From: Solibacillus sp. FSL R7-0682
GTDB taxonomy: Bacteria; Bacillota; Bacilli; Bacillales_A; Planococcaceae
NCBI RefSeq assembly: GCF_038005985.1
Contig: NZ_JBBOUI010000001.1
Span: 2,934,001-2,998,000, forward strand
Direction of reading: 5' to 3'
Length of the DNA stretch: 64,000 nucleotides
The stretch's first letter is position 1; each line of letters opens with the position of its first letter. The position numbers and the translations under genes are program-made. Shown here piece after piece: positions 1-64,000 of the stretch. The notes beneath the pieces are model-generated. The model had not been told where the DNA came from. It worked only from the letters and a program-made list of their open reading frames with translations, and did no database searches.

Positions 1-1505
1 TCCATTAGTTGCTCTGATTCACGTACATAAACAAATCCGCGTGATAAAATTTCTGGACCTGAGGCAATTTTCTTTTGTGCTCTATTTAATGTCACAACTA
101 CAATGAAAATACCATCTTGTGATAATAATTTACGATCTCTTAACACGATATTGCCAACATCTCCAACACCAATGCCGTCAATTAATACGTTACCAGCTTG
201 TACACGACCTGTCATACGCATTTTACCGTTTTTATATTCAACAATATCGCCTTTATCTGCGATAAAAATTTGTGATTTTTGTAAGCCTACTTCTTGTGCT
301 AACTTAGAGTGTGCAATTAACATGCGATACTCCCCTTGAATCGGCACGAAATATTTTGGCTTCATGAAGTTCAGCATTAATTTTAAATCTTCTGCACTAC
401 CATGCCCTGATACGTGGACTTTCTTGTTTGACGTCATGATTGTTGCACCAGCTTTAGCTAGTTGGTTCATTGTATTATACATTTGAACCTCCATGCTAGG
501 AGATGGTGTAAATGTAATTAATACTGTATCGGTATTTCTAATTTTGACATCACGGTGGTGTTTACGCACAATTTTATCAAGTGCATCAAGTGGTTCACCT
601 TTATTACCCGTTGCCATAATAATAATTTCATCATCTTCATATTTATGAATTTCATTAACAGGTATAATTGTATCTTCATCAATTTCTAAATACCCTAAGT
701 TAACACCAATATCTACAATTTTTTCTAACGATTTGCCGACAACAGCTACTTTACGGTAAGATGCTGCTGCTTGCTTAAATACTTGTTGAACACGAATAAA
801 GTTAGAAGCATAAAGTGCAATAATAATTCGACCTGGTGCCGAATGGAATGTTTTTTGTAATTCCTCGGCAATAACGGCTTCACTTGTAGTATAACCTGGA
901 CGTTCTGCTTCAATCGATTCTGATAACAGCATAAATACGCCTTCTTCACCAAGCATTGCCATTTTCGCTAAATCTGGTTTAAATTTACCTGTAGCGGATT
1001 GGTCAAACTTGAATTCTCCCGTATGCACGATTGCTCCTTCTGAAGTGTGGAACACAATTCCTAATGAATCTGGAATACTATGTGTTGTATGGAAGAATGT
1101 CACATAAGTCGAGTTAAAGTTCATACGACTATTGCTCGTTACTTCGAAAAACTTCACCTGATAAGGAGCAGGTAATTCTTTTAAATGCTCTTTTGCTAAA
1201 GCAATTGTTAATTTCGAACCGTACACAGGTGCTTTAACTTTCTTTAATACATATGCAATCGAGCCAATTGCATCTTCATGTCCGTGGGTTAAGAAAATCC
1301 CTTTAACACGCTCTTTATTTTCTTCCAGATAAGTGATATCTGGGATTACGATATCAATTCCAAGCATTTCGTCCTCTGGGAACATAAGCCCACTGTCTAC
1401 TACGAATAGCTCTTCGTCAATTTCGATTACATACATTGATTTTCCGATTTCGCCAACTCCACCTAATGGAATGACACGGATTAGTTCATTTTTTGATTTT
1501 GTCAC
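1..1505 (-). CDS. rnjB: Ribonuclease J2 (RNase J family), C-terminus cut by window start
   Basis: Metallo-beta-lactamase/beta-CASP RNase of the RNase J family, which acts in mRNA decay and RNA maturation in complex with RNase J1. About 501 residues are visible of roughly 555; the end lies beyond base 1. The start is GTG at 1505 (MTKSKNELIRVIPLGGVGE), preceded by an AGGAGG box. The metal site is degenerate: HGHEDA replaces the J1-type HGHEDH, HTGEFKFD replaces HTGDFKFD, and LLSESIEAE stands where J1 has an Asp (LLSDS). The beta-CASP motif VSGHGSAEDL is kept. The degenerate site and the position after dapA (as in B. subtilis) point to J2 and not J1. A terminator separates it from dapA, so it may have its own promoter, but none was clear. 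Confidence 0.9.
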   Translation of the reverse strand, partial: MTKSKNELIRVIPLGGVGEIGKSMYVIEIDEELFVVDSGLMFPEDEMLGIDIVIPDITYLEENKERVKGIFLTHGHEDAIGSIAYVLKKVKAPVYGSKLTIALAKEHLKELPAPYQVKFFEVTSNSRMNFNSTYVTFFHTTHSIPDSLGIVFHTSEGAIVHTGEFKFDQSATGKFKPDLAKMAMLGEEGVFMLLSESIEAERPGYTTSEAVIAEELQKTFHSAPGRIIIALYASNFIRVQQVFKQAAASYRKVAVVGKSLEKIVDIGVNLGYLEIDEDTIIPVNEIHKYEDDEIIIMATGNKGEPLDALDKIVRKHHRDVKIRNTDTVLITFTPSPSMEVQMYNTMNQLAKAGATIMTSNKKVHVSGHGSAEDLKLMLNFMKPKYFVPIQGEYRMLIAHSKLAQEVGLQKSQIFIADKGDIVEYKNGKMRMTGRVQAGNVLIDGIGVGDVGNIVLRDRKLLSQDGIFIVVVTLNRAQKKIASGPEILSRGFVYVRESEQLM

Positions 1506-1648
1506 TTTGTTTCCTCCTAAAATGTTCCGAACAGCAACCACTTAAGATTCATTATACGGTGAGAATGGCGTTAGTACAAATAAAAAAAGTGTTTTTCTAT
1601 TTGATCAGAAAAATCCTAACCGTATACTATGTGTTTTTAAATAAGGAC

Positions 1649-1686
1649 GAAAAAAAATGACCGCCAACTACGAGCATTGGCGGTCA
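1649..1686 (-). terminator. Intrinsic terminator after dapA
   Basis: On the minus strand a perfect 10-bp stem (arms 1658-1667 and 1677-1686, loop 9 nt) is followed by a run of U from 1657 downwards. It lies just beyond the dapA stop and before rnjB. Confidence 0.85.
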
Positions 1687-1694
1687 CTATATAT

Positions 1695-2606
1695 TTAGAT
1701 ATTTTGCAAGGCACGGAACTTTTCTGCCTTCGCTTGATACGTTTCCCAAATTTCATCGAATGCAGCCTTTTCTTCAGGTAGCATTTCCATCATTGGCATT
1801 CGCACATCTAACGTGTCAAAACCAAGCTTCGTCATCGCATATTTAATTGGCGATGGGTTTGGCTGTGCGAATAATGCGCGAACAAGTGGAAGTAAGGCAC
1901 GGTGAATTTGCGCTGCCTCTTGATGACGCCCTTCTTCAAATGCTCGAATCATTTGCTGCATATCCTTTCCAATTACATGAGACGCAACAGAAATAATGCC
2001 ACGTCCTCCGATTGCAAGTAATGGTAACGTTAAACCATCATCACCCGAGTATACATAAAAGTCTGATTCGACATTTTCAATGATGTCACCCATTTGATCT
2101 AAGTTACCACTTGCTTCTTTTATGCACGTGATATTTTCTACGTCTCTACTTAACGCAATTGTCGTATCCGCTAAAATATTCGCACCTGTACGCCCCGGCA
2201 CGTTATATAGCATTACTGGTAAGGATGTTTGTTTTGCAATTGTTTCAAAGTGTGCATACATACCACGTTGATTTGGCTTATTGTAATAAGGTGTTACTAG
2301 CATAATGCCGTTAGCACCATTTTCTTCCGCCTTATGTGTCATCATTATGGAATAAGCCGTTTCATTATCACCAGTCCCTGCAATAACTGGAACACGCCCA
2401 GCTACCTTTTCAACTGTAAATCGCACGACTTCAATTTTTTCATCAGTCGACATCGTTGGGTTTTCTGATGTCGTACCACAAGCGATAATAGAATCAGTGC
2501 CATTATCGATTAGATGATTGATAATACGTTCAAGCTCTGGATAGTTAATTGTACCGTCTTTTTTAAACGGTGTAATCATAGCAGTTCCAATACGTCCGAA
2601 ATCCAT
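1695..2606 (-). CDS. dapA: 4-hydroxy-tetrahydrodipicolinate synthase
   Basis: Condenses pyruvate with aspartate semialdehyde to give hydroxytetrahydrodipicolinate, the first committed step to lysine, diaminopimelate and dipicolinate; cytosolic TIM-barrel enzyme. The protein is 303 aa. Visible motifs are GTTSE (44-48), the catalytic Tyr134 in LYNVPGRTG with Arg139, and the Schiff-base lysine Lys163 in CIKEASGN. It starts with ATG after a GGGGAG ribosome site, 14 bp after the asd stop. It lies with asd and dpaAB, so substrate supply and spore dipicolinate synthesis are adjacent. B. subtilis has dapG between asd and dapA; here there is no room for it. Confidence 0.95.
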   Translation of the reverse strand: MDFGRIGTAMITPFKKDGTINYPELERIINHLIDNGTDSIIACGTTSENPTMSTDEKIEVVRFTVEKVAGRVPVIAGTGDNETAYSIMMTHKAEENGANGIMLVTPYYNKPNQRGMYAHFETIAKQTSLPVMLYNVPGRTGANILADTTIALSRDVENITCIKEASGNLDQMGDIIENVESDFYVYSGDDGLTLPLLAIGGRGIISVASHVIGKDMQQMIRAFEEGRHQEAAQIHRALLPLVRALFAQPNPSPIKYAMTKLGFDTLDVRMPMMEMLPEEKAAFDEIWETYQAKAEKFRALQNI

Positions 2607-2620
2607 GCAAATCTCCCCTT

Positions 2621-3661
2621 TTATAGTAAGTTATCCTCTAGCAATGCTTCCGCGATTTGAATTGAGTTTAATGCAGCCCCTTTTAATAAGTTGTCTGAAA
2701 CAATCCATAAATGGAACCCTTTCTTATTATCTAAATCTCGGCGAATACGACCTACAAAAGTTGGATCTTCATTTTCTGCAAAAATTGGCATAGGGTATAA
2801 TTGTTGCGTAATATCGTCTTGCAATACAATGTTTGGCGCATCCTTTAGTACTGAAAAAATTTCTTCTACTGTCGCTTCTTTTTCTAATTCAATATAAACA
2901 GATTCAGAGTGACCTGATACAACTGGTACACGTACACATGTTGCTGCAACTTTCATGTCAGGTGCTTCCATAATTTTTTTCGTTTCATTAATCATTTTCA
3001 TTTCTTCATATGTAAATCCATTTTCAGTGAACTTATCAATTTGTGGAATTACATTGCGTGCAATTGGATAATGTTTTTCGTCAGACTTTACTGGTAACAC
3101 TTTTGCTTCTACATTTTTACCAGCGTCCCATTGTGCATTTTGTTCACGTAATTCTTCAATTGCTGCAATACCCGAACCTGACACTGCTTGGTAAGTTGAC
3201 ACGACAACTTTTGTTAACCCAAACTTTTCTCGAATCGGTTGTAATGCCGCAACCATTTGAATTGTAGAACAGTTCGGATTGGCGATAATGCCTTTTGGAA
3301 TATCTTTTAATGCATGGCGATTCACTTCAGGTACGACTAACGGTACTTCAGGATCCATACGGAAATGACTCGTATTATCAATAACAATGGCACCACGTTT
3401 TGCTGCTTCAGGCGCAAGCACGGCCGAAACAGAGCCCCCCGCTGAGAATAATGCTACATCAATACCTTCAAAACTTTCTGGTGTTGCTTCTTCAATTGTA
3501 TATGTTTGACCATTAAACTCGATTGGGTTGCCTGCTGAACGAGCAGACGCTAAAAATTTTATCGATTTAATCGGAAATTTGCGCTCAACTAATTTTTCCA
3601 TCATTTTTGTACCTACTGCTCCTGTTGCCCCAACTACGGCAACATTCAATTGCTTTGTCAT
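2621..3661 (-). CDS. asd: Aspartate-semialdehyde dehydrogenase
   Basis: Reduces aspartyl phosphate to aspartate semialdehyde with NADPH, feeding lysine, threonine, methionine and dipicolinate synthesis. The protein is 346 aa, the usual family length. The nucleotide-binding motif GATGAVG is at 11-17, the catalytic Cys131 lies in NPNCSTIQM, and QAVSGSG and the later VSGHSESV active-site segment are present. An AGGAGAG site precedes the ATG. It follows dpaB after 84 bp that contain a possible extended -10 promoter, so it may be transcribed in growth independently of the spore genes. Confidence 0.95.
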   Translation of the reverse strand: MTKQLNVAVVGATGAVGTKMMEKLVERKFPIKSIKFLASARSAGNPIEFNGQTYTIEEATPESFEGIDVALFSAGGSVSAVLAPEAAKRGAIVIDNTSHFRMDPEVPLVVPEVNRHALKDIPKGIIANPNCSTIQMVAALQPIREKFGLTKVVVSTYQAVSGSGIAAIEELREQNAQWDAGKNVEAKVLPVKSDEKHYPIARNVIPQIDKFTENGFTYEEMKMINETKKIMEAPDMKVAATCVRVPVVSGHSESVYIELEKEATVEEIFSVLKDAPNIVLQDDITQQLYPMPIFAENEDPTFVGRIRRDLDNKKGFHLWIVSDNLLKGAALNSIQIAEALLEDNLL

Positions 3662-3698
3662 GTCTCATCTCTCCTAAAATAAACTGTATGTATATAAT

Positions 3699-3714
3699 GT
3701 TGGATATTGTATCA
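3699..3714 (-). promoter_or_regulatory. Possible extended -10 promoter for asd-dapA
   Basis: In the dpaB-asd gap the minus strand has TGATACAAT (3714-3706), an extended -10 (TGN plus TACAAT), about 45 nt before the asd start. No convincing -35 was found, so this is a weak inference. Confidence 0.35.
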
Positions 3715-3745
3715 CAAATAATTTGAATTGTGTTAGATTATTTGA

Positions 3746-4336
3746 TTATTTAAAAAATTGTATTAATATTGGTTGAACTTGTTTTTTATGAACGAGCACA
3801 TACTCGACAGTTTCGAGCATTTTTGTAAAATCCGCAATGAGTGACGTTGGTTTTTTTATTGGATCGTCTTGACCGAATGGAATAAAATATACATTTTTTG
3901 CATTTAATAATTTCATTATGTTCATTCCATTTAAGCCTAGTGCATCGTTCGTAGATATGCCAAGTACAACTGGTGAACCATTTCTAAGTGTTGCCTTTGC
4001 AGCCATTAATACTGGACTATCTGTTGCAGCATTTGCAAACTTACTAATCGAGTTGCCTGTCATTGGGGCAATGACCATACAGTCAAGGGGGTTTTTCGGT
4101 CCAAACGGCTCTGCTTCTAAAATAGAACTCACTACTTTTTCCCCAGCTAACGCTTCTATCTTTTCAATCCATTCTTCTCCTGTTCCAAATCGTGTTGCTG
4201 CATGTAGTACAGATGGTGTAATAATCGGTACTACCGTTGCCCCTGCCTCTCTAAACTGTGCAATTTTAGGAACAACGTCCTCATACGTACAGTGCGATGC
4301 AGTAATTCCTAGACCGATACGTTTTCCTTCAAGCAC
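3746..4336 (-). CDS. dpaB: Dipicolinate synthase subunit B
   Basis: Flavoprotein-like subunit (SpoVFB) of dipicolinate synthase, which makes the dipicolinic acid loaded into spores; works with DpaA in the mother cell. The protein is 196 aa and opens with MLEGKRIGLGITASHC, the typical flavoprotein-family start with a beta strand and GITAS. The internal VIAPMTGNSISKFAN and PVVLGISTNDALG segments are characteristic of the family. The start overlaps the dpaA end by 8 bp, indicating translational coupling. It marks the organism as a spore former. Confidence 0.9.
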   Translation of the reverse strand: MLEGKRIGLGITASHCTYEDVVPKIAQFREAGATVVPIITPSVLHAATRFGTGEEWIEKIEALAGEKVVSSILEAEPFGPKNPLDCMVIAPMTGNSISKFANAATDSPVLMAAKATLRNGSPVVLGISTNDALGLNGMNIMKLLNAKNVYFIPFGQDDPIKKPTSLIADFTKMLETVEYVLVHKKQVQPILIQFFK

Positions 4337-5105
4337 TTTTATCCTTCCTTCCTAAATCAAGCATCGTTTCATATAAAATATTTGCTGCCGCTTGCGGAAA
4401 GTATTTCCCGGGCAATGCTGGTAACAGTTCATATTGTGATAATACGAGATTATTTAAACAGCCTGGCGCAGACGCAACATCATAAATTGGGCAAGACAAC
4501 CAACTTTCGTATTCCTTCGATAACCATTGAGTGGGAATTGTATTAATGATCAAATCTGCCGTACATGGTACATCTGCTTCAAGCAACATACCTTCATATC
4601 CATAAGCATTTGCTTCCGCACATTGAGCTTCTGAACGTACCGCAATTTGAACATTTGCCTTTAGCCTACTTAAAAATAATGCGAGCATTTTAGCTACACG
4701 CCCAAAACCTGTTATGACAATTTTTTTATTTTGCACACTTACACGCTGTACAAATAAATGTGCTAGAAACCCCTCTGCAGTTAATGCAGCATTTTTCCAA
4801 ATGAATGCTTCATTTTGTAAATAATAAATTGGTTTTACATCCTGCAAATGCTTTTGCCAATGTTCATCGATTCGCCCAGCAAAAATTTGGGCAGAACGAA
4901 TACCATACAGCTCATCGACTTCGATTTTTAATGGCTGAATTGGTAATACAATAATTGTTGGATGAAATTCTAAAATCGCTTTATTTAGTGATTCATCCCA
5001 TTTCGTCGTACATTTATAGTAAATTGTCCGCTCTTTACTCGTTAATTGTTTGGCGAGTAACTTCATTCGCTCGTCTGTACCAATAATGAGCCAACGTTCT
5101 TTCAT
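4329..5105 (-). CDS. dpaA: Dipicolinate synthase subunit A, divergent
   Basis: Rossmann-fold dehydrogenase-like subunit (SpoVFA) of dipicolinate synthase. The start chosen is ATG at 5105 (MKERWLIIGTDER), which overlaps the ymxH stop in an ATGA; an upstream in-frame extension runs inside ymxH and is less likely. That gives 258 aa, shorter than the roughly 297 aa recalled for B. subtilis. The nucleotide motif reads ITGFGRVAKM (B. subtilis has GLGRTG) and the C-terminal conserved LPGxxxPxTAG segment reads LPGKYFPQAAAN. Assignment rests on the Rossmann domain plus its position before dpaB; the divergence is noted as a finding. Confidence 0.8.
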   Translation of the reverse strand: MKERWLIIGTDERMKLLAKQLTSKERTIYYKCTTKWDESLNKAILEFHPTIIVLPIQPLKIEVDELYGIRSAQIFAGRIDEHWQKHLQDVKPIYYLQNEAFIWKNAALTAEGFLAHLFVQRVSVQNKKIVITGFGRVAKMLALFLSRLKANVQIAVRSEAQCAEANAYGYEGMLLEADVPCTADLIINTIPTQWLSKEYESWLSCPIYDVASAPGCLNNLVLSQYELLPALPGKYFPQAAANILYETMLDLGRKDKSA

Positions 5106-5371
5106 GGTGTAGGATGCTTCATTGTAGATGTAGTTTTGTGAAATAAAATCCGGTCTTCCCCAACCAACAGTATTTCTTCCCACGGAATATACTTCACCAT
5201 ACCCGCTTTCTTTTTTTGAAAAGGCATTTTTACCATTTGCGCAGGCATTTCAAAACCTAATATTTTTCCTGTTTTCGGGTCAAAAATACATTCCGTTTCT
5301 GCTAAAAATCCGTAACGAATCCCTTTTTCCATTTCAATTAATTCTTTCTCAGCAAGCTCTGATAACAGCAT
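5102..5371 (-). CDS. ymxH: PRC-barrel protein of YlmC/YmxH family
   Basis: Small PRC-barrel protein, 89 aa from the ATG at 5371 (MLLSELAEKELIEMEKG), with a strong AAGGAGG site 3-12 nt upstream; the longer in-frame extension lacks such a site. The fold is recognised by the opening LSELAEKEL and the IFDPKTGKILGFEM strand pair. Function is not established; the family is linked to sporulation because it is often next to dpa genes. It overlaps dpaA by 4 bp (ATGA), so ymxH-dpaA-dpaB is likely one translationally coupled unit. In B. subtilis ymxH lies next to mlpA (ymxG); here an ABC cassette separates them. Confidence 0.85.
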   Translation of the reverse strand: MLLSELAEKELIEMEKGIRYGFLAETECIFDPKTGKILGFEMPAQMVKMPFQKKKAGMVKYIPWEEILLVGEDRILFHKTTSTMKHPTP

Positions 5372-5401
5372 CGTCAGCCTCCTTCGTGTTGAGCTTATAA
5401 A

Positions 5402-5429
5402 TACTATATGCAATAGCACAATTGATTGT
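5402..5429 (-). promoter_or_regulatory. Candidate sigmaK promoter for ymxH-dpaA-dpaB
   Basis: The minus strand carries CATATAGTA (5410-5402), an exact match to the recalled sigmaK -10 pattern CATAnnnTA. An AC dinucleotide (5429-5428) lies 17 nt upstream, matching the short sigmaK -35. It sits 31 nt before the ymxH start. Dipicolinate synthase is a late mother-cell function, so this fits; the motif is short and could occur by chance. Confidence 0.5.
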
Positions 5430-5431
5430 GC
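5416..5431 (-). promoter_or_regulatory. 16-bp palindrome upstream of ymxH
   Basis: GCACAAT-TG-ATTGTGC is a perfect inverted repeat with 7-bp arms, overlapping the putative -35 of the ymxH promoter. It could bind a dimeric regulator; which one is unknown. Confidence 0.4.
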
Positions 5432-5475
5432 GACAAGGCTTTTTGAAAATTTATTCTAGACGTCATTACCAATAA

Positions 5476-5498
5476 CTGTATATACTGTATATATACAG
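5476..5498 (+). promoter_or_regulatory. Operator-like inverted repeat before the GntR-ABC genes
   Basis: CTGTATATA-CTGTA-TATATACAG is a perfect 9-bp inverted repeat; its right part (5485-5498) is also a 14-bp palindrome by itself. It starts 46 nt before the TTG start of the repressor and overlaps a possible promoter (TTACCA, 16 nt, TATATA). This fits autoregulation by the YtrA-type GntR repressor encoded just downstream. Confidence 0.6.
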
Positions 5499-5521
5499 AT
5501 TTAGTAAATTGAGGTGAAATT

Positions 5522-5899
5522 TTGATTATTAAATTAAGTAATAATAGTGACAAACCAATCTACGAGCAAATTACTGAACAGCTAAAGCAAGCCATCTTAT
5601 GTGGAACCCTTGTTACAGGAGATGCACTCCCTTCGATTCGTGCTCTTGCAAAGGAATTAAAAATTAGCGTCATGACGACAAAACGTGCCTATGCGGATTT
5701 AGAACGTGACGGATTTATTGAAACGGTTGCAGGTAAAGGAAGCTTCGTATCTGATCGTAATCAGGATTTTTTACGAGAAGCGCTAGTTCGCCAAATTGAA
5801 GTGCATTTTACAAAGGCAATCTCGATTGCAAAAACGGCAAATGTTCGTCAAGACGAACTAATCGAGCTATTACAAGTGTTATTGGAGGAATCTACATGA
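5522..5899 (+). CDS. GntR family transcriptional regulator, YtrA subfamily
   Basis: A 125-aa regulator with an N-terminal winged helix-turn-helix (about 10-70; PIYEQITEQLKQAI, LPSIRALAKELKIS, TTKRAYADLERDGFIETVAGKGSFV) and only a short helical tail. The lack of a large effector domain is the hallmark of the YtrA subfamily, whose genes head ABC transporter operons and repress them. It begins with TTG, 4 nt after a GAGGTGA site. It overlaps the next gene by 4 bp. The inverted repeat just upstream is the likely operator. What inducer acts is not visible; relatives often respond to cell-wall-active compounds. Confidence 0.88.
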   Translation: MIIKLSNNSDKPIYEQITEQLKQAILCGTLVTGDALPSIRALAKELKISVMTTKRAYADLERDGFIETVAGKGSFVSDRNQDFLREALVRQIEVHFTKAISIAKTANVRQDELIELLQVLLEEST

Positions 5900-6762
5900 A
5901 TGCGATTGAAATGAAGTACGTATCCAAACAATTTAAAAATTTCCGTTTAAATAATCTATCTTTTACTGTTGAATGTGGAACGATTGCAGGGTTTATTGGT
6001 CAAAATGCAGCTGGTAAATCCTCAACGATTAAGTTGATTTTAAATTTATTAAAAAAACAGGAAGGCGAAATTCTAATTTTCGGAAAAGATCATGTCGAAC
6101 ACGAAGTAGAATTGAAGGCACAGATTGGGGTAGTTTTTGATGAATTACACGTGCCTGACTATTTGACACCAAAAGAGCTAGATGTTCTATACGGTCATGT
6201 GTACTTGTCTTGGGATCGACCTTATTTTGATCGTTTATTATTACAACTAGATGTACCGAAATATGACACCGTAAAAACAATGTCGAAAGGGACGAAGATG
6301 AAACTTGCTCTTTGTTTAGCACTAGCTCATCGACCGAAGCTTTTAATATTAGATGAACCGACAAGTGGACTAGATCCAATCGTAAGAGATGAAGTACTTG
6401 AAATCCTACAGGGGTTTATGGAAAACGAAGAGCATGCTATCCTCATTTCTTCTCATATTACAACAGATCTAGAAAAAATCGCTGATACAATTACATTTAT
6501 TCACGAAGGTGAAATTTTATTTAGTGATAATAAGGATGAATTATTGTATGGCTATGGTATTTGGAAAGGATCACATGAAGAAGCACATATTATTCCGAAG
6601 CATTCAATTATCGGGACGAAGGATTCCGCCTTTGGCATTTCTCATTTAGTGATACGAGAATATGTCAATCCGATTATTCAGCTAGAGAAGCCAACAATTG
6701 ATGATATTATGCTGTATTTTGTAAAGGGGCGTCGTCGAATATATGATTCAGTATCTTTGTAA
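5896..6762 (+). CDS. ABC transporter ATP-binding protein
   Basis: A 288-aa ATPase of the ABC-2 export type. Walker A GQNAAGKS is at 35-42, the Walker B LLILDEP at 149-155, D-loop SGLDP follows, and the switch His is His187 in ISSH. The signature is atypical, MSKGTK (129-134) where LSGGQ is usual; this is common in YtrB-like ATPases. It starts in the last codon of the repressor gene (ATGA) and its end overlaps the next membrane gene by 20 bp. Together these imply one operon for an exporter or cell-surface stress pump; the substrate is unknown. Confidence 0.88.
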   Translation: MNAIEMKYVSKQFKNFRLNNLSFTVECGTIAGFIGQNAAGKSSTIKLILNLLKKQEGEILIFGKDHVEHEVELKAQIGVVFDELHVPDYLTPKELDVLYGHVYLSWDRPYFDRLLLQLDVPKYDTVKTMSKGTKMKLALCLALAHRPKLLILDEPTSGLDPIVRDEVLEILQGFMENEEHAILISSHITTDLEKIADTITFIHEGEILFSDNKDELLYGYGIWKGSHEEAHIIPKHSIIGTKDSAFGISHLVIREYVNPIIQLEKPTIDDIMLYFVKGRRRIYDSVSL

Positions 6763-7345
6763 ATTCTACAGTGGACAGCTATCTTTATGGTTTTATTTTT
6801 ATCCAGTTCTTGTTGCGCTTTTTTCATTAATTCTTTTTTTAACAAATGGGGAACATGCAGCCTATTTGCTGATGACGACATGCGTCACAATTTTGTGTGC
6901 ATTCTATTTTGATTTACGCGAGCAGCAACGCATCATGACCGCTATATTTCCAATAAAAAAAAGTACACTTTTAAAAACTGACTTCATTTTTATTTTTCGC
7001 TATACTTGTCTTTTTTTTATTAGCACAATTATTTATTTCGGTCTTTTCAGTTCATTATTTCAACAAAAATTGATTCTTCCTACCATTCAATTCTTGATCA
7101 TGCTAATTAGTCTAAGCTTTATCATTATTGGTCTATTTTTTAGTTTTCGATTTATAAAGTACGGTAAATCGCTAAATGTTTTAATGATTTTAATGCCCGC
7201 AATAATTTTCGGATTAAATCCAATCATTACATTTTTTACAACATCACAGCTACTTGTCTCGTTAGTCTTTAGTGGTAGCATCATTTTTTTAATGATGAGC
7301 CTGTGGGTTAGAATGGTTCAGGACGAGAGGAGTGATGTTGCATGA
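6743..7345 (+). CDS. ABC-2 type membrane protein of the GntR-ABC operon
   Basis: A 200-aa very hydrophobic protein with about six predicted membrane helices, in pairs at about 18-54, 90-130 and 145-190. It resembles ABC-2 family permeases by size, topology and context, not by a motif I can name. It is translationally coupled to the ATPase before it (20-bp overlap) and to the membrane gene after it (4-bp overlap). It probably forms the membrane part of the exporter. AT-rich codon use is more marked than in the neighbouring housekeeping genes, which fits an accessory gene. Confidence 0.75.
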   Translation: MIQYLCKFYSGQLSLWFYFYPVLVALFSLILFLTNGEHAAYLLMTTCVTILCAFYFDLREQQRIMTAIFPIKKSTLLKTDFIFIFRYTCLFFISTIIYFGLFSSLFQQKLILPTIQFLIMLISLSFIIIGLFFSFRFIKYGKSLNVLMILMPAIIFGLNPIITFFTTSQLLVSLVFSGSIIFLMMSLWVRMVQDERSDVA

Positions 7346-7959
7346 TGTCCTTACTGAAAATGCATTTTTATTTATCGAAAAAAATAATTCTCTTAATTAC
7401 ATTTCTTAATGTCGGCATACTAGTTACCAATTTAATTATTTTTGAGGCCAAATTAAGCATTACTATTATATACTTTGTTATATTCCCTGTATCAGCAATT
7501 AGCTATTTATTTGAAAACCATTTTATAAAATTAGTACGAACGATGCCTATTCCATCAAAACTATTTATTAAAAGTATTTTCACTTTCTGTTCTCTACTAA
7601 TATTGAGCATCATTTTTCCTTACATGATTCATCAATTTATTTTTTATAATAAACAACAGATTAGCCATTTTGAATTATTGTCTAGCCTTGGTTTCATTGC
7701 TATCGGTATAGCTTATACCGGAGCTGTTATTAATCAAGCATTATCCAAGCCATTAAAACAATTAAAAAGCATTTCAATCAGTACCTTTTTTCTGTATTTC
7801 TTTACATTATTCTTTTCCCATACACTTTTATTATTCATCTTTAACAATTTATTGGGCTTTAAGTTAATAGGCGGACTGATCATCCCCATTACTAGCATCG
7901 TTCTTTTTTTCAAACAATATAACAGAACCGTTCAAAACTATTTACAAGTTGAGTTTTAA
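7342..7959 (+). CDS. Second membrane protein of the GntR-ABC operon
   Basis: A 205-aa membrane protein with about six helices (for example about 15-32, 38-55, 77-97, 107-127, 146-168, 172-193). No family motif is recognised. It starts in an ATGA overlap with the previous gene and is the last gene of the cassette; a strong plus-strand terminator follows at 8011. It may pair with the previous protein as a heterodimeric permease. The sequence is unusually rich in Ile, Phe and Leu. Confidence 0.7.
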   Translation: MMSLLKMHFYLSKKIILLITFLNVGILVTNLIIFEAKLSITIIYFVIFPVSAISYLFENHFIKLVRTMPIPSKLFIKSIFTFCSLLILSIIFPYMIHQFIFYNKQQISHFELLSSLGFIAIGIAYTGAVINQALSKPLKQLKSISISTFFLYFFTLFFSHTLLLFIFNNLLGFKLIGGLIIPITSIVLFFKQYNRTVQNYLQVEF

Positions 7960-7985
7960 AGATAGTCATATTAGAAATATAAAGA

Positions 7986-8228
7986 AGTAGACGCTGGGAC
8001 AAAACCAAAACATCATTTTTCTCGAGTGAGAAAAATGATGCTTTTTTGTAATTGGTTTCCTTTGTGGGGACGCTTTCCGGGGGCGTGGCCTGAGCCTGTA
8101 TTCTCAGGCGTTACGCTATGACCCCAGGAGTCGCTCCTCCACTACAACCAGTTAATAAAGTATCCAATTTTTAATACTGTATTTTTACCGTAAACAGAGA
8201 AACTTTCACATCTGTCCCAGCCGCTGCT
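7986..8228. repeat. Intergenic repeat-like element with terminal inverted repeats
   Basis: A non-coding stretch of about 240 bp is bounded by an inverted repeat: GCTGGGACA at 7993-8001 and its exact complement at 8213-8221, with partial matching extending to about 16 bp. Inside are a strong terminator hairpin (8011-8040), a GC-rich core (8067-8150) with a 7-bp stem GCCTGAG/CTCAGGC (8088-8109), and no open reading frame. The core is clearly GC-richer than its surroundings. GCTGGGACA-type intergenic repeats are familiar from other Firmicutes genomes (from memory). One copy only is in this window. Confidence 0.55.
8011..8047 (+). terminator. Terminator of the GntR-ABC operon
   Basis: Perfect 13-bp stem (8011-8023 with 8028-8040), 4-nt loop, then CTTTTTT on the plus strand. 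It lies 51 nt after the last cassette gene, inside the repeat-like element. Confidence 0.88.
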
Positions 8229-8232
8229 TTTT

Positions 8233-9459
8233 TCATTCATTTTCCGGTCCAATAATTGCAATCGCCGGGACATTTAATAAAATTTTCGTGATGAGTTCAT
8301 CCATTGATTCCATCGAAATGGCATCAATTTTAGCTAATACTTCGTCCATTGAACGATGGTTGCGGTGAATAAGTTCATTCACTCCGTTACGATTCATATG
8401 GTCTTCTGTTCCTTCTAGCCCCAGTACGAAACTACCTTTTAGTTGTTCCTTCGCATTTTCTAACTCTTCTTCCGTCACACCACCAACAACAACATCAAAC
8501 AATGTTTGGTCGATTTGTTGTTTTAATGAATCTAAATTTTGTTTTGACGCAGAAGCATAAATTGTAAAGGTTCCAACATCTTCATAGCTTGATTGATAAC
8601 TAAATACGGAGTAAGCAAGACCTCGATCTTCACGTACATCTTGGAATAATCGCGAACTCATATTACCACCAATAATATTGTTTAATGCAGTAAAACTATA
8701 CATTAGTGGATCTTTCACACTAATAGCTGGGAACGCAATTGCAATATGGGCTTGCTCTGTATCCCGAAGTTTTTCTACCTCACCTGCTGTAAACATTGGA
8801 TAAGAAGGACTAGACACGACCAATGCTGGACTTGCCTCGTATTGGCCAAATAGCTGTTCAATTTTTTCTAGCAAACCCTCTTCTAAATTACCCGCAATGG
8901 AGATAACCACATTTTCTGGTCCATAGTGCTTCTCCATATATGAACGAATCATTGCTTCATCAAAAGTAGCTATTGTTTCTGGCGTTCCTAAAATCGGGCG
9001 ACCTAGTGCATCTTCAGGGAACATAACAGCCCATAGCTTTTCATGAACATCGTCTGCTGGGTCATCCTCACTCATATAAATTTCTTCTAATACTACTTGA
9101 CGCTCTCGCTCGATATCTTCCTTTGAAAATAGCGAATTGAAAAACATATCTGCCAGTATTGAAACAGCTAATTCACCGTGGTGATCTAATACTTTCGCAT
9201 AATAGCATGTATGTTCCTTTGAAGTGAATGCATTAATTTCGCCACCAATCCGGTCAAATTCCTCAGCGATTTGACGGGCTGTACGATTTTTCGTGCCTTT
9301 AAACAGCATATGCTCTATAAAATGAGTAATCCCGTTTTCTTCTGGGCCTTCATAGCGTGAGCCTGCATTTACCCAAATTCCAACTGATAATGAACGTACA
9401 TGTGACATTTGCTCTGCCACAATACGTACACCATTTTTACATGTAATCACCTGTACCAT
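8233..9459 (-). CDS. mlpA: M16 family zinc peptidase MlpA (YmxG)
   Basis: Insulinase/mitochondrial processing peptidase family (M16) protein, found beside pnp and ymxH in Bacillus. The start is ATG at 9459 (MVQVITCKNGVRIV), with an AAGGAG site 10 nt upstream; a 12-residue in-frame extension has no better site. That gives 408 aa. The inverted zinc motif HFIEH is at 46-50, and the distal Glu region (ERERQVVLEEIYMSEDDP) is present. The C-terminal domain has the R/Y segment EDRGLAYSVFSY typical of the family. It is probably cytoplasmic as there is no signal peptide. Substrates are unknown. Confidence 0.88.
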   Translation of the reverse strand: MVQVITCKNGVRIVAEQMSHVRSLSVGIWVNAGSRYEGPEENGITHFIEHMLFKGTKNRTARQIAEEFDRIGGEINAFTSKEHTCYYAKVLDHHGELAVSILADMFFNSLFSKEDIERERQVVLEEIYMSEDDPADDVHEKLWAVMFPEDALGRPILGTPETIATFDEAMIRSYMEKHYGPENVVISIAGNLEEGLLEKIEQLFGQYEASPALVVSSPSYPMFTAGEVEKLRDTEQAHIAIAFPAISVKDPLMYSFTALNNIIGGNMSSRLFQDVREDRGLAYSVFSYQSSYEDVGTFTIYASASKQNLDSLKQQIDQTLFDVVVGGVTEEELENAKEQLKGSFVLGLEGTEDHMNRNGVNELIHRNHRSMDEVLAKIDAISMESMDELITKILLNVPAIAIIGPENE

Positions 9460-9565
9460 GTATATTACGCTCCTTTTAAATTTAGAAGACATCACTTACA
9501 GCAATTTTGCATAAGATGATGTACTTTTATGTAATAGGAAGTTATTATCTTTACTCCCTATCGAC

Positions 9566-9598
9566 TAAAAAGAGGCTGTACGTGATGTACAACCTCTT
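9566..9598 (-). terminator. Terminator after pnp
   Basis: On the minus strand an 11-bp stem with one G-U pair and a 5-nt loop is followed by UUUU. It lies about 70 nt past the pnp stop and upstream of mlpA. Confidence 0.75.
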
Positions 9599-9666
9599 GA
9601 TATTGTAATTGTGCACACACAAAGTGCTTTTCTTTCAGGGCAGAAACAAATCCTTAGTTTGATGTA

Positions 9667-11781
9667 TTATTTGTTTTCTTCTGCGCGTTCTTTTTCTTCT
9701 TTAATGACTACTTTACGTGATAAGTTCACACGACCTTGATTGTCGATTTCGATACATTTCACCATTAGTTGATCACCAAGCTTTAATACATCTTCTACTG
9801 CTTTCGTACGTTCTTCTTGAATTTCAGAAATGTGTAGTAAGCCGTCTTTACCTGGGAAGATTTCACAGAATGCACCGAATTTTTCGATACGTTTAACAGT
9901 CGACATGTAGTACTCGCCAACTTTTGCTTCTCGTACGATTGATTCAATAATTTCACGAGCACGCTTAATCATTGTTTCATCAGAAGATGAAATGTAAATC
10001 GTACCATCTTGCTCTGTATCAATTTTCACGCCAGTTTCATCAATGATTTTGTTAATCTGTTTACCACCAGGTCCGATAACGTCACGGATTTTATCTGGAT
10101 TAATTTTAATAACAGAAATTTTTGGCGCGTATTTTGATAATGATTGACGAGCTTCAGGTAATGTCGCTAACATTGAATCTAAAATGTGCATACGTCCAAT
10201 TTTTGCTTGTGTTAATGCTTCTTCTAAAATATTGCGTGATAAGCCATCGATTTTAATATCCATTTGAAGAGCTGTTACACCTTTAGCTGTACCTGCTACT
10301 TTAAAGTCCATATCCCCAAGGTGATCTTCCATCCCTTGAATGTCTGTTAAAATTGAGTAATGTTCACCTTTTTTAATAAGTCCCATTGCAATACCTGCTA
10401 CTGGTGCTTTTAATGGAACTCCTGCATCCATCATCGCTAATGTCGACGCACAGATTGACGCTTGTGAAGTTGACCCATTTGATTCTAAAACTTCAGATAC
10501 ACAACGGATTGTATATGGGAAGTCTGCTTCATCTGGAATAACTGCAAGTAGTGCACGTTCTCCTAATGCACCGTGTCCGATTTCACGGCGACCTGGACCA
10601 CGGATTGGACCAGTTTCCCCTACTGAAAATTGAGGGAAGTTGTAATGGTGCATCCAACGTTTTGATTCCTCTACACCTAAACCATCAATAATTTGTACAT
10701 CACCTAAAGCACCTAGTGTACAAATTGATAACGCTTGTGTTTGACCACGCGTAAATAGTGCAGAACCGTGTGTACGATCTAATAAACCAACTTCAGAAGA
10801 AAGAGGACGAATCTCGTCTAATTGACGACCATCTGGACGCACTTTATCTTCTGTAATTAAACGACGCACTTCGTCTTTCACCATTTTATCTAAAATGCCT
10901 TTAACTTGCTTCATCGTCTCATCGTCAACTTCTTGCTCTTCGTAAGTTGAGATTACACGTTCTTTTACTACAGTAATTGCTTCCTCACGAGCATGCTTTT
11001 CAACTGTTTGAATTGCAGCATTCATATCTGCTTCGCAAATTGCTTTAATATCAGCAGTTAATTGTGCATCTAACTCATAAATTACAACTGCTTGCTTTTC
11101 TTTCCCTACTGCAGCTGCAATTTCTTCTTGGAAAGCAATTAATTTTTTAATTTCTTCATGACCGAACATTATTGCTTCTAACATAACTTCTTCAGGAACT
11201 TCTAGAGCCCCTGCTTCTACCATGTTAATTGCATCCTTATTACCCGCTACAGTTAAATGAATAGTTGACTTTGTCGCTTGTTCTACTGTTGGGTTAATAA
11301 CGAATTCGCCATCGATATATCCTACGTGTACACCCGCAATTGGGCCATCGAATGGAATATCAGAAATAGCTAATGCTAATGATGAACCGAACATTGCTGC
11401 TACATCAGATGGATTATTTTGATCATTTGACATAACCATTGAAATTACTTGTACTTCATTTCGGAAGCCATCTGGGAACATTGGACGGATAGGACGGTCG
11501 ATTAAGCGTGAAGCTAATATAGCTGTCTCAGATGGACGGCCTTCACGTTTAATAAAGCCACCAGGAATTTTACCTGCAGCGTATAATTTTTCTTCATAGT
11601 TGACTGTTAATGGGAAGAAATCTAAAGGTTTTGGTGATTTAGACATTGTTGCAGTTGAGAGTACTGCTGTTTCTCCGTAGCGCACTAAAGCTGCACCATT
11701 TGCTTGTTTTGCTAACTGTCCTACTTCTATTACAAGTGGACGGCCAGCCCATTCATACGAAAAGACTTTTTTTTCGTTCAT
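9667..11781 (-). CDS. pnp: Polyribonucleotide nucleotidyltransferase
   Basis: PNPase, the phosphate-dependent 3'-5' exoribonuclease of the degradosome-like network. The 704-aa protein has two RNase PH domains (about 12-140 and 310-520), an all-helical middle, a KH domain (about 553-612, with [16 protein letters not shown]) and a C-terminal S1 domain (about 620-690; [18 protein letters not shown]). Phosphate-site segments [10 protein letters not shown] and [20 protein letters not shown] are intact. It is preceded by 345 bp of leader and intergenic DNA that contains a long hairpin, and is followed by its own terminator. Confidence 0.96.
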
Positions 11782-12126
11782 TAAATGAACCCCTTTCTTA
11801 TTGAAACACTCTACGCATCTTATTATGTATCATAGTAAGTGTATCAAAAAAGCCATATCTATGCTAAATTTTTTCAAAAAATATTTATGTTTTCGCAAAT
11901 TTAACTTCTTTCAAAGGGCGTATTTACACCCACTGAAAGAAGTTAATGCCCCCGAAGGATGTCATCACTGCGATAAACTCATTTTTGATTAAGCATCTAG
12001 CAATTTTGATATGTTTTACTAAAATTACATGTTCATCAGCATATGTTTTTGTTTATTAATATATCTTACTTGATCTCTTCTTAAACATAATAAAAAGCGG
12101 GATAAATCCCGCTTTTTATTGTCAGA
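11782..12126. other. rpsO-pnp intergenic region with a long hairpin
   Basis: 345 bp without a credible gene. It contains the rpsO terminator (12092-12117) and, on the minus strand, a hairpin at 11903-11944: an 11-bp perfect outer stem AACTTCTTTCA/TGAAAGAAGTT with a partial GGG/CCC inner pairing. The hairpin is about 120 nt before the pnp start and so would be in the pnp leader. A plus-strand 63-codon frame here has no ribosome site and is not called. No clear promoter was identified. Confidence 0.55.
12092..12117 (-). terminator. Terminator after rpsO
   Basis: Perfect 11-bp stem AAAAAGCGGGA/TCCCGCTTTTT with a 4-nt loop, 10 nt after the rpsO stop. The arms supply U runs on both strands. Confidence 0.88.
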
Positions 12127-12396
12127 TTAGCGACGTAATCCAAGTTTGTTAATTAATTCACGGTAACGTGCAACGTCGTTTTCACGTAAGTATTTTAATA
12201 AGTGACGACGTTTACCTACCATTTTAAGAAGACCACGTTGAGAGTGGAAATCTTTTTTGTGAGTAGCTAAGTGAGTATTTAAAGCGTTGATTTCTGCAGT
12301 TAATACAGCGATTTGTACTTCTGGAGAACCAGTGTCGCTTTCGTGAGTACGGTACTCAGCGATAATTTCGTTTTTACGTTGTTGTGTAATTGCCAT
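12127..12396 (-). CDS. rpsO: 30S ribosomal protein S15
   Basis: Primary binding protein of the 16S rRNA central domain. The protein is 89 aa, full length, with the diagnostic segments [16 protein letters not shown] (20-35), [12 protein letters not shown] and [11 protein letters not shown] strong AGGAGG site precedes the ATG. Its 5' leader folds into a branched structure (see 12429-12510), consistent with S15 autoregulation known in other bacteria. It is flanked by a terminator and is probably monocistronic or read from ribF. Confidence 0.97.
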
Positions 12397-12428
12397 GTGA
12401 AATGACCTCCTAAAATTATAATAATCCC

Positions 12429-12510
12429 CTATAGCACAGCAAACGCTGGAGTTGCGGAAAGCCGAGCTAAGGTTCGTACGATGAATTCGTACTTATGAAT
12501 AGTACCATAG
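12429..12510 (-). promoter_or_regulatory. Multibranched rpsO leader, candidate S15 autoregulatory site
   Basis: On the minus strand the arms CTATGGTAC (12510-12502) and GTGCTATAG (12437-12429) close a 9-bp stem with two G-U pairs. Inside are a GTACG/CGTAC hairpin and a CAGC-GTTT-GCTG hairpin, giving a three-way or four-way junction 33 nt before the rpsO start. S15 leaders with a junction structure are known from Geobacillus and other bacteria; whether this is the same class needs covariance modelling. Confidence 0.55.
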
Positions 12511-12532
12511 TTCCCTTATATTTCGCAACTAT

Positions 12533-13483
12533 TTAAGACAGTTGCTCAAAATAACGAATCGCTTGTTGCTTATCCAATTCAATTTGCTGAATAAGTGCAT
12601 CTATTCCATTAAATTTACGCTCGCTTCGAATACGTTTATACCAACAGACAACGACTTCTTCCCCGTATATATTTTTATCGAAGTTTAAAATATGCACTTC
12701 GATTGATAGTCGCTTTTCGTCTGGATTTTTAAAGGTTGGCTTGTAGCCTACATTACAAACACCATTAAACACTTCATTTTGAACTAATATTTTTACTGCA
12801 TACACGCCTGTTGCAGGGATGTAGCAACCTTCCATCGCTTGAACATTGGCAGTTGGGAAGCCCATCGTACGACCACGCTTATCCCCATGCACAACAATCC
12901 CTGGAACTTCAAAAGCACGCCCTAAAAGTGTACGAACTTGTTCCATCTCACCATTTTGCAAATATTTCCGAATTCGTGTCGAGCTAATTTTCTCTTCCGT
13001 ATCTTGTTGTTTTTCAACAATTGTCACACCAAATTGCCCCTTTGATAAATGCTCCATCATCGTCATATTGCCTTTTCCAAATGCACCGAATGAAAAATCA
13101 AACCCAGCTGTTACATGTTTGACATTCAAATCTAAAATGAAGTATTGGATAAATTCTTCGGGAGCTAGTTTAGCAAAATCTGATGTGAAATTCACAACAA
13201 AAACAGTATCAACATTCAATTTTTCTAAAGTATCAAGCTTTTGAGCAAGAGGTGTAATATAAAATACTTTTTCATTGCGTCCACCTAATACAATCGATGG
13301 ATGTGGATCAAACGTCATGACTGCACTTTTAATATTCAATTGCTGTGCTTTTTCTTTTGCCGATTCAATAACTGCTTGATGCCCTTTATGTACACCATCA
13401 AAAAAGCCTACCGCTAATGAATACGAATCTTTATTTGCTTCCTTCGATAATTGATGCGGGTATTTTAAATGAATTACGTTCAT
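12533..13483 (-). CDS. ribF: Bifunctional riboflavin kinase/FAD synthetase
   Basis: Makes FMN from riboflavin and FAD from FMN (named ribC in B. subtilis). The 316-aa protein has the N-terminal FAD synthetase nucleotidyltransferase domain (GFFDGVHKGHQ at 27-37, SSTRIRKYLQNGEM) and the C-terminal kinase domain (about 185-312, KRGRTMGFPTANV, GVCNVGYKPTF). It begins 10 bp after the truB stop, in the truB-ribF pair conserved in Bacillus. The minus-strand region after it is the rpsO leader. Confidence 0.95.
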   Translation of the reverse strand: MNVIHLKYPHQLSKEANKDSYSLAVGFFDGVHKGHQAVIESAKEKAQQLNIKSAVMTFDPHPSIVLGGRNEKVFYITPLAQKLDTLEKLNVDTVFVVNFTSDFAKLAPEEFIQYFILDLNVKHVTAGFDFSFGAFGKGNMTMMEHLSKGQFGVTIVEKQQDTEEKISSTRIRKYLQNGEMEQVRTLLGRAFEVPGIVVHGDKRGRTMGFPTANVQAMEGCYIPATGVYAVKILVQNEVFNGVCNVGYKPTFKNPDEKRLSIEVHILNFDKNIYGEEVVVCWYKRIRSERKFNGIDALIQQIELDKQQAIRYFEQLS

Positions 13484-13493
13484 ATTTTGCCTC

Positions 13494-14405
13494 CTAATCT
13501 AGTTCGGGAAACATTTTATCCGGCTTCATTTGTCCTTCTTTTGTCGGATGTGCGATGTAAACCGCAAATGCTCTTCCGTCTACACCATATACGATTTTAT
13601 CATGCTCTTTTAATAATGCATGCATCGGTAAAACTTGTCCATTGAAAATTTGTTTTTCGATGTCTGGTGTAACTTCTACATAAGGGTAGTCGGAAAGGGC
13701 ATATTCAACAGGTAATAAAAACTGTTCTTGCTTCCCTGCCTCCATTAGTTCAGCTATATCCGTTAATGTAAAACAATTGTCCTTTGTGAACGTACCAGAC
13801 GCTGTGCGAACAAGCTCGTGCATATGAGCAGGATAGCCAAGCGCTTCCCCAATTTGAACAGCAAGCGTTCGGATGTATGTCCCTTTTGAACATTTGATAC
13901 GAATAGAGAACGTTACTTCTTCACCTTCGAACATTTCAGCCTCATCTAATAACTGTAGCTCATAAATCGTAATTTTGCGGGTTGGACGTTCGACCGTTTG
14001 TCCTGCTCGTGCGTACTCATATAGCTTTTTCCCATTCACTTTAACAGCTGAAAACATTGGTGGTGTTTGCTCGATAGTACCTGTAAGCGATGATAACGCC
14101 TTTAAAATTTGAGCACGCGTAAATGATTTAAACGCATCATTTTTCTCTACCGTTTCCCCTTCTGCATCTTCTGTTGTTGTTGTACGACTAATTGATATTA
14201 CCGCTTCATAGGTCTTACCCGCGTCAGTCAAATATTCTGCAATACGTGTTGCCTGACCAATACAAATTGGCAATACACCTTCTACACCAGGATCCAGAGT
14301 ACCTGTATGCCCAACCTTTTTTGTCCTTAAAATTTTACGCAATTTAAATACGCAGTCATGACTTGTCATGCCACGCTCTTTCCATAATGGAAGAATGCCA
14401 TTCAT
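13494..14405 (-). CDS. truB: tRNA pseudouridine(55) synthase
   Basis: Forms pseudouridine 55 in the T loop of tRNAs. The chosen start is ATG at 14405 (MNGILPLWKERGMTSHD), with GGGAG 10 nt upstream; a longer in-frame start would run through the terminator hairpin and adds residues not found in the family. The protein is then 303 aa. The catalytic Asp38 is in HTGTLDPG, and the KTYEA strand and SKGTYIRTLA motif are present. A terminator-like hairpin lies 16-59 nt upstream, so transcription from rbfA may be attenuated here. Confidence 0.94.
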   Translation of the reverse strand: MNGILPLWKERGMTSHDCVFKLRKILRTKKVGHTGTLDPGVEGVLPICIGQATRIAEYLTDAGKTYEAVISISRTTTTEDAEGETVEKNDAFKSFTRAQILKALSSLTGTIEQTPPMFSAVKVNGKKLYEYARAGQTVERPTRKITIYELQLLDEAEMFEGEEVTFSIRIKCSKGTYIRTLAVQIGEALGYPAHMHELVRTASGTFTKDNCFTLTDIAELMEAGKQEQFLLPVEYALSDYPYVEVTPDIEKQIFNGQVLPMHALLKEHDKIVYGVDGRAFAVYIAHPTKEGQMKPDKMFPELD

Positions 14406-14420
14406 TGTTATCAAACTCCC

Positions 14421-14464
14421 TAAAAAAAATAGGCAGAAACATTGTTTACACAACATTCCTGCCT
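14421..14464 (-). terminator. Terminator-like hairpin between rbfA and truB
   Basis: On the minus strand a 14-bp stem with three G-U pairs (14464-14451 with 14444-14431, 6-nt loop) is followed by TATTTTTTTT. It separates the nusA-infB-rbfA operon from truB-ribF. Confidence 0.8.
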
Positions 14465-14506
14465 TCCAATTTGTATGGCTTCACAGAGAAGGTCCCGTGT
14501 GAAAAC

Positions 14507-14851
14507 TTATTTGTCTTCGTGAAGACCACGAAGTAATGCATCAATTTTATTTCCGTATTCGATTGCTGTATCAAACTCGAAAATTAATTCTGGTGTTCGA
14601 CGTAAACGAATGCGTGAACCGATTTCTGAGCGAATGAAGCCTGAAGCTTTTTCTAATGCTTTTAATGATTCATTACGCTCACGTTCGTTGCCTAAAGATG
14701 TAATATATACAGTCGCTTGTTGTAAATCCCCTGTAACTGCTACATCAGTCACAGTTACAAAACCTACACGTGGGTCTTTAATTTTGCGGCTGATAATTTC
14801 AGTAATCTCTTTTTTCATTTGCTCGCCAACACGATTAGAACGTAGAGACAT
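14507..14851 (-). CDS. rbfA: 30S ribosome-binding factor A
   Basis: Late 16S rRNA maturation and cold-adaptation factor that binds the 30S subunit. The ATG at 14851 ([16 protein letters not shown]) has a GAGGTGA site at normal spacing; a GTG three codons upstream overlaps that site. The protein is 114 aa, with the KH-like fold segments [13 protein letters not shown] and [17 protein letters not shown]. It follows ylxP by 46 bp and is the last gene of the nusA operon before a terminator. Confidence 0.95.
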
Positions 14852-14897
14852 AAACGTCACCTCTTTTTACTACTTAAGTTGCCACATTTCGTGGACT

Positions 14898-15176
14898 TTA
14901 TAAATATTCTCGATAAAAATCTAACTGTTCCCATTGTGGATTGGACTGTAAAAAATGGACAGCATGCATAAGCTCACGTTCAGCTGCCTCCTTTGAAGAG
15001 GCAACAGCAACGAGCGCAAGGCGTGTACGTTGCCATACATTTTGATGGTCTATTTCCGCAACAGAAACGTTAAATTTTTGCTTTGTGCGTGTCACCATTC
15101 GTTGCAAAACAGCGCGCTTTTCCTTTAATGAGTGGGCAGCTTGAATAATGAATTCAATTTCTGCGTAAACAATCAT
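14898..15176 (-). CDS. ylxP: YlxP family protein (DUF503)
   Basis: A 92-aa protein of the DUF503 family ([25 protein letters not shown]...), a small ferredoxin-like fold conserved next to infB in Firmicutes. The LKEKR motif at 18-22 is the family signature. Its start shares one base with the infB stop (TAATG), indicating translational coupling. A role in ribosome maturation is inferred from context; none is proven by sequence. Confidence 0.9.
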   Translation of the reverse strand: MIVYAEIEFIIQAAHSLKEKRAVLQRMVTRTKQKFNVSVAEIDHQNVWQRTRLALVAVASSKEAAERELMHAVHFLQSNPQWEQLDFYREYL

Positions 15177-17473
15177 TATTTACGTACAATCTCTTCCATT
15201 ACGAAGGCTTCGATAATGTCGCCTTCTTTAATGTCGTTGTAGTTTTTAATTGTAATACCACACTCATAACCTTTTGCTACTTCTTTTGCGTCATCTTTGA
15301 AACGTTTTAATGAGTCTAACTCACCTTCGAAAATAACAACGTTTTCGCGGATAATACGAACACCTGCGTCACGAACGATTTTACCTTCAATAACGTAAGA
15401 ACCTGCGATTGTACCCACTTTAGATACTTTAATTGTTTGACGAACTTCTGCTTGACCAACGATTTTTTCTTCGTATTCTGGGTCTAACATACCTTTCATC
15501 GCTGATTCGATTTCTTCAATAACTTTGTAGATGATACGGTGTAAACGAATATCTACGCCTTCTTCATCAGCTGCACGCTTCGCATTTACATCTGGGCGTA
15601 CGTTGAAACCAATTACGATTGCGTTAGACGCAGCCGCAAGTGAAATATCTGATTCAGTGATTGCACCAGCACCAGTGTGGATAATTTTAACGTTTACACC
15701 TTCTACATCAATTTTCATTAATGACGAAGCCATTGCTTCCACAGTACCTTGTACGTCAGCTTTCACGATTAAGTTTAATTCTTTTACGTCACCCTGACTC
15801 ATTTGTTCAAATAAGTTATCAAGTGTTACACGTTGCTTTTCAGAACGTTGAGCTTGAATAGCAGTCATTGAACGAGACTCACCAACTTGACGAGCTGTTT
15901 TCTCATCTGCGAATACTACGAAACGGTCGCCCGCTTGTGGCACTTCGTTTAATCCAGTAATTTCAACTGGAGTTGATGGACCTGCTTCTTTAACACGACG
16001 ACCAAGGTCATTTACCATTGCACGTACGCGACCATAAGCATGACCAACTACGATTGGATCACCAACACGTAATGTACCATCTTGAACTAATAATGTAGCA
16101 ATTGCACCACGACCACGGTCTAGTTGTGCTTCGATTACAGACCCGATTGCTGAACGAGTTGGGTTCGCTTTTAATTCGCCAACTTCTGCTGTTAATAAAA
16201 TCATTTCTAGTAATTCATTTATACCTTCACCTTTTAAAGCTGAGATTGGTACGAAAATTGTTTCCCCGCCCCAAGCTTCAGGTACTAATCCGTGCTCTGT
16301 TAATTCTTGCTGAACGCGGTCTGGGTTTGCAGATGGTTTATCCATTTTGTTAACAGCAACGATAATTGGTACTTCTGCAGCTTTTGCGTGGTTAATCGCT
16401 TCTACTGTTTGAGGCATTACACCGTCATCAGCAGCTACTACGATAATCGCAATATCTGTTACAGATGCACCGCGCGCACGCATTGTTGTGAAGGCTGCGT
16501 GTCCTGGTGTATCTAAGAATGTAATTTTTTTGTCGCCTTCAGATACTTGGTAAGCACCAATATGTTGTGTGATACCACCTGCTTCACCAGCAGTTACTTT
16601 CGTATTACGAATAGAGTCTAGTAAAGTTGTTTTACCATGGTCAACGTGCCCCATAATTGTTACAACTGCTGGACGCTCTTCTAAAGCATCTTCATCTACT
16701 TCTACAATTGTTTCATCGAAGTACGTATCTAAATCTGTTTTGTCGATACGGATTTCTTCTTCTACTTCTACACCATAGTCAGCACAGATTAATTCAATTG
16801 CATCTTTATCTAACTCTTGGTTAATTGTTGCCATAACACCAAGCATAAATAATTTTTTAATAATTTCAGATGGCTCGCGGTGTAATTTCTTCGCAAGCTC
16901 AGCTACTGTTAAGCTTTCATAGAACGTAATTTTTTCCGGTAATTCTTTTTGGACCATTGGCTGTGGAGCTGGACGGTGCGTACGACGTTTACCGCCATTA
17001 ATTCCTGGCTTTCTACGTTGTTGGAATCCGCCCTTGTTGTTATTTGAGTTATTGCCGCCTTTGCGGTTATTGTTATTATTTTGAGTCATATGTCGATTTT
17101 GGTTACCTTTTTCATTCTTTTGTTTTTCGCCCTGTTGCGATTGTGTTTGCCTATTGGCATTATTCGTTTTTCTCGGTTGCTGATTAATTGAAGCAGATTG
17201 TTGACGTCCCTGCTTTTGATCATTCTGCGCATTTTTCTGCCCCTGTGACACTTTTGGTGTATCATTTGCAGCCTTGGCAGGTGATTTTTCAGGTGATTTC
17301 TTTGCTGGTTCTGCTGCTTGCTTAAAGACAGAATCAAGTTTTGAACGCGTCTCTTCATCTATTACCGCCATATGATTTTTCACAGGCAGATTTAATGATG
17401 CTAACTGCTCAATAACTTCTTTACTTGTTTTATTTACCTTTTTCGCATATTCATGAACTCTTACTTTGCTCAT
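15176..17473 (-). CDS. infB: Translation initiation factor IF-2
   Basis: GTPase that places initiator tRNA on the 30S subunit. The protein is 765 aa. It has an N-terminal IF2-N module (1-50), a long Lys/Asn/Gln-rich linker (about 55-165) with asparagine runs, a second IF2-N domain (about 185-250), the G domain with GHVDHGKTT (about 275-283), DTPGH and NKMDK, then the beta-barrel and IF2-C domains. The low-complexity linker is expected for the family. It lies 14 bp after ylxQ in the nusA operon. Confidence 0.96.
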
Positions 17474-17487
17474 CTGCTCACCCCCGA

Positions 17488-17796
17488 CTAATTTTCGTTG
17501 AGTAGACTAGACATTTTTTTAGCAAATCCGCTATCAGTAATAGCAATCGCTACACGGGCTTCCTTCCCGGTAGCATGTCCTAGATCATATCGATCTCCGA
17601 AAACATAATACTCAACGTTGTAATACGTACATTTATCTTGAATCTTTTTACTAGTATTATTTGAAGCATCCGATGCAAGTAAAATAAGCTTTGCTTTTCC
17701 ACTACGGATTTCCTTGATAACTAGCTCTTCTCCAGAGATTACTTTTCGTGCACGTGCCGCTAAGCCTAATAGCTGTAGCAATGCAGGATTGGTCAT
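17488..17796 (-). CDS. ylxQ: YlxQ, L7Ae-family RNA-binding protein
   Basis: A 102-aa protein of the ribosomal L7Ae/L30e family, which binds kink-turn RNA. The opening [33 protein letters not shown] is split here only by the family pattern: GLAARA and the VISGEE loop, followed by [11 protein letters not shown]. It overlaps ylxR by 4 bp. It is part of the nusA-ylxR-ylxQ-infB order conserved across Firmicutes. Its exact RNA target is not known from the sequence. Confidence 0.9.
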
Positions 17797-18071
17797 AGAA
17801 TCGACTCCCTACGGATTAGAGTTAGTAACTCCTCGTATACCTCATCCGGCACTTTTGCATCAAGTTGGCGATCTAAAATATTCTTTTTACGTGCGATTTC
17901 AACAGCTTCTTCTGATTTTGAAACATATGCTCCACGACCAGATTTTTTACCTGTAACGTCAACACTAACCTCGCCTTCCTTTGAACGGACAACGCGAATC
18001 ATTGACTTTTTCGGTAACATCTCACCTGTTGCAACACATTTTCGTAAAGGAACTTTTTTACTAACAACCAC
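17793..18071 (-). CDS. ylxR: YlxR family protein (DUF448)
   Basis: Small basic protein of the YlxR family, conserved beside nusA, with the signature KVPLRKCVATGEMLPKKSM near the N-terminus and GRGAYVSKS in the middle. The start is probably GTG at 18071, nine nt after AAGGAGG; a GTG three codons earlier (18080) abuts the ribosome site and is less likely. The length is then 92 aa. Family members bind RNA or nucleic acids. It overlaps ylxQ by 4 bp. Confidence 0.88.
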   Translation of the reverse strand: MVVSKKVPLRKCVATGEMLPKKSMIRVVRSKEGEVSVDVTGKKSGRGAYVSKSEEAVEIARKKNILDRQLDAKVPDEVYEELLTLIRRESIL

Positions 18072-18110
18072 TACGCTCACCCTCCTTGCAAAACGATTCC
18101 AAATGATGGC

Positions 18111-19238
18111 TTATTCTTCGTCGTCACCATATAAATCAAATGCAACTTCTTCTGTATCTTCACGCGGAACAAAAGTACTTGTTTCTGAAGGATAAATTCC
18201 TAATTCACGTGCATCTGTTTCGCTTTTAATGTCGATTTTCCAGCCAGTTAACTTTGCAGCTAAACGAGCATTTTGACCACGCTTACCAATTGCTAATGAT
18301 AATTGATAATCTGGTACTACGACAGTTGTTGATTTTTCTTCTTCATTTACTTGTACATCTAATACTTTTGATGGGCTAAGTGCATTCGCTACGAATACAA
18401 TCGGATCTTCTGACCATTCCACAATGTCAATTTTTTCACCGTTTAATTCGTTTACAATTGTTTGAACACGTGCACCTTTTGCTCCAACACATGAACCTAC
18501 TGGATCTACTTCTTCATTATGGGCATAAACTGAAATTTTCGAACGGTCGCCTGCTTCACGTGCAATCGATTTAATCTCAACTGTACCATCATAAATTTCT
18601 GGTACTTCCATTTCAAATAGACGGCGTAATAAACCTGGATGTGTACGTGACACAATGACTTGTGGACCACGAGTAGTACGTTCAACTTTTGTAATGTACA
18701 CACGTACACGAGATTGAGGTTTGTATACTTCACCTTGAATTTGCTCATTTACAGGTAGTGCAGCCTCTACTTTACCGATGCTTACATAAATATTACGAGC
18801 ATCTTGACGCTCGATTAACCCTGTTACGATATCATCTTCACGGTCTACATACTCTTCATAAATTAAGCCGCGCTCAGCTTCACGTACGCGCTGAGTGACT
18901 ACTTGTTTTGCCGTTTGTGCAGCAATACGCCCAAAGTTACGTGGTGTTACTTCTTCCTCAACGATATCACCAATTTCATAAGCTGCATTAATAAATTTCG
19001 CGTCTTCTAAAGCGATTTCTAAACGCTCATCTTCTACTTCTTCAACGACATCTTTACGTGAGTAGACAACCATTGAACCTGTATCTAAGTTTAAATCTAC
19101 ACGGACATTTTGCGCTTGGTTGAAGTTGCGTTTATATGCTGTTACTAAAGCCGCCTCAATCGCCTCAATTAATACATCTCTTGAAATACCTTTCTGCTCT
19201 TCAAGGGCAGTTAGGGCATCTAGTAATTCACTACTCAT
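18111..19238 (-). CDS. nusA: Transcription termination/antitermination protein NusA
   Basis: RNA polymerase-associated factor that promotes pausing, termination and antitermination. The protein is 375 aa, with an N-terminal polymerase-binding domain (1-125), an S1 domain (about 135-200) and two KH domains (about 230-345; VGSCVGAKGARVQTIV and LAIGKRGQNARLAAKLTG). It has no acidic C-terminal repeat, as is usual in Firmicutes. It lies 12 bp after rimP. Given the many intrinsic terminators in this window, NusA dependence at some is likely. Confidence 0.96.
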   Translation of the reverse strand: MSSELLDALTALEEQKGISRDVLIEAIEAALVTAYKRNFNQAQNVRVDLNLDTGSMVVYSRKDVVEEVEDERLEIALEDAKFINAAYEIGDIVEEEVTPRNFGRIAAQTAKQVVTQRVREAERGLIYEEYVDREDDIVTGLIERQDARNIYVSIGKVEAALPVNEQIQGEVYKPQSRVRVYITKVERTTRGPQVIVSRTHPGLLRRLFEMEVPEIYDGTVEIKSIAREAGDRSKISVYAHNEEVDPVGSCVGAKGARVQTIVNELNGEKIDIVEWSEDPIVFVANALSPSKVLDVQVNEEEKSTTVVVPDYQLSLAIGKRGQNARLAAKLTGWKIDIKSETDARELGIYPSETSTFVPREDTEEVAFDLYGDDEE

Positions 19239-19250
19239 TTTGTTTCACTC

Positions 19251-19736
19251 CTAAATTTGCTTATCTGAGAAATCGATGGCAAGACGCGCTTGCGCAACTT
19301 TTTCTTTTTCAATTTGTACTGTTACTTTACGTGTTTTTATGCGGAATTCGATTTCTAAATATGTTTCAGTATATGCGCGTAAATAACCATAGAATTCTTT
19401 TAAATCCTTTACTGGTTCATAAGTCTTCACATAAATATATTTGCCAATTGCTTTTTCAAAGTCCTGCTGTTTTTTTAATGGACGTTCAGCACCTGGTGAA
19501 GAAACCTCTAAGTAATAGTTTTGCTCGATAGGATCGTTTTCATCCAGTTTCTCACTTAACTTTTCACTCACTTGCGCGCATTGTAAAATATCAATACCGC
19601 CAGTAGGCGTGTCAACATAAATACGAAGGAACCAGTCGCGTCCTTCTTTAACAAACTCGATGTCAACTAATTCTAAATCAAGTTCTTCAACGATCGGTGT
19701 CACTAGCTCTTCAATGATCGACGTAACTTTACTCAT
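19251..19736 (-). CDS. rimP: Ribosome maturation factor RimP
   Basis: Needed for 30S subunit assembly. The 161-aa protein has the family N-terminal domain (about 10-85; [21 protein letters not shown]) and the C-terminal SH3-like barrel. The linker motif [14 protein letters not shown] (around 78-91) is diagnostic. It is the first gene of the nusA operon, with an AGGAGG site before the ATG, and follows 239 bp of intergenic DNA that holds the polC terminator. I could not place its promoter with confidence. Confidence 0.94.
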
Positions 19737-19851
19737 CGTATCCTCCTTGCGTCACTGCTTTTATGATTAGTCTGTGTAGACATCACAATGTTAAGTACAG
19801 AGACGAGTTATTCATTGAAAAATTTGTGTAAATAGTTGTTTATAACAACAG

Positions 19852-19877
19852 AAAAGAGCGGGAAATCCCACTCTTTT
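19852..19877 (-). terminator. Terminator after polC
   Basis: On the minus strand an 11-bp stem with one G-U pair (AAAAGAGTGGG with CCCGCTCTTTT, 4-nt loop) lies about 100 nt past the polC stop. The arms give a U run in either direction. Confidence 0.75.
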
Positions 19878-19975
19878 GCTGGCGAACTATCAACAAATTA
19901 TTACAATTAGCATAGCATAAAGGTTCATTGAATGCAAATTTTCCCTTAATACACTAAATAGGGTATGCTACCATC

Positions 19976-22900
19976 TTAAAAAAGTGACAGCTGATTAGCG
20001 TCAGGCATTCCTTCAAGGCACCCTAACTCATCCATATATTCTATTAATGTTTTAGAAACTCTTCCACGCTGTTGTAAGTCCTCTTTCGACAAGAATTCCC
20101 CATTTTTACGTGCTTCTACAATTTGCTTCGCTACGTTCGTTCCGAGCCCAGGAATGGCATCAAACGGTGGAATTAATGAATTCCCCTCAATAATAAACTC
20201 ACTTGCCTGTGATTTATATAAATCAATTTTCTTAAAGTTCATACCACGCTCACACATTTCAAGTGCAATTTCCATTACCGTCAATAAACTCTTCTCTTTC
20301 GGTGCTGCATCTAGGCCCTTCATATTAATTTCGTCGATTTTTTTACGAATCATCACGGAGCCTTGTGTCATCGAGATTAAATCAAAGTCTGATGCACGTA
20401 CAGTAAAATATGCTGCGTAATAAAGAATTGGGTGATGTACTTTAAACCACGCAATACGTACCGCCATTAATACGTAAGCAGCTGCATGGGCTTTCGGGAA
20501 CATGTACTTAATCTTTTTACATGAATCGATATACCATTCTGGTACTTTTTTATCGCGCATTTCTGCTTCCATCTCATCAGATAAGCCTTTCCCTTTACGT
20601 ACGGACTCCATAATTTTAAACGCAAAGGATGGTTCTAAATCTTGATAAATTAAATACACCATAATATCATCACGACAGCCAATTACTTCTTTTAACACAC
20701 AAGTACCATCTTTAATGAGGTCTGCTGCGTTTCCTAACCATACGTCCGTACCATGAGAAAGCCCGGAAATTTGTACGAGTTCACTAAATGTCGTAGGTTT
20801 TGTTTCTTCTAGCATTTGGCGAACGAATTTCGTACCAAACTCTGGTATTCCGAGTGTCCCTGTTTTTGCTCCAATTTGCTTTTCCGTAACACCTAGAGAT
20901 TCAGTGGAACTAAAAATTTTCATCACAATAGGATCATCAGTTGGAATTGTTTTAGGGTCAATCCCAGATAAATCTTGTAACATACGAATTACGGTCGGGT
21001 CATCGTGCCCAAGAATATCGAGTTTCAAAATATTATCATGAATCGAATGGAAGTCAAAGTGTGTCGTTTTCCATTCTGAATCCTGCGCATCTGCCGGGAA
21101 TTGTACGGGCGAGAAATCGTAAATGTCCATATAATCTGGTACTACAATTATTCCCCCTGGGTGCTGACCAGTTGTACGTTTCACACCTGTACAGCCTTGT
21201 ACAAGACGATCAACTTCTGCGTTACGATACGTGATGCCGTTATCACTACCATAGCCCTTTACATACCCATAGGCTGTTTTTTCTGCTACTGTACCGATTG
21301 TTCCTGCACGAAAGACATAGTCTTCACCGAACAGTACTTTTGTATAGTTATGTGCCTGTGGCTGGTATTCACCAGAGAAGTTTAAGTCAATATCAGGTAC
21401 TTTATCTCCCTTGAACCCAAGGAAAGTTTCGAACGGGATATCCTGACCATCCTTTTTATATTGCTCCCCACATTGCGGGCATTCCTTATTTGGTAAATCG
21501 TAACCTGATGCAACAGAACCGTCCGCTATAAACTCTGAATGCTTACAGCTTGGGCACACATAATGCGGTGGCAATGGATTCACTTCGGTAATCTCCATAA
21601 ATGTCGCAACTAGTGACGATCCTACCGAACCACGTGAACCTACTAAATAGCCGTCAGATAATGATTTTTTTACGAGCTTCGCTGAGATTAAATAAATTAC
21701 CCCGAAACCATGTCCTAAAATTGATTTTAACTCTTTATCAATACGGGCTTGAACGATTTCTGGCAAGTTTTCACCATAAATACGATGCGCCATTTCATAC
21801 GTTAAACTTGTTACCTCATCATCGGAGCCTTCGATTTTCGGTGTATATAAATCATCTTTAATCGGTTTAACATCCCCGATTCGATCTGCTACAAGTTGTG
21901 TATTAGTAACGACGATTTCCTTTGCTAAATCAGGACCTAAAAAGTCAAATTCTTTCAGCATCTCATCTGTCGTACGGAAATGCACCTGCGGTAATTTATG
22001 TCGATTTAATGGATTTGCACCACCCATTGAACCAATTAAAATTTGGCGGAATTTCGCATCCGTTTCATGTAAATAATGTACATTACCTGTTGCAACAACT
22101 GGTAAATTTAATTTTTTCCCTAGCTTTACAATACGACGAATAATATCCTCTAAAGCCCATTCATCATGCACCGTACCACCATCAACAAGCTGTGAATAGA
22201 CTGGCTTAGGCATTACTTCTAAATAATCATAAAACTTCGCAATTCGCTCTGCTTCCTCGGGTGTTTTATTCATCATTGTTTCAAATAGTTCCCCATTCGA
22301 ACATCCCGAACCGACAATTAAACCTTGACGTAACTTTTGTAAATCTGAACGGCGAATACGTGGTACACGATAAAATGTTTGCGTATGGGAAATTGAAATA
22401 AGCTTAAACAAATTTTTTAAACCTGCATCATCGACAGCTAATATTGTACAGTGACTTGGTCGTGCCTGCTTATAACCTTCTTCGCCACCTACATGGTCAT
22501 TAAACTCGATTAAATTTTGAATACCTAAATCATTTGCTTGCTTTAACAAATGTAAAAATAGCTCTCCCGTTGCTTCTGTATCATAAATCGCACGGTGATG
22601 TTGGGTTAATTCAATATTATATTTTTTCGTTAAAGTTTTTAAGCTATGTGATTTTTGCCCAGGGTTTACTAGGCGGGAAAGCTCCACTGTATCGATACCT
22701 GGATGACGTACATCGATACCGGCATTTTGATAAGCCACATATAGGAAGCCTAAGTCAAATGCAGCATTGTGTGCTACAACGATTGCATCGCCAATGAAAT
22801 CATGGAACTCACTAATTACTTGATTAAGCTCAGGTGCATTCACTAACATATCATCGGTAATATGCGTTAACTCAATAATTTTCGCAGTTAGCTTGCGGTG

Positions 22901-24307
22901 TGGATTTGAAAAACGCTCAAATGTATCAATAACTTGCCCGTTTTTTATTTTTACTGCCGCTAGCTCAATAATTGTGTCATAGACATTAGAAAAGCCCGTT
23001 GTCTCAACGTCAAATACGACATAAGTAGCATCTTCTAACGCGACCTCTCTCGGATCATAAACGATTGGCTTGCCATCATCTACTAAATTTGCCTCAACAC
23101 CGTAAATTACTTTAATGCCGTTTTTCTTCCCTGCTGAATAAGCCTCAGGAAAAGCTTGAACAACAGCATGATCAGTAATTGCAATTGCAGGATGTCCCCA
23201 TTTAGCTGCTTGTGCTACTAACTTATCTACAGGAGTCATCGCATCCATTTGACTCATTGGAGTATGAAGATGTAGCTCGACACGTTTTTCTCCTTCAGGT
23301 GCTGTATCTTTTCGTGGTTCTTTTTTAATCTCATTAATATCTTTTGCCATCATGACTAAATCACGTGCAAATGTATCCATTTGAATTGAACCACGAATTC
23401 GCACCCACATGCCTTTACTTATTTGATTCATTTTGGCGACGTCCTCGTCACCATTCGAGAACATTTTCACAAGTAAAGAGTCGGTATAATCCGAAATTTT
23501 AATTTCAAGTAAGGAACGCCCACTCCGTAATTCCTTTATATCCGCTGCAAAAATAAAGCCTTCAATAATAATGGAACGCTCTTCTTCTAAAATAGAACGA
23601 ATTTCCACTGACTCTGCATTTTTAATAAACGAACCAATTTGAAACGGCCCTTCATTTTGCACGGCACTTGGATTATCAGCTTTTTCCTTCTCACGTATCG
23701 CAAAATCTGCCATCGCTTGTTTAGATAGACGTTCTTCTTCTTCTTGTCGTTGTTGATAAAACGCTTCTTGCTGTGCAATAAATTCATCAGATTGTTCCAC
23801 TAATTGAAACTCTAACGGAATATTTGGGAAACCAAACGTTGAATAAGAATCTGCAATTTTATCTGTATATTTTGCCTTTAATGATAAATATTCTACTTCA
23901 AGCATCGATGTAACAATTAACTTATGCCCTGTCCATTTTGGCGTTTGCTTCATTAAATTTTGACGTAATAGCGGGGATACATCTGCAATTTGTTCTATCA
24001 CCACTTGCCAGTAGTCGATTAAGTGCTGCTCTGTAACGACCGGATTATTTGATTGTACAGTTAATGAAACATTAGCAATATGGGCAAATTTCTCTGCCAT
24101 ACGTGCCCGTAATAGTTGATACACTTGATACGGTAATATATTTTCTATCGTAATTTTAAAATGCCAAACACGCTTCTTTTTATGCACTGTTACTCGTTCT
24201 AATACGCCATTTTCAAAGAAGGACATATAGACATTATCCGTTAATTCAAGTTGCTGTAATAATAATAAAAACTTCTGTCTTCCTTCCTGATTTGACAAGT
24301 TTGTCAC
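19976..24307 (-). CDS. polC: DNA polymerase III alpha subunit, PolC type
   Basis: Main replicative polymerase of Gram-positive bacteria, with built-in proofreading exonuclease. The 1443-aa protein has an N-terminal domain, an OB fold (about 230-320), a PHP domain ([17 protein letters not shown] from about 346) split by the exonuclease insert ([19 protein letters not shown]), a zinc-binding segment (CPSCKH and CPQCGEQ), and the catalytic palm with PDIDLNFSG. The GTG at 24307 was chosen because MTNLS aligns with the B. subtilis start MEQLS; the ribosome site GGGTGA overlaps that GTG, so a TTG at 24298 is a real alternative. Confidence 0.96.
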
Positions 24308-24315
24308 CCTTTCAT

Positions 24316-24380
24316 GTCGAAGAAGTTCGACGATAACTATGAGAGGGTACCTATAAGTCCAAAACTTAGTAGGTACCCTC
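24316..24380 (-). promoter_or_regulatory. Two hairpins in the proS-polC gap
   Basis: On the minus strand a strong stem (AGGGTACCT core, about 14 bp with a one-base bulge, 24343-24380) is followed by a small hairpin GTCGAA-CTTC-TTCGAC style inverted repeat (24331-24316) directly before the polC ribosome site. The first hairpin is not followed by a U run on the minus strand, although it is on the plus strand, so it is not a simple terminator of proS. Confidence 0.55.
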
Positions 24381-24399
24381 CCTTTTTATTTCGTAATCA

Positions 24400-26160
<1,761 letters not shown>

Positions 26161-26172
26161 CTAATCAAATTT

Positions 26173-26214
26173 AGCTTTGAACGCTAGTATAAATCATACA
26201 AAACGCTCAAAGCT
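26173..26214 (-). other. Hairpin between rseP and proS
   Basis: An 11-bp stem with one G-U pair (26173-26183 with 26204-26214) and an inner GTAT/ATAC pairing lies between the rseP stop and the proS start. The downstream U content is low, so it could be a weak terminator or an mRNA processing or stability element. Confidence 0.5.
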
Positions 26215-26240
26215 GTCAATTAAAAGTATTTTTAGTTTAG

Positions 26241-27497
26241 TTAAAAGAAGAACCTTTGAATGTCGTTCCATGTAACAACAACCATTAAAATCATCAGAAG
26301 AACAATCCCAACAAAATGGACCATCCCTTCCTTGTGACGATCTATCGGTTTTCCTCTCACTGCTTCAAATGCAAAGAATAATAATCGTCCACCATCTAAT
26401 GCTGGTAACGGAAGTAAATTCATAATTCCTAAGTTAATGCTTAGCATTGCTGCCCAGTATAAAACATTAATGAAACCATACGTAACTACAGTCTCTGTCG
26501 CTTTGTAAATTCCTACTGGTCCAGAAAGTGCATCAATTGAAAATTGGCCGGTAACTAACTTTCCAACTAATGTAGCAATTAAAACCATTCCGTTATATGT
26601 TTGCTCTGCACCATACACAATTGCTTTTAGTGGATTGGTTTCCATCGAACGCATAACACCAATTTGACCATAAGTTACTCCGTCATTCTGTTTTACTTTA
26701 TTTGGTGTTACTTCAACAGTTGCAATCTCATTCCCACGTTCAACTTCAAATACGATGGGCTTACCAGGACTTAATTGAATTTTTTCTGAAAGTTGCTCCC
26801 AATTTGTAATTACTTGATTATCAACTTTCACAACTTTATCGCCAGCTTGAAGACCTGCAACATTTGCAGGAGAATTGTCTTCCACCTTTGAAATAATCGG
26901 ATCATCCAAAGGAATTCCTTGGACTAAGCCCATAATAACAAAAATAAAGAATGCTAAAATAAAGTTAAACAATGGTCCTGCGAAAATTGCCATTGCTCGT
27001 GCGCCAACTGATTTTGAATTGAATTGACGATCATATGGTGCTAAAACTGTTTCTGTTCCATTTTCAACAATTGTAGCTGTACGCGATACATCAAATCGCA
27101 CAAGCTTGTCTTCCTCATCGTATCCTTCTATCCAAAGGCCTTTTTCTAAATCCGCGCTTTCTACTTCTAAAAATATCACATTTTGGTATTGATTTTTTTG
27201 ATTTAAAACGATTTTTTCAACAATATTATCTTCATTTGTGACTAACGCTACTCGATATCCTGGTTGTAATTCTACTGAATCAGTATCCTCACCAGCCATA
27301 CGAACGTAACCACCGATCGGTAAAAGACGTAACGTATAAATGGTTTCACCTTTCGTCATACCAAAGATCTTTGGCCCCATACCAATTGCAAATTCTCGCA
27401 CCATAATCCCTGCGCGTTTTGCAAAAATAAAGTGACCTAGCTCATGGAAAAATACTAGTAAACCAAAGATTGCGATAAAGGCAATAACTGTTTGCAT
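26241..27497 (-). CDS. rseP: Site-2 protease RseP/RasP, membrane zinc metalloprotease
   Basis: Intramembrane protease that cleaves anti-sigma factors and leftover signal peptides (RasP in B. subtilis). The 418-aa protein has HELGH at 18-22 in the first membrane helix, a PDZ domain (about 205-275; VEDNSPANVAGLQAGDKVVKV in parts), and the third metal-ligand motif in NLLPLPALDGGRL near the C-terminus. Four membrane helices are expected. It lies 61 bp after dxr in the uppS-cdsA-dxr-rseP-proS order shared with B. subtilis. Confidence 0.94.
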   Translation of the reverse strand: MQTVIAFIAIFGLLVFFHELGHFIFAKRAGIMVREFAIGMGPKIFGMTKGETIYTLRLLPIGGYVRMAGEDTDSVELQPGYRVALVTNEDNIVEKIVLNQKNQYQNVIFLEVESADLEKGLWIEGYDEEDKLVRFDVSRTATIVENGTETVLAPYDRQFNSKSVGARAMAIFAGPLFNFILAFFIFVIMGLVQGIPLDDPIISKVEDNSPANVAGLQAGDKVVKVDNQVITNWEQLSEKIQLSPGKPIVFEVERGNEIATVEVTPNKVKQNDGVTYGQIGVMRSMETNPLKAIVYGAEQTYNGMVLIATLVGKLVTGQFSIDALSGPVGIYKATETVVTYGFINVLYWAAMLSINLGIMNLLPLPALDGGRLLFFAFEAVRGKPIDRHKEGMVHFVGIVLLMILMVVVTWNDIQRFFF

Positions 27498-27558
27498 AAT
27501 CTCCCACCTTCACTGAGTAAACTAAGCGTTAAGATTACTCACTTTCTCTCATACTTCA

Positions 27559-28704
27559 CTATTTTACCATGCTTGCAACAGTTTTTCTTGTTTCACTATC
27601 TACATGTAAGATTGTTTGCAAATCTGGCAATAATATATTGTTATGCTTATTCATTATACGTTCGATACATTCTTCAATTTGTAAGAAAGTAATTTTTTCT
27701 TGTAAAAATAATGCTACTGCGGCTTCATTCGCTGCATTCATTGCAGTTAAAATTGTACCACCCATTCGTCCTGCATCATATGCAAGCTTTAATGCACGAA
27801 AACGGTCAAAATCAACTTCTTTAAAATGAAGTTGTCCAATTTGTGCTAAATTTAAACGCTGTCCATTTTGTAATGGCAAACGATCTGGATAACTTAACGC
27901 ATATTGAATTGGCACACGCATATCTGGCGTACCTAGCTGTGCAATAACGCTTGTATCCTCATACTCAACCATTGAATGAATGATACTCTCACGATGTAGT
28001 AATACGTCGATATTGTCGTAAGGCATGTCGAATAATACATGTGCTTCAATTACTTCCAACCCTTTATTCATCATCGTTGCAGAATCGATTGTAATTTTAG
28101 CACCCATTGACCAGTTTGGATGATTCAGTGCATCTTTCACCGTAACTCCCTGTAATTCATCACGAGTTTTATCGCGGAATGAACCACCCGACGCGGTTAA
28201 AATTAGACGCTCAATACGCTTTTTGTTTTCACCATTCATCGATTGGAACAATGCGGAATGTTCACTATCAACTGGTAAAATGTTAACGTTGTACTTTTTC
28301 GCCTCCGCCATTACGAGATGACCTGCAGTTACGAGCGTTTCTTTATTTGCAATCGCAATCGTTTTTCCCATGCGGATCGCTGCTAGTGTCGATTCTAGTC
28401 CAACACTGCCTAATACTGCATTGACTAATACCGTAGAATCAGGATGGGTAGCAACATCGACTAAACCCTTCGCTCCATATGTAAAGGAAATATGCGGATA
28501 GTCCTTTTGCAGAGCTAGCGCTGCTTCCTCTGTTTGCATTGATACAAGCTCTGGCTGTAATTTCTCAATCATTTCACGAGATTTTTCGATGTTTTGTCCA
28601 GCCGAAAAAGCAACAAGCTTAAATTGTTCTGGATGTGCGCATAAAATATCAAAAGTTTGCCATCCAATTGACCCTGTTGCACCTAATAAACTAATTTTCT
28701 TCAC
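27559..28704 (-). CDS. dxr: 1-deoxy-D-xylulose-5-phosphate reductoisomerase
   Basis: Second enzyme of the MEP pathway for isoprenoid precursors, using NADPH and a divalent metal. The best start is GTG at 28704 ([14 protein letters not shown]), nine nt after AGAGGGGA; an upstream ATG in frame would place that site inside the gene. The protein is 381 aa. NADPH motif GATGSIG is at 8-14, with metal and substrate segments [37 protein letters not shown] in parts, and [11 protein letters not shown]. It supplies precursors for UppS encoded nearby. Confidence 0.94.
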
Positions 28705-28758
28705 AACGATACTTCCCCTCTTAAAATCCATGTAGGTTTCATTGAAATCATGCTATTC

Positions 28759-29559
28759 TTATCCACCAAAGAAATGTAAAAAATGCAGTAACGGGACTAC
28801 AAATAATAAACTATCAAAGCGATCTAAAATCCCACCATGTCCCGGTAAAATATTACCTGAGTCTTTTACACCATAGTGGCGTTTAATTGCAGATTCTACT
28901 AAGTCACCCATTTGGCCAACAATCGAAGCAAAAATCGTCACAAAAATTAATTGCAGATAGCTTGAAGCAAACGGATAAATAAGCTGCATCACAATCGCAA
29001 AGAATACTGCAATTACAATCCCACCAACAAAGCCTTCCACCGTTTTTTTCGGTGAAATCTCTGGCCATAATTTATTTTTTCCGAGTTTACGACCAACAAA
29101 ATAAGCACCTGAATCCGTTGTCCATACAACCAATAGTACAAAAACAACAAACTCCAAGCCGATAAATCTTGTTTCGATGAAATAATGGAAGCCAAGTCCA
29201 ACATAAAGAGCACCTAATAAAATAAACCCGACTTCGTCAAATGTCATTTTGTTTTTTACAAGTACAATATAAATTAATAATAATGCCGCAATTCCGTAAA
29301 CAATCATTAGTTTCGATTCATATTGAAATAGCTCGAGCAATTTGTTCGACCATTCATCTGGTACGACCAATATTAATAAAGCCAGCGTTCCTAACACACC
29401 TGGAAACGAGGTTATTGAAATGCCCTTCATTTTGAGAATTTCATAAAATCCAATAACCGCAAGCGCACTAATCATTAATGCGAATGGGGCGCCTCCATAA
29501 ATGACAAACGGAATAAATAATGCCGCAGCTATTACTCCTGTAATAATGCGTTGTTTCAA
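28759..29559 (-). CDS. cdsA: Phosphatidate cytidylyltransferase
   Basis: Makes CDP-diacylglycerol from phosphatidic acid and CTP, the branch point of phospholipid synthesis. The 266-aa protein has about eight membrane helices. The family signature at the C-terminus is visible (GHGGILDRFDSL, about 241-252), as is DSGAYFVGRKLGK and SPKKTVEG in the middle. Its start overlaps the uppS end by 4 bp, so the two are translationally coupled. Confidence 0.94.
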   Translation of the reverse strand: MKQRIITGVIAAALFIPFVIYGGAPFALMISALAVIGFYEILKMKGISITSFPGVLGTLALLILVVPDEWSNKLLELFQYESKLMIVYGIAALLLIYIVLVKNKMTFDEVGFILLGALYVGLGFHYFIETRFIGLEFVVFVLLVVWTTDSGAYFVGRKLGKNKLWPEISPKKTVEGFVGGIVIAVFFAIVMQLIYPFASSYLQLIFVTIFASIVGQMGDLVESAIKRHYGVKDSGNILPGHGGILDRFDSLLFVVPLLHFLHFFGG

Positions 29560-30350
29560 TTTGTTCCTTCTCCTTTCAGCCCTCCATAACGACGGTTACG
29601 GTTTTGATACACAGCGATAGCCTCTTTTAAACATGCTTCATCAAAATCCGGCCAATGTGTATCTGTAAATATAAATTCCGTATAAGCGAGCTGCCATAAC
29701 ATGAAATTACTAATACGTACTTCACCACTTGTTCGAATTAACAAATCTGGTTCTGGTAAATGAGCCGTCATTAATCGATTCGTAATTTGTTGTTCATCAA
29801 TTTCTTCAATTGAAAGCTTTCCTGCTTCAACTTCCTTCATCAATTGCTGCATTGCCATAGCAATTTCTGCACGACCACCGTAATTCATTGCAAAATTTAA
29901 AATTAACCCTGTGTTGTTTTTTGTCATATCCATTGCTTTTTTTAATGCTATTTGCGTATATTCAGGTAATGACCCCATTACACCAATCATTTCAATTTTA
30001 ATATTTCGCTCCATTAACTCCGGTAAAAAAGAATTTAAAAATTGTTCAGGTAAACGCATTAAAAACTCTACTTCTGATTTAGGACGCTTCCAATTTTCTG
30101 TTGAAAATGCATAGAGCGTTAAAACCTTCACCCCTAAATCACAAGCACATCGTGTAATTTTTCGAACGGTCTTCATACCTTCATGATGTCCAGCTACACG
30201 TGGCATAGAACGTCGCTTTGCCCAACGTCCATTTCCGTCCATAATAATGGCAATATGGGTAGGGATATCTTCACCATTAACTAAGTTTTCACTTTCGTTA
30301 ATAGATTGCTCTTGCTTATTCGTATTTTTTCTTAAAAGTTTTTTAAACAT
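29556..30350 (-). CDS. uppS: Isoprenyl transferase (undecaprenyl diphosphate synthase)
   Basis: Builds the C55 lipid carrier for peptidoglycan from farnesyl and isopentenyl diphosphate. The 264-aa protein has the catalytic Asp38 in IIMDGNGRWAKRR, followed by GHHEGM and, later, the SEVRISNFMLWQLAYTEF family segment in parts (RISNF, LAYTEF). A 30-residue N-terminal extension before the conserved core is charged and probably disordered. It overlaps cdsA by 4 bp. A good promoter lies 44-72 nt upstream. Confidence 0.95.
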   Translation of the reverse strand: MFKKLLRKNTNKQEQSINESENLVNGEDIPTHIAIIMDGNGRWAKRRSMPRVAGHHEGMKTVRKITRCACDLGVKVLTLYAFSTENWKRPKSEVEFLMRLPEQFLNSFLPELMERNIKIEMIGVMGSLPEYTQIALKKAMDMTKNNTGLILNFAMNYGGRAEIAMAMQQLMKEVEAGKLSIEEIDEQQITNRLMTAHLPEPDLLIRTSGEVRISNFMLWQLAYTEFIFTDTHWPDFDEACLKEAIAVYQNRNRRYGGLKGEGTN

Positions 30351-30393
30351 AGCTTATTCCCCCAACTGCACAAATCGGACTATTTATTAATTC

Positions 30394-30422
30394 ATCATAT
30401 CAAAAAAGGATTTAGATGTCCT
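30394..30422 (-). promoter_or_regulatory. SigmaA-type promoter for uppS
   Basis: On the minus strand AGGACA (30422-30417), a 17-nt spacer ending in TGA, and TATGAT (30399-30394) form an extended -10 promoter. Transcription would start about 37 nt before the uppS ATG, downstream of the two frr terminators. Confidence 0.6.
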
Positions 30423-30511
30423 TGATTTATTCATGAACTTCTCTATACATCATTAGTCTACTCATTTATATTTTATGTATTTCATTTGGTAAAAATTTAT
30501 TATTTCTACTA

Positions 30512-30541
30512 ATAAAAAAAACGTCCTTACAAGTAGGACGT
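30512..30541 (-). terminator. Second terminator after frr
   Basis: On the minus strand a 7-bp stem ACGTCCT/AGGACGT with a 7-nt loop is followed by eight U. It lies about 90 nt past the frr stop. Confidence 0.85.
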
Positions 30542-30569
30542 CTTTATCCATTTAAAGTTCACTTACAAG

Positions 30570-30613
30570 TAGAAAAAGATTTTACGCTATAGTTGGTTGT
30601 ATAGCGTAAAATC
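30570..30613 (-). terminator. First terminator after frr
   Basis: A perfect 14-bp stem (30613-30600 with 30591-30578, 8-nt loop) followed by TTTTTCT on the minus strand, 18 nt past the frr stop. It works in tandem with the hairpin at 30512-30541. Confidence 0.85.
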
Positions 30614-30630
30614 ATTCATTATATAAGAAA

Positions 30631-31187
30631 TTAAACTGTTAAAATTTCTTTTTCTTTTTCTTTTACTAAGTCATCTACTTTAGCAATTGAACTATCTGTT
30701 AATTTTTGGATATCTTCACCGAAGCTACGTAAATCGTCTTCTGTAATTTCACCATTTTTTTCTAACTTTTTAAGGTCATCGTTTGCATCACGACGCACAT
30801 TACGAATTGCAACTTTTGCATCTTCTGCTTCTTTTTTCACTTGTTTCACTAAGTCTTTACGACGCTCTTCTGTTAAAGCTGGAATCGCTAAACGGATGAC
30901 ATTCCCATCATTCGTTGGTGTAATACCGATATCTGATCTCATTATTGCTTTTTCGATTTCGCCTAAAATCGACTTATCATACGGTGTAATAACTAATAGA
31001 CGAGCTTCTGGTACTGACACACCCGCCATTTGGTTAATCGGTGTTGGTGCACCATAGTAATCAACTGTAATTCGGTCTAAAAGTGAAGCATTTGCTACAC
31101 CTGCACGAATTGATGCTAATTCACGTGAGAAGGCACCAATCGATTTCGTCATTTTTTCTTGTGCTTGATCTAATACTTGTTTCGTCA

Positions 31188-31188
<1 letters not shown>
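30631..31188 (-). CDS. frr: Ribosome recycling factor
   Basis: Splits the post-termination ribosome together with EF-G. The 185-aa protein has the full family length and a three-helix bundle with small beta domain; diagnostic segments are ISIRAG-like [30 protein letters not shown], and [22 protein letters not shown] in parts. Its start shares a base with the pyrH stop (TAATG), so the pair is translationally coupled. Two terminators follow. Confidence 0.96.
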
Positions 31189-31925
<737 letters not shown>

Positions 31926-32135
31926 TTACTCATTTATTTAAAAGGAAATACTATACATCATTCCTTGTATGTATACCATTTCACTAGAATATAATCACAC
32001 TTCTCTTCGGTTCTTTAAAGTTTACCGAAAGAAATAATGCACTTTTGTAAAGAGCATTTTGATTTTTGTTTCTTACATTAGATTGTGTAAGAGCATGTTC
32101 AAATTGCGGAGATTTTAGTCTTCTTTATTATCTCC

Positions 32136-32168
32136 TAAAAATAGGGAACACGCAAATGGTGCTCCCTA
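32136..32168 (-). terminator. Terminator after tsf
   Basis: On the minus strand a 10-bp stem with one G-U pair (TAGGGAGCAC with GTGTTCCCTA, 7-nt loop) is followed by TTTTTAGG, 40 nt after the tsf stop. Confidence 0.85.
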
Positions 32169-32207
32169 CTGTTTCACCTAAATGATAATCATTTAAGTCG
32201 TTTTTAA

Positions 32208-33092
32208 TTAGTTACCTTTAACTTGGCTCATTACTTCTTCAGCGAAGTTGTCTTCACGTTTTTCGATACCTTCACCAACAGCGTAACGAGAGAAGCCAGA
32301 AACTTGTCCACCAGTAGAAGCTACAAAATCACGTACTTTTTGATCTGGGTTTTTAACGAAAGTTTGGTCTAATAAGCAAACGTCCTCGAAGTATTTACCA
32401 AGACGACCTTCAACCATTTTCGCAACGATGTTTTCTGGTTTACCTTCGTTTAATGCTTGCTCTGTTAATACTTTACGCTCGCGTTCTACTTCATCAGCAG
32501 AAACTTCGTCACGAGAAACGTAAGTTGGGTTGATAGCAGCAATGTGCATCGCTACATCTTTAGCAGCTGCAGCGTCAGTAGAACCTTCAAGAACTACTAA
32601 TACACCGATACGGCCACCCATGTGTAAGTATGAACCGAATGCATCTGCATCTGATTTTGTTTTAATTTCAAAACGACGTAAAGAGATTTTTTCGCCGATT
32701 GTAGCTGTAGCTGTAGAAATTTGATCAACAATTTTCACGCCATCTTTTTCTAATTCTAATGCTGCTTCTACTGATTCTGGTTTACCAGCTAGTAATTGCT
32801 CAGCTAATGAAGAAACTAGAACTTGGAATTTTTCGTTTTTCGCTACGAAGTCAGTTTCAGCGTTTACTTCTAAAAGGATTGCTTCGTTACCGCTTTCTAA
32901 AATGTAAGTAGTACCTTCAGCAGCGATACGGTCAGCTTTTTTACCAGCAGCAGCTAAACCTTTTTCACGTAAGAAATCGATTGCTGCATCTAAGTCACCG
33001 TTTGTTTCAACTAATGCTTTTTTGCAGTCCATCATACCTGCGCCTGTTTTTTCACGTAATTCTTTTACTAATTGTGCAGAAATGTTTGCCAT
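32208..33092 (-). CDS. tsf: Elongation factor Ts
   Basis: Nucleotide exchange factor for EF-Tu. The start is ATG at 33092 ([21 protein letters not shown]), eight nt after GAGGAGG; an in-frame upstream extension has no such site. The protein is 294 aa. The N-terminal UBA-like domain (1-55) has [12 protein letters not shown], and the core has [10 protein letters not shown] and [11 protein letters not shown]. It lies 157 bp after rpsB with a terminator-like hairpin between them, so its level may be set by partial readthrough. Confidence 0.96.
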
Positions 33093-33196
33093 GTTGAGTG
33101 TCCTCCTCAAAATATATAAAAAATTTAATTTACTCTTCATACTTTAAGTGAAAAAGTGTGACATTTCAATCATTCACGATAATCACTAAAGTTTTC

Positions 33197-33238
33197 TCAA
33201 AAAAAGGTGATAAGGGTTTCATCCACTTATCACCTTTT
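33197..33238 (-). terminator. Terminator-like hairpin between rpsB and tsf
   Basis: A perfect 13-bp stem AAAAGGTGATAAG/CTTATCACCTTTT (33202-33214 with 33226-33238, 11-nt loop), followed on the minus strand by a long U run, starts 12 nt after the rpsB stop. Confidence 0.82.
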
Positions 33239-33249
33239 CTAAAAGTGAA

Positions 33250-33969
33250 TTACTCAGCAGATGCTTCTTCTACTGGAGCTTCTTCTTCACCTTGTTTAGC
33301 TTCTAATAAAGCGTCAGCCATTTTAGCAGTTAATAATTTAACAGCGCGAATAGCATCGTCGTTTGCAGGAATTACGTAATCAATTTCATCTGGATCACAG
33401 TTAGTGTCAACGATACCAACTAGAGGGATGTTTAATTTGATTGCTTCTGCAACTGCGATACGCTCTTTACGAGGGTCTACTACGAACATTACGTCCGGAA
33501 TAGCTTTCATATCACGGATACCGCCTAAGAATTTAACTAAGCGCTCGTGTTCTTTTTTAAGTTGGATAACTTCTTTCTTCGGAAGTACAGAGAATGTACC
33601 GTCTTCTTCCATTTTTTCGATTTGCTTCATACGAGCAACACGTTTTTGGATTGTACCGAAGTTAGTTAAAGTACCACCTAACCAACGTTGGTTAATGTAG
33701 TAGTTACCTGAACGTTCTGCTTCTTCTTTGATCGCTTCTTGTGCTTGTTTTTTCGTACCAACGAATAAAACTTTACCACCGTCTTGACCAACTTGACGCA
33801 TGAAATCGTAAGCTTCTTCTAATTTTTTAACTGTTTTTTGTAAATCGATAATGTAAATACCGTTACGTTCAACGAAGATATATTTCTTCATTTTTGGGTT
33901 CCAACGGCGAGTTTGGTGACCGAAATGTACACCAGCTTCAAGTAATTGTTTCATTGAAATTACTGACAT
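33250..33969 (-). CDS. rpsB: 30S ribosomal protein S2
   Basis: Structural protein of the 30S head-body junction. The 239-aa protein starts [19 protein letters not shown] and has the family segments [22 protein letters not shown], and [15 protein letters not shown], then an acidic tail ([13 protein letters not shown] type). AGGAGG precedes the ATG. It is preceded by a strong promoter near 34.1 kb giving a leader of about 120 nt, and followed by a terminator-like hairpin before tsf. Confidence 0.96.
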
Positions 33970-34094
33970 GAGTGTTTCCTCCTAATATGTTTGGTTTTTT
34001 TCCTCCGTATTTTTCATCTGCAACAAGCTACCCTAAACTTTAGAGCACCACTTACTACATCGAAATACGTGTGTAATGTTTAACACCATTTGTT

Positions 34095-34123
34095 AATATA
34101 GCATACCTATGTGGCAAGTGCAA
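34095..34123 (-). promoter_or_regulatory. SigmaA promoter for rpsB-tsf
   Basis: On the minus strand TTGCAC (34123-34118), exactly 17 nt, then TATATT (34100-34095) with an upstream TGC extended -10. It lies just past the swrB stop and gives an rpsB leader of about 120 nt that may hold control elements. Confidence 0.7.
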
Positions 34124-34128
34124 CTACT

Positions 34129-34707
34129 TTACGCATGAAACTTAATGAGCAAGTCGATCTCTGTTTTACCACGTTGCATCATTTTCGCAATTTCTTCAGT
34201 AGATTTTCCATTACGATAATGTTCTAATACTTGTTGTTCAAATGTTAAAATCTTTCGTTCTTTCTCTTTTCGAAATAATACTTCTTGAACTTCCAGAACT
34301 TCATCTTCTTCTATAATATGTGCTTTTTGTTTACTATACGCATTTGTAGCAGTTTTAATAGGCACATATGGTCGCGCTTCTAATTCTGCTGTCTCTTCTA
34401 GTTTAAGAGAATCTTCAATTTCCGTTGAATTCGTCTTAATTGGTATCGTACTTGATTGAGCCTTTTCTTCAGTTACTGATTCCATTTTTTTTGAAGCTTG
34501 TGTATTTTGTAACTCCTTAATTAAACGATCATTTTCCTCTTTCATTTCAATTAAATAAACACTAATTGCATTATCCATTTCTTCAACTAATTGATTTTGA
34601 CGGTTTTCCAAATCTTTAAACTTGGATAATTTGCTATTTAATAGAACAATAATAAAAATCGTAATGAGTTGAATGAGGAAAAGTACTATTATTAATCCCG
34701 TTGTCAT
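34129..34707 (-). CDS. swrB: SwrB-like swarming motility protein
   Basis: A 192-aa protein with a single N-terminal membrane helix (about 4-24), a charged coiled-coil stretch (about 28-75), a variable acidic region, and a C-terminal conserved box (HYRNGKSTEEIAKMMQRGKTEIDLLIKF in parts: GKSTEEIAKMMQRGK). This layout and its place between sigD and rpsB match SwrB (YlxL), which activates flagellar basal body assembly in B. subtilis. The C-terminal helix-turn-helix-like box resembles sigma region 4 but is too short to be a sigma factor. Confidence 0.75.
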   Translation of the reverse strand: MTTGLIIVLFLIQLITIFIIVLLNSKLSKFKDLENRQNQLVEEMDNAISVYLIEMKEENDRLIKELQNTQASKKMESVTEEKAQSSTIPIKTNSTEIEDSLKLEETAELEARPYVPIKTATNAYSKQKAHIIEEDEVLEVQEVLFRKEKERKILTFEQQVLEHYRNGKSTEEIAKMMQRGKTEIDLLIKFHA

Positions 34708-34715
34708 GCCTTCTC

Positions 34716-35036
34716 CTAGCCGCTAAAATCAAAAAGATTCCCTTTAAATGGGTGCTTTGCTTTTTGTTCTAGCTCTTGCTTATTTTTCTTATTTTGTCTA
34801 TTTTTCGATTGGCCATCGCCCGGTTGATTGTTGTCTTCCTCTTCATTAATGGCATCCATCTCTTCTGATTCATTAACGGAAAATTGCTTTCGTTCAATTT
34901 CACGTTTTAATGCTTCATTCGCATGTAATTGCTGATTAATTGTATTTTGTTGATGCTGATCGGCAATTTTTCCTGCATCGAAAGTTTTTGGGATAGCAAT
35001 TTGTAATTCAACCCCTTTTAAACTCACAATTATCAC
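34716..35036 (-). CDS. Small hydrophilic protein between sigD and swrB
   Basis: A 106-aa protein, not recognised as a named family. It opens with a conserved-looking VSLKGVELQIAIPKTFDAGKI, followed by a Gln/Asn-rich helix and a strongly charged Glu/Lys/Asn tail ending KGNLFDFSG. No signal peptide or membrane helix. It lies 3 bp after sigD and 8 bp before swrB, so it belongs to that operon, and a role in motility is inferred only from this. A good ribosome site (AGGAGTG) precedes it. Confidence 0.7.
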   Translation of the reverse strand: MIIVSLKGVELQIAIPKTFDAGKIADQHQQNTINQQLHANEALKREIERKQFSVNESEEMDAINEEEDNNQPGDGQSKNRQNKKNKQELEQKAKHPFKGNLFDFSG

Positions 35037-35039
35037 TCC

Positions 35040-35810
35040 TTACGAACTAATCATTTCACTAGATAAAAGCTTGCGCAATTTAAATAAAGCCTTTGAATGG
35101 ATTTGGGAAATACGTGAAGTAGATAATTCAAGCATTTCACCAATCTCCGTCAATGTCATTTCCTCTGTGTAGAATAAGCTAATGACAAGCTGTTCTTTTT
35201 CATTTAACTTTTGTATATTTTCTGCCAAGTCTCCTAATAATTCTGAATGGACAATTTGTTGCTCCGGCGTTTTCGTTTGATCATCCCGAATAACAAATGC
35301 CTTTCCTTCTGTTTCTTCTTGGTCCAATTGTTCATTAATTGAAAGGACATTTGAAAAGAAATGCTCATGAAATGTTTGATATATTTCATCTACTGGTAAA
35401 TCCATATGTACTGCAATTTCTTCTGGCGTTGCATGACGCATTAATTTTTGTTCTAAGCCTTCAATTTGAGCTTCTAATTTTTTCGCTTTTTCTCGAGCAG
35501 AGCGAGGAAGCCAATCTTCTTTTCTTAAACCATCAATTATCGCCCCTCGAACTCGAAACGACGCATATGTATCAAATTTTAAATCTCGATTTATATCGAA
35601 TTTATTAAGCGCATCAAACAATCCCATCATTCCAAGACTTACTAAATCATCTCTAGCAACATTTTTGGGTAAACCAACTGCAATACGTTGAACATGATAT
35701 GAAACGAGTGGCTTATATTTTTTTATTAATAAATCGCCTGCATCAGGATCACGGTCTGTTGTCCAGCGAATCCATAGTGATTGTTCATCTAGTTTTCCTT
35801 GTTCAGTCAC
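35040..35810 (-). CDS. sigD: RNA polymerase sigma factor SigD (FliA)
   Basis: Flagellar/motility sigma-28 factor that drives late flagellar, chemotaxis and autolysin genes. The 256-aa protein starts with GTG at 35810, eight nt after AGGAGAGGTGG. Regions 2 (DDLVSLGMMGLFDALNKFD), 3 (DWLPRSAREKAKKLEAQ) and 4 (TLTEIGEMLELSTSRISQIH) are all present. In B. subtilis sigD is the second-last gene of the long fla/che operon. Here a terminator at 36.05 kb and 324 bp of non-coding DNA separate it from cheD, so it may be partly controlled on its own. Confidence 0.95.
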   Translation of the reverse strand: MTEQGKLDEQSLWIRWTTDRDPDAGDLLIKKYKPLVSYHVQRIAVGLPKNVARDDLVSLGMMGLFDALNKFDINRDLKFDTYASFRVRGAIIDGLRKEDWLPRSAREKAKKLEAQIEGLEQKLMRHATPEEIAVHMDLPVDEIYQTFHEHFFSNVLSINEQLDQEETEGKAFVIRDDQTKTPEQQIVHSELLGDLAENIQKLNEKEQLVISLFYTEEMTLTEIGEMLELSTSRISQIHSKALFKLRKLLSSEMISS

Positions 35811-35879
35811 TCGTATCCACCTCTCCTGGAAATTTAAGCATAATATACTTCATTATATCAAAAAGACTACAAATATACA

Positions 35880-35901
35880 TGTGACTGAAGGACGAGTCAC
35901 A
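35880..35901 (-). other. Inverted repeat in the sigD leader region
   Basis: TGTGACT and AGTCACA form a perfect 7-bp stem with an 8-nt loop, about 70-90 nt before the sigD start. There is no U run, so it is an operator or mRNA hairpin candidate. Confidence 0.5.
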
Positions 35902-36032
35902 ACATTTACATATATTTTAGAAAACAACGTATCGTTTAGCATTTTTGTATTATTTGATCATTTTATAACTAGCATTGTATAGAATAAGTACTATAAAAAT
36001 ACTATTCATCTTATAATAATGGCTATAAACAA

Positions 36033-36077
36033 AATAGAGCTATTCGAAAAGTAACATACTTCTCAAACCGCTCTATT
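36033..36077 (-). terminator. Terminator at the end of the fla/che operon
   Basis: On the minus strand an 8-bp outer stem AATAGAGC/GCTCTATT encloses a second 8-bp stem (GAGAAGTA with TACTTTTC, 3-nt loop); TTGTTTA follows. On the plus strand TTTTTT follows. It sits after the membrane gene that follows cheD. Confidence 0.7.
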
Positions 36078-36134
36078 AGTTTTTTAAGAAGGATGCTATG
36101 CAGGAAAAAGTCCCTCCTACATTCGCCCTCTTTC

Positions 36135-36503
36135 TTATTTAGAAACCGCTTCATCTTGTCCATGCAACATAGTTCGAACAACATCCGCAATTTCTTCCGT
36201 ATTATTTTCTTCAAATGTAGAACGTCCATTTTGTGGTACTTGCTTGTCATTTTCAATATTTGTTTCTATATTTTCATTTTGTTCTGCCGTTTCATTGAAG
36301 CTAATGTTTTCTGGTGTATAAAATACATAGCCCATGAAATAACGGATGATATACATTACAAAATAGCCGATAACCCCGGCAACGAAAGCTGCACCAATTG
36401 TAGGCAATGGCATTGCAAATGGGTCTTGAATAGCCCAAATAAAGTAACCAGTAAATGAAAATAGAGCAGCCCAAAAATTATAAAATAGCGAACCAAACAT
36501 CAT
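36135..36503 (-). CDS. Two-helix membrane protein following cheD
   Basis: A 122-aa protein with two predicted membrane helices (about 8-25 and 35-58) and an acidic, Asn/Glu-rich cytoplasmic tail ending [16 protein letters not shown]. No family is recognised. It overlaps cheD by 4 bp and is the last gene before the fla/che terminator, so it is co-expressed with chemotaxis genes. B. subtilis has no gene here (from memory). A role in flagella or chemotaxis is inferred from position only. Confidence 0.72.
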
Positions 36504-37003
36504 ATTTCACTCACTCCTTGATTTACTGTACGTATATTTAACTTATTTGTCTCAGGATTAAATTCAATTGTACGTCCACTGTTCCCACCTGTATCTTCTG
36601 CGACAATTGGAATATTCATTTTCTTCAATTGTGCTTTAACAGCTTCTACATTACGTGGACCAATTCGCATCGAGTCTTTGTCAGATGTGAATTGAAACAT
36701 TTGAGCCCCACCGGCAATTTTCGCCTTCAGTTTACTACTTAGGGCACCTTCACGCTTCAATAAATCGACAAGTGCACTAACACCCGTATCAGCAAATTTT
36801 GCTACATTAATTGATTCTGTTCGACCTAGACTAGAATCTGGTAGCATTACATGTACTAAACCAGCCACTTTTTTTGAATCATCATAAATAACAACACCTA
36901 CGCACGAACCTAAGCCTGATGTACGAATTGTATTAGGTACCTTCACAACATCCATTTGTGCAATTCCGACTTTAATAACTTCATTAACCTTCGTTAAAAT
37001 CAT
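36500..37003 (-). CDS. cheD: Chemoreceptor glutamine deamidase CheD
   Basis: Deamidates receptor glutamines and binds CheC to tune adaptation. The 167-aa protein has the catalytic Cys in [11 protein letters not shown] (Cys34), the His in [10 protein letters not shown] (His51) and a late Gly-rich segment. The start overlaps cheC by 4 bp and the end overlaps the following membrane gene by 4 bp. Chemotaxis here therefore uses the three-system Bacillus-type adaptation (CheB, CheC, CheD); cheR is not in this window. Confidence 0.95.
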
Positions 37004-37638
37004 GAAGTAGGCACACCCAATGCTTTAAAAATAGCTTCAAACGAGTCTGGATCCGGAAGTAAGAAAAAATGCCCCTTTACTTCTTCATCATCCGAAATAA
37101 CTTCTTCATAAATGGATGTATTTATTACAATAACTGTATCACTCACTTGTGATAATTCAATTAAGCCAATGCTTATAATCGCACCAAACATATCGATACT
37201 TAAGCCTGGAACAGTTGGATAAATTTTAAGTCCCGTAAAATCTGATAGTGCAGATAAATATGATCCCGATAAAATATTCCCCATTTCCTGCATAGCAGAT
37301 AGGCCAAGCTCGGATACAGGAGGCGAATTGAAATCAAATGATTCATCACGAATTAATCTTCTAATAAATCGATTCGCTTGTTCAATAGGCAACACGAAAA
37401 ACATACTACCTTCCGCATCACCTTCAATACGTAAAAATATCCCTACGACTACATTTTCAGAACCTCCTGCAAGTTCCATCATTTCATTAAAAGACGCCAT
37501 TTCAACATTAGGAACGCGCATATCTATTTTCTTTTGCAGTAAATCTGACAAAGCTGTCGCTGCATGTGCTGCTCCTATGTTCCCGATTTCTTTTAAGACA
37601 TCTAAATGTAGTGAAGTGATTTTATCACTAAAATTCAT
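37000..37638 (-). CDS. cheC: CheY-P phosphatase CheC
   Basis: Dephosphorylates CheY-P and is regulated by CheD. The 212-aa protein has two repeated phosphatase motifs, [20 protein letters not shown] near the N-terminus and [19 protein letters not shown] in the middle, each with the Glu and Asn pair. It overlaps cheD by 4 bp and starts 58 bp after cheW. FliY encoded upstream carries the same fold, so the cell has two CheY-P phosphatases. Confidence 0.94.
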
Positions 37639-37696
37639 TTACAATCCCTACTTTAATAGATTCTAGGCAAGAAACACTTACCTAGAAAATTAGTTA

Positions 37697-38143
37697 TTAA
37701 TCAAGAAGATTTAGCACTTTATCTAAATGAAGTAAAATTAATAATCGGTTTTCAAGCTTAGTCACGCCCGCAATAAATTCTTCCTCAAAAGAACCAACGA
37801 CTTCAGGCTGTTGTTCAATAGACGCTGCATCAATGTCTAACACATCATTTGCTGAATCGACGATAAAACCAACTTCCATCGTTTCAAGCGTAATAATGAT
37901 TATACGTGTTGTTTCTTCATTACCCGAAACTGGTAAATCAAAACGTTCGCGTAAATCAATAACTGGTGTTACTACACCACGTAGATTGATCACACCTTTA
38001 ACATAACGTGCTGTTTTTGGTACACGAGTAATGTGCATTAATTTTTCAATGCCCTTTACGTGTGAAACCGGAATTGCATACTCTTTATCAGCTAATTGAA
38101 ATACAATAACTTTCAAATTTTTTTGCTCGATAGCATTCGTCAT
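37697..38143 (-). CDS. cheW: Chemotaxis scaffold protein CheW
   Basis: Adaptor that links receptors to CheA. The 148-aa protein is a single CheW SH3-like double barrel, with QLADKEYAIPVSHVKGIEK and KGVINLRGVVTPVIDLRERF the diagnostic segments. It follows cheA by 17 bp. A CheV-type fusion is excluded because no receiver domain follows. Confidence 0.95.
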   Translation of the reverse strand: MTNAIEQKNLKVIVFQLADKEYAIPVSHVKGIEKLMHITRVPKTARYVKGVINLRGVVTPVIDLRERFDLPVSGNEETTRIIIITLETMEVGFIVDSANDVLDIDAASIEQQPEVVGSFEEEFIAGVTKLENRLLILLHLDKVLNLLD

Positions 38144-38160
38144 TAGTTACACCTCTTCTT

Positions 38161-40245
38161 TTACTTCATTAGTGCGTTACAATCAACAATTAACGCCACT
38201 TTCCCATTTCCTAAAATCGTTGCACCTGAAATCGCAAAAATATTTGTTAAGTAATTGCCTAAAGATTTTAAAACAATTTCTTGCTGTCCGATAAAAGAAT
38301 CTACTACTAAACCAGCTAATTTATCGCCTTTACGAACGATAACGACTGAATGGAATCCATCATCATTTGACTCTTCACGAGGTACTTCAAAAATTTCCTC
38401 AAGGAATACTAGCGGAACTACTTTGCCACGGAAATCAATTACTTTTTGATTATGGGCATTTAAAATATCAGAATTACGGATAATTGACGTTTCAATAATA
38501 GACGATAATGGAATTGCATAAATTTCTTTTTCAATTTCAACTAGCATGACAGAAATAATCGATAAAGTTAATGGTAATTGAATAGAAAAGACTGATCCTA
38601 CATCCTGTGTTGAATCAATTGAAATACTACCACCAAGTGATTCAATTGTTGTTTTCACTACATCTAAACCAACCCCGCGTCCAGAAATATCTGAAATGAC
38701 TTCTGCTGTTGAGAAGCCTGATGCTAAAATAAGTTCATTAATTTGCTTATCTGTCATCGTTAAAGATTGTTCTTGCGTTACGATTCCTTTTGAAATTGCT
38801 TTAGCAAGAACACGATCACGGTTAATCCCTGCTCCATCATCTTCAATGTCAATGAATACATAGTTACCGCTATGGTATGCACGAAGTTGTACTGTCCCTT
38901 CTTCTGGCTTACCTTTTGCTCGACGCACTTCAGGACTTTCAATACCATGGTCAACTGAATTACGAATTAAATGAACTAATGGATCTCCAATTTCATCGAT
39001 AACAGTTCGATCAAGCTCTGTTTCCGCACCAATAATATCGAGGGTAATTTTTTTATTTAAATCACGCGATATTTGACGCACCATTTTTGGGAAGCGGTTG
39101 AATACTGTTTCAACCGGTACCATTCGCATAGTTAATACAATGTTTTGTAAATCACCCATTGTACGACTCATACGCTCAACCGTCTCATTTAATTCCCCGT
39201 GGTTAACATCTCCGGCAATTGTAAGTAATCGTCCACGGTCAATTGCTAGCTCTTCAAATAAATTCATTAAAATATCTAGTCGATCAATATTTACACGAAT
39301 TGTTTTACTTGATGTATGCCCGTTTGATTTTGAATTACTATTTCCATTTGGCGTAGCTTTTTGAGATGCCTGTGCTTGAGTAATAGCTGGTGTTGTTTCA
39401 TTAACAGCTACCGCAGTTTCTACACTATCAGCATTAACTTGTACAGCAGTAGATGGTGTGAACACATCTTGGCTAATTTCACTTACTAGTACTCTATCAA
39501 CTTCAGATACTTTCATAAGCATCTTTTGTAAATCTTCAGGAGACTCTTTAGAAATGTAAGCAACATAAAAATCATTATCAAATTGCTCTTCTTCTAATTT
39601 TTCTACTGTCGGGTAAGATTTAATGACATCCCCGTTTTTCTCTAAAATTTCAAATACCATGAAGACACGAGCTGCTTTTAATAAGCAATCTTCTCGCAAT
39701 GAAATAGAAATTTCATATGCGTTATACTCTTGCTCTGATGACTGAAGCATGACCGTCTTTTCAAAATCATCATATGTTAGCTTTAATTCATCAGAAGTAG
39801 TTGCTGACTCTTGTCCTTTTTCATTTGTTTCAGGTTCAAAAGCAATCGTAGCCGCTATTGTTGGTTCGCCTGCTTCAATGCGCTTTAATCGCTCAACCGT
39901 TGATTGAACATCACGCTTACCGTCACCGCCATCAGCAATGTTATAAACCATTTCTTCAAGATGATCTACAGATTCAAATACAACATCTAAGATTTCTGCC
40001 GTTACTTTTATTTTTTCATTACGAATTGCATCTAACACGTTTTCCATCTTATGCGTTAAGTCTGCTAAATCTTCAAATCCCATCGTTGCAGACATACCTT
40101 TAAGTGTATGAGCAGAACGGAAAATTTCACCAACAATTGTTAAATCTTCAGGATTTTTCTCTAATTCCAATAAATGTTCGCTACATGCTTGTAAATGTTC
40201 TTTACTTTCTTCAATGAACATTTCTAAATATTGATTTACTTCCAT
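38161..40245 (-). CDS. cheA: Chemotaxis histidine kinase CheA
   Basis: Receptor-coupled kinase that phosphorylates CheY and CheB. The 694-aa protein has the P1 domain with phosphorylated His46 (SAHTLKGMSATMGFED), a P2-like middle (about 165-260), dimerisation P3 (about 318-380), catalytic P4 (HLIRNSVDHGIE N-box, DDGAGINRD, GRGVGLDVV) and a CheW-like P5 at the C-terminus. It lies between cheB and cheW with gaps of only 15 and 17 bp. The Ser/Asn/Thr-rich linker before P3 is low complexity. Confidence 0.96.
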   Translation of the reverse strand: MEVNQYLEMFIEESKEHLQACSEHLLELEKNPEDLTIVGEIFRSAHTLKGMSATMGFEDLADLTHKMENVLDAIRNEKIKVTAEILDVVFESVDHLEEMVYNIADGGDGKRDVQSTVERLKRIEAGEPTIAATIAFEPETNEKGQESATTSDELKLTYDDFEKTVMLQSSEQEYNAYEISISLREDCLLKAARVFMVFEILEKNGDVIKSYPTVEKLEEEQFDNDFYVAYISKESPEDLQKMLMKVSEVDRVLVSEISQDVFTPSTAVQVNADSVETAVAVNETTPAITQAQASQKATPNGNSNSKSNGHTSSKTIRVNIDRLDILMNLFEELAIDRGRLLTIAGDVNHGELNETVERMSRTMGDLQNIVLTMRMVPVETVFNRFPKMVRQISRDLNKKITLDIIGAETELDRTVIDEIGDPLVHLIRNSVDHGIESPEVRRAKGKPEEGTVQLRAYHSGNYVFIDIEDDGAGINRDRVLAKAISKGIVTQEQSLTMTDKQINELILASGFSTAEVISDISGRGVGLDVVKTTIESLGGSISIDSTQDVGSVFSIQLPLTLSIISVMLVEIEKEIYAIPLSSIIETSIIRNSDILNAHNQKVIDFRGKVVPLVFLEEIFEVPREESNDDGFHSVVIVRKGDKLAGLVVDSFIGQQEIVLKSLGNYLTNIFAISGATILGNGKVALIVDCNALMK

Positions 40246-40260
40246 TTAGAAGGCACCCCT

Positions 40261-41412
40261 TTAAGGCATATATTTCATAATAGTTTCTGCAATATCGTCA
40301 ACATCTGCCACCACATCAACAAGCTGCGTTTCCACGGCAGCTTTAGGCATTCCATAAACAATACATGTCTCCGCTGACTCAGCTATCGCTACTACATTTC
40401 CTGTTTTCTTTAATGCTACTAATCCTTTAGAACCATCATAGCCCATGCCCGTCATAATAACGGCAACTTTATCAAAGTCGTTATATTGACTAACATCTTC
40501 AAACATGACATCAACAGATGGTCGATGGCCTGAACGTGGAGGCTCAGTCTGGTCTAATACAATGCCAAACGAAGAACCTACTTTTCTTAATTTCATATGA
40601 AAACCACCCGGTGCTATATAGGCAGTTCCTTTATGTAATATATCGCCCTGTTCAGCCTCTTTTACATGGATATTACTTAATTGATCTAGTCTTGTTGCAA
40701 GAGATTTTGTAAATCCAGCCGGCATATGTTGAACAATTAAAATTGGTGCATCAACATTTGCAGGAATTTTTGTTATGACTTCTTGTAATGCTCTCGGACC
40801 ACCAGTTGAAGTACCAATTAAAATAATTTTTTTTGAAGTTTTGCTCCACTCTATTTTTTTAGATGGTATATCAACAAATGTTCTTTTTTTCACTCCAATT
40901 GGGGCAGTCGATGGAAGCTCCGTCTTAACCGTCTTAACTGCTTTTAGATTAGGCTGTAACACAGTTGACAAACTTGGGATAGGCTTTTTTAACTTGGCAA
41001 TTGGAATTTTTGCAGCTTGTATTACTTTATGTACTAACTCGTCTTGGATTTTATGTAAATCCAATGAAATGGTCCCGCTAGGTTTGGCAACAAAATCTAC
41101 TGCGCCATAGTCCATAGCAGCAAATGTGTTTTCTGTTCCTCTTTGGGTCGTACTCGAAAGCATGATAACCGGGACAGGGCATACTTGCATAATCTCTTTT
41201 AATGCATCAAGCCCGTTCATTTCTGGCATTTCAACATCCATTGTGACAACATCTGGTTGTAGCTGCTGAATTTTTTTTATTGCGTCTTTCCCATTGCGTG
41301 CAGAACCGACTACTTCAACTTGTAAATGGTCAGCAAAAAAATCACTTATTAATTTCCGCATAAAGGCAGAATCATCAACAACGAGTAACTTACTTTTCTT
41401 TGAATTGGCCAT
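40261..41412 (-). CDS. cheB: Protein-glutamate methylesterase CheB
   Basis: Response regulator that demethylates chemoreceptors when phosphorylated. The 383-aa protein has an N-terminal receiver (phosphoacceptor Asp59 in TMDVEMPEMNG, DD at 13-14) and a C-terminal esterase (about 190-383) with the triad: Ser in GTSTGGP, His in VQHMPAGF, Asp in MTGMGYDG. The linker is rich in Pro/Lys/Thr. Its start follows the flhG stop directly, so the two are coupled. Confidence 0.96.
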   Translation of the reverse strand: MANSKKSKLLVVDDSAFMRKLISDFFADHLQVEVVGSARNGKDAIKKIQQLQPDVVTMDVEMPEMNGLDALKEIMQVCPVPVIMLSSTTQRGTENTFAAMDYGAVDFVAKPSGTISLDLHKIQDELVHKVIQAAKIPIAKLKKPIPSLSTVLQPNLKAVKTVKTELPSTAPIGVKKRTFVDIPSKKIEWSKTSKKIILIGTSTGGPRALQEVITKIPANVDAPILIVQHMPAGFTKSLATRLDQLSNIHVKEAEQGDILHKGTAYIAPGGFHMKLRKVGSSFGIVLDQTEPPRSGHRPSVDVMFEDVSQYNDFDKVAVIMTGMGYDGSKGLVALKKTGNVVAIAESAETCIVYGMPKAAVETQLVDVVADVDDIAETIMKYMP

Positions 41413-42285
41413 TTACTCACGCCCTTTCGAGAAAATACTTCTTAATTTCGATATAAATTTATTCGATTGTACATTTGAGTGAATTTCTTCCATTTGCTCA
41501 TTCATGAAATTTTTCACTATTTTTTTCATTGTTTTTGAAATAGGTGCATCAGGATATAACGTTGTAAACAGTTCTTGTTGCCTTACTGCTTTACGCACTA
41601 CATTATCTTCAGGTAAAGACCCTAAAATAATTACTTCTTTTTGTAAAAAACGCTCCATTACTATTTTTAATCGCTTTGTTGTATCGAGCCCTTCTTCCAA
41701 TGTGTAGGCACGATTACAAAGTAAATAAAACGTTTTCTCATTATCCTTTAAATGAATATACTTCATCATCGAATAGGCATCCATAATTGCAGTAGGTTCT
41801 GCAGTTGAAATAACGATTATTTCATCTATTGACGTTAATAAGTCAAGCGACCAGTCGGCAATACCAGCACCCATGTCAAATAATACAAAATCATAGTCTT
41901 TTTGAAGTGATTCTAGCGCATAGGTTAAACGACCAAAAGTCGCATCGGACCATTCCATTATAGTTCCCATCCCGGAACCACCTGAAATATAGTTTACACC
42001 ATCTGAGCCTTGTAGCATAACATCTTCTAATACTAAATGACCATCCAAGTAATCTTTTAAACTATATTTTGCTGTTTTCCCCATCAAAACGTGAACATTT
42101 CCCATACCAATGTCCATATCTAATATGACTACTTTTTTTCCTGATTTAGCTAAAAGTGAAGCAAAGTTCGTTGTAAAGTTACTTTTACCTACTCCACCTT
42201 TTCCGCTTACAACCGCAATTGATTTTCCTAGTCTCCCTTGACTTTCAAGCATTTGTAATCGAAGTTTTTCAGCTTGATCTCTCAT
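41413..42285 (-). CDS. flhG: Flagellum number regulator FlhG (YlxH), MinD-like ATPase
   Basis: MinD/ParA-type ATPase that with FlhF sets flagellar number and place. The 290-aa protein has the deviant Walker A GKGGVGKSN (about 26-34), VVILDMDIGMGN, and the C-terminal amphipathic segment for membrane binding (KFISKLRSIF). The N-terminal DQAEKLRLQM segment resembles the DQAxxLR activator motif that stimulates FlhF GTPase. It overlaps flhF by 17 bp. Confidence 0.94.
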   Translation of the reverse strand: MRDQAEKLRLQMLESQGRLGKSIAVVSGKGGVGKSNFTTNFASLLAKSGKKVVILDMDIGMGNVHVLMGKTAKYSLKDYLDGHLVLEDVMLQGSDGVNYISGGSGMGTIMEWSDATFGRLTYALESLQKDYDFVLFDMGAGIADWSLDLLTSIDEIIVISTAEPTAIMDAYSMMKYIHLKDNEKTFYLLCNRAYTLEEGLDTTKRLKIVMERFLQKEVIILGSLPEDNVVRKAVRQQELFTTLYPDAPISKTMKKIVKNFMNEQMEEIHSNVQSNKFISKLRSIFSKGRE

Positions 42286-43471
42286 CTTTTATCTCCTTGA
42301 AGAAAAGCTCTATCAGGCTCTCTATACTTGGTTGTTCAATATCTTCTGGTACTTCTTGACCATTTGTATAATAGGCGAGCCCTTTCTTATATTTAATCAT
42401 TAAATTAAACATAGTGCCAATAGAATTTGTTTCATCAAGCTTTGTAAAGATAAACTTTTCGATTTTTAAATTGCTAAATTGTTCAATAATTGCTTCTAAG
42501 TCTTTTTGCTTAGCTGTTAAGGCTAATACTAAATATGATTCAGCTTCCTCATTAAAATTAATAAGTGATTGCAGATCTTCTACATACTTAGCCTCTTTAT
42601 AATTTCGTCCAGCTGTATCGATAAAAATTAAATCTAAATGCGCAAGCTTTTTTATTGCTTCCTCATAATCTTTCGCATTATATACAATTTCTACAGGTGC
42701 CTGTAACAATGCTGCATAAGTTTTTAATTGTTCAATTGCTGCAATACGGTACGTATCTGTTGTAATAAAACCAATTTTCTTTTTCTTTTCTAATACAGAA
42801 CGAGCAGCCATTTTTGCGATTGTAGTTGTTTTCCCAACTCCGGTTGGCCCTAAAACATTAATATATTTTTTTTCATAAGACAATCCACTAATCGGGATAT
42901 ATTTCAACTGTTCGTTTAAGAAATTTCTAGTAATTTGCTGCATTTTTGACCATTGTAAATTAGTTTCATCATTTTTATAATGCATAAAAAGCTCATCACT
43001 AATTGCTGTGATAAGCTCCTCGCCAAGTTCCTGCTGTTTTAAAGAATCGACAAATGGTAAGAGTTCATCTGGATATTGAGCTTGTGTCGACATACGTTGC
43101 ATGGATTGCATAATAGATTTTAAATCTGCAATCTCTTTTATCAAGTTTTCTGGCAATAATGAATTATCAGCATGTGGAGTGTATGGTGACTCCACATGCG
43201 AAAAGCTTTGTTGTTTTTGAAAGTTTAAAGACTCATTTTTAACGATTGGGGCTACCGGTGCAATGTCTGATAAAGATGAAAGAATTGATGGTTTCTTTTC
43301 AAGTTGATCATAGCCTGCTACGACTTCATAGCTTTTATTTTTTATAAGCCCGAAATATTTCTTTGTTACAACAACCTTCGAATTTAAAATAACGGCGTCT
43401 TCCCCTAAATCAGCACGAATTTGTTTCATAGCTTCGGCAATTGAGGATGCATTGTACTTTTTCATCTTCAT
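42269..43471 (-). CDS. flhF: Flagellar biosynthesis GTPase FlhF
   Basis: SRP-type GTPase that recruits early flagellar parts to the membrane. The 400-aa protein has an N-terminal basic domain (1-60), a variable linker, then NG domains with G1 GPTGVGKTTTIAK, DTAGRNYKEA and a late TKLDETNSIG motif. It overlaps flhA by 4 bp and flhG by 17 bp. The linker is longer than in B. subtilis FlhF (about 366 aa). Confidence 0.95.
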   Translation of the reverse strand: MKMKKYNASSIAEAMKQIRADLGEDAVILNSKVVVTKKYFGLIKNKSYEVVAGYDQLEKKPSILSSLSDIAPVAPIVKNESLNFQKQQSFSHVESPYTPHADNSLLPENLIKEIADLKSIMQSMQRMSTQAQYPDELLPFVDSLKQQELGEELITAISDELFMHYKNDETNLQWSKMQQITRNFLNEQLKYIPISGLSYEKKYINVLGPTGVGKTTTIAKMAARSVLEKKKKIGFITTDTYRIAAIEQLKTYAALLQAPVEIVYNAKDYEEAIKKLAHLDLIFIDTAGRNYKEAKYVEDLQSLINFNEEAESYLVLALTAKQKDLEAIIEQFSNLKIEKFIFTKLDETNSIGTMFNLMIKYKKGLAYYTNGQEVPEDIEQPSIESLIELFFKEIKDERSS

Positions 43472-45501
43472 TCAACATTCACCACCCCTACACTTTGAAT
43501 TTCTACTGCTGCATCAAGTTCGTTATAAGACAAGATTGGAACTTGTGGGAAATATCTTTCAGTTAATTGTCTTAAATACATTCGTACACCTGGTGAGCAT
43601 AAAACGATTGGAGATTGTTCCATATATGAAACTCGCTCGACTTCTTTTGCGATAGCTTCTAATACAAATTGAGACTCCTGTGGATCCATCGCTAAATAAT
43701 TTCCGTGGTCTGTTTGCTGAATACTATCTGCAATTAACTTCTCTACCTTACCGGAAACAGTAATTACTTTTAATGCTGGCTGACCACTTACAAATTGTGA
43801 AGTAATTTGTCTAGCCAACGCTTGTCTTACATATTCTGTTAAAATATCTGTGTCACTTGTTAATTTTGCATAGTCTGCTAATGTTTCAAAAATTATTGGT
43901 AAATTACGAACGGAAACATTTTCACGTAATAATTTCGCCAACACTTTTTGAACTTCACCAATTGATAATGGAGCTGGAATAAGATCGTCCACTAAAATGG
44001 CATGTGTTTCACGTAAATGATCAATTAATTGCTTCGTTTCTTGACGACCTAATAATTCATGTGCATTGGCTCGAATAATCTCTGTTAAGTGAGTGGAAAC
44101 AACACTTGGTGGATCAACTACTGTATAACCATACATTTCAGCGTCTTCTTTTACTTGCTCCGTAATCCATTTAGCTGGTAATCCAAATGAAGGCTCAATG
44201 GTATCAATGCCTTCAATTAAATCATCATCACCAGGACTCATAGCTAAATAATGATCCAGTAGGAGCTCCCCTCGAGCCATTTCATTACCTTTTACTTTGA
44301 TACGGTATTCATTCGGCTGAAGCTGGATATTATCGCGAATACGGACAACCGGAATAACGATACCTAGCTCAAGCGCAAGCTGACGACGTATCATTACAAC
44401 TCGGTCTAATAAATCTCCGCCTTGTGCAGCGTCTACTAATGGAATTAATCCATAGCCAAACTCAAATTCTATTGGATCGACATTTAGTAAGTTAATAACA
44501 TTTTCAGGACTTTTCATCGTATCCGTTGCAACTTCTTCCTCAATCTCCATAATTTCTTCAGGCGTTTCATCTTTTTTACGATCCATTAAGAACGCACCAA
44601 TTATTAATACAGATGCAATAGGTAATGTAATTATCATAGGGATCGGTGTGAATAAACCTAATAAGAAAATAGTACCCCCTGCAACATATAATAATTTCGA
44701 GTGAGCAAACAATTGATCTGTAATATCCGAGCCTAAGTTACCCTTTGAAGCTGCTCGTGTAACGACAATACCTGTTGCTGTTGAAATTAATAAGGCTGGA
44801 ATCTGAGAAACAAGGCCATCCCCGACAGTTAAAATCGAGTATTTTGCAGCAGCTTCTCCAAATCCTAAATCCATTTGCATCATTCCGATAATCATACCGA
44901 ACAATAGGTTAATCCCTACCATAATGATAGAGGCAATTGCATCCCCTTTTACGAATTTAGTTGCACCATCCATCGCTCCATAAAAATCTGCTTCACCAGA
45001 TACTTTTTCGCGACGTTCACGGGCTTCCTTTTCAGAAATCATTCCTGCATTTAAATCCGCATCAATACTCATTTGCTTACCAGGCATCGCATCTAATGTA
45101 AATCGTGCGGCTACTTCAGCAACACGCTCTGAACCTTTTGTAATTACGATAAATTGGATGATTACTAATAGTAAGAAGATTACTAAACCTACTAAAATAT
45201 TTCCTCCTGTAACGAAATTACCAAACGTTTCTACTACTTCACCAGCATCCCCTTCTGCTAAAATCGCACGAGTTGTCGAAACAGATAATGCGAGACGGAA
45301 AAGTGTTAGTAATAATATTACGGTTGGAAAAATTGAGAAGTCTAGTGCTTCTTTCATATTCATTGCTGTTAGCAATACTAATAAGGCTAATGTTATGTTA
45401 ATGATAATTAAAAAGCTCAGTAACCAAGGTGGAAGAGGGATAATGAGCATCGCTACAACCATTATAACTGCAGCTAAAACCCCTAAATCGCGTATTTGCA
45501 T
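43468..45501 (-). CDS. flhA: Flagellar export gate protein FlhA
   Basis: Ion-channel and docking component of the flagellar type III export gate. The 677-aa protein has about eight N-terminal membrane helices, the FHIPEP-family loop (GDGLVSQIPALLISTATGIVVTRAAS, in the region about 225-255, quoted in part as GDGLVSQIPAL), and a cytoplasmic domain (about 330-677) that binds substrates and chaperones. It lies 24 bp after flhB and overlaps flhF by 4 bp. Confidence 0.96.
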   Translation of the reverse strand: MQIRDLGVLAAVIMVVAMLIIPLPPWLLSFLIIINITLALLVLLTAMNMKEALDFSIFPTVILLLTLFRLALSVSTTRAILAEGDAGEVVETFGNFVTGGNILVGLVIFLLLVIIQFIVITKGSERVAEVAARFTLDAMPGKQMSIDADLNAGMISEKEARERREKVSGEADFYGAMDGATKFVKGDAIASIIMVGINLLFGMIIGMMQMDLGFGEAAAKYSILTVGDGLVSQIPALLISTATGIVVTRAASKGNLGSDITDQLFAHSKLLYVAGGTIFLLGLFTPIPMIITLPIASVLIIGAFLMDRKKDETPEEIMEIEEEVATDTMKSPENVINLLNVDPIEFEFGYGLIPLVDAAQGGDLLDRVVMIRRQLALELGIVIPVVRIRDNIQLQPNEYRIKVKGNEMARGELLLDHYLAMSPGDDDLIEGIDTIEPSFGLPAKWITEQVKEDAEMYGYTVVDPPSVVSTHLTEIIRANAHELLGRQETKQLIDHLRETHAILVDDLIPAPLSIGEVQKVLAKLLRENVSVRNLPIIFETLADYAKLTSDTDILTEYVRQALARQITSQFVSGQPALKVITVSGKVEKLIADSIQQTDHGNYLAMDPQESQFVLEAIAKEVERVSYMEQSPIVLCSPGVRMYLRQLTERYFPQVPILSYNELDAAVEIQSVGVVNVE

Positions 45502-45525
45502 TGTTGTCCCTCCTGCGTTTCTACG

Positions 45526-46614
45526 TTATATTTTGCGTTTAATACGATATACATAAGCAAGTACTTCAGCTACTGCCTTGAAAAATTCCTCTGGAACAGC
45601 TTGACCAATTTCAACCTGATCATACATTGCACGAGCAAGTGGTCTGTTTTCAACCATTATTACATCATGCTCTTTTGCAATCATTTTAATTTTTTGTGCA
45701 ACAAAATCCGTACCTTTTGCTACAACTTTCGGTGCATCCATTTGATCTTCATCATACTTTAATGCAATCGCAAAGTGCGTCGGGTTTGTAATGACAACAT
45801 CTGCCGTTGGAATTTCTTGCATCATGCGGCGCATCGCCATTTCTCGTTGACGTTGCTTAATTTTTGACTTAATTAACGGGTCACCTTCAGAATTTTTATA
45901 TTCATCTTTAAGATCTTGCTTTGACATTTTCAATTGCTTTTCATATTCAAAGCGCTCATAAATATAATCAAACAGTGCAATAGCAACTAACATGATTGAT
46001 GCGGCAATGCCCATAATCGCTGATAAATAAGCTACTGTTGATAATATTTGTGCTGGACTATGTAATGCTAACGATAATACTTCTTCTAAATAGACGATAA
46101 TAACGACTGTCGTAACTGTCCCTATTAGCGTTACTTTTAGTAAAGACTTAATCAAATTGACAATTGCTCGTACTGAAATAATTTTTTTAATGCCTTTAAT
46201 TGGATCCATTTTTTTTAAATCAAACTTTAGCGTTTCTGTTGTAAAAAGTAAGCCAAACTGAAAAAAGTTAGCTCCAATACCTGCAATCATTGCAACAATC
46301 ATTATTGGTAATACAATTATCGCCATTTCTTTTATAGATTCAACATACATATCCATGACGGTTTCAGCACTTAATGTTTCAATCAATATGTTCTTTTCAA
46401 GTGCTTGAAGTAAAAATCCTTTTACCCCATCATACATAAACGGTGCAAAGAATAATAAAAAGAAAAAGCTTAACAGTAACAAAAATGCCGCTGTAACATC
46501 CTGACTTTTTAAAACTTGCCCTTTTTTCCGTGCATCTTGGCGTTTTTTCGGTGTCGCCTTTTCGGTTTTTTCACCAGCGAAAAATTGTAAATTGAGAGTT
46601 ACTAATAGCTTCAT
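45526..46614 (-). CDS. flhB: Flagellar export switch protein FlhB
   Basis: Substrate-specificity switch of the export gate. The start is ATG at 46614 (MKLLVTLNLQFFAGEKTEKAT), spaced eight nt from AGGTGGTG; an upstream GTG overlaps that site. The protein is 362 aa, with four membrane helices and the autocleavage site NPTH (in VITNPTHFAIALKYDE). The N-terminal EKTEKATPKKRQDARKKGQV is typical. It follows fliR directly. Confidence 0.95.
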   Translation of the reverse strand: MKLLVTLNLQFFAGEKTEKATPKKRQDARKKGQVLKSQDVTAAFLLLLSFFFLLFFAPFMYDGVKGFLLQALEKNILIETLSAETVMDMYVESIKEMAIIVLPIMIVAMIAGIGANFFQFGLLFTTETLKFDLKKMDPIKGIKKIISVRAIVNLIKSLLKVTLIGTVTTVVIIVYLEEVLSLALHSPAQILSTVAYLSAIMGIAASIMLVAIALFDYIYERFEYEKQLKMSKQDLKDEYKNSEGDPLIKSKIKQRQREMAMRRMMQEIPTADVVITNPTHFAIALKYDEDQMDAPKVVAKGTDFVAQKIKMIAKEHDVIMVENRPLARAMYDQVEIGQAVPEEFFKAVAEVLAYVYRIKRKI

Positions 46615-46615
46615 G

Positions 46616-47392
46616 CTATTCACCACCTAAAATAACCATTAAATCACGTAAGGATAAAATCATAAACTCAATAAGTTCTCTCATTACCCCAACTAGTACA
46701 CCCATTGTCACAATTAAAACAAGAAAACCTACAGCAATTTTAATTGGGAAACCAATAACGAAAATATTCATTTGTGGTACTGTCTTTCCGGTAATCCCTA
46801 ATGCTAATGTAACTAAAAAAAGTGTTGCAACTATTGGAGCTGACATTTGAAATGCTATGGCAAAAACAGAAACAAACATTTTTATAATAAATACTGCGGT
46901 CGCTTCCTCCCCAAAATTAGGAAAGACCTGATCCATAGGCATAAATTGATAGCTGTAGTAAATCCCATCTAATAATAGATGGTGGCCATTTATTGCTAGT
47001 AGCAAAAGTAAAGCTAAAAAGTTGAAAAATTGGCCCATTAATGGTGTTTGTGCACCGGTTTGCGGATCAATTATATTTGCCATTGCAAATCCCATTTGGA
47101 AGTCGATAAATCCACCTGCAATTTGTACAGCTGACATAATAATAGCTGCTGCTAACCCTAGCATTAAACCAACTACGGCTTCTTTTAAAATTAATAATAA
47201 ATAATCCCCGTTTATTTCAAACGGCTCTACTTGAAAGGTATAATACATCATCCAAGACAAAGCGATAGCCAAAATTATTCGAACTTGTGGGGGGATTGTT
47301 CGATAAGAAAACAAAGGGACTGATACGAAAAATGCAGAAACACGCACCAGAATTAATAACAAAATCGAAATATTCGGTAATAATTCCGTCAT
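46616..47392 (-). CDS. fliR: Flagellar export gate protein FliR
   Basis: Membrane component of the export gate that assembles with FliP and FliQ. The ATG at 47392 (MTELLPNISILLLILVRVS) has GGGTGAG just upstream; a TTG four codons earlier is less likely. The protein is 258 aa with about six hydrophobic helices; VRVSAFFVSVPLFS and DFQMGFAMANIIDPQTG are family segments. It lies between fliQ and flhB. Confidence 0.94.
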   Translation of the reverse strand: MTELLPNISILLLILVRVSAFFVSVPLFSYRTIPPQVRIILAIALSWMMYYTFQVEPFEINGDYLLLILKEAVVGLMLGLAAAIIMSAVQIAGGFIDFQMGFAMANIIDPQTGAQTPLMGQFFNFLALLLLLAINGHHLLLDGIYYSYQFMPMDQVFPNFGEEATAVFIIKMFVSVFAIAFQMSAPIVATLFLVTLALGITGKTVPQMNIFVIGFPIKIAVGFLVLIVTMGVLVGVMRELIEFMILSLRDLMVILGGE

Positions 47393-47396
47393 TTGC

Positions 47397-47666
47397 TCAC
47401 CCAATATATCGGACTAAATTATTTAATATGTTATGGAAATAATTCGTCATTGTTGAAATCATAAATGGTCCAAAAAATACTATTCCCACTAATACAGCAA
47501 CAATTTTCGGTACAAATGCTAAAGTCTGCTCTTGAATCGAAGTCGTTGCCTGAAATATACTTACCGCTAAACCAGTCACTAGTGCAATTAACAATAGTGG
47601 ACCAGACACTATTAACACTGTATATACTGCGGCTTCTGCAATTGCAATGACCATTTCCTGTGTCAT
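47397..47666 (-). CDS. fliQ: Flagellar export gate protein FliQ
   Basis: Small gate protein of 89 aa with two membrane helices (about 15-38 and 50-75). The loop FQATTSIQEQTLAFVPKIVAV in parts (ATTSIQEQTL, FVPKI) is diagnostic. The order fliP-fliQ-fliR with gaps of 13 bp or less matches the conserved gate cluster. Confidence 0.95.
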   Translation of the reverse strand: MTQEMVIAIAEAAVYTVLIVSGPLLLIALVTGLAVSIFQATTSIQEQTLAFVPKIVAVLVGIVFFGPFMISTMTNYFHNILNNLVRYIG

Positions 47667-47679
47667 TATGTATCATCCC

Positions 47680-48345
47680 CTAAAAACTTTGAAGTAAGGA
47701 CTTCATTACTAAATACCAACCATCGACTAGTATAAATAATAAAATTTTAAATGGTAGTGAAATCATTACTGGAGGCAACATCATCATACCCATCGCCATA
47801 AGTGTACTAGCTACAACCATGTCAATCACTAAAAACGGTATGAAAATCATAAAGCCCATTTGAAATGCTGTTTTAATTTCACTTAAGGCAAACGCTGGAA
47901 CTAAGAGTGTTAATGGAATTTCTTCAATAGATTCTGGATATTCTGATTGATTGTATTCTAGAAACAACTCTAAATCCTTTTGCCTTGTGTGTTGTGCCAT
48001 AAATTCTTTAAATGGAATTGTTGCACGTTCATATGCTTCTTCCAAATTAATTTCTTCATCAAACAAAGGCTGTAATGCTTGTTCGTTTACTTGTTGGAAG
48101 GTTGGTGCCATAATAAAAAATGTTAAAAATAGTGCCAAACCAATAATCACTTGGTTCGGAGGCATTTGGTTTGTCGCCAATGCTGTACGTGTAAACGATA
48201 AGACAATGACAATTCGTGCAAACGAAGTCATCAATATTAAAATACTTGGTGCTAACGAAAGTACGGTCAATAGGAATAATAGTGTAACCGATGTTGATAC
48301 ATTCCCTGGATCACTTTCTGAAAAGACGGAAAGAATATCTGTCAT
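47680..48345 (-). CDS. fliP: Flagellar export gate protein FliP
   Basis: Core pore protein of the export gate. The 221-aa protein has an N-terminal membrane pair, the signature RIVIVLSFTRTALATNQMPPNQVIIGLALFLTFFIMAP in parts (SFTRTALATNQMPPN) and GMMMLPPVMISLPFKIL near the C-terminus. It overlaps fliO by 4 bp. A cleavable signal peptide is less evident than in some Gram-negative FliP proteins. Confidence 0.95.
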   Translation of the reverse strand: MTDILSVFSESDPGNVSTSVTLLFLLTVLSLAPSILILMTSFARIVIVLSFTRTALATNQMPPNQVIIGLALFLTFFIMAPTFQQVNEQALQPLFDEEINLEEAYERATIPFKEFMAQHTRQKDLELFLEYNQSEYPESIEEIPLTLLVPAFALSEIKTAFQMGFMIFIPFLVIDMVVASTLMAMGMMMLPPVMISLPFKILLFILVDGWYLVMKSLLQSF

Positions 48346-49007
48346 CGCTTATCACTCTCCTGTTCTTTCCAACGCTCTAACTCATCCGTACGTTTTTGTT
48401 TAATTTCACCGATTTTTTCATTAAACATCTCATTAAATTTAGGACTATTAGATATATCTTTTGGCTCATTCTTGTTTGTAAATTTCTTAAATATTTCAGC
48501 AATATAAGGAGTAGTTGCTGCTGTATAGTGGTTACCTTCCATTTGCTTCATTAATTGATCTACTTCCTCTGGCGAATCAATTTCTTTTAGCAATTGAATA
48601 TTTTCTCCGACACCTACAATATAAATGTGTTTACCAATTAACAACAATTGTACAGACTTTTGCGGTCCTACCGACATTCCACCAATATTTTTAATAAGGG
48701 CATTTTGTTGGTATTTTAAATTACGTTTGTTTAAAAACTTCAAAATAAATAATAGAAGCCCAATTACAAAAATTAGCGCTAATAAAATTTTTATGTACTC
48801 CCAGAACCCCATACCAACAGATGCCGATTCAGTAGATTCTGTTTCGGCATCTGAAGTATTATCTTTCTGGCAAATTTCTTGGTTTTTGATACATTCGTCA
48901 ACATTTTTAACCGATGCAAAAGTCCCATTTGAAATTGGTGCGAACAATACAGACAACCATACTATTCCAACAATTAGCCAAAATCGAAATGATTTTTTTG
49001 CTAGCAT
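48342..49007 (-). CDS. fliO: Flagellar assembly protein FliO (FliZ)
   Basis: Helps FliP assemble in the membrane. The 221-aa protein has an N-terminal signal-like helix (about 8-30), an acidic external stretch with Cys pair (ECIKNQEICQKD), a membrane helix (about 74-92), and a cytoplasmic small-barrel domain (SVGPQKSVQLLLIGKHIYIVGV in parts). The C-terminus is charged and helical. It lies 4 bp after cheY and overlaps fliP by 4 bp. Confidence 0.88.
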   Translation of the reverse strand: MLAKKSFRFWLIVGIVWLSVLFAPISNGTFASVKNVDECIKNQEICQKDNTSDAETESTESASVGMGFWEYIKILLALIFVIGLLLFILKFLNKRNLKYQQNALIKNIGGMSVGPQKSVQLLLIGKHIYIVGVGENIQLLKEIDSPEEVDQLMKQMEGNHYTAATTPYIAEIFKKFTNKNEPKDISNSPKFNEMFNEKIGEIKQKRTDELERWKEQESDKR

Positions 49008-49011
49008 ACGA

Positions 49012-49374
49012 TCAACCTAATGCTTTTTGAATTGCTTCGATTACACGGTCTGCTTGGAATGGCTTTACGATAAAGTCCTTCGCTCCAGCTTGAATAGCGT
49101 CGATCACCATTGCTTGTTGACCCATTGCTGAGCACATAATAACAACAGCACTTGGATCTGCACCTTTAATTGCTTTTAATGCTGCGATTCCATCCATCTC
49201 AGGCATCGTAATATCCATTGTTACTAAATCTGGTCGTAATTCATTGTACTTTTCAACAGCTTGAAGTCCATCTGCCGCTTCCCCGACTACTTCATAACCA
49301 TTTTTTGTTAAAATGTCTTTAATCATCATGCGCATGAATGCTGCATCATCAACAATTAAAATCTTTTTAGACAT
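49012..49374 (-). CDS. cheY: Chemotaxis response regulator CheY
   Basis: Single receiver domain that binds the flagellar switch when phosphorylated by CheA. The 120-aa protein has the acid pair Asp9-Asp10, phosphoacceptor Asp54 (TMDITMPEMDG), the conserved Ser/Thr in IMCSAMGQ and Lys104 in FIVKPFQ. It lies 25 bp after fliY, whose phosphatase domain resets it. Confidence 0.96.
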   Translation of the reverse strand: MSKKILIVDDAAFMRMMIKDILTKNGYEVVGEAADGLQAVEKYNELRPDLVTMDITMPEMDGIAALKAIKGADPSAVVIMCSAMGQQAMVIDAIQAGAKDFIVKPFQADRVIEAIQKALG

Positions 49375-49399
49375 AATCTGATTCCTCCAATTGAAAAAA

Positions 49400-50611
49400 C
49401 TATCTTAAATTGTTCAAGCGATCCGCTTGGCTTAAAATGTCTGTGATTCGAACGCCGAAGTTCTCATCAATTACAACAACTTCACCTTTCGCGATTAAGC
49501 GACTGTTCACCAAAATATCAACTGGTTCACCAGCAAGTTTATCTAATTCAATAATTGATCCACTAGATAAATCTAAAATTTCTTTCACAGAACGTTTTGT
49601 GCGCCCTAATTCGACAGTTACTTGTAAAGGTATATCTAGTAACATATTTAAATTACGAGCTTCTGTCTGAGTAATGTTAGCAGATTCAAAACTTGCAAAT
49701 TGAGCTTGTTGTACATTTACTTGTTGTTGTGGTGCTGCATACATTGGTTGCTGATAAACTGGTTGTTGATATACAGGTTGTTCATACATCGGCTGTTGTA
49801 CTGGTTGTTGTGATGCCTGCTGAACAGGTTGTTGTAATGGTTGTGCTGGTTGAACTGCAGATACAGGTTGACTTGTTGGTGGTGCTGGTGCAATTGTACC
49901 TGCTAATTCATCAGTCTCTCCCATTAATGACTTTACTACTTTTTTACTAAAGTTTAAAGGTAATAATTGCATTAAATTTGAATCAATTAGTTCGCCAATA
50001 CGTAATCTGAATGAAATTTTAACTAATAAATCATCTGGCGGGATATTATCTGTACCTTCATTTTGCGAAATATTCATTAAATCAATAGTAGGTGGTGAAA
50101 TATCAACTTTTTGGTTAAAGATCGTTGACATTGACGTTGCCGCTGAACCCATCATTTGATTCATCGCTTCTTGAACTGCGCTTAACTGAATTTCACTTAA
50201 CTCTGGTTTAGGATTTAGACCATCTCCACCTAACATTAAGTCTGCTATAATTGCAGCATCTGATTGTTTAATTACTAATAAATTCATACCAGTAAGCCCG
50301 ATTGTATATTCTACTTGTACTGCGACATACGGGTGTGGAAATTCCTCTTCTAATCGATTTCGATTAATCATCGAGATACTTGGTGTTGTAATATCAACCT
50401 TTTGTCCTAATAATGCTGATAAAGCTGTAGCAGAGCTACCGAAGGAAATATTCCCTACCTCACCTAAAGCATCTTGTTCAATTGGACTTAGATGATCATC
50501 AACAATAATTTCATCGCTAGTAGTAGTTTCACTATTGGCAGGAATATCCTCCAATGTTTCGCCCCTTAATAGAGCCTCAATTTCTTCTTGGGAGAGCATT
50601 TCATCACTCAT
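49400..50611 (-). CDS. fliY: Flagellar switch protein and CheY-P phosphatase FliY
   Basis: C-ring protein that fuses a CheC-type phosphatase with a FliN-type SpoA domain. The 403-aa protein starts with the CheY-P binding peptide (MLSQEEIEALLRGE), has two phosphatase motifs (DALGEVGNISFGSSATAL, AVQEAMNQMMGSAATSM), a Gln/Pro-rich repeat linker (about 250-300, units such as QPVYQQP) and the C-terminal SpoA domain (LDIPLQVTVELGRTKRSV). It overlaps fliM by 8 bp. The linker repeats are likely a flexible spacer. Confidence 0.95.
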   Translation of the reverse strand: MSDEMLSQEEIEALLRGETLEDIPANSETTTSDEIIVDDHLSPIEQDALGEVGNISFGSSATALSALLGQKVDITTPSISMINRNRLEEEFPHPYVAVQVEYTIGLTGMNLLVIKQSDAAIIADLMLGGDGLNPKPELSEIQLSAVQEAMNQMMGSAATSMSTIFNQKVDISPPTIDLMNISQNEGTDNIPPDDLLVKISFRLRIGELIDSNLMQLLPLNFSKKVVKSLMGETDELAGTIAPAPPTSQPVSAVQPAQPLQQPVQQASQQPVQQPMYEQPVYQQPVYQQPMYAAPQQQVNVQQAQFASFESANITQTEARNLNMLLDIPLQVTVELGRTKRSVKEILDLSSGSIIELDKLAGEPVDILVNSRLIAKGEVVVIDENFGVRITDILSQADRLNNLR

Positions 50612-51599
50612 CTTCGTCTCCTCCTTTCAAAGGGTCGATAATTTGGACAGCCATTTTTTTATTTAGTTTCCCAGGCTGTACTGTAAATTTAGGTAAACTT
50701 CCGACTTTTAAAGTCAAAGGATTTTCTATCTTTTGATTTAATTGAATAACATCACCTATTGCCATTGTTAAGAAATCTTCGATTGTTATATCAGTCGTTC
50801 CTAACTCAGCAATTACAGGTAAATCAGCTTGTTTTACACGAGTTTCTAGCATTTTAGTTTGTTCTGGAGAGATTTCTTTTGTATTTGTCTGCATCCAGTA
50901 ACGAACAGATAAATTAGGAACAATTGGTTCTAAAACAACATGTGGAATACAAATATTAATCATCCCAGTTGTTTCACCAATTATTGTATTTAACGAAATT
51001 ACAACTACTGTTTCATTCGGTGAAATCATTTGTAGGAACTGTGGATTTACTTCTAATTCCACAAGCATAGGATCAATTTCTGCAACATTCTCCCATGCTT
51101 CCCTTAAATTATCAAATGAACGCTCGAATAAATTCGTCATAATTTTTGTCTCAATCTCAGTTAAATTGTCAACGTTACTATGACTTGCTCCAGTACCACC
51201 CATTAAACGATCTAACATTGAATATGCAATGTTCGGATTAATTTCCATAAGAATATTCCCGTCTAATGGCGGTACTTCGAAAACATTAATTAATGTCATA
51301 TTCGGAATTGAACGAACAAATTCTTCAAACGGAATTTGGTCAACCGATGCTACTGTAATTTGTACATAACTTCTAAGCTGTGCTGAAAAGAATGTTGTTA
51401 ACAGTCGCGCAAAATTTTCATGTATTCGGGTCAAACTTCGGATTTGATCTTTTGAGAAGCGCAATGCTCGTTTAAAGTCATAAACCTTAACCTTACGAGA
51501 TTCTTCTTCTTTTCTCATGTCTGCTGCATTCATTTCACCGGTTGATATCGCTGATAATAGCGCATCAATCTCGGACTGAGACATTATATCTCCTGCCAT
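50604..51599 (-). CDS. fliM: Flagellar motor switch protein FliM
   Basis: C-ring protein that binds CheY-P. The 331-aa protein starts at 51599 (MAGDIMSQSEIDALLS), which aligns with the B. subtilis start MSGEVLSQNEIDALLS; a GGAGGTG site precedes it, and an internal ATG five codons later also has a site. The middle domain has GGTGASHSNVDNLTEIE, and the C-terminal SpoA domain has LTLKVGSLPKF. It overlaps fliY by 8 bp. Confidence 0.95.
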   Translation of the reverse strand: MAGDIMSQSEIDALLSAISTGEMNAADMRKEEESRKVKVYDFKRALRFSKDQIRSLTRIHENFARLLTTFFSAQLRSYVQITVASVDQIPFEEFVRSIPNMTLINVFEVPPLDGNILMEINPNIAYSMLDRLMGGTGASHSNVDNLTEIETKIMTNLFERSFDNLREAWENVAEIDPMLVELEVNPQFLQMISPNETVVVISLNTIIGETTGMINICIPHVVLEPIVPNLSVRYWMQTNTKEISPEQTKMLETRVKQADLPVIAELGTTDITIEDFLTMAIGDVIQLNQKIENPLTLKVGSLPKFTVQPGKLNKKMAVQIIDPLKGGDEDE

Positions 51600-51644
51600 T
51601 TGCCCACCTCCATTTCATGATGTTTCAAAATGTTTACTTCTCTT

Positions 51645-52073
51645 TTACTGCAGAACATAGGAGGTAATATACACTTGTGTTACTTCACCATTTTGCATTA
51701 ATTCATTCACTTGCGACTTAATAGCATTTTGGAATGTAACTTTACCTTGTTTACCTTCTAAAGATTCCTTTTCCATTTCAGATAATTCTTGAATGACAAT
51801 ATTCTTCACTTGGAAATCACGCTTCAATAGCTCTTCTCCAGCATCTTTATCTGAACCTTGAACTTTAAGTGAAATGCGTACAAAACTTCCATCTGCTAAA
51901 TTCGTCGTAATCTCTGGAATGTCTACAGAGGATTCAACAATTTCATCAATTGTTGGTTCAGTTGCTGCTGAACCTTTGTCAAGCTGTGTTAATAACACCA
52001 CAACAATAACACCAATTAAAGTAATCGTCACTAACATAATGAGCATAATTGTTAATAGTTTATTGTTCTTCAT
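51645..52073 (-). CDS. fliL: Flagellar basal body protein FliL
   Basis: Stator-associated protein with one N-terminal membrane helix (about 6-28) and an extracellular domain (about 40-142). The start is ATG at 52073, six nt after GAGGTG; a GTG three codons earlier overlaps that site. The protein is 142 aa. NLADGSFVRISLKVQGSD and FQNAIKSQVNELM are family segments. It overlaps the flbD end. Confidence 0.92.
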   Translation of the reverse strand: MKNNKLLTIMLIMLVTITLIGVIVVVLLTQLDKGSAATEPTIDEIVESSVDIPEITTNLADGSFVRISLKVQGSDKDAGEELLKRDFQVKNIVIQELSEMEKESLEGKQGKVTFQNAIKSQVNELMQNGEVTQVYITSYVLQ

Positions 52074-52284
52074 CTTCTTCACCTCTTAGATGCGGGTTTG
52101 ATAGTGCTTGTATATGTTGATAAAAGGTTGTTACCTTTTGTCGCACCTGATTTTCAGTTTCTAAAACAATGAATTTACGCCCAGTCGTTAGCGTAATCGT
52201 TGTGTCTGGAAAAGCTTCGACTGTTTCTATGTATAGAGCGTTTAAAGTAAATGCTTTGCCATTTAGGCGCGTTACTTCAATCAT
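52060..52284 (-). CDS. flbD: Flagellar protein FlbD (SwrD type)
   Basis: A 74-aa protein of the FlbD family (SwrD in B. subtilis, affecting motor power). The family start MIEVTRLNGKAFTLNALYIETVE in parts (MIEVTRLNGK) fixes the start codon at 52284. No ribosome site lies at normal distance; instead GGGAGG is 38 nt upstream and is separated from the ATG by a GC-rich hairpin (52292-52319). It overlaps fliL by 14 bp. This unusual initiation region is described in the findings. Confidence 0.9.
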   Translation of the reverse strand: MIEVTRLNGKAFTLNALYIETVEAFPDTTITLTTGRKFIVLETENQVRQKVTTFYQHIQALSNPHLRGEEDEEQ

Positions 52285-52290
52285 TGAAAT

Positions 52291-52330
52291 GGGGCCGGAC
52301 CTACGTAGAGAGCCGGCCCGACCCTCCCTT
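52291..52330 (-). promoter_or_regulatory. Hairpin between Shine-Dalgarno and start codon of flbD
   Basis: On the minus strand GGGAGG (52328-52323) is followed by a 7-bp GC stem GGGCCGG/CCGGCCC (52319-52313 with 52298-52292, 14-nt loop) and then ATTTCA before the ATG. If the stem is folded, the sequence distance from the site to the ATG is about 10 nt; unfolded it is 38 nt. The GC content is far above its surroundings. Confidence 0.65.
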
Positions 52331-52363
52331 ACAATGAATTATTATGATAATAAATAGGTTAAC

Positions 52364-53353
52364 CTATCGTTTTAAGTTTACAAGTTCTTGTAATATCTCA
52401 TCTGAAGTAGTAATAATACGAGAGTTCGCTTGGAAACCACGTTGTGCAACAATCATCTCCGTAAATTCTTCAGAAAGGTCTACGTTTGACATTTCAAGGA
52501 AACTAGAGTTAACTGATCCGATACCTGCTTGAGTCCCCACTTGTACTAAAGGATCTCCAGAGTTCGCAGACATTTGGAAGTAGTTAGATCCAGTTTTTTC
52601 TAAACCAGAAGCGTTTGGAAATTTAGCTAATAAAGCTTGCCCTGCGAATTGTAACTTACCATTAACGTCAACATAGTAAACAGAACCATCTTGTGAAATA
52701 GACATGGATTGAGCATTCGTTGGAATTCTTAGTGGCCCCGTTGTACCAGCTGCTGGTGTAATTTGTCCATCTACATATAGATTGTCAGTTCCCTGTGCTA
52801 AATCTGCACGATCGTCATCTGACATACTCTCCGCATCCGGATCTACTTCCGCATATAAATTTTCGTTAGCAACACCTACTAAATATTTTCCATCTCCATT
52901 TACTAGGTACCCGTATTTATCCATATACATATTTCCTGCTCGAGTATATTGAATATTAGTGAAGCCATCTGCTAACAATGGATTTTGCGTTAAATCTTCC
53001 ATATCATCAGGAGTTGGTGCTGCATCAGCAGCAGAATCTGCTACCATAAAGAAACCATCTCCAGAGATAGCTAAGTCAAGTGTACGCCCTGTTGATTGCA
53101 TTGAACCCGGGTTGTGAACTGTATCAATCGCTGCAAGTTGAGAACCTAATCCTACTTGAATGGCATTGACACCACCACGTGTTGCTGAAGGAGCAGATGC
53201 CCCTGCTTGTGTTTGTGAAATTAAATCTTTAAAAATTGTACGTTCCTTTTTAAAACCATACGTATTAACATTAGAAATGTTATTACCAATAACGTCTAAC
53301 TTTGTCTGGAAATTTTTTAAACCTGAAATACCTGAATACATTGAACGTAACAT
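52364..53353 (-). CDS. flgE: Flagellar hook protein FlgE
   Basis: Hook building block with the shared rod/hook fold. The ATG at 53353 (MLRSMYSGISGLKNFQTKLD) has a GGGAGA site; a seven-codon upstream frame has none. The protein is 329 aa, longer than the roughly 264 aa of B. subtilis because of the central region (about 120-200; many Asp/Ala/Pro residues). N-terminal NNISNVNTYGFK and C-terminal SNVDLSEEFTEMIVAQRGFQ in parts define the family. It precedes flbD by 79 bp. Confidence 0.93.
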   Translation of the reverse strand: MLRSMYSGISGLKNFQTKLDVIGNNISNVNTYGFKKERTIFKDLISQTQAGASAPSATRGGVNAIQVGLGSQLAAIDTVHNPGSMQSTGRTLDLAISGDGFFMVADSAADAAPTPDDMEDLTQNPLLADGFTNIQYTRAGNMYMDKYGYLVNGDGKYLVGVANENLYAEVDPDAESMSDDDRADLAQGTDNLYVDGQITPAAGTTGPLRIPTNAQSMSISQDGSVYYVDVNGKLQFAGQALLAKFPNASGLEKTGSNYFQMSANSGDPLVQVGTQAGIGSVNSSFLEMSNVDLSEEFTEMIVAQRGFQANSRIITTSDEILQELVNLKR

Positions 53354-53461
53354 AGTATGCCGTTCTCCCTTCAATTTTCAAAATTCACGAATTATTCGTG
53401 GTGTTAATAGCTGCGTCAATCAGTCAGCAGCTAAAGGCTTCCTTACCTATGAAGGTCCAGC

Positions 53462-53833
53462 CTATAAAACAATTGTTCCATCTATATTCGTAAAGAGTTG
53501 TTCTTTTGCTTCAATTCGGTCCAGTGCTGTAATAACTGTTGAGTTTTTGGCACTAACAATTAACGCCGCTTGCTCCAAAATAATTAAGGGTTGTTTAACT
53601 CCCTTTTCACGTGCTTCAAACACTTTATCAGTTATTTGCTGCCATTCATTATCTGAAATAATAATATTTCGCTCATTCATTCGTTCAGTAGCATGTTTAC
53701 TAATTTTTAATTCATTTGTAGCCTGCTTTAAATGATTAACAAATGAATTTTTTGTTGGAAGTACTGAATGATTTTTAACAGTTTGCTGGATAGGTGGATG
53801 ATACGGTATATGTTGAATATTTACGCGGTTCAT
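53462..53833 (-). CDS. Flagellar operon protein (TIGR02530 type)
   Basis: A 123-aa protein from the ATG at 53833 (MNRVNIQHIPYHP), six nt after GAGGTG. The middle SKHATERMNERNIIISDNEW and ALIVSAKNSTVITALD in parts are characteristic of the family annotated as a flagellar operon protein, found between flgD and flgE in Bacillus; it may regulate hook assembly. No membrane segment. Function is inferred from context and family position. Confidence 0.8.
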   Translation of the reverse strand: MNRVNIQHIPYHPPIQQTVKNHSVLPTKNSFVNHLKQATNELKISKHATERMNERNIIISDNEWQQITDKVFEAREKGVKQPLIILEQAALIVSAKNSTVITALDRIEAKEQLFTNIDGTIVL

Positions 53834-53845
53834 CAAAATCACCTC

Positions 53846-54520
53846 TTATTCAGCTGTAACCACTGTAAATTGATCTTTCGTTAGGCGTGTACCATTATTT
53901 AATATGTACTCGATTGTACCAGTACTATTTTTAGTAATTGCCTCAACAATCGCATCTATTAAACTTTCACCAGATGTATATTGAACAGTTTTCCCAATCA
54001 TTTCGCTGGCTTCAACAAATGGATTCGATTGAATTGGTGGTGTTGACTCGCTACTTGAAGTTCCACTTAAAATAGAAGAAATATTTCCTGGAGAAATTTC
54101 TTTCCCATCAGCAAGTACAAAAATAGCATCTCCATTGATGAATTTTAATTCTTTTATGCTTCCAGTGCCTTCGTTATAAATTGGTTTTCCTTTATCATCC
54201 AATTTGTCCGTTAGCTCATGCCACTTTACTTCTTTACCAACAAATGTCGAATAGTTCATCAGCTGAGACTGTTGTTGAGATACTAATAAGTCTTCCATCG
54301 CCTTTGTCATATTTTGCATTTGCTCTAAAGAAGAGAATTGCGCCATTTGTGCAATAAATTCCTTATCATCCATTGGGCTTGTTGGATCTTGGTTTTGTAA
54401 TTGGGTAATCAAAATTTTTAAAAACGCATCTTTTCCTAATGCTCCATTATCTGCTTTATCTGTAACTTTTACATTACTCACAGGGGGTAAATAATAATCA
54501 TTCGTAATTGTACTAGTCAT
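53846..54520 (-). CDS. flgD: Flagellar hook capping protein FlgD
   Basis: Scaffold at the hook tip that guides FlgE assembly. The 224-aa protein has the family N-terminal box GKDAFLKILITQLQNQDPTSPMDDKEF (in parts: LKILITQLQNQDP, FIAQMAQFSSLEQM). The C-terminal part is shorter and more divergent, as in Bacillus YlxG-type FlgD, with FlgD tudor-like strands VQYTSG. It lies directly between fliK and the TIGR02530-type gene. Confidence 0.92.
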   Translation of the reverse strand: MTSTITNDYYLPPVSNVKVTDKADNGALGKDAFLKILITQLQNQDPTSPMDDKEFIAQMAQFSSLEQMQNMTKAMEDLLVSQQQSQLMNYSTFVGKEVKWHELTDKLDDKGKPIYNEGTGSIKELKFINGDAIFVLADGKEISPGNISSILSGTSSSESTPPIQSNPFVEASEMIGKTVQYTSGESLIDAIVEAITKNSTGTIEYILNNGTRLTKDQFTVVTAE

Positions 54521-54523
54521 TCC

Positions 54524-55774
54524 TTATACCTCCTCACTTAACAAGTCTTTAAATGATATTTTCTCTTCTGCACTATCATCTTCGTTATCTTCACGATCCT
54601 CGTCATTTTGCTGACGGAAGAAGTTATTGAAGAAGTTTTGATCACGTGTATTTCGGTCCGCATCTTGTAAAGACTGAGCTACATCAATACGATCCATTTG
54701 AATGTTTTGTGCAACAAATCCGGCTTTCAGTTGATTAATATTATTTTCTAATAACTCTTTCCCCATTGCCGTTGTCGCAAGTAAACGAGCTGTTAACACG
54801 CCATCCTTCTGAACTAACTCAATACGAATTTGTCCCAAGTTTTCTGGGAATAATTTTAAAAATAATTTCATATTGCCTTGTTGTCCTGACAGCTGACTTC
54901 GATTAATTAAGGATTGAATTTCTTTAACTAGTGTTTCTGACTGTGCTGGCTTTTCAGCTGGCAATGTAATCGTTACCGTCTTTGTTTGCGTTACTTGTTG
55001 TTGTAATCCAACTGATGGTTGTGTTTCTGTTTCAGTTTTCACCGTTACTTGTTGAGACGAGTTTTGTGTTTGCGTTTGAACAAGTTGTTGGAAAGAAGGT
55101 TTTATTACCTCTTGTTGTGTATTTACAATTGCTTGTGTTTGATTTGTTAAGGATAATAAAGCTTCTTTCAGTTGGTTCAATTGTTGTTCTTGCTTATAAA
55201 CTGTATCTACTTTATTGCCAAGCAACTGAACAAGTTTTAAAAACTGAATAACTTGCTCTACTTCTTTTGGTTGAACTTCACCTTTTTGTTGCATTCCTTG
55301 CATTGCAGCAAGAACTTCACTTAAAATTGCAGGTGCCTGTTCTATAATCGACCAAACATCCGTAATTTCTTGTTGCTCATCCCCTAATAATTGTTGAATA
55401 ATTTGTGCGAGCTGTTCTTCAGTTAATCCAAGTACTTCTGATAGGTTCTCTAAATTAAGCATTTCATCAACTGGAATAGGCTTACTTTCTTCACCAACAA
55501 AAACAAATAAACCAGATTCATCCATTTCTACGCCTAATTCTTCCAATAAGTTTTCTAATGAATCTGTCGCTAAAATTGCCTCTACTTCTTCAGCTAGACC
55601 TTCTGGCTGTGTTTTATTAGCCTGTGTCGATTGATTATTTGAGCTAGATATAATCTTTTCAAATACACTTCCAAATGCATTAGCATCAGGGGCTACACTA
55701 TCAGCTGACTTTGTTTGTGCTGTCTTTTGTGGCATCTTAGTAGCCGTCATTGCCTGTAATATTGCGATATTCAT
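54524..55774 (-). CDS. fliK: Flagellar hook-length control protein FliK
   Basis: Molecular ruler that ends hook growth and switches FlhB specificity. The ATG at 55774 (MNIAILQAM) follows AAAGGAGGTG at normal spacing; the six-codon upstream start overlaps that site. The protein is 416 aa: a Gln-rich, mostly disordered N-terminal ruler and a C-terminal conserved domain (about 290-385; LFLKLFPENLGQIRIELVQ in parts, ENNINQLKAGF). The tail is acidic (DEDREDNEDDS). Confidence 0.9.
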   Translation of the reverse strand: MNIAILQAMTATKMPQKTAQTKSADSVAPDANAFGSVFEKIISSSNNQSTQANKTQPEGLAEEVEAILATDSLENLLEELGVEMDESGLFVFVGEESKPIPVDEMLNLENLSEVLGLTEEQLAQIIQQLLGDEQQEITDVWSIIEQAPAILSEVLAAMQGMQQKGEVQPKEVEQVIQFLKLVQLLGNKVDTVYKQEQQLNQLKEALLSLTNQTQAIVNTQQEVIKPSFQQLVQTQTQNSSQQVTVKTETETQPSVGLQQQVTQTKTVTITLPAEKPAQSETLVKEIQSLINRSQLSGQQGNMKLFLKLFPENLGQIRIELVQKDGVLTARLLATTAMGKELLENNINQLKAGFVAQNIQMDRIDVAQSLQDADRNTRDQNFFNNFFRQQNDEDREDNEDDSAEEKISFKDLLSEEV

Positions 55775-55800
55775 TTTTTCACCTCCTTTCAATAATCTAA

Positions 55801-56415
55801 TTATTGTTGAGATAGAAGCTCTGTATAACGCGCAGCATCTTCAGGTGACATTTTTGAAAATATCGCTGAAAGTGTATCTGGTTTCATGCTAGACATAATA
55901 CGTAAGCTTTCTGTATCGCTCATTTGAACTAAAATTGGTGCTGCTGTTTTAGCAGACATTTTTTCAAATGTTGAAAGAATTTCAGTAAAGTCTTTTTGTG
56001 ACTCTTCTTGATTACGTTTTAATTTTTCAATTTCAAACATTAATCGCTCTTGCTCAGCCAACAACTCATCTTTCTCACTTGTGGCTGCATCCATCTGTGT
56101 TTGAAGCTGTGTAATTTGTGCTTCTTTTTGTTGTATTTCTGCTTGTAATTCAACTACTTTTTCACCATTTAACGTGGAATTTTCCACAACCTCTTGTTCA
56201 TCAGCGTTTAGGAATGGTATTTTCTCCGTTACGTTATTTGCCATTTTAAATACATTCACTTCAGTTACTGTGGCAATAACTAGTGCAATGGCGATTACAA
56301 ACATTAGAGGAATTAGAAATAAGTAAAATATTTTTTTGAAGAAACCTGCTGGCTTATTTTCTACTTCCATTTCATCTACTTGTACATCTAGTTTAGTTAT
56401 ATTTTTTTTTGCCAT
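55801..56415 (-). CDS. ylxF: YlxF/MotE-like flagellar protein
   Basis: A 204-aa protein with one membrane helix (about 28-50), a coiled coil (about 80-130), and a C-terminal MgtE N-domain-like repeat region (MSAKTAAPILVQM, LSAIFSKMSPEDAARY). The start is ATG at 56415 (MAKKNITKLDVQ), with a CAGGTGA site upstream. The family is called YlxF in Bacillus and MotE elsewhere, a chaperone for the motor protein MotC in some species. It lies between fliJ and fliK. Confidence 0.88.
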   Translation of the reverse strand: MAKKNITKLDVQVDEMEVENKPAGFFKKIFYLFLIPLMFVIAIALVIATVTEVNVFKMANNVTEKIPFLNADEQEVVENSTLNGEKVVELQAEIQQKEAQITQLQTQMDAATSEKDELLAEQERLMFEIEKLKRNQEESQKDFTEILSTFEKMSAKTAAPILVQMSDTESLRIMSSMKPDTLSAIFSKMSPEDAARYTELLSQQ

Positions 56416-56419
56416 GAAA

Positions 56420-56869
56420 TCACCTGATTTCCTTCTTGTAATACGCAATAGTTGAAAGCTCATCTAGTTGAATCGCTTCAATACGTTGTTGATCTTCTTT
56501 AAATTTAACAAAGTCATTTTCACGCATTTTTTCGTATTTGCGCACTTCCAAGTTTTTTTCTAATAATTTTTGTTCGTGCCAATTCATTTTTGCACGAGCT
56601 TGTACAACTTTTTGCTGCACATCAGCAATCGTTTTTTCCATACTGTCTATGAATTTAGAGTAGTGCTTTACCTCATCAATGGAAGAACCGATCATAAGAC
56701 GTTCTTGCTGGTAAGAAATTAAATCTTCCTTTTTCTTTAATAAGTCATAAAGTTTTGTTGCGATTTCCTCAAAAACTTGAACGGATTCTTTAAATGCAAT
56801 TTCAGACTCCGTTTTTTCCTGTTCTTTAACACCAAGAATTTTTTCAAAACGATACGTATATATCGACAT
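56420..56869 (-). CDS. fliJ: Flagellar export protein FliJ
   Basis: Coiled-coil export chaperone that links FliI to FlhA. The 149-aa protein is almost all helical and charged, with heptads over about 10-130 and no membrane segment. Identification rests on this shape plus its place after fliI, whose last base it shares. YRFEKILGVKEQEKTESE at the N-terminus fits Bacillus FliJ. Confidence 0.88.
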   Translation of the reverse strand: MSIYTYRFEKILGVKEQEKTESEIAFKESVQVFEEIATKLYDLLKKKEDLISYQQERLMIGSSIDEVKHYSKFIDSMEKTIADVQQKVVQARAKMNWHEQKLLEKNLEVRKYEKMRENDFVKFKEDQQRIEAIQLDELSTIAYYKKEIR

Positions 56870-58194
56870 TACTTCACACCGCCATTTGATAACGAAATTA
56901 TTTCGTTTACTGTTTGCTCGATTGAAATTTTGTCCTTAAAGCTTTGTTTTAAAAAGGTAGTAATTAGTGGTTCATAATGAATGGCTTCATCTATTTCCTT
57001 TGAAGTCCCTCGCTTATATGCACCGATATTTATTAAATCCTCAGATTTTGAATAAGTATAATACAATTCTCTCAGTCGACTTGCTGCTTTAACATGTTCT
57101 GGATCCGCAATATGATTCATTAATCGACTAACACTTTTTAGCACATTAATTGCTGGATACTGCCCTTTATTAGCCAAGTTTCGGTCTAAGACAATATGTC
57201 CATCTAATATCCCTCGTACAGCATCTGCAATTGGTTCATTCATATCATCCCCATCAACAAGCACTGTATAAAAGGCTGTTATCGTACCATGTATATTCGT
57301 TCCAGACCGTTCAAGTAGAGACGGTAAAATGGCGAATACTGAGGGCGTATACCCCCTTGTTGCAGGAGGTTCACCAATTGCTAAACCAATCTCACGTTGT
57401 GCCATTGCTACACGCGTTACCGAGTCCATCATTAGCATGACATTGTCTCCGCGATCACGGAAATATTCTGCAATAGCGGTAGCAGTAAACGCTGCTTTAA
57501 TACGCATTAATGCAGGCTGATCACTTGTTGCGGCAACAACAATTGAACGACTTAACCCTTCTGGACCAAGATCACGCTCAATAAATTCCCGTACCTCTCG
57601 CCCACGCTCTCCTACTAGTGCAATAACATTAATATCTGCCTCTGTATTTCGTGCAATCATACCAAGTAATGTACTTTTCCCTACACCAGAACCCGCAAAT
57701 ATACCAACACGTTGACCACTACCAACTGTTAACATCCCATCAATCGCTTTAACCCCTACTTCTAATCGTTCATTAATAGGTGGGCGATTTAAAGGGTTCG
57801 GTGGTTCTTTTTCGGTTTGTACTGAAGCTAACCCTTTTGGTAAAGACTGTCCATCAAAAGGATTACCCATTGCATCTAATACTTGACCAATTAATTCGGG
57901 GCCTACCTTTACTTCTAAAGGTGTACCCGTACCTTCAACAAGGCAACCAACCGAAATTTCTTTCAAAGAAGTGTATGGCATAAGGATGACGATTTCATCC
58001 TTAAAGCCAACGACCTCTGCCAAAATGACTTGTGGACCGTTTTTTGATGTTTGCACGTGAATTTTACAAACATCACCAATTGAACTTCCCGGACCTTGAG
58101 ACTCAATCATTAAACCGACTACTCTCGTCACTTTTCCATACTTTTTAAATGTATTAAGATTAGGAATTTGTTCAACTAATTGAGCCGTTTTCAT
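56869..58194 (-). CDS. fliI: Flagellum-specific ATPase FliI
   Basis: Hexameric ATPase of flagellar export, related to F1-beta. The ATG at 58194 (MKTAQLVEQIPN) is nine nt after AAGGA; an ATG three codons earlier abuts that site. The protein is 441 aa. Walker A GIFAGSGVGKST (about 165-176), Walker B LMMDSVTR and IGEPPATRGYTPSVF are all intact. It overlaps fliJ by one base. Confidence 0.95.
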   Translation of the reverse strand: MKTAQLVEQIPNLNTFKKYGKVTRVVGLMIESQGPGSSIGDVCKIHVQTSKNGPQVILAEVVGFKDEIVILMPYTSLKEISVGCLVEGTGTPLEVKVGPELIGQVLDAMGNPFDGQSLPKGLASVQTEKEPPNPLNRPPINERLEVGVKAIDGMLTVGSGQRVGIFAGSGVGKSTLLGMIARNTEADINVIALVGERGREVREFIERDLGPEGLSRSIVVAATSDQPALMRIKAAFTATAIAEYFRDRGDNVMLMMDSVTRVAMAQREIGLAIGEPPATRGYTPSVFAILPSLLERSGTNIHGTITAFYTVLVDGDDMNEPIADAVRGILDGHIVLDRNLANKGQYPAINVLKSVSRLMNHIADPEHVKAASRLRELYYTYSKSEDLINIGAYKRGTSKEIDEAIHYEPLITTFLKQSFKDKISIEQTVNEIISLSNGGVK

Positions 58195-58199
58195 CCGTA

Positions 58200-59003
58200 T
58201 CATTCCTTACTTTCTATTAATTCATAGAGCTGTCTACGAAGTTCATGTAGTTGCTCGTCTATTGACACAATAATTCTTCCATGATTTGTTTCAATATAGC
58301 TTTCTGTATCCTCTAAATCTTCATTTACAAAAATCATAAATAGAACATTTACCGGGAACATTTCAGCAAGCTCACCATGGTAACTCGTAACAAGTTCGTG
58401 GTATTTTGGTGAAACATATAATTTTATTTCCTTCATTTCACGGGCTTCTTTTAATCCCCGCTTTATAATCGAAATATATAATTCTTCTTGACGATCAAGA
58501 GAAGTATTGAGAATGCGCTCCGCTGCAGTTAATGCTAACTCCAATATTACTGACTCTTGTGATTCAATATATTTTGAAGCATTTTCCTCAGCACTCTTCA
58601 TCGTATTATTTGCTATTTGTAAAACTTGTGCCATATTCGCATTTGCTTTCTGTACACCTTCTTCATAGCCTTGTGCAAAACCTACTTCATGTGCCTGTTG
58701 CTGAAGAAGCATTTTTTCCTCTTCCCAAGCTTGTTTTTGTGCCTCTAGTAAAGCTAATTGTTCATTACGATACTCTTCAAATTGAAGACGTTGTTCTTCA
58801 ATTTCACGCGTCGATTGTTCGAACATTTGTTGACGTTCTTGTTGAATATCTTCTAGTGTCAATTGTGGCGTATGTTCTTGTTCTTCTTCCGCTTCTCCAT
58901 AATGAATCGGCTCGAAGAAACTTTGAAGCTTAATTTCAACAACTGCCTCTTCAACAGGTGACTGTGCATTTGTTGAACGGATGATTCTAGACAATGACGT
59001 CAT
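58200..59003 (-). CDS. fliH: Flagellar assembly protein FliH
   Basis: Negative regulator and peripheral stalk of FliI. From the ATG at 59003 (MTSLSRIIRSTNAQSP) it is 267 aa. GGAGG lies only two nt before that ATG, so a TTG three codons on (58994, giving MSRIIRS) is a real alternative. The middle is a long coiled coil (about 45-120), and the C-terminal half is FliH/HrpE-type (LALTAAERILNTSLDR, about 150-165). It overlaps the fliG end. Confidence 0.88.
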   Translation of the reverse strand: MTSLSRIIRSTNAQSPVEEAVVEIKLQSFFEPIHYGEAEEEQEHTPQLTLEDIQQERQQMFEQSTREIEEQRLQFEEYRNEQLALLEAQKQAWEEEKMLLQQQAHEVGFAQGYEEGVQKANANMAQVLQIANNTMKSAEENASKYIESQESVILELALTAAERILNTSLDRQEELYISIIKRGLKEAREMKEIKLYVSPKYHELVTSYHGELAEMFPVNVLFMIFVNEDLEDTESYIETNHGRIIVSIDEQLHELRRQLYELIESKE

Positions 59004-60000
59004 CTCCTCCACCACGTGCAATAATGATTTCACCTGCATCTTCTAAACGACGAATAACTGCCACAATGCGAGATTGTGCTTCCTCTACATCACGTAAACG
59101 AACTGGTCCCATAATTTCCATTTCTTCTCGGAATGTATCAGCCATACGTTGCGACATATTTCGGAAAATAATATCTTTTACTTCATCAGAAGATACTTTC
59201 ATCGATAATAATAAGTCTTCGTTTTCACAATCACGAATAACACGTTGAATTGAACGGTTGTCGAGTGTAACAATATCTTCGAAGACAAACATACGTTTTT
59301 TGATTTCTTCTGCAAGCTCTGGATCTTGAATTTCAAGCGCATCGAGAATCGTTTTTTCTGTTTGTCGGTCTACACCATTTAATACTTCTACTACCGCATC
59401 TACGCCACCAGTTTCAGTGTAATCTTGCGTAACCGTTGATGATAATTTACGCTCAAGTACGGATTCAATTTCACTAATAACCTCTGGTGATGTTGATTCC
59501 ATAATTGCAATACGCTTCGCTATATCAGCTTGTACTTCTTGCGGTAATGATGAAAGAATTACCCCCGCTTGCCCTGGCTCTAAATATGAAAGGATTAAAG
59601 CGATTGTTTGAGGGTGTTCATTTTGAATAAAGTTAAAAATTTGTGATGGATCTGCTTTACGTGCAAAATCAAATGGACGAACTTGTAATGAAGAAGTAAG
59701 ACGATTTAAAATTGCTTGTGCTTGTTCAGCACCTAAAGCTTTTTCAAGAACCGTCTTCGCATATCCAATACCACCTTGCGTAATGTAATCTTGTGCTAAC
59801 GCAATTTGATGAAATTCTTCAATAATCTCTTCCTTTACCGAAGATTCTACTTTTTTAACACTTGAAATTTCTAACGTAAGACGTTCAATTTCTTCTTCAC
59901 TTAAATGTTTATATACAGAAGCCGAAACTTCTGGCCCTAGAGAAATTAACAGTAAAGCGGCCTTTTGCTTTCCTGATAGATCTTTATCTTTCTTGGACAC
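58987..60000 (-). CDS. fliG: Flagellar motor switch protein FliG
   Basis: Torque-generating C-ring protein. The 337-aa protein has the N-terminal domain (LSGKQKAALLLISLGPEVSA), the middle EHPQTIALILSYLEP (about 122-136) and C-terminal charged torque helix (VLRDCENEDLL-like IRDCENEDLLLSMK). It follows fliF by 14 bp. Confidence 0.95.
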   Translation of the reverse strand: MSKKDKDLSGKQKAALLLISLGPEVSASVYKHLSEEEIERLTLEISSVKKVESSVKEEIIEEFHQIALAQDYITQGGIGYAKTVLEKALGAEQAQAILNRLTSSLQVRPFDFARKADPSQIFNFIQNEHPQTIALILSYLEPGQAGVILSSLPQEVQADIAKRIAIMESTSPEVISEIESVLERKLSSTVTQDYTETGGVDAVVEVLNGVDRQTEKTILDALEIQDPELAEEIKKRMFVFEDIVTLDNRSIQRVIRDCENEDLLLSMKVSSDEVKDIIFRNMSQRMADTFREEMEIMGPVRLRDVEEAQSRIVAVIRRLEDAGEIIIARGGGDDVIV

Positions 60001-60014
60001 AGCTGAACCTCCTA

Positions 60015-61610
60015 TTAGTCTTCAGCAATCCAACTACGCAATAGCTTCGCAAAATCTTCTGGCTTTTCTTTTGCCATTTTTTCTAATTGCTTACGGCGTA
60101 CAGTCGCTTCAGTTTCTTTTTCTTCAGAAATATCTTCCACTTCAATTAATTGCTGTTGTCTTTCAATAATCTCTAATTCTTCTTCCTGTTGTTTACGTTT
60201 ACGAGAACGTATTACATAAAGAACTAATAACACAATGGCTACAAGTAAAATACCGCCAATTACCCAAATCCACCATGGGATAAATGATTCTGGTACTGCT
60301 TCACCGCTATCATTGCCATAGAACTGTTGAACAGATACAACAATACGGTCTGCGATTTCTTCATCTGTTAGTTCACCTGCAGCATCTTGTGCAACAGAAG
60401 TACGGACAATTGTCGATAAAATTTGCTCGATATCTGTTCGTACATTATCAGGTAAGGATGTTGCCTCATCTGCTACTGGTGGCTCAACCATTACTTGAAT
60501 ACCTAAATTACGGATTTTATAAGGACTTTCTTGGATTTCTTTACGAATACGATTTACATCATTGTTAATTGTTTCCTCAACACGCTCATAATCGCCATTA
60601 CCCGTTGTTCCTTCAACATAATCAATAAAGTTATCTGTTGCATTTTCAGCTTCTGGAGAACCATCGGCTACTGCCCCACCTGAATATGTTTCTGTTATTC
60701 GTTGTGCACTAATTTCGATTCCTGCCATATTCTCCTCATCAACAGGCTGCACTATAGTTTCTTCACGGTTTTCTTTCTTAAAGTCAATATCCGCCGATAC
60801 GTTAACAACTACTTTGTCTTGTCCAATTAATGTGCCTAACATTTGTTGCACTTGACGTTGTAAGTCACGTTCTATCGTTTTCTTAACTTCCATTTGACCA
60901 GTTACAGTATTAATACCATTTCCGCCACTTTCAGCAGCAGCTAAGTCGTAATATTCACCATACTGATTCATAATGGTAATATTTTCTTTTGGTAAATTTG
61001 GAATACTCATTGAAACTAAATTGAATAAGCCTTTAATTTGATCATCCGAAAACTTATGTCCTGGTGCTGTATCTAACACTAAAGCTGCTGTGGCATTGCC
61101 TTTATCATCTTTAATAAACAAGCCTTCGTCTGGTAAAGTTATAACGACGTTTGCATCTTTAACACCTTCAAACTTACGAACTAAATTTGCTAAGTCTGTT
61201 TCAGTTGCGGCTTTTTTAATAACGTTGAACTCATTATCCGTCATCCCAAAGCCTGCATTCGTCGTAAAGAATGTGCTATCAATTTCACCTGAATCTGGAT
61301 ATCCTTGAGCTGCTAGTGATACTTTCAAATCATCTACTTGCTCTTCTGGTACTAAAATTGTTGTACCACCATTTGTCACTTCGTATGTTACTCCTTGAGC
61401 TTTTAAAACTTCTGTTATTTTACCGACTTCCGCTGTAGATAGCTCTGGAAACAATTGCGCCATAGTTGTACGCGTTGAATAATATGTAAGAATACTTGCT
61501 AGCGCAATAATTGCGACAACTGCGCCGATTATTGCGCCTTTTTGATTTTTCGTTCGACTCTGCCAGAAACTACTGGAGTCACTTTTAATTTTAGTAAGTC
61601 GTTCATTCAT
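60015..61610 (-). CDS. fliF: Flagellar MS-ring protein FliF
   Basis: Base of the rotor in the cell membrane. The 531-aa protein has membrane helices at about 25-44 and 442-466, ring-building motifs between them (EEQVDDLKVSLAAQGYPDSG, about 95-115, in parts), and a cytoplasmic C-terminal tail that binds FliG (KLLRSWIAED at the end). It follows fliE by 58 bp. Confidence 0.95.
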   Translation of the reverse strand: MNERLTKIKSDSSSFWQSRTKNQKGAIIGAVVAIIALASILTYYSTRTTMAQLFPELSTAEVGKITEVLKAQGVTYEVTNGGTTILVPEEQVDDLKVSLAAQGYPDSGEIDSTFFTTNAGFGMTDNEFNVIKKAATETDLANLVRKFEGVKDANVVITLPDEGLFIKDDKGNATAALVLDTAPGHKFSDDQIKGLFNLVSMSIPNLPKENITIMNQYGEYYDLAAAESGGNGINTVTGQMEVKKTIERDLQRQVQQMLGTLIGQDKVVVNVSADIDFKKENREETIVQPVDEENMAGIEISAQRITETYSGGAVADGSPEAENATDNFIDYVEGTTGNGDYERVEETINNDVNRIRKEIQESPYKIRNLGIQVMVEPPVADEATSLPDNVRTDIEQILSTIVRTSVAQDAAGELTDEEIADRIVVSVQQFYGNDSGEAVPESFIPWWIWVIGGILLVAIVLLVLYVIRSRKRKQQEEELEIIERQQQLIEVEDISEEKETEATVRRKQLEKMAKEKPEDFAKLLRSWIAED

Positions 61611-61668
61611 TATGAATCCTCCGGTTATAGTGAATGCCCAACAATTAAATATTCGTCAAATGAAATAA

Positions 61669-61980
61669 TTATACACTCATACGCATAATTTCTTGGTAAG
61701 CTTCCACAGCTTTATTACGAATCTCAATTGTTGTGTTTAAAGTAATACTTGCCTTTTGTGATGCAACCATTACTTCATATAGATCAACATCTCCACCACT
61801 TATTAATTTTTGTGTCATCATATCTGATGTACTTTGTTGCTCATTTACACTAGCAATCGCATTTTTTAAAGCATCTGCAAATTGTTGCTGGGCATCCGCT
61901 GATGTAACTCGATTACTTAATGTATTTAACTCATTCACAGATTGCGTAGGAGACATAAATGATACTGGATTAATCGCCAT
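61669..61980 (-). CDS. fliE: Flagellar hook-basal body protein FliE
   Basis: Adapter between the MS ring and rod. The 103-aa protein has the typical FADALKNAIASVN helix, then VDLYEVMVASQKASITLNTTIEIRNKAVEAYQEIMRM in parts (YEVMVASQKAS, AYQEIMRM). It lies 6 bp after flgC. Confidence 0.94.
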   Translation of the reverse strand: MAINPVSFMSPTQSVNELNTLSNRVTSADAQQQFADALKNAIASVNEQQSTSDMMTQKLISGGDVDLYEVMVASQKASITLNTTIEIRNKAVEAYQEIMRMSV

Positions 61981-61986
61981 TAATTA

Positions 61987-62451
61987 TCATCCTTTCCCAA
62001 TTTCTAATGCCTTCGTTAACATGCTTTTATTTGCATTAAAGGCTGTAATATTTGCTTCATATGATCTTGAAGCAGATATTAAATCGACCATTTCTCTTAA
62101 TAAGTCCACATTCGATGTTTGCACATAGCCATCCTCATTCGCATCTGGATGTGTAGGATCATAAACTAGTTTAAATGGCGTTTCAGTATCTTCTTTAATA
62201 GAAGTAACTCTTACTCCATTCCCAACTCCAGCCTTTACGGTTTTCCCCATCGCCATATTCAAAAAGCTAGAGAATTGACCTTGCTCTTCTTTTAAAGTAA
62301 TCGACTTTTTACGATATGGTTCCCATTGTCCATCAACTTGCTTCGCACGAGTTGTATCTACATTGGCAATATTAGATGAAATAACATCCATTCGTAATCG
62401 TTGGGCAGTCAATGCTGATGCCGTTGTATTCATACTATGGAAGATCGACAC
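61987..62451 (-). CDS. flgC: Flagellar basal-body rod protein FlgC
   Basis: Proximal rod protein, 154 aa. It has the shared rod N-terminal box (MSIFHSMNTTASALTAQRLRMDVISSNIANVDT in parts: RMDVISSNIANVDT) and C-terminal helix (DLISASRSYEANITAFNANKSM in parts). The start is 2 bp after the flgB stop, so the pair is coupled. Confidence 0.95.
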   Translation of the reverse strand: MSIFHSMNTTASALTAQRLRMDVISSNIANVDTTRAKQVDGQWEPYRKKSITLKEEQGQFSSFLNMAMGKTVKAGVGNGVRVTSIKEDTETPFKLVYDPTHPDANEDGYVQTSNVDLLREMVDLISASRSYEANITAFNANKSMLTKALEIGKG

Positions 62452-62453
62452 TA

Positions 62454-62846
62454 TTATTTCCCTCCTTTAATGACTGTATTTAATGTATTAAACTTCCCAC
62501 TTATTCTTTCAATTAACGCATTATAGTAAATTGTATTTTCTGCTAACTTCGCTTGTTCTGCGTCCATGTTCACAGCATTACCGTTTGGACGTGAGCGAAA
62601 ATTATCATTTGAATATACACCATTGCTACCAATCTCAATACTAAAATCATAATGCCTTACGTCCGTACGTGTTGCCGAAATAGTAGCCCTTTTAGCATCA
62701 TTAAAGACATCTTTAAAGCTTACTTCTTTCGTTTTGTAATTAGGTGTATCCACGTTCGCGATATTTTGCGTTATCGTCTTATTTTTTAATGTAGCATATG
62801 AAAGTCCATTTTCTAAGCTACTTATCGTGCCACCAAAAAGATTCAA
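62454..62846 (-). CDS. flgB: Flagellar basal-body rod protein FlgB
   Basis: Proximal rod protein, 130 aa, and first gene of the fla/che operon. It has the rod box (LKNKTITQNIANVDTPNYK) and the C-terminal helix (AENTIYYNALIERISGKF). A GAGGTGA site precedes the ATG. The upstream 664-bp gap should hold the operon promoter; in B. subtilis this promoter is repressed by CodY, encoded next door here. Confidence 0.95.
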   Translation of the reverse strand: MNLFGGTISSLENGLSYATLKNKTITQNIANVDTPNYKTKEVSFKDVFNDAKRATISATRTDVRHYDFSIEIGSNGVYSNDNFRSRPNGNAVNMDAEQAKLAENTIYYNALIERISGKFNTLNTVIKGGK

Positions 62847-62907
62847 TTAGTTCACCTCATTTATTTTTGTCAATTTCTTCATACGACAACCTAATACCAT
62901 AATTGTA

Positions 62908-62937
62908 ATTATAATGAATCCTTGTGTCTATTGTCTT
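62908..62937 (-). promoter_or_regulatory. Possible sigmaA promoter for the fla/che operon
   Basis: On the minus strand TATAAT (62913-62908) lies about 60 nt before flgB, with AAGACA (62937-62932) 18 nt upstream, a weak -35. No SigD-type TAAA-N15-GCCGATAA was seen. Confidence 0.4.
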
Positions 62938-63120
62938 TTGGCACTTTTCGATAGGCTTTAGGAACTATTTTTTCGATAAAATATTTCAGGATTTTCTAAT
63001 TCCAATTTTTAATGACTTAAAATAACAAAAATATAAGCCAATAGCTTTTTTACTTACCAAAAATAGAATGTTTTTTTAATAAAAAAGAACCAATAACATT
63101 CCTGCGTTATGTCCCTTTAT

Positions 63121-63150
63121 TTCGCTATTTCCCGCTATTTTTCGCTATTT
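63121..63150. repeat. Three 10-bp tandem repeats (TTCGCTATTT)
   Basis: TTCGCTATTT, CCCGCTATTT and TTCGCTATTT stand in direct tandem, then TTCGAAAATC. The period is one DNA turn, as in clustered protein binding sites. Located in the codY-flgB gap, about 275-305 bp upstream of flgB. Confidence 0.7.
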
Positions 63151-63460
63151 TTCGAAAATCCTACACATCATAATAGCTTAAAACCTGTTCATTTAGTTAG
63201 TTTTTACTCACTATTCATAAATTTGTAACATGTGCCTAATACTATAATATTTTTCATTATTATAAGTAAAAATGATAAATTCCTTTTTTCCGGTTTAAAA
63301 TTTTTATGTAAAGCTATAGTTAAAAAGATTCTACTCTTAATTTATATATAGGTTTTTATACTCTAACATTATACATTAATATGTAAAATTACTATTTTAA
63401 GGTTATATTGATCATTAGAATGAACTTGTTTCTTTCATCCTAATAACTAGAAGTGTATAT

Positions 63461-63500
63461 AAAAAAATGCGGTAAAACGAAAATTCGTCTTACCGCATTT
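63461..63500 (-). terminator. Terminator after codY
   Basis: On the minus strand a 17-bp stem with one G-U pair (63500-63484 with 63481-63465, 2-nt loop or a slightly wider one) is followed by TTTTTATA, 10 nt after the codY stop. The wobble pairs only on the minus strand, which supports this orientation. Confidence 0.88.
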
Positions 63501-63510
63501 CAATCATTTC

Positions 63511-64000
63511 TTATTTCATTTTAATTTCTGCTAATGCTGTTAAAAACTTATCGTTTAATACTTTAATATAAGTTCCCTTCATACCTAATGAACGTGACTC
63601 GATTACACCCGCTGATTCTAATTTACGTAATGCGTTCACGATCACTGAGCGTGTAATACCAACACGGTCTGCAATTTTTGAAGCTACTAATAACCCTTCG
63701 TTACCATCTAATTCTTCAAAAATGTGCTCAATTGCCTCAAGCTCTGAATACGATAATGAGTTAATCGCCATTTGTACAACTGCTTTTGAACGTGCTTCCT
63801 CTTCAATTTCTTCAGACTTTTCACGTAAAATTTCCATACCTACTACAGTTGCGCCATACTCAGCTAAAATTAAGTCATCATCTTCAAATTGATCGCTAAT
63901 GCGCGCAAGCATTAATGTACCTAAACGCTCCCCACCACCGATAATCGGAACAATTGTAGTTAAACCAGTTGCAAATAAATCTTTGTTTTCAACTGGGAAT
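63511..64000 (-). CDS. codY: GTP-sensing repressor CodY, N-terminus beyond window end
   Basis: Global repressor of stationary-phase and amino acid genes, sensing GTP and branched-chain amino acids. About 163 residues are visible of about 259; the first part lies beyond base 64000. The GAF-domain end ([27 protein letters not shown] in parts: [16 protein letters not shown]) and the C-terminal winged HTH ([29 protein letters not shown] in parts) are intact. It lies upstream of flgB, as in B. subtilis. Confidence 0.95.

Follow-up and report, generated by a model that had tools for sequence, protein, structure and literature searches.

A putative hairpin-bridged ribosome binding site at the start of flbD (swrD) in Solibacillus sp. 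FSL R7-0682 and its relatives

Comparison of related genomes and predicted RNA folding together indicate that the start of flbD in Solibacillus sp. FSL R7-0682 is very likely a split ribosome binding site that is bridged by a hairpin, of the type described for bacteriophage T4 genes 25 and 38. Structure-bridged initiation had been put forward in a sequence-only reading of this DNA. It is favoured by the conservation of the arrangement and by a near-constant distance between Shine-Dalgarno sequence (SD) and start after folding, despite the varying length of the hairpin; in addition, long insertions within the unit are confined to the loop, and the two genomes that have lost the hairpin have a linear distance that is still usable. 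In the mechanism that we propose the hairpin (52319-52292) would remain folded as the 30S subunit pairs with the SD (52328-52323). The folded hairpin would jut out of the path from SD to start, reducing the effective distance to about 10 nt, and ribosomes would initiate without melting it.

Anatomy of the flgE-flbD junction

All coordinates refer to the window, i.e. the whole 64-kb stretch of DNA that was analysed. The flbD gene (swrD/ylzI family) is a minus-strand ORF of 74 aa (52060..52284; Pfam FlbD, E 1.3e-25) starting at the ATG at 52284-52282. The N-terminus of its product, MIEVTRLNGK, is conserved among FlbD relatives, which supports the start that had been assigned on this ground. Its upstream neighbour is flgE (52364..53374, minus strand), whose stop codon (52366-52364) is located 79 nt ahead of the flbD start. 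Read 5' to 3' on the minus strand, the junction consists of the flgE stop, an AU-rich stretch, AAGGGAGG, GUC, the hairpin GGGCCGG-CUCUCUACGUAGGU-CCGGCCC, the 7-nt spacer CAUUUCA (52285..52291, minus strand), which does not contain an SD, and the AUG (52284-52282). In agreement with the claim that no SD directly precedes flbD, the best pairing with the 16S tail at 3-14 nt is -3.4 kcal/mol, versus -13.0 kcal/mol at 38 nt. The distal SD GGGAGG (52323..52328, minus strand; core GGAGG at 52327-52323), which has the start 38 nt downstream, had been described exactly to the base, and so had the 7-bp GC stem GGGCCGG/CCGGCCC (52319-52313 and 52298-52292) with its 14-nt loop between SD and start. This stem, which we name register A of the putative bridging hairpin (52292..52319, minus strand), leaves 3 + 7 = 10 nt when folded, so the predicted linear spacing of about 10 nt is recovered by counting. 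As a control for the window, an ordinary SD was found for 58 of 67 ORFs of at least 120 aa, at some start within the first 40 codons; the remaining nine are all on the plus strand.

Two further features of the junction were considered. On the minus strand, the sequence UUCAUUG upstream of the SD (52331-52338) could pair with the start region CAAUGA (52280-52285). An outer helix UCAUUG/CAAUGA that closes the start codon was rejected as a general feature: UCAUUG is present at just 22 of the 97 bridged sites of the family to which the strain belongs (hereafter own family), and pairing at p <= 0.05 was obtained for 21/97 of these sites and for 1/37 outside the family. We also rejected the possibility that the distal SD serves an upstream ORF, as a start codon 4-12 nt past the SD core occurs at 19 of 134 bridged sites and is absent here.

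Distribution and distances among relatives

In a first survey, 61 genomes were searched with the FlbD protein and flbD was found in 51; the first 30 loci read displayed without exception (30/30) an SD followed by a hairpin and a start without an adjoining SD. Larger samples were analysed at the levels of order, class and phylum, together with a set of named genomes; one single classification rule was applied across the order, named and class samples, and families and genera are given here under working labels (f1, g8 and so on). The order sample contained flbD in 133 of 150 genomes, all under one family (f1), and 118 of these sites were classified as bridged, 14 as conventional and 1 as other. 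The named set, which consists of the 80 closest of 578 relatives found and thus leans to near relatives, contained 77 bridged sites, 2 conventional ones and 1 other. An ordinary SD is the majority state in the class sample, in which flbD was present in 144 of 200 genomes from 32 families: 93 of the 144 sites were conventional, 35 bridged and 1 other, and 15 belonged to family f16 (see below). Bridged sites were found in 12 of the 32 families (f1, f8, f14, f19, f29, f32, f33, f37, f38, f40, f41 and f44). Named carriers are Solibacillus, Lysinibacillus, Ureibacillus, Sporosarcina, Kurthia, Viridibacillus, Psychrobacillus, Jeotgalibacillus, Cytobacillus, Rossellomorea, Lederbergia, Heyndrickxia, Domibacillus and a strain named Bacillus subtilis, in which the gene is swrD. 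In the phylum sample flbD was detected in 97 of 149 genomes, and among the 30 best-scoring loci, which were read, 28 were conventional; the other two, flagged by the rule, were L386, for which the start had been set wrongly in the analysis, and L392, which is GC-rich and fits poorly, and neither was accepted as bridged.

The 14 conventional genomes of the order sample comprise 11 of genus g8, two of g2, and G010 (L018), which was scored conventional owing to its loop sequence, yet has the same hairpin. Similarly, loop insertions are the reason why G103 (L314) and L056 were scored as other. Relatives having a normal site and no stem, whose existence the sequence-only reading had named as a ground for refutation, are thus real: they occur in other families and, within the own family, in genus g2 and in part of g8. 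They show that the hairpin can be lost, and they do not break the bridging pattern.

Family f16 displays a different organization. Its flbD start overlaps or adjoins the flgE end (CTGATG or CGATGA) and there is no SD at normal distance (loci L038, L258, L266, L270-L277, L280, L281, L283 and L284), which looks like translational coupling. Six of its sites had been flagged as bridged by the rule, their true SD lying further up within flgE, and the family was excluded from the distance figures. No flbD match was obtained for 17 of the 150 order genomes, including all seven sampled genomes of genus g4; these are perhaps lineages without flagella.

The 285 loci yielded 242 unique upstream regions, of which 92 contain an ordinary SD, 14 belong to f16 and 136 remain. 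An SD-hairpin-start arrangement could be fitted to 134 of these 136 sites. The two misses are L265 (f27), whose SD is located further up and gave no fit, and L056, which has a very long loop. The fit is not proof by itself, since the rule itself requires a hairpin energy of -7 kcal/mol or lower and a remaining distance of 3-18 nt; yet only two sites failed. At the 134 unique sites the total SD-start distance is 36.9 ± 5.4 nt (range 23-64), and removal of the hairpin leaves 9.8 ± 1.8 nt (3-16), with 8-10 nt at 106 of them; hairpin length and total distance are strongly correlated (r = 0.94). Outside the own family (37 sites) the total is 39.1 ± 8.4 nt and the folded distance 9.7 ± 2.6 nt. The 92 conventional sites have an SD-start distance of 7.5 ± 2.1 nt, which is shorter than the folded distance of 9.8 nt at bridged sites. 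When 125 representatives of the 134 bridged sites were compared with dinucleotide shuffles, a hairpin with an energy of -10 kcal/mol or lower and a remaining distance of 7-13 nt was present at 115 of the 125 observed sites and in 683 of 7500 shuffled sequences, and the fold z was below -2 for 110/125. An ordinary SD was detected in the same loci at all 47 flgE starts found (47/47) and at one of the 134 flbD starts.

Natural insertions and losses are informative in this respect. Ureibacillus manganicus (L056) has 177 nt between the arms, so that the SD-start distance of 201 nt becomes 10 nt when the arms are paired, and in G103 (L314), which has 56 nt between the arms, the distance drops from 77 to 9 nt on folding. 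Thus, both long insertions that fall inside the hairpin unit are located in the loop. In a non-systematic look at the sites read, neither the SD-stem nor the stem-start interval showed a long insertion. At L053, L057, L060, L086 and L105, long repeat-like insertions occupy the flgE-flbD gap upstream of the SD. Within genus g8, G134 and G132 display the SD-hairpin-start arrangement, with an expected folded distance of 5 + 7 = 12 nt for G134 (counted by eye), and G068 and G121 have no hairpin at the aligned place and a linear SD-start spacing of 14 and 13 nt, respectively. These losses suggest that a genome can do without the hairpin as long as the SD-start distance stays right.

Alternative registers of the hairpin

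The transcribed strand of the junction has a better fold than expected by chance (z -2.86; equalled by 3 of 200 shuffles). Besides register A, the hairpin can adopt register B (52292..52324, minus strand), in which 52324-52315 pairs with 52301-52292 and two G of the SD core are taken in. Folded alone, register B is predicted to be more stable (-20.1 kcal/mol) than the bare 7-bp stem of register A (-13.7 kcal/mol), or than register A with extra loop pairs (-16.0 kcal/mol). The predicted fold extends into the SD in the own family, including Solibacillus sp. FSL R7-0682. Because the fold reaches the SD and register B exceeds register A in predicted stability, the resting RNA of this family may be closed in part, and a ribosome may need to shift the register in order to bind. 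Such a shift is a possible control point, and it forms the main complication of the simple bridging reading. Competition between the two registers would lower or tune FlbD synthesis in the own family. It is plausible that the FlbD level depends on RNA folding.

For the 134 bridged sites, making the SD core and the start accessible is predicted to cost a median of 5.8 kcal/mol (0.2-13.6), and the predicted SD pairing energy exceeds this cost at every site (134/134). Unfolding of the whole SD-start interval is predicted to require a further 18.4 kcal/mol (median), and the hairpin is retained in 128 of the 134 SD-free folds. The median SD-freeing cost is 7.6 kcal/mol in the own family and 3.0 kcal/mol elsewhere.

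Compensatory stem changes, for which the sequence-only reading had recommended a search among relatives, are present; they are few. In an alignment of 30 sequences, double changes occur at two pairs of register A, a level reached by 12 of 500 shuffles, and at three pairs of register B, which none of 500 shuffles reached; 6 of 29 sequences lack pairing at column 14-41 of register B. In the Kurthia-like locus L025, the 3' arm has changed at column 40 and the partner positions in both registers (columns 20 and 15) have changed accordingly, because the 5' side carries two similar tandem units. In a pairwise test, equally long hairpins with 1-6 differences were compared, with partners slid by 1-3 places as controls. 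Double changes kept pairing in 31 cells and broke it in 10, and the slid controls kept 0-3; the 31 cells derive from 16 hairpin pairs, nine of which share L020, and represent perhaps six events. When single changes were included, pairing was kept in a fraction of 0.60, which is no better than some slid controls (0.33-0.75). The covariation hence gives modest support for the stem, and it is the constant folded distance that carries the case.

The existence of register B raises the possibility that the hairpin mainly hides the SD and keeps FlbD low, in a way similar to the leader of sigG. The predicted stability of register B, its double changes and the SD-freeing cost in the own family all point in this direction. 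However, families other than the own one keep the hairpin and the folded distance although their SD is freed at little cost, and the unpaired column 14-41 also argues against a general role of register B; moreover, an SD-occluding damper leaves the missing proximal SD and the constant folded distance unexplained. We regard it as improbable as the main function, and it may act on top of bridging. A related, rather unlikely elaboration of bridging is a two-state switch, in which, in the own family, register B would cover part of the SD and register A would free it at the right distance. A flagellar signal, either a protein or translation of the upstream hook gene, would select between them and would thereby couple the synthesis of FlbD/SwrD, and with it motor power, to the assembly of the hook.

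Other roles of the hairpin and known systems

Bridging was weighed against three other explanations. According to one, the hairpin serves as the binding site of a protein that obstructs the ribosome, a use to which thrS puts a hairpin inside its ribosome site in the available parts of PMC3858243 and PMC3936740. Stem and loop sequences at flbD vary so widely that no conserved protein site is apparent, and FlbD itself has no significant match to a known fold or to CsrA. Its predicted model contains five strands and a long helix (mean pLDDT 88.5); comparison with solved structures gave no fold match at E <= 0.001 (best 0.2) and a sequence search of the PDB gave no relative (best E 0.48). FlbD as a CsrA-like RNA binder was rejected, given an hhalign probability of 1.7% over 14 columns and the lack of a fold match. 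An operator of this kind is very unlikely. A paper on SwrD was reportedly published by Hall et al. in 2018.

Alternatively, the hairpin could be a weak terminator or a stabiliser of the 3' end of the flgE message, with ribosomes coming from flgE translating flbD through coupling, sliding or re-initiation. In other families, a hairpin is indeed often found ahead of a normal SD: z is -2 or lower at 39 of 85 conventional class sites, including all of those in f7, f18 and f22, and the same holds for 18 of the 28 conventional sites of the phylum sample. Strong flgE-flbD hairpins in this position are exemplified by L042, L050, L048, L371 and L375. In addition, at least 4 U are present among the 8 nt after the stem at 63 of the 134 bridged sites. 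The other 71 sites have no U-rich tail, though. The stem studied here is followed by CAUUUCA; a terminator scan found none at the flbD stem, using a search that admits loops of 3-8 nt only (the loop here is 14 nt). Coupling is unlikely because the flgE stop, where found, is located 48-280 nt before the start in bridged loci, and neither sliding nor coupling predicts the constant folded distance. We therefore give a terminator or stabiliser, in place of bridging, a very low probability; a role at the RNA level may exist alongside bridging. The junction hairpin is probably older, the SD having come to lie 5' of it in one lineage; its older role may have lain in protecting the flgE message or in terminating it partially.

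A chance-inserted mini-repeat that became tolerated, as the sequence-only reading had also considered, is extremely unlikely: it is in line with the hairpin being a GC-rich island within AT-rich DNA and with the repeat-like insertions in the flgE-flbD gap of relatives, but the search for further copies that had been recommended detected no other strong copy in this genome, and the hairpin occupies the orthologous position in many genera while its stem sequence turns over. In this search, a covariance model built from 30 relatives scored 71 bits at the flbD site and 21.5 bits (E 0.5) at the next match in the genome. Within the 64-kb window the hairpin sequence matches at one place, the flbD site, when up to 3 mismatches are allowed (none expected by chance), and Rfam gave no match up to E 5 within 52000-52700.

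The closest counterparts of a hairpin-bridged start are T4 genes 38 and 25, in which, according to the text available of PMC3014915, a hairpin between SD and start cuts the distance from 22 to 5 nt and from 27 to 11 nt, respectively, and mutations that destabilise the hairpin reduce translation. The same text cites the primary work of Nivinskas and Malys and describes the gene 25 arrangement as confined to close T-even phages. The likeness to flbD is that the SD is too distant and that the intervening hairpin would restore a functional distance, 10 nt at flbD, and by its anatomy the flbD site would be a split site of the T4 type. Unlike the phage genes as presented there, flbD is a cellular gene in a flagellar operon, its arrangement is found in 12 families of the class sample, and its stems, insertions and losses change freely. 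Mutational proof is a feature of the T4 genes, whereas the flbD site is known from sequence comparison and predicted folding. The ribosome site of E. coli thrS is likewise interrupted by a hairpin that, in the parts available of PMC3858243 and PMC3936740, is accommodated folded by the 30S subunit. That hairpin, a binding site of ThrRS, is located upstream of the SD, between the SD and a U-rich 30S contact, whereas the flbD hairpin lies between SD and start. The B. subtilis sigG leader, as described in the available part of PMC5942855, resembles flbD in that a ribosome site in Bacilli carries a conserved hairpin; the sigG hairpin blocks the SD by pairing it with bases further upstream and, unlike the flbD hairpin, does not bridge SD and start.

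Among the papers listed by searches of the open-licence PMC literature, none was on the swrD/ylzI leader or on a cellular SD-hairpin-start site. Hairpin-bridged starts are described in the part of the literature available to us for two T4 genes, and flbD would add a cellular, widely conserved case, at which natural insertions and losses behave as bridging predicts. As swrD of a strain named B. subtilis is included, reporter tests are feasible in the laboratory. If bridging is true, start prediction that relies on the linear distance to the SD overlooks a conserved class of sites, and the natural series of hairpins, from 14 to about 190 nt, would gauge what the 30S subunit tolerates between SD and start. 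As judged from its distribution, the arrangement at flbD looks old and widespread in one bacterial lineage.
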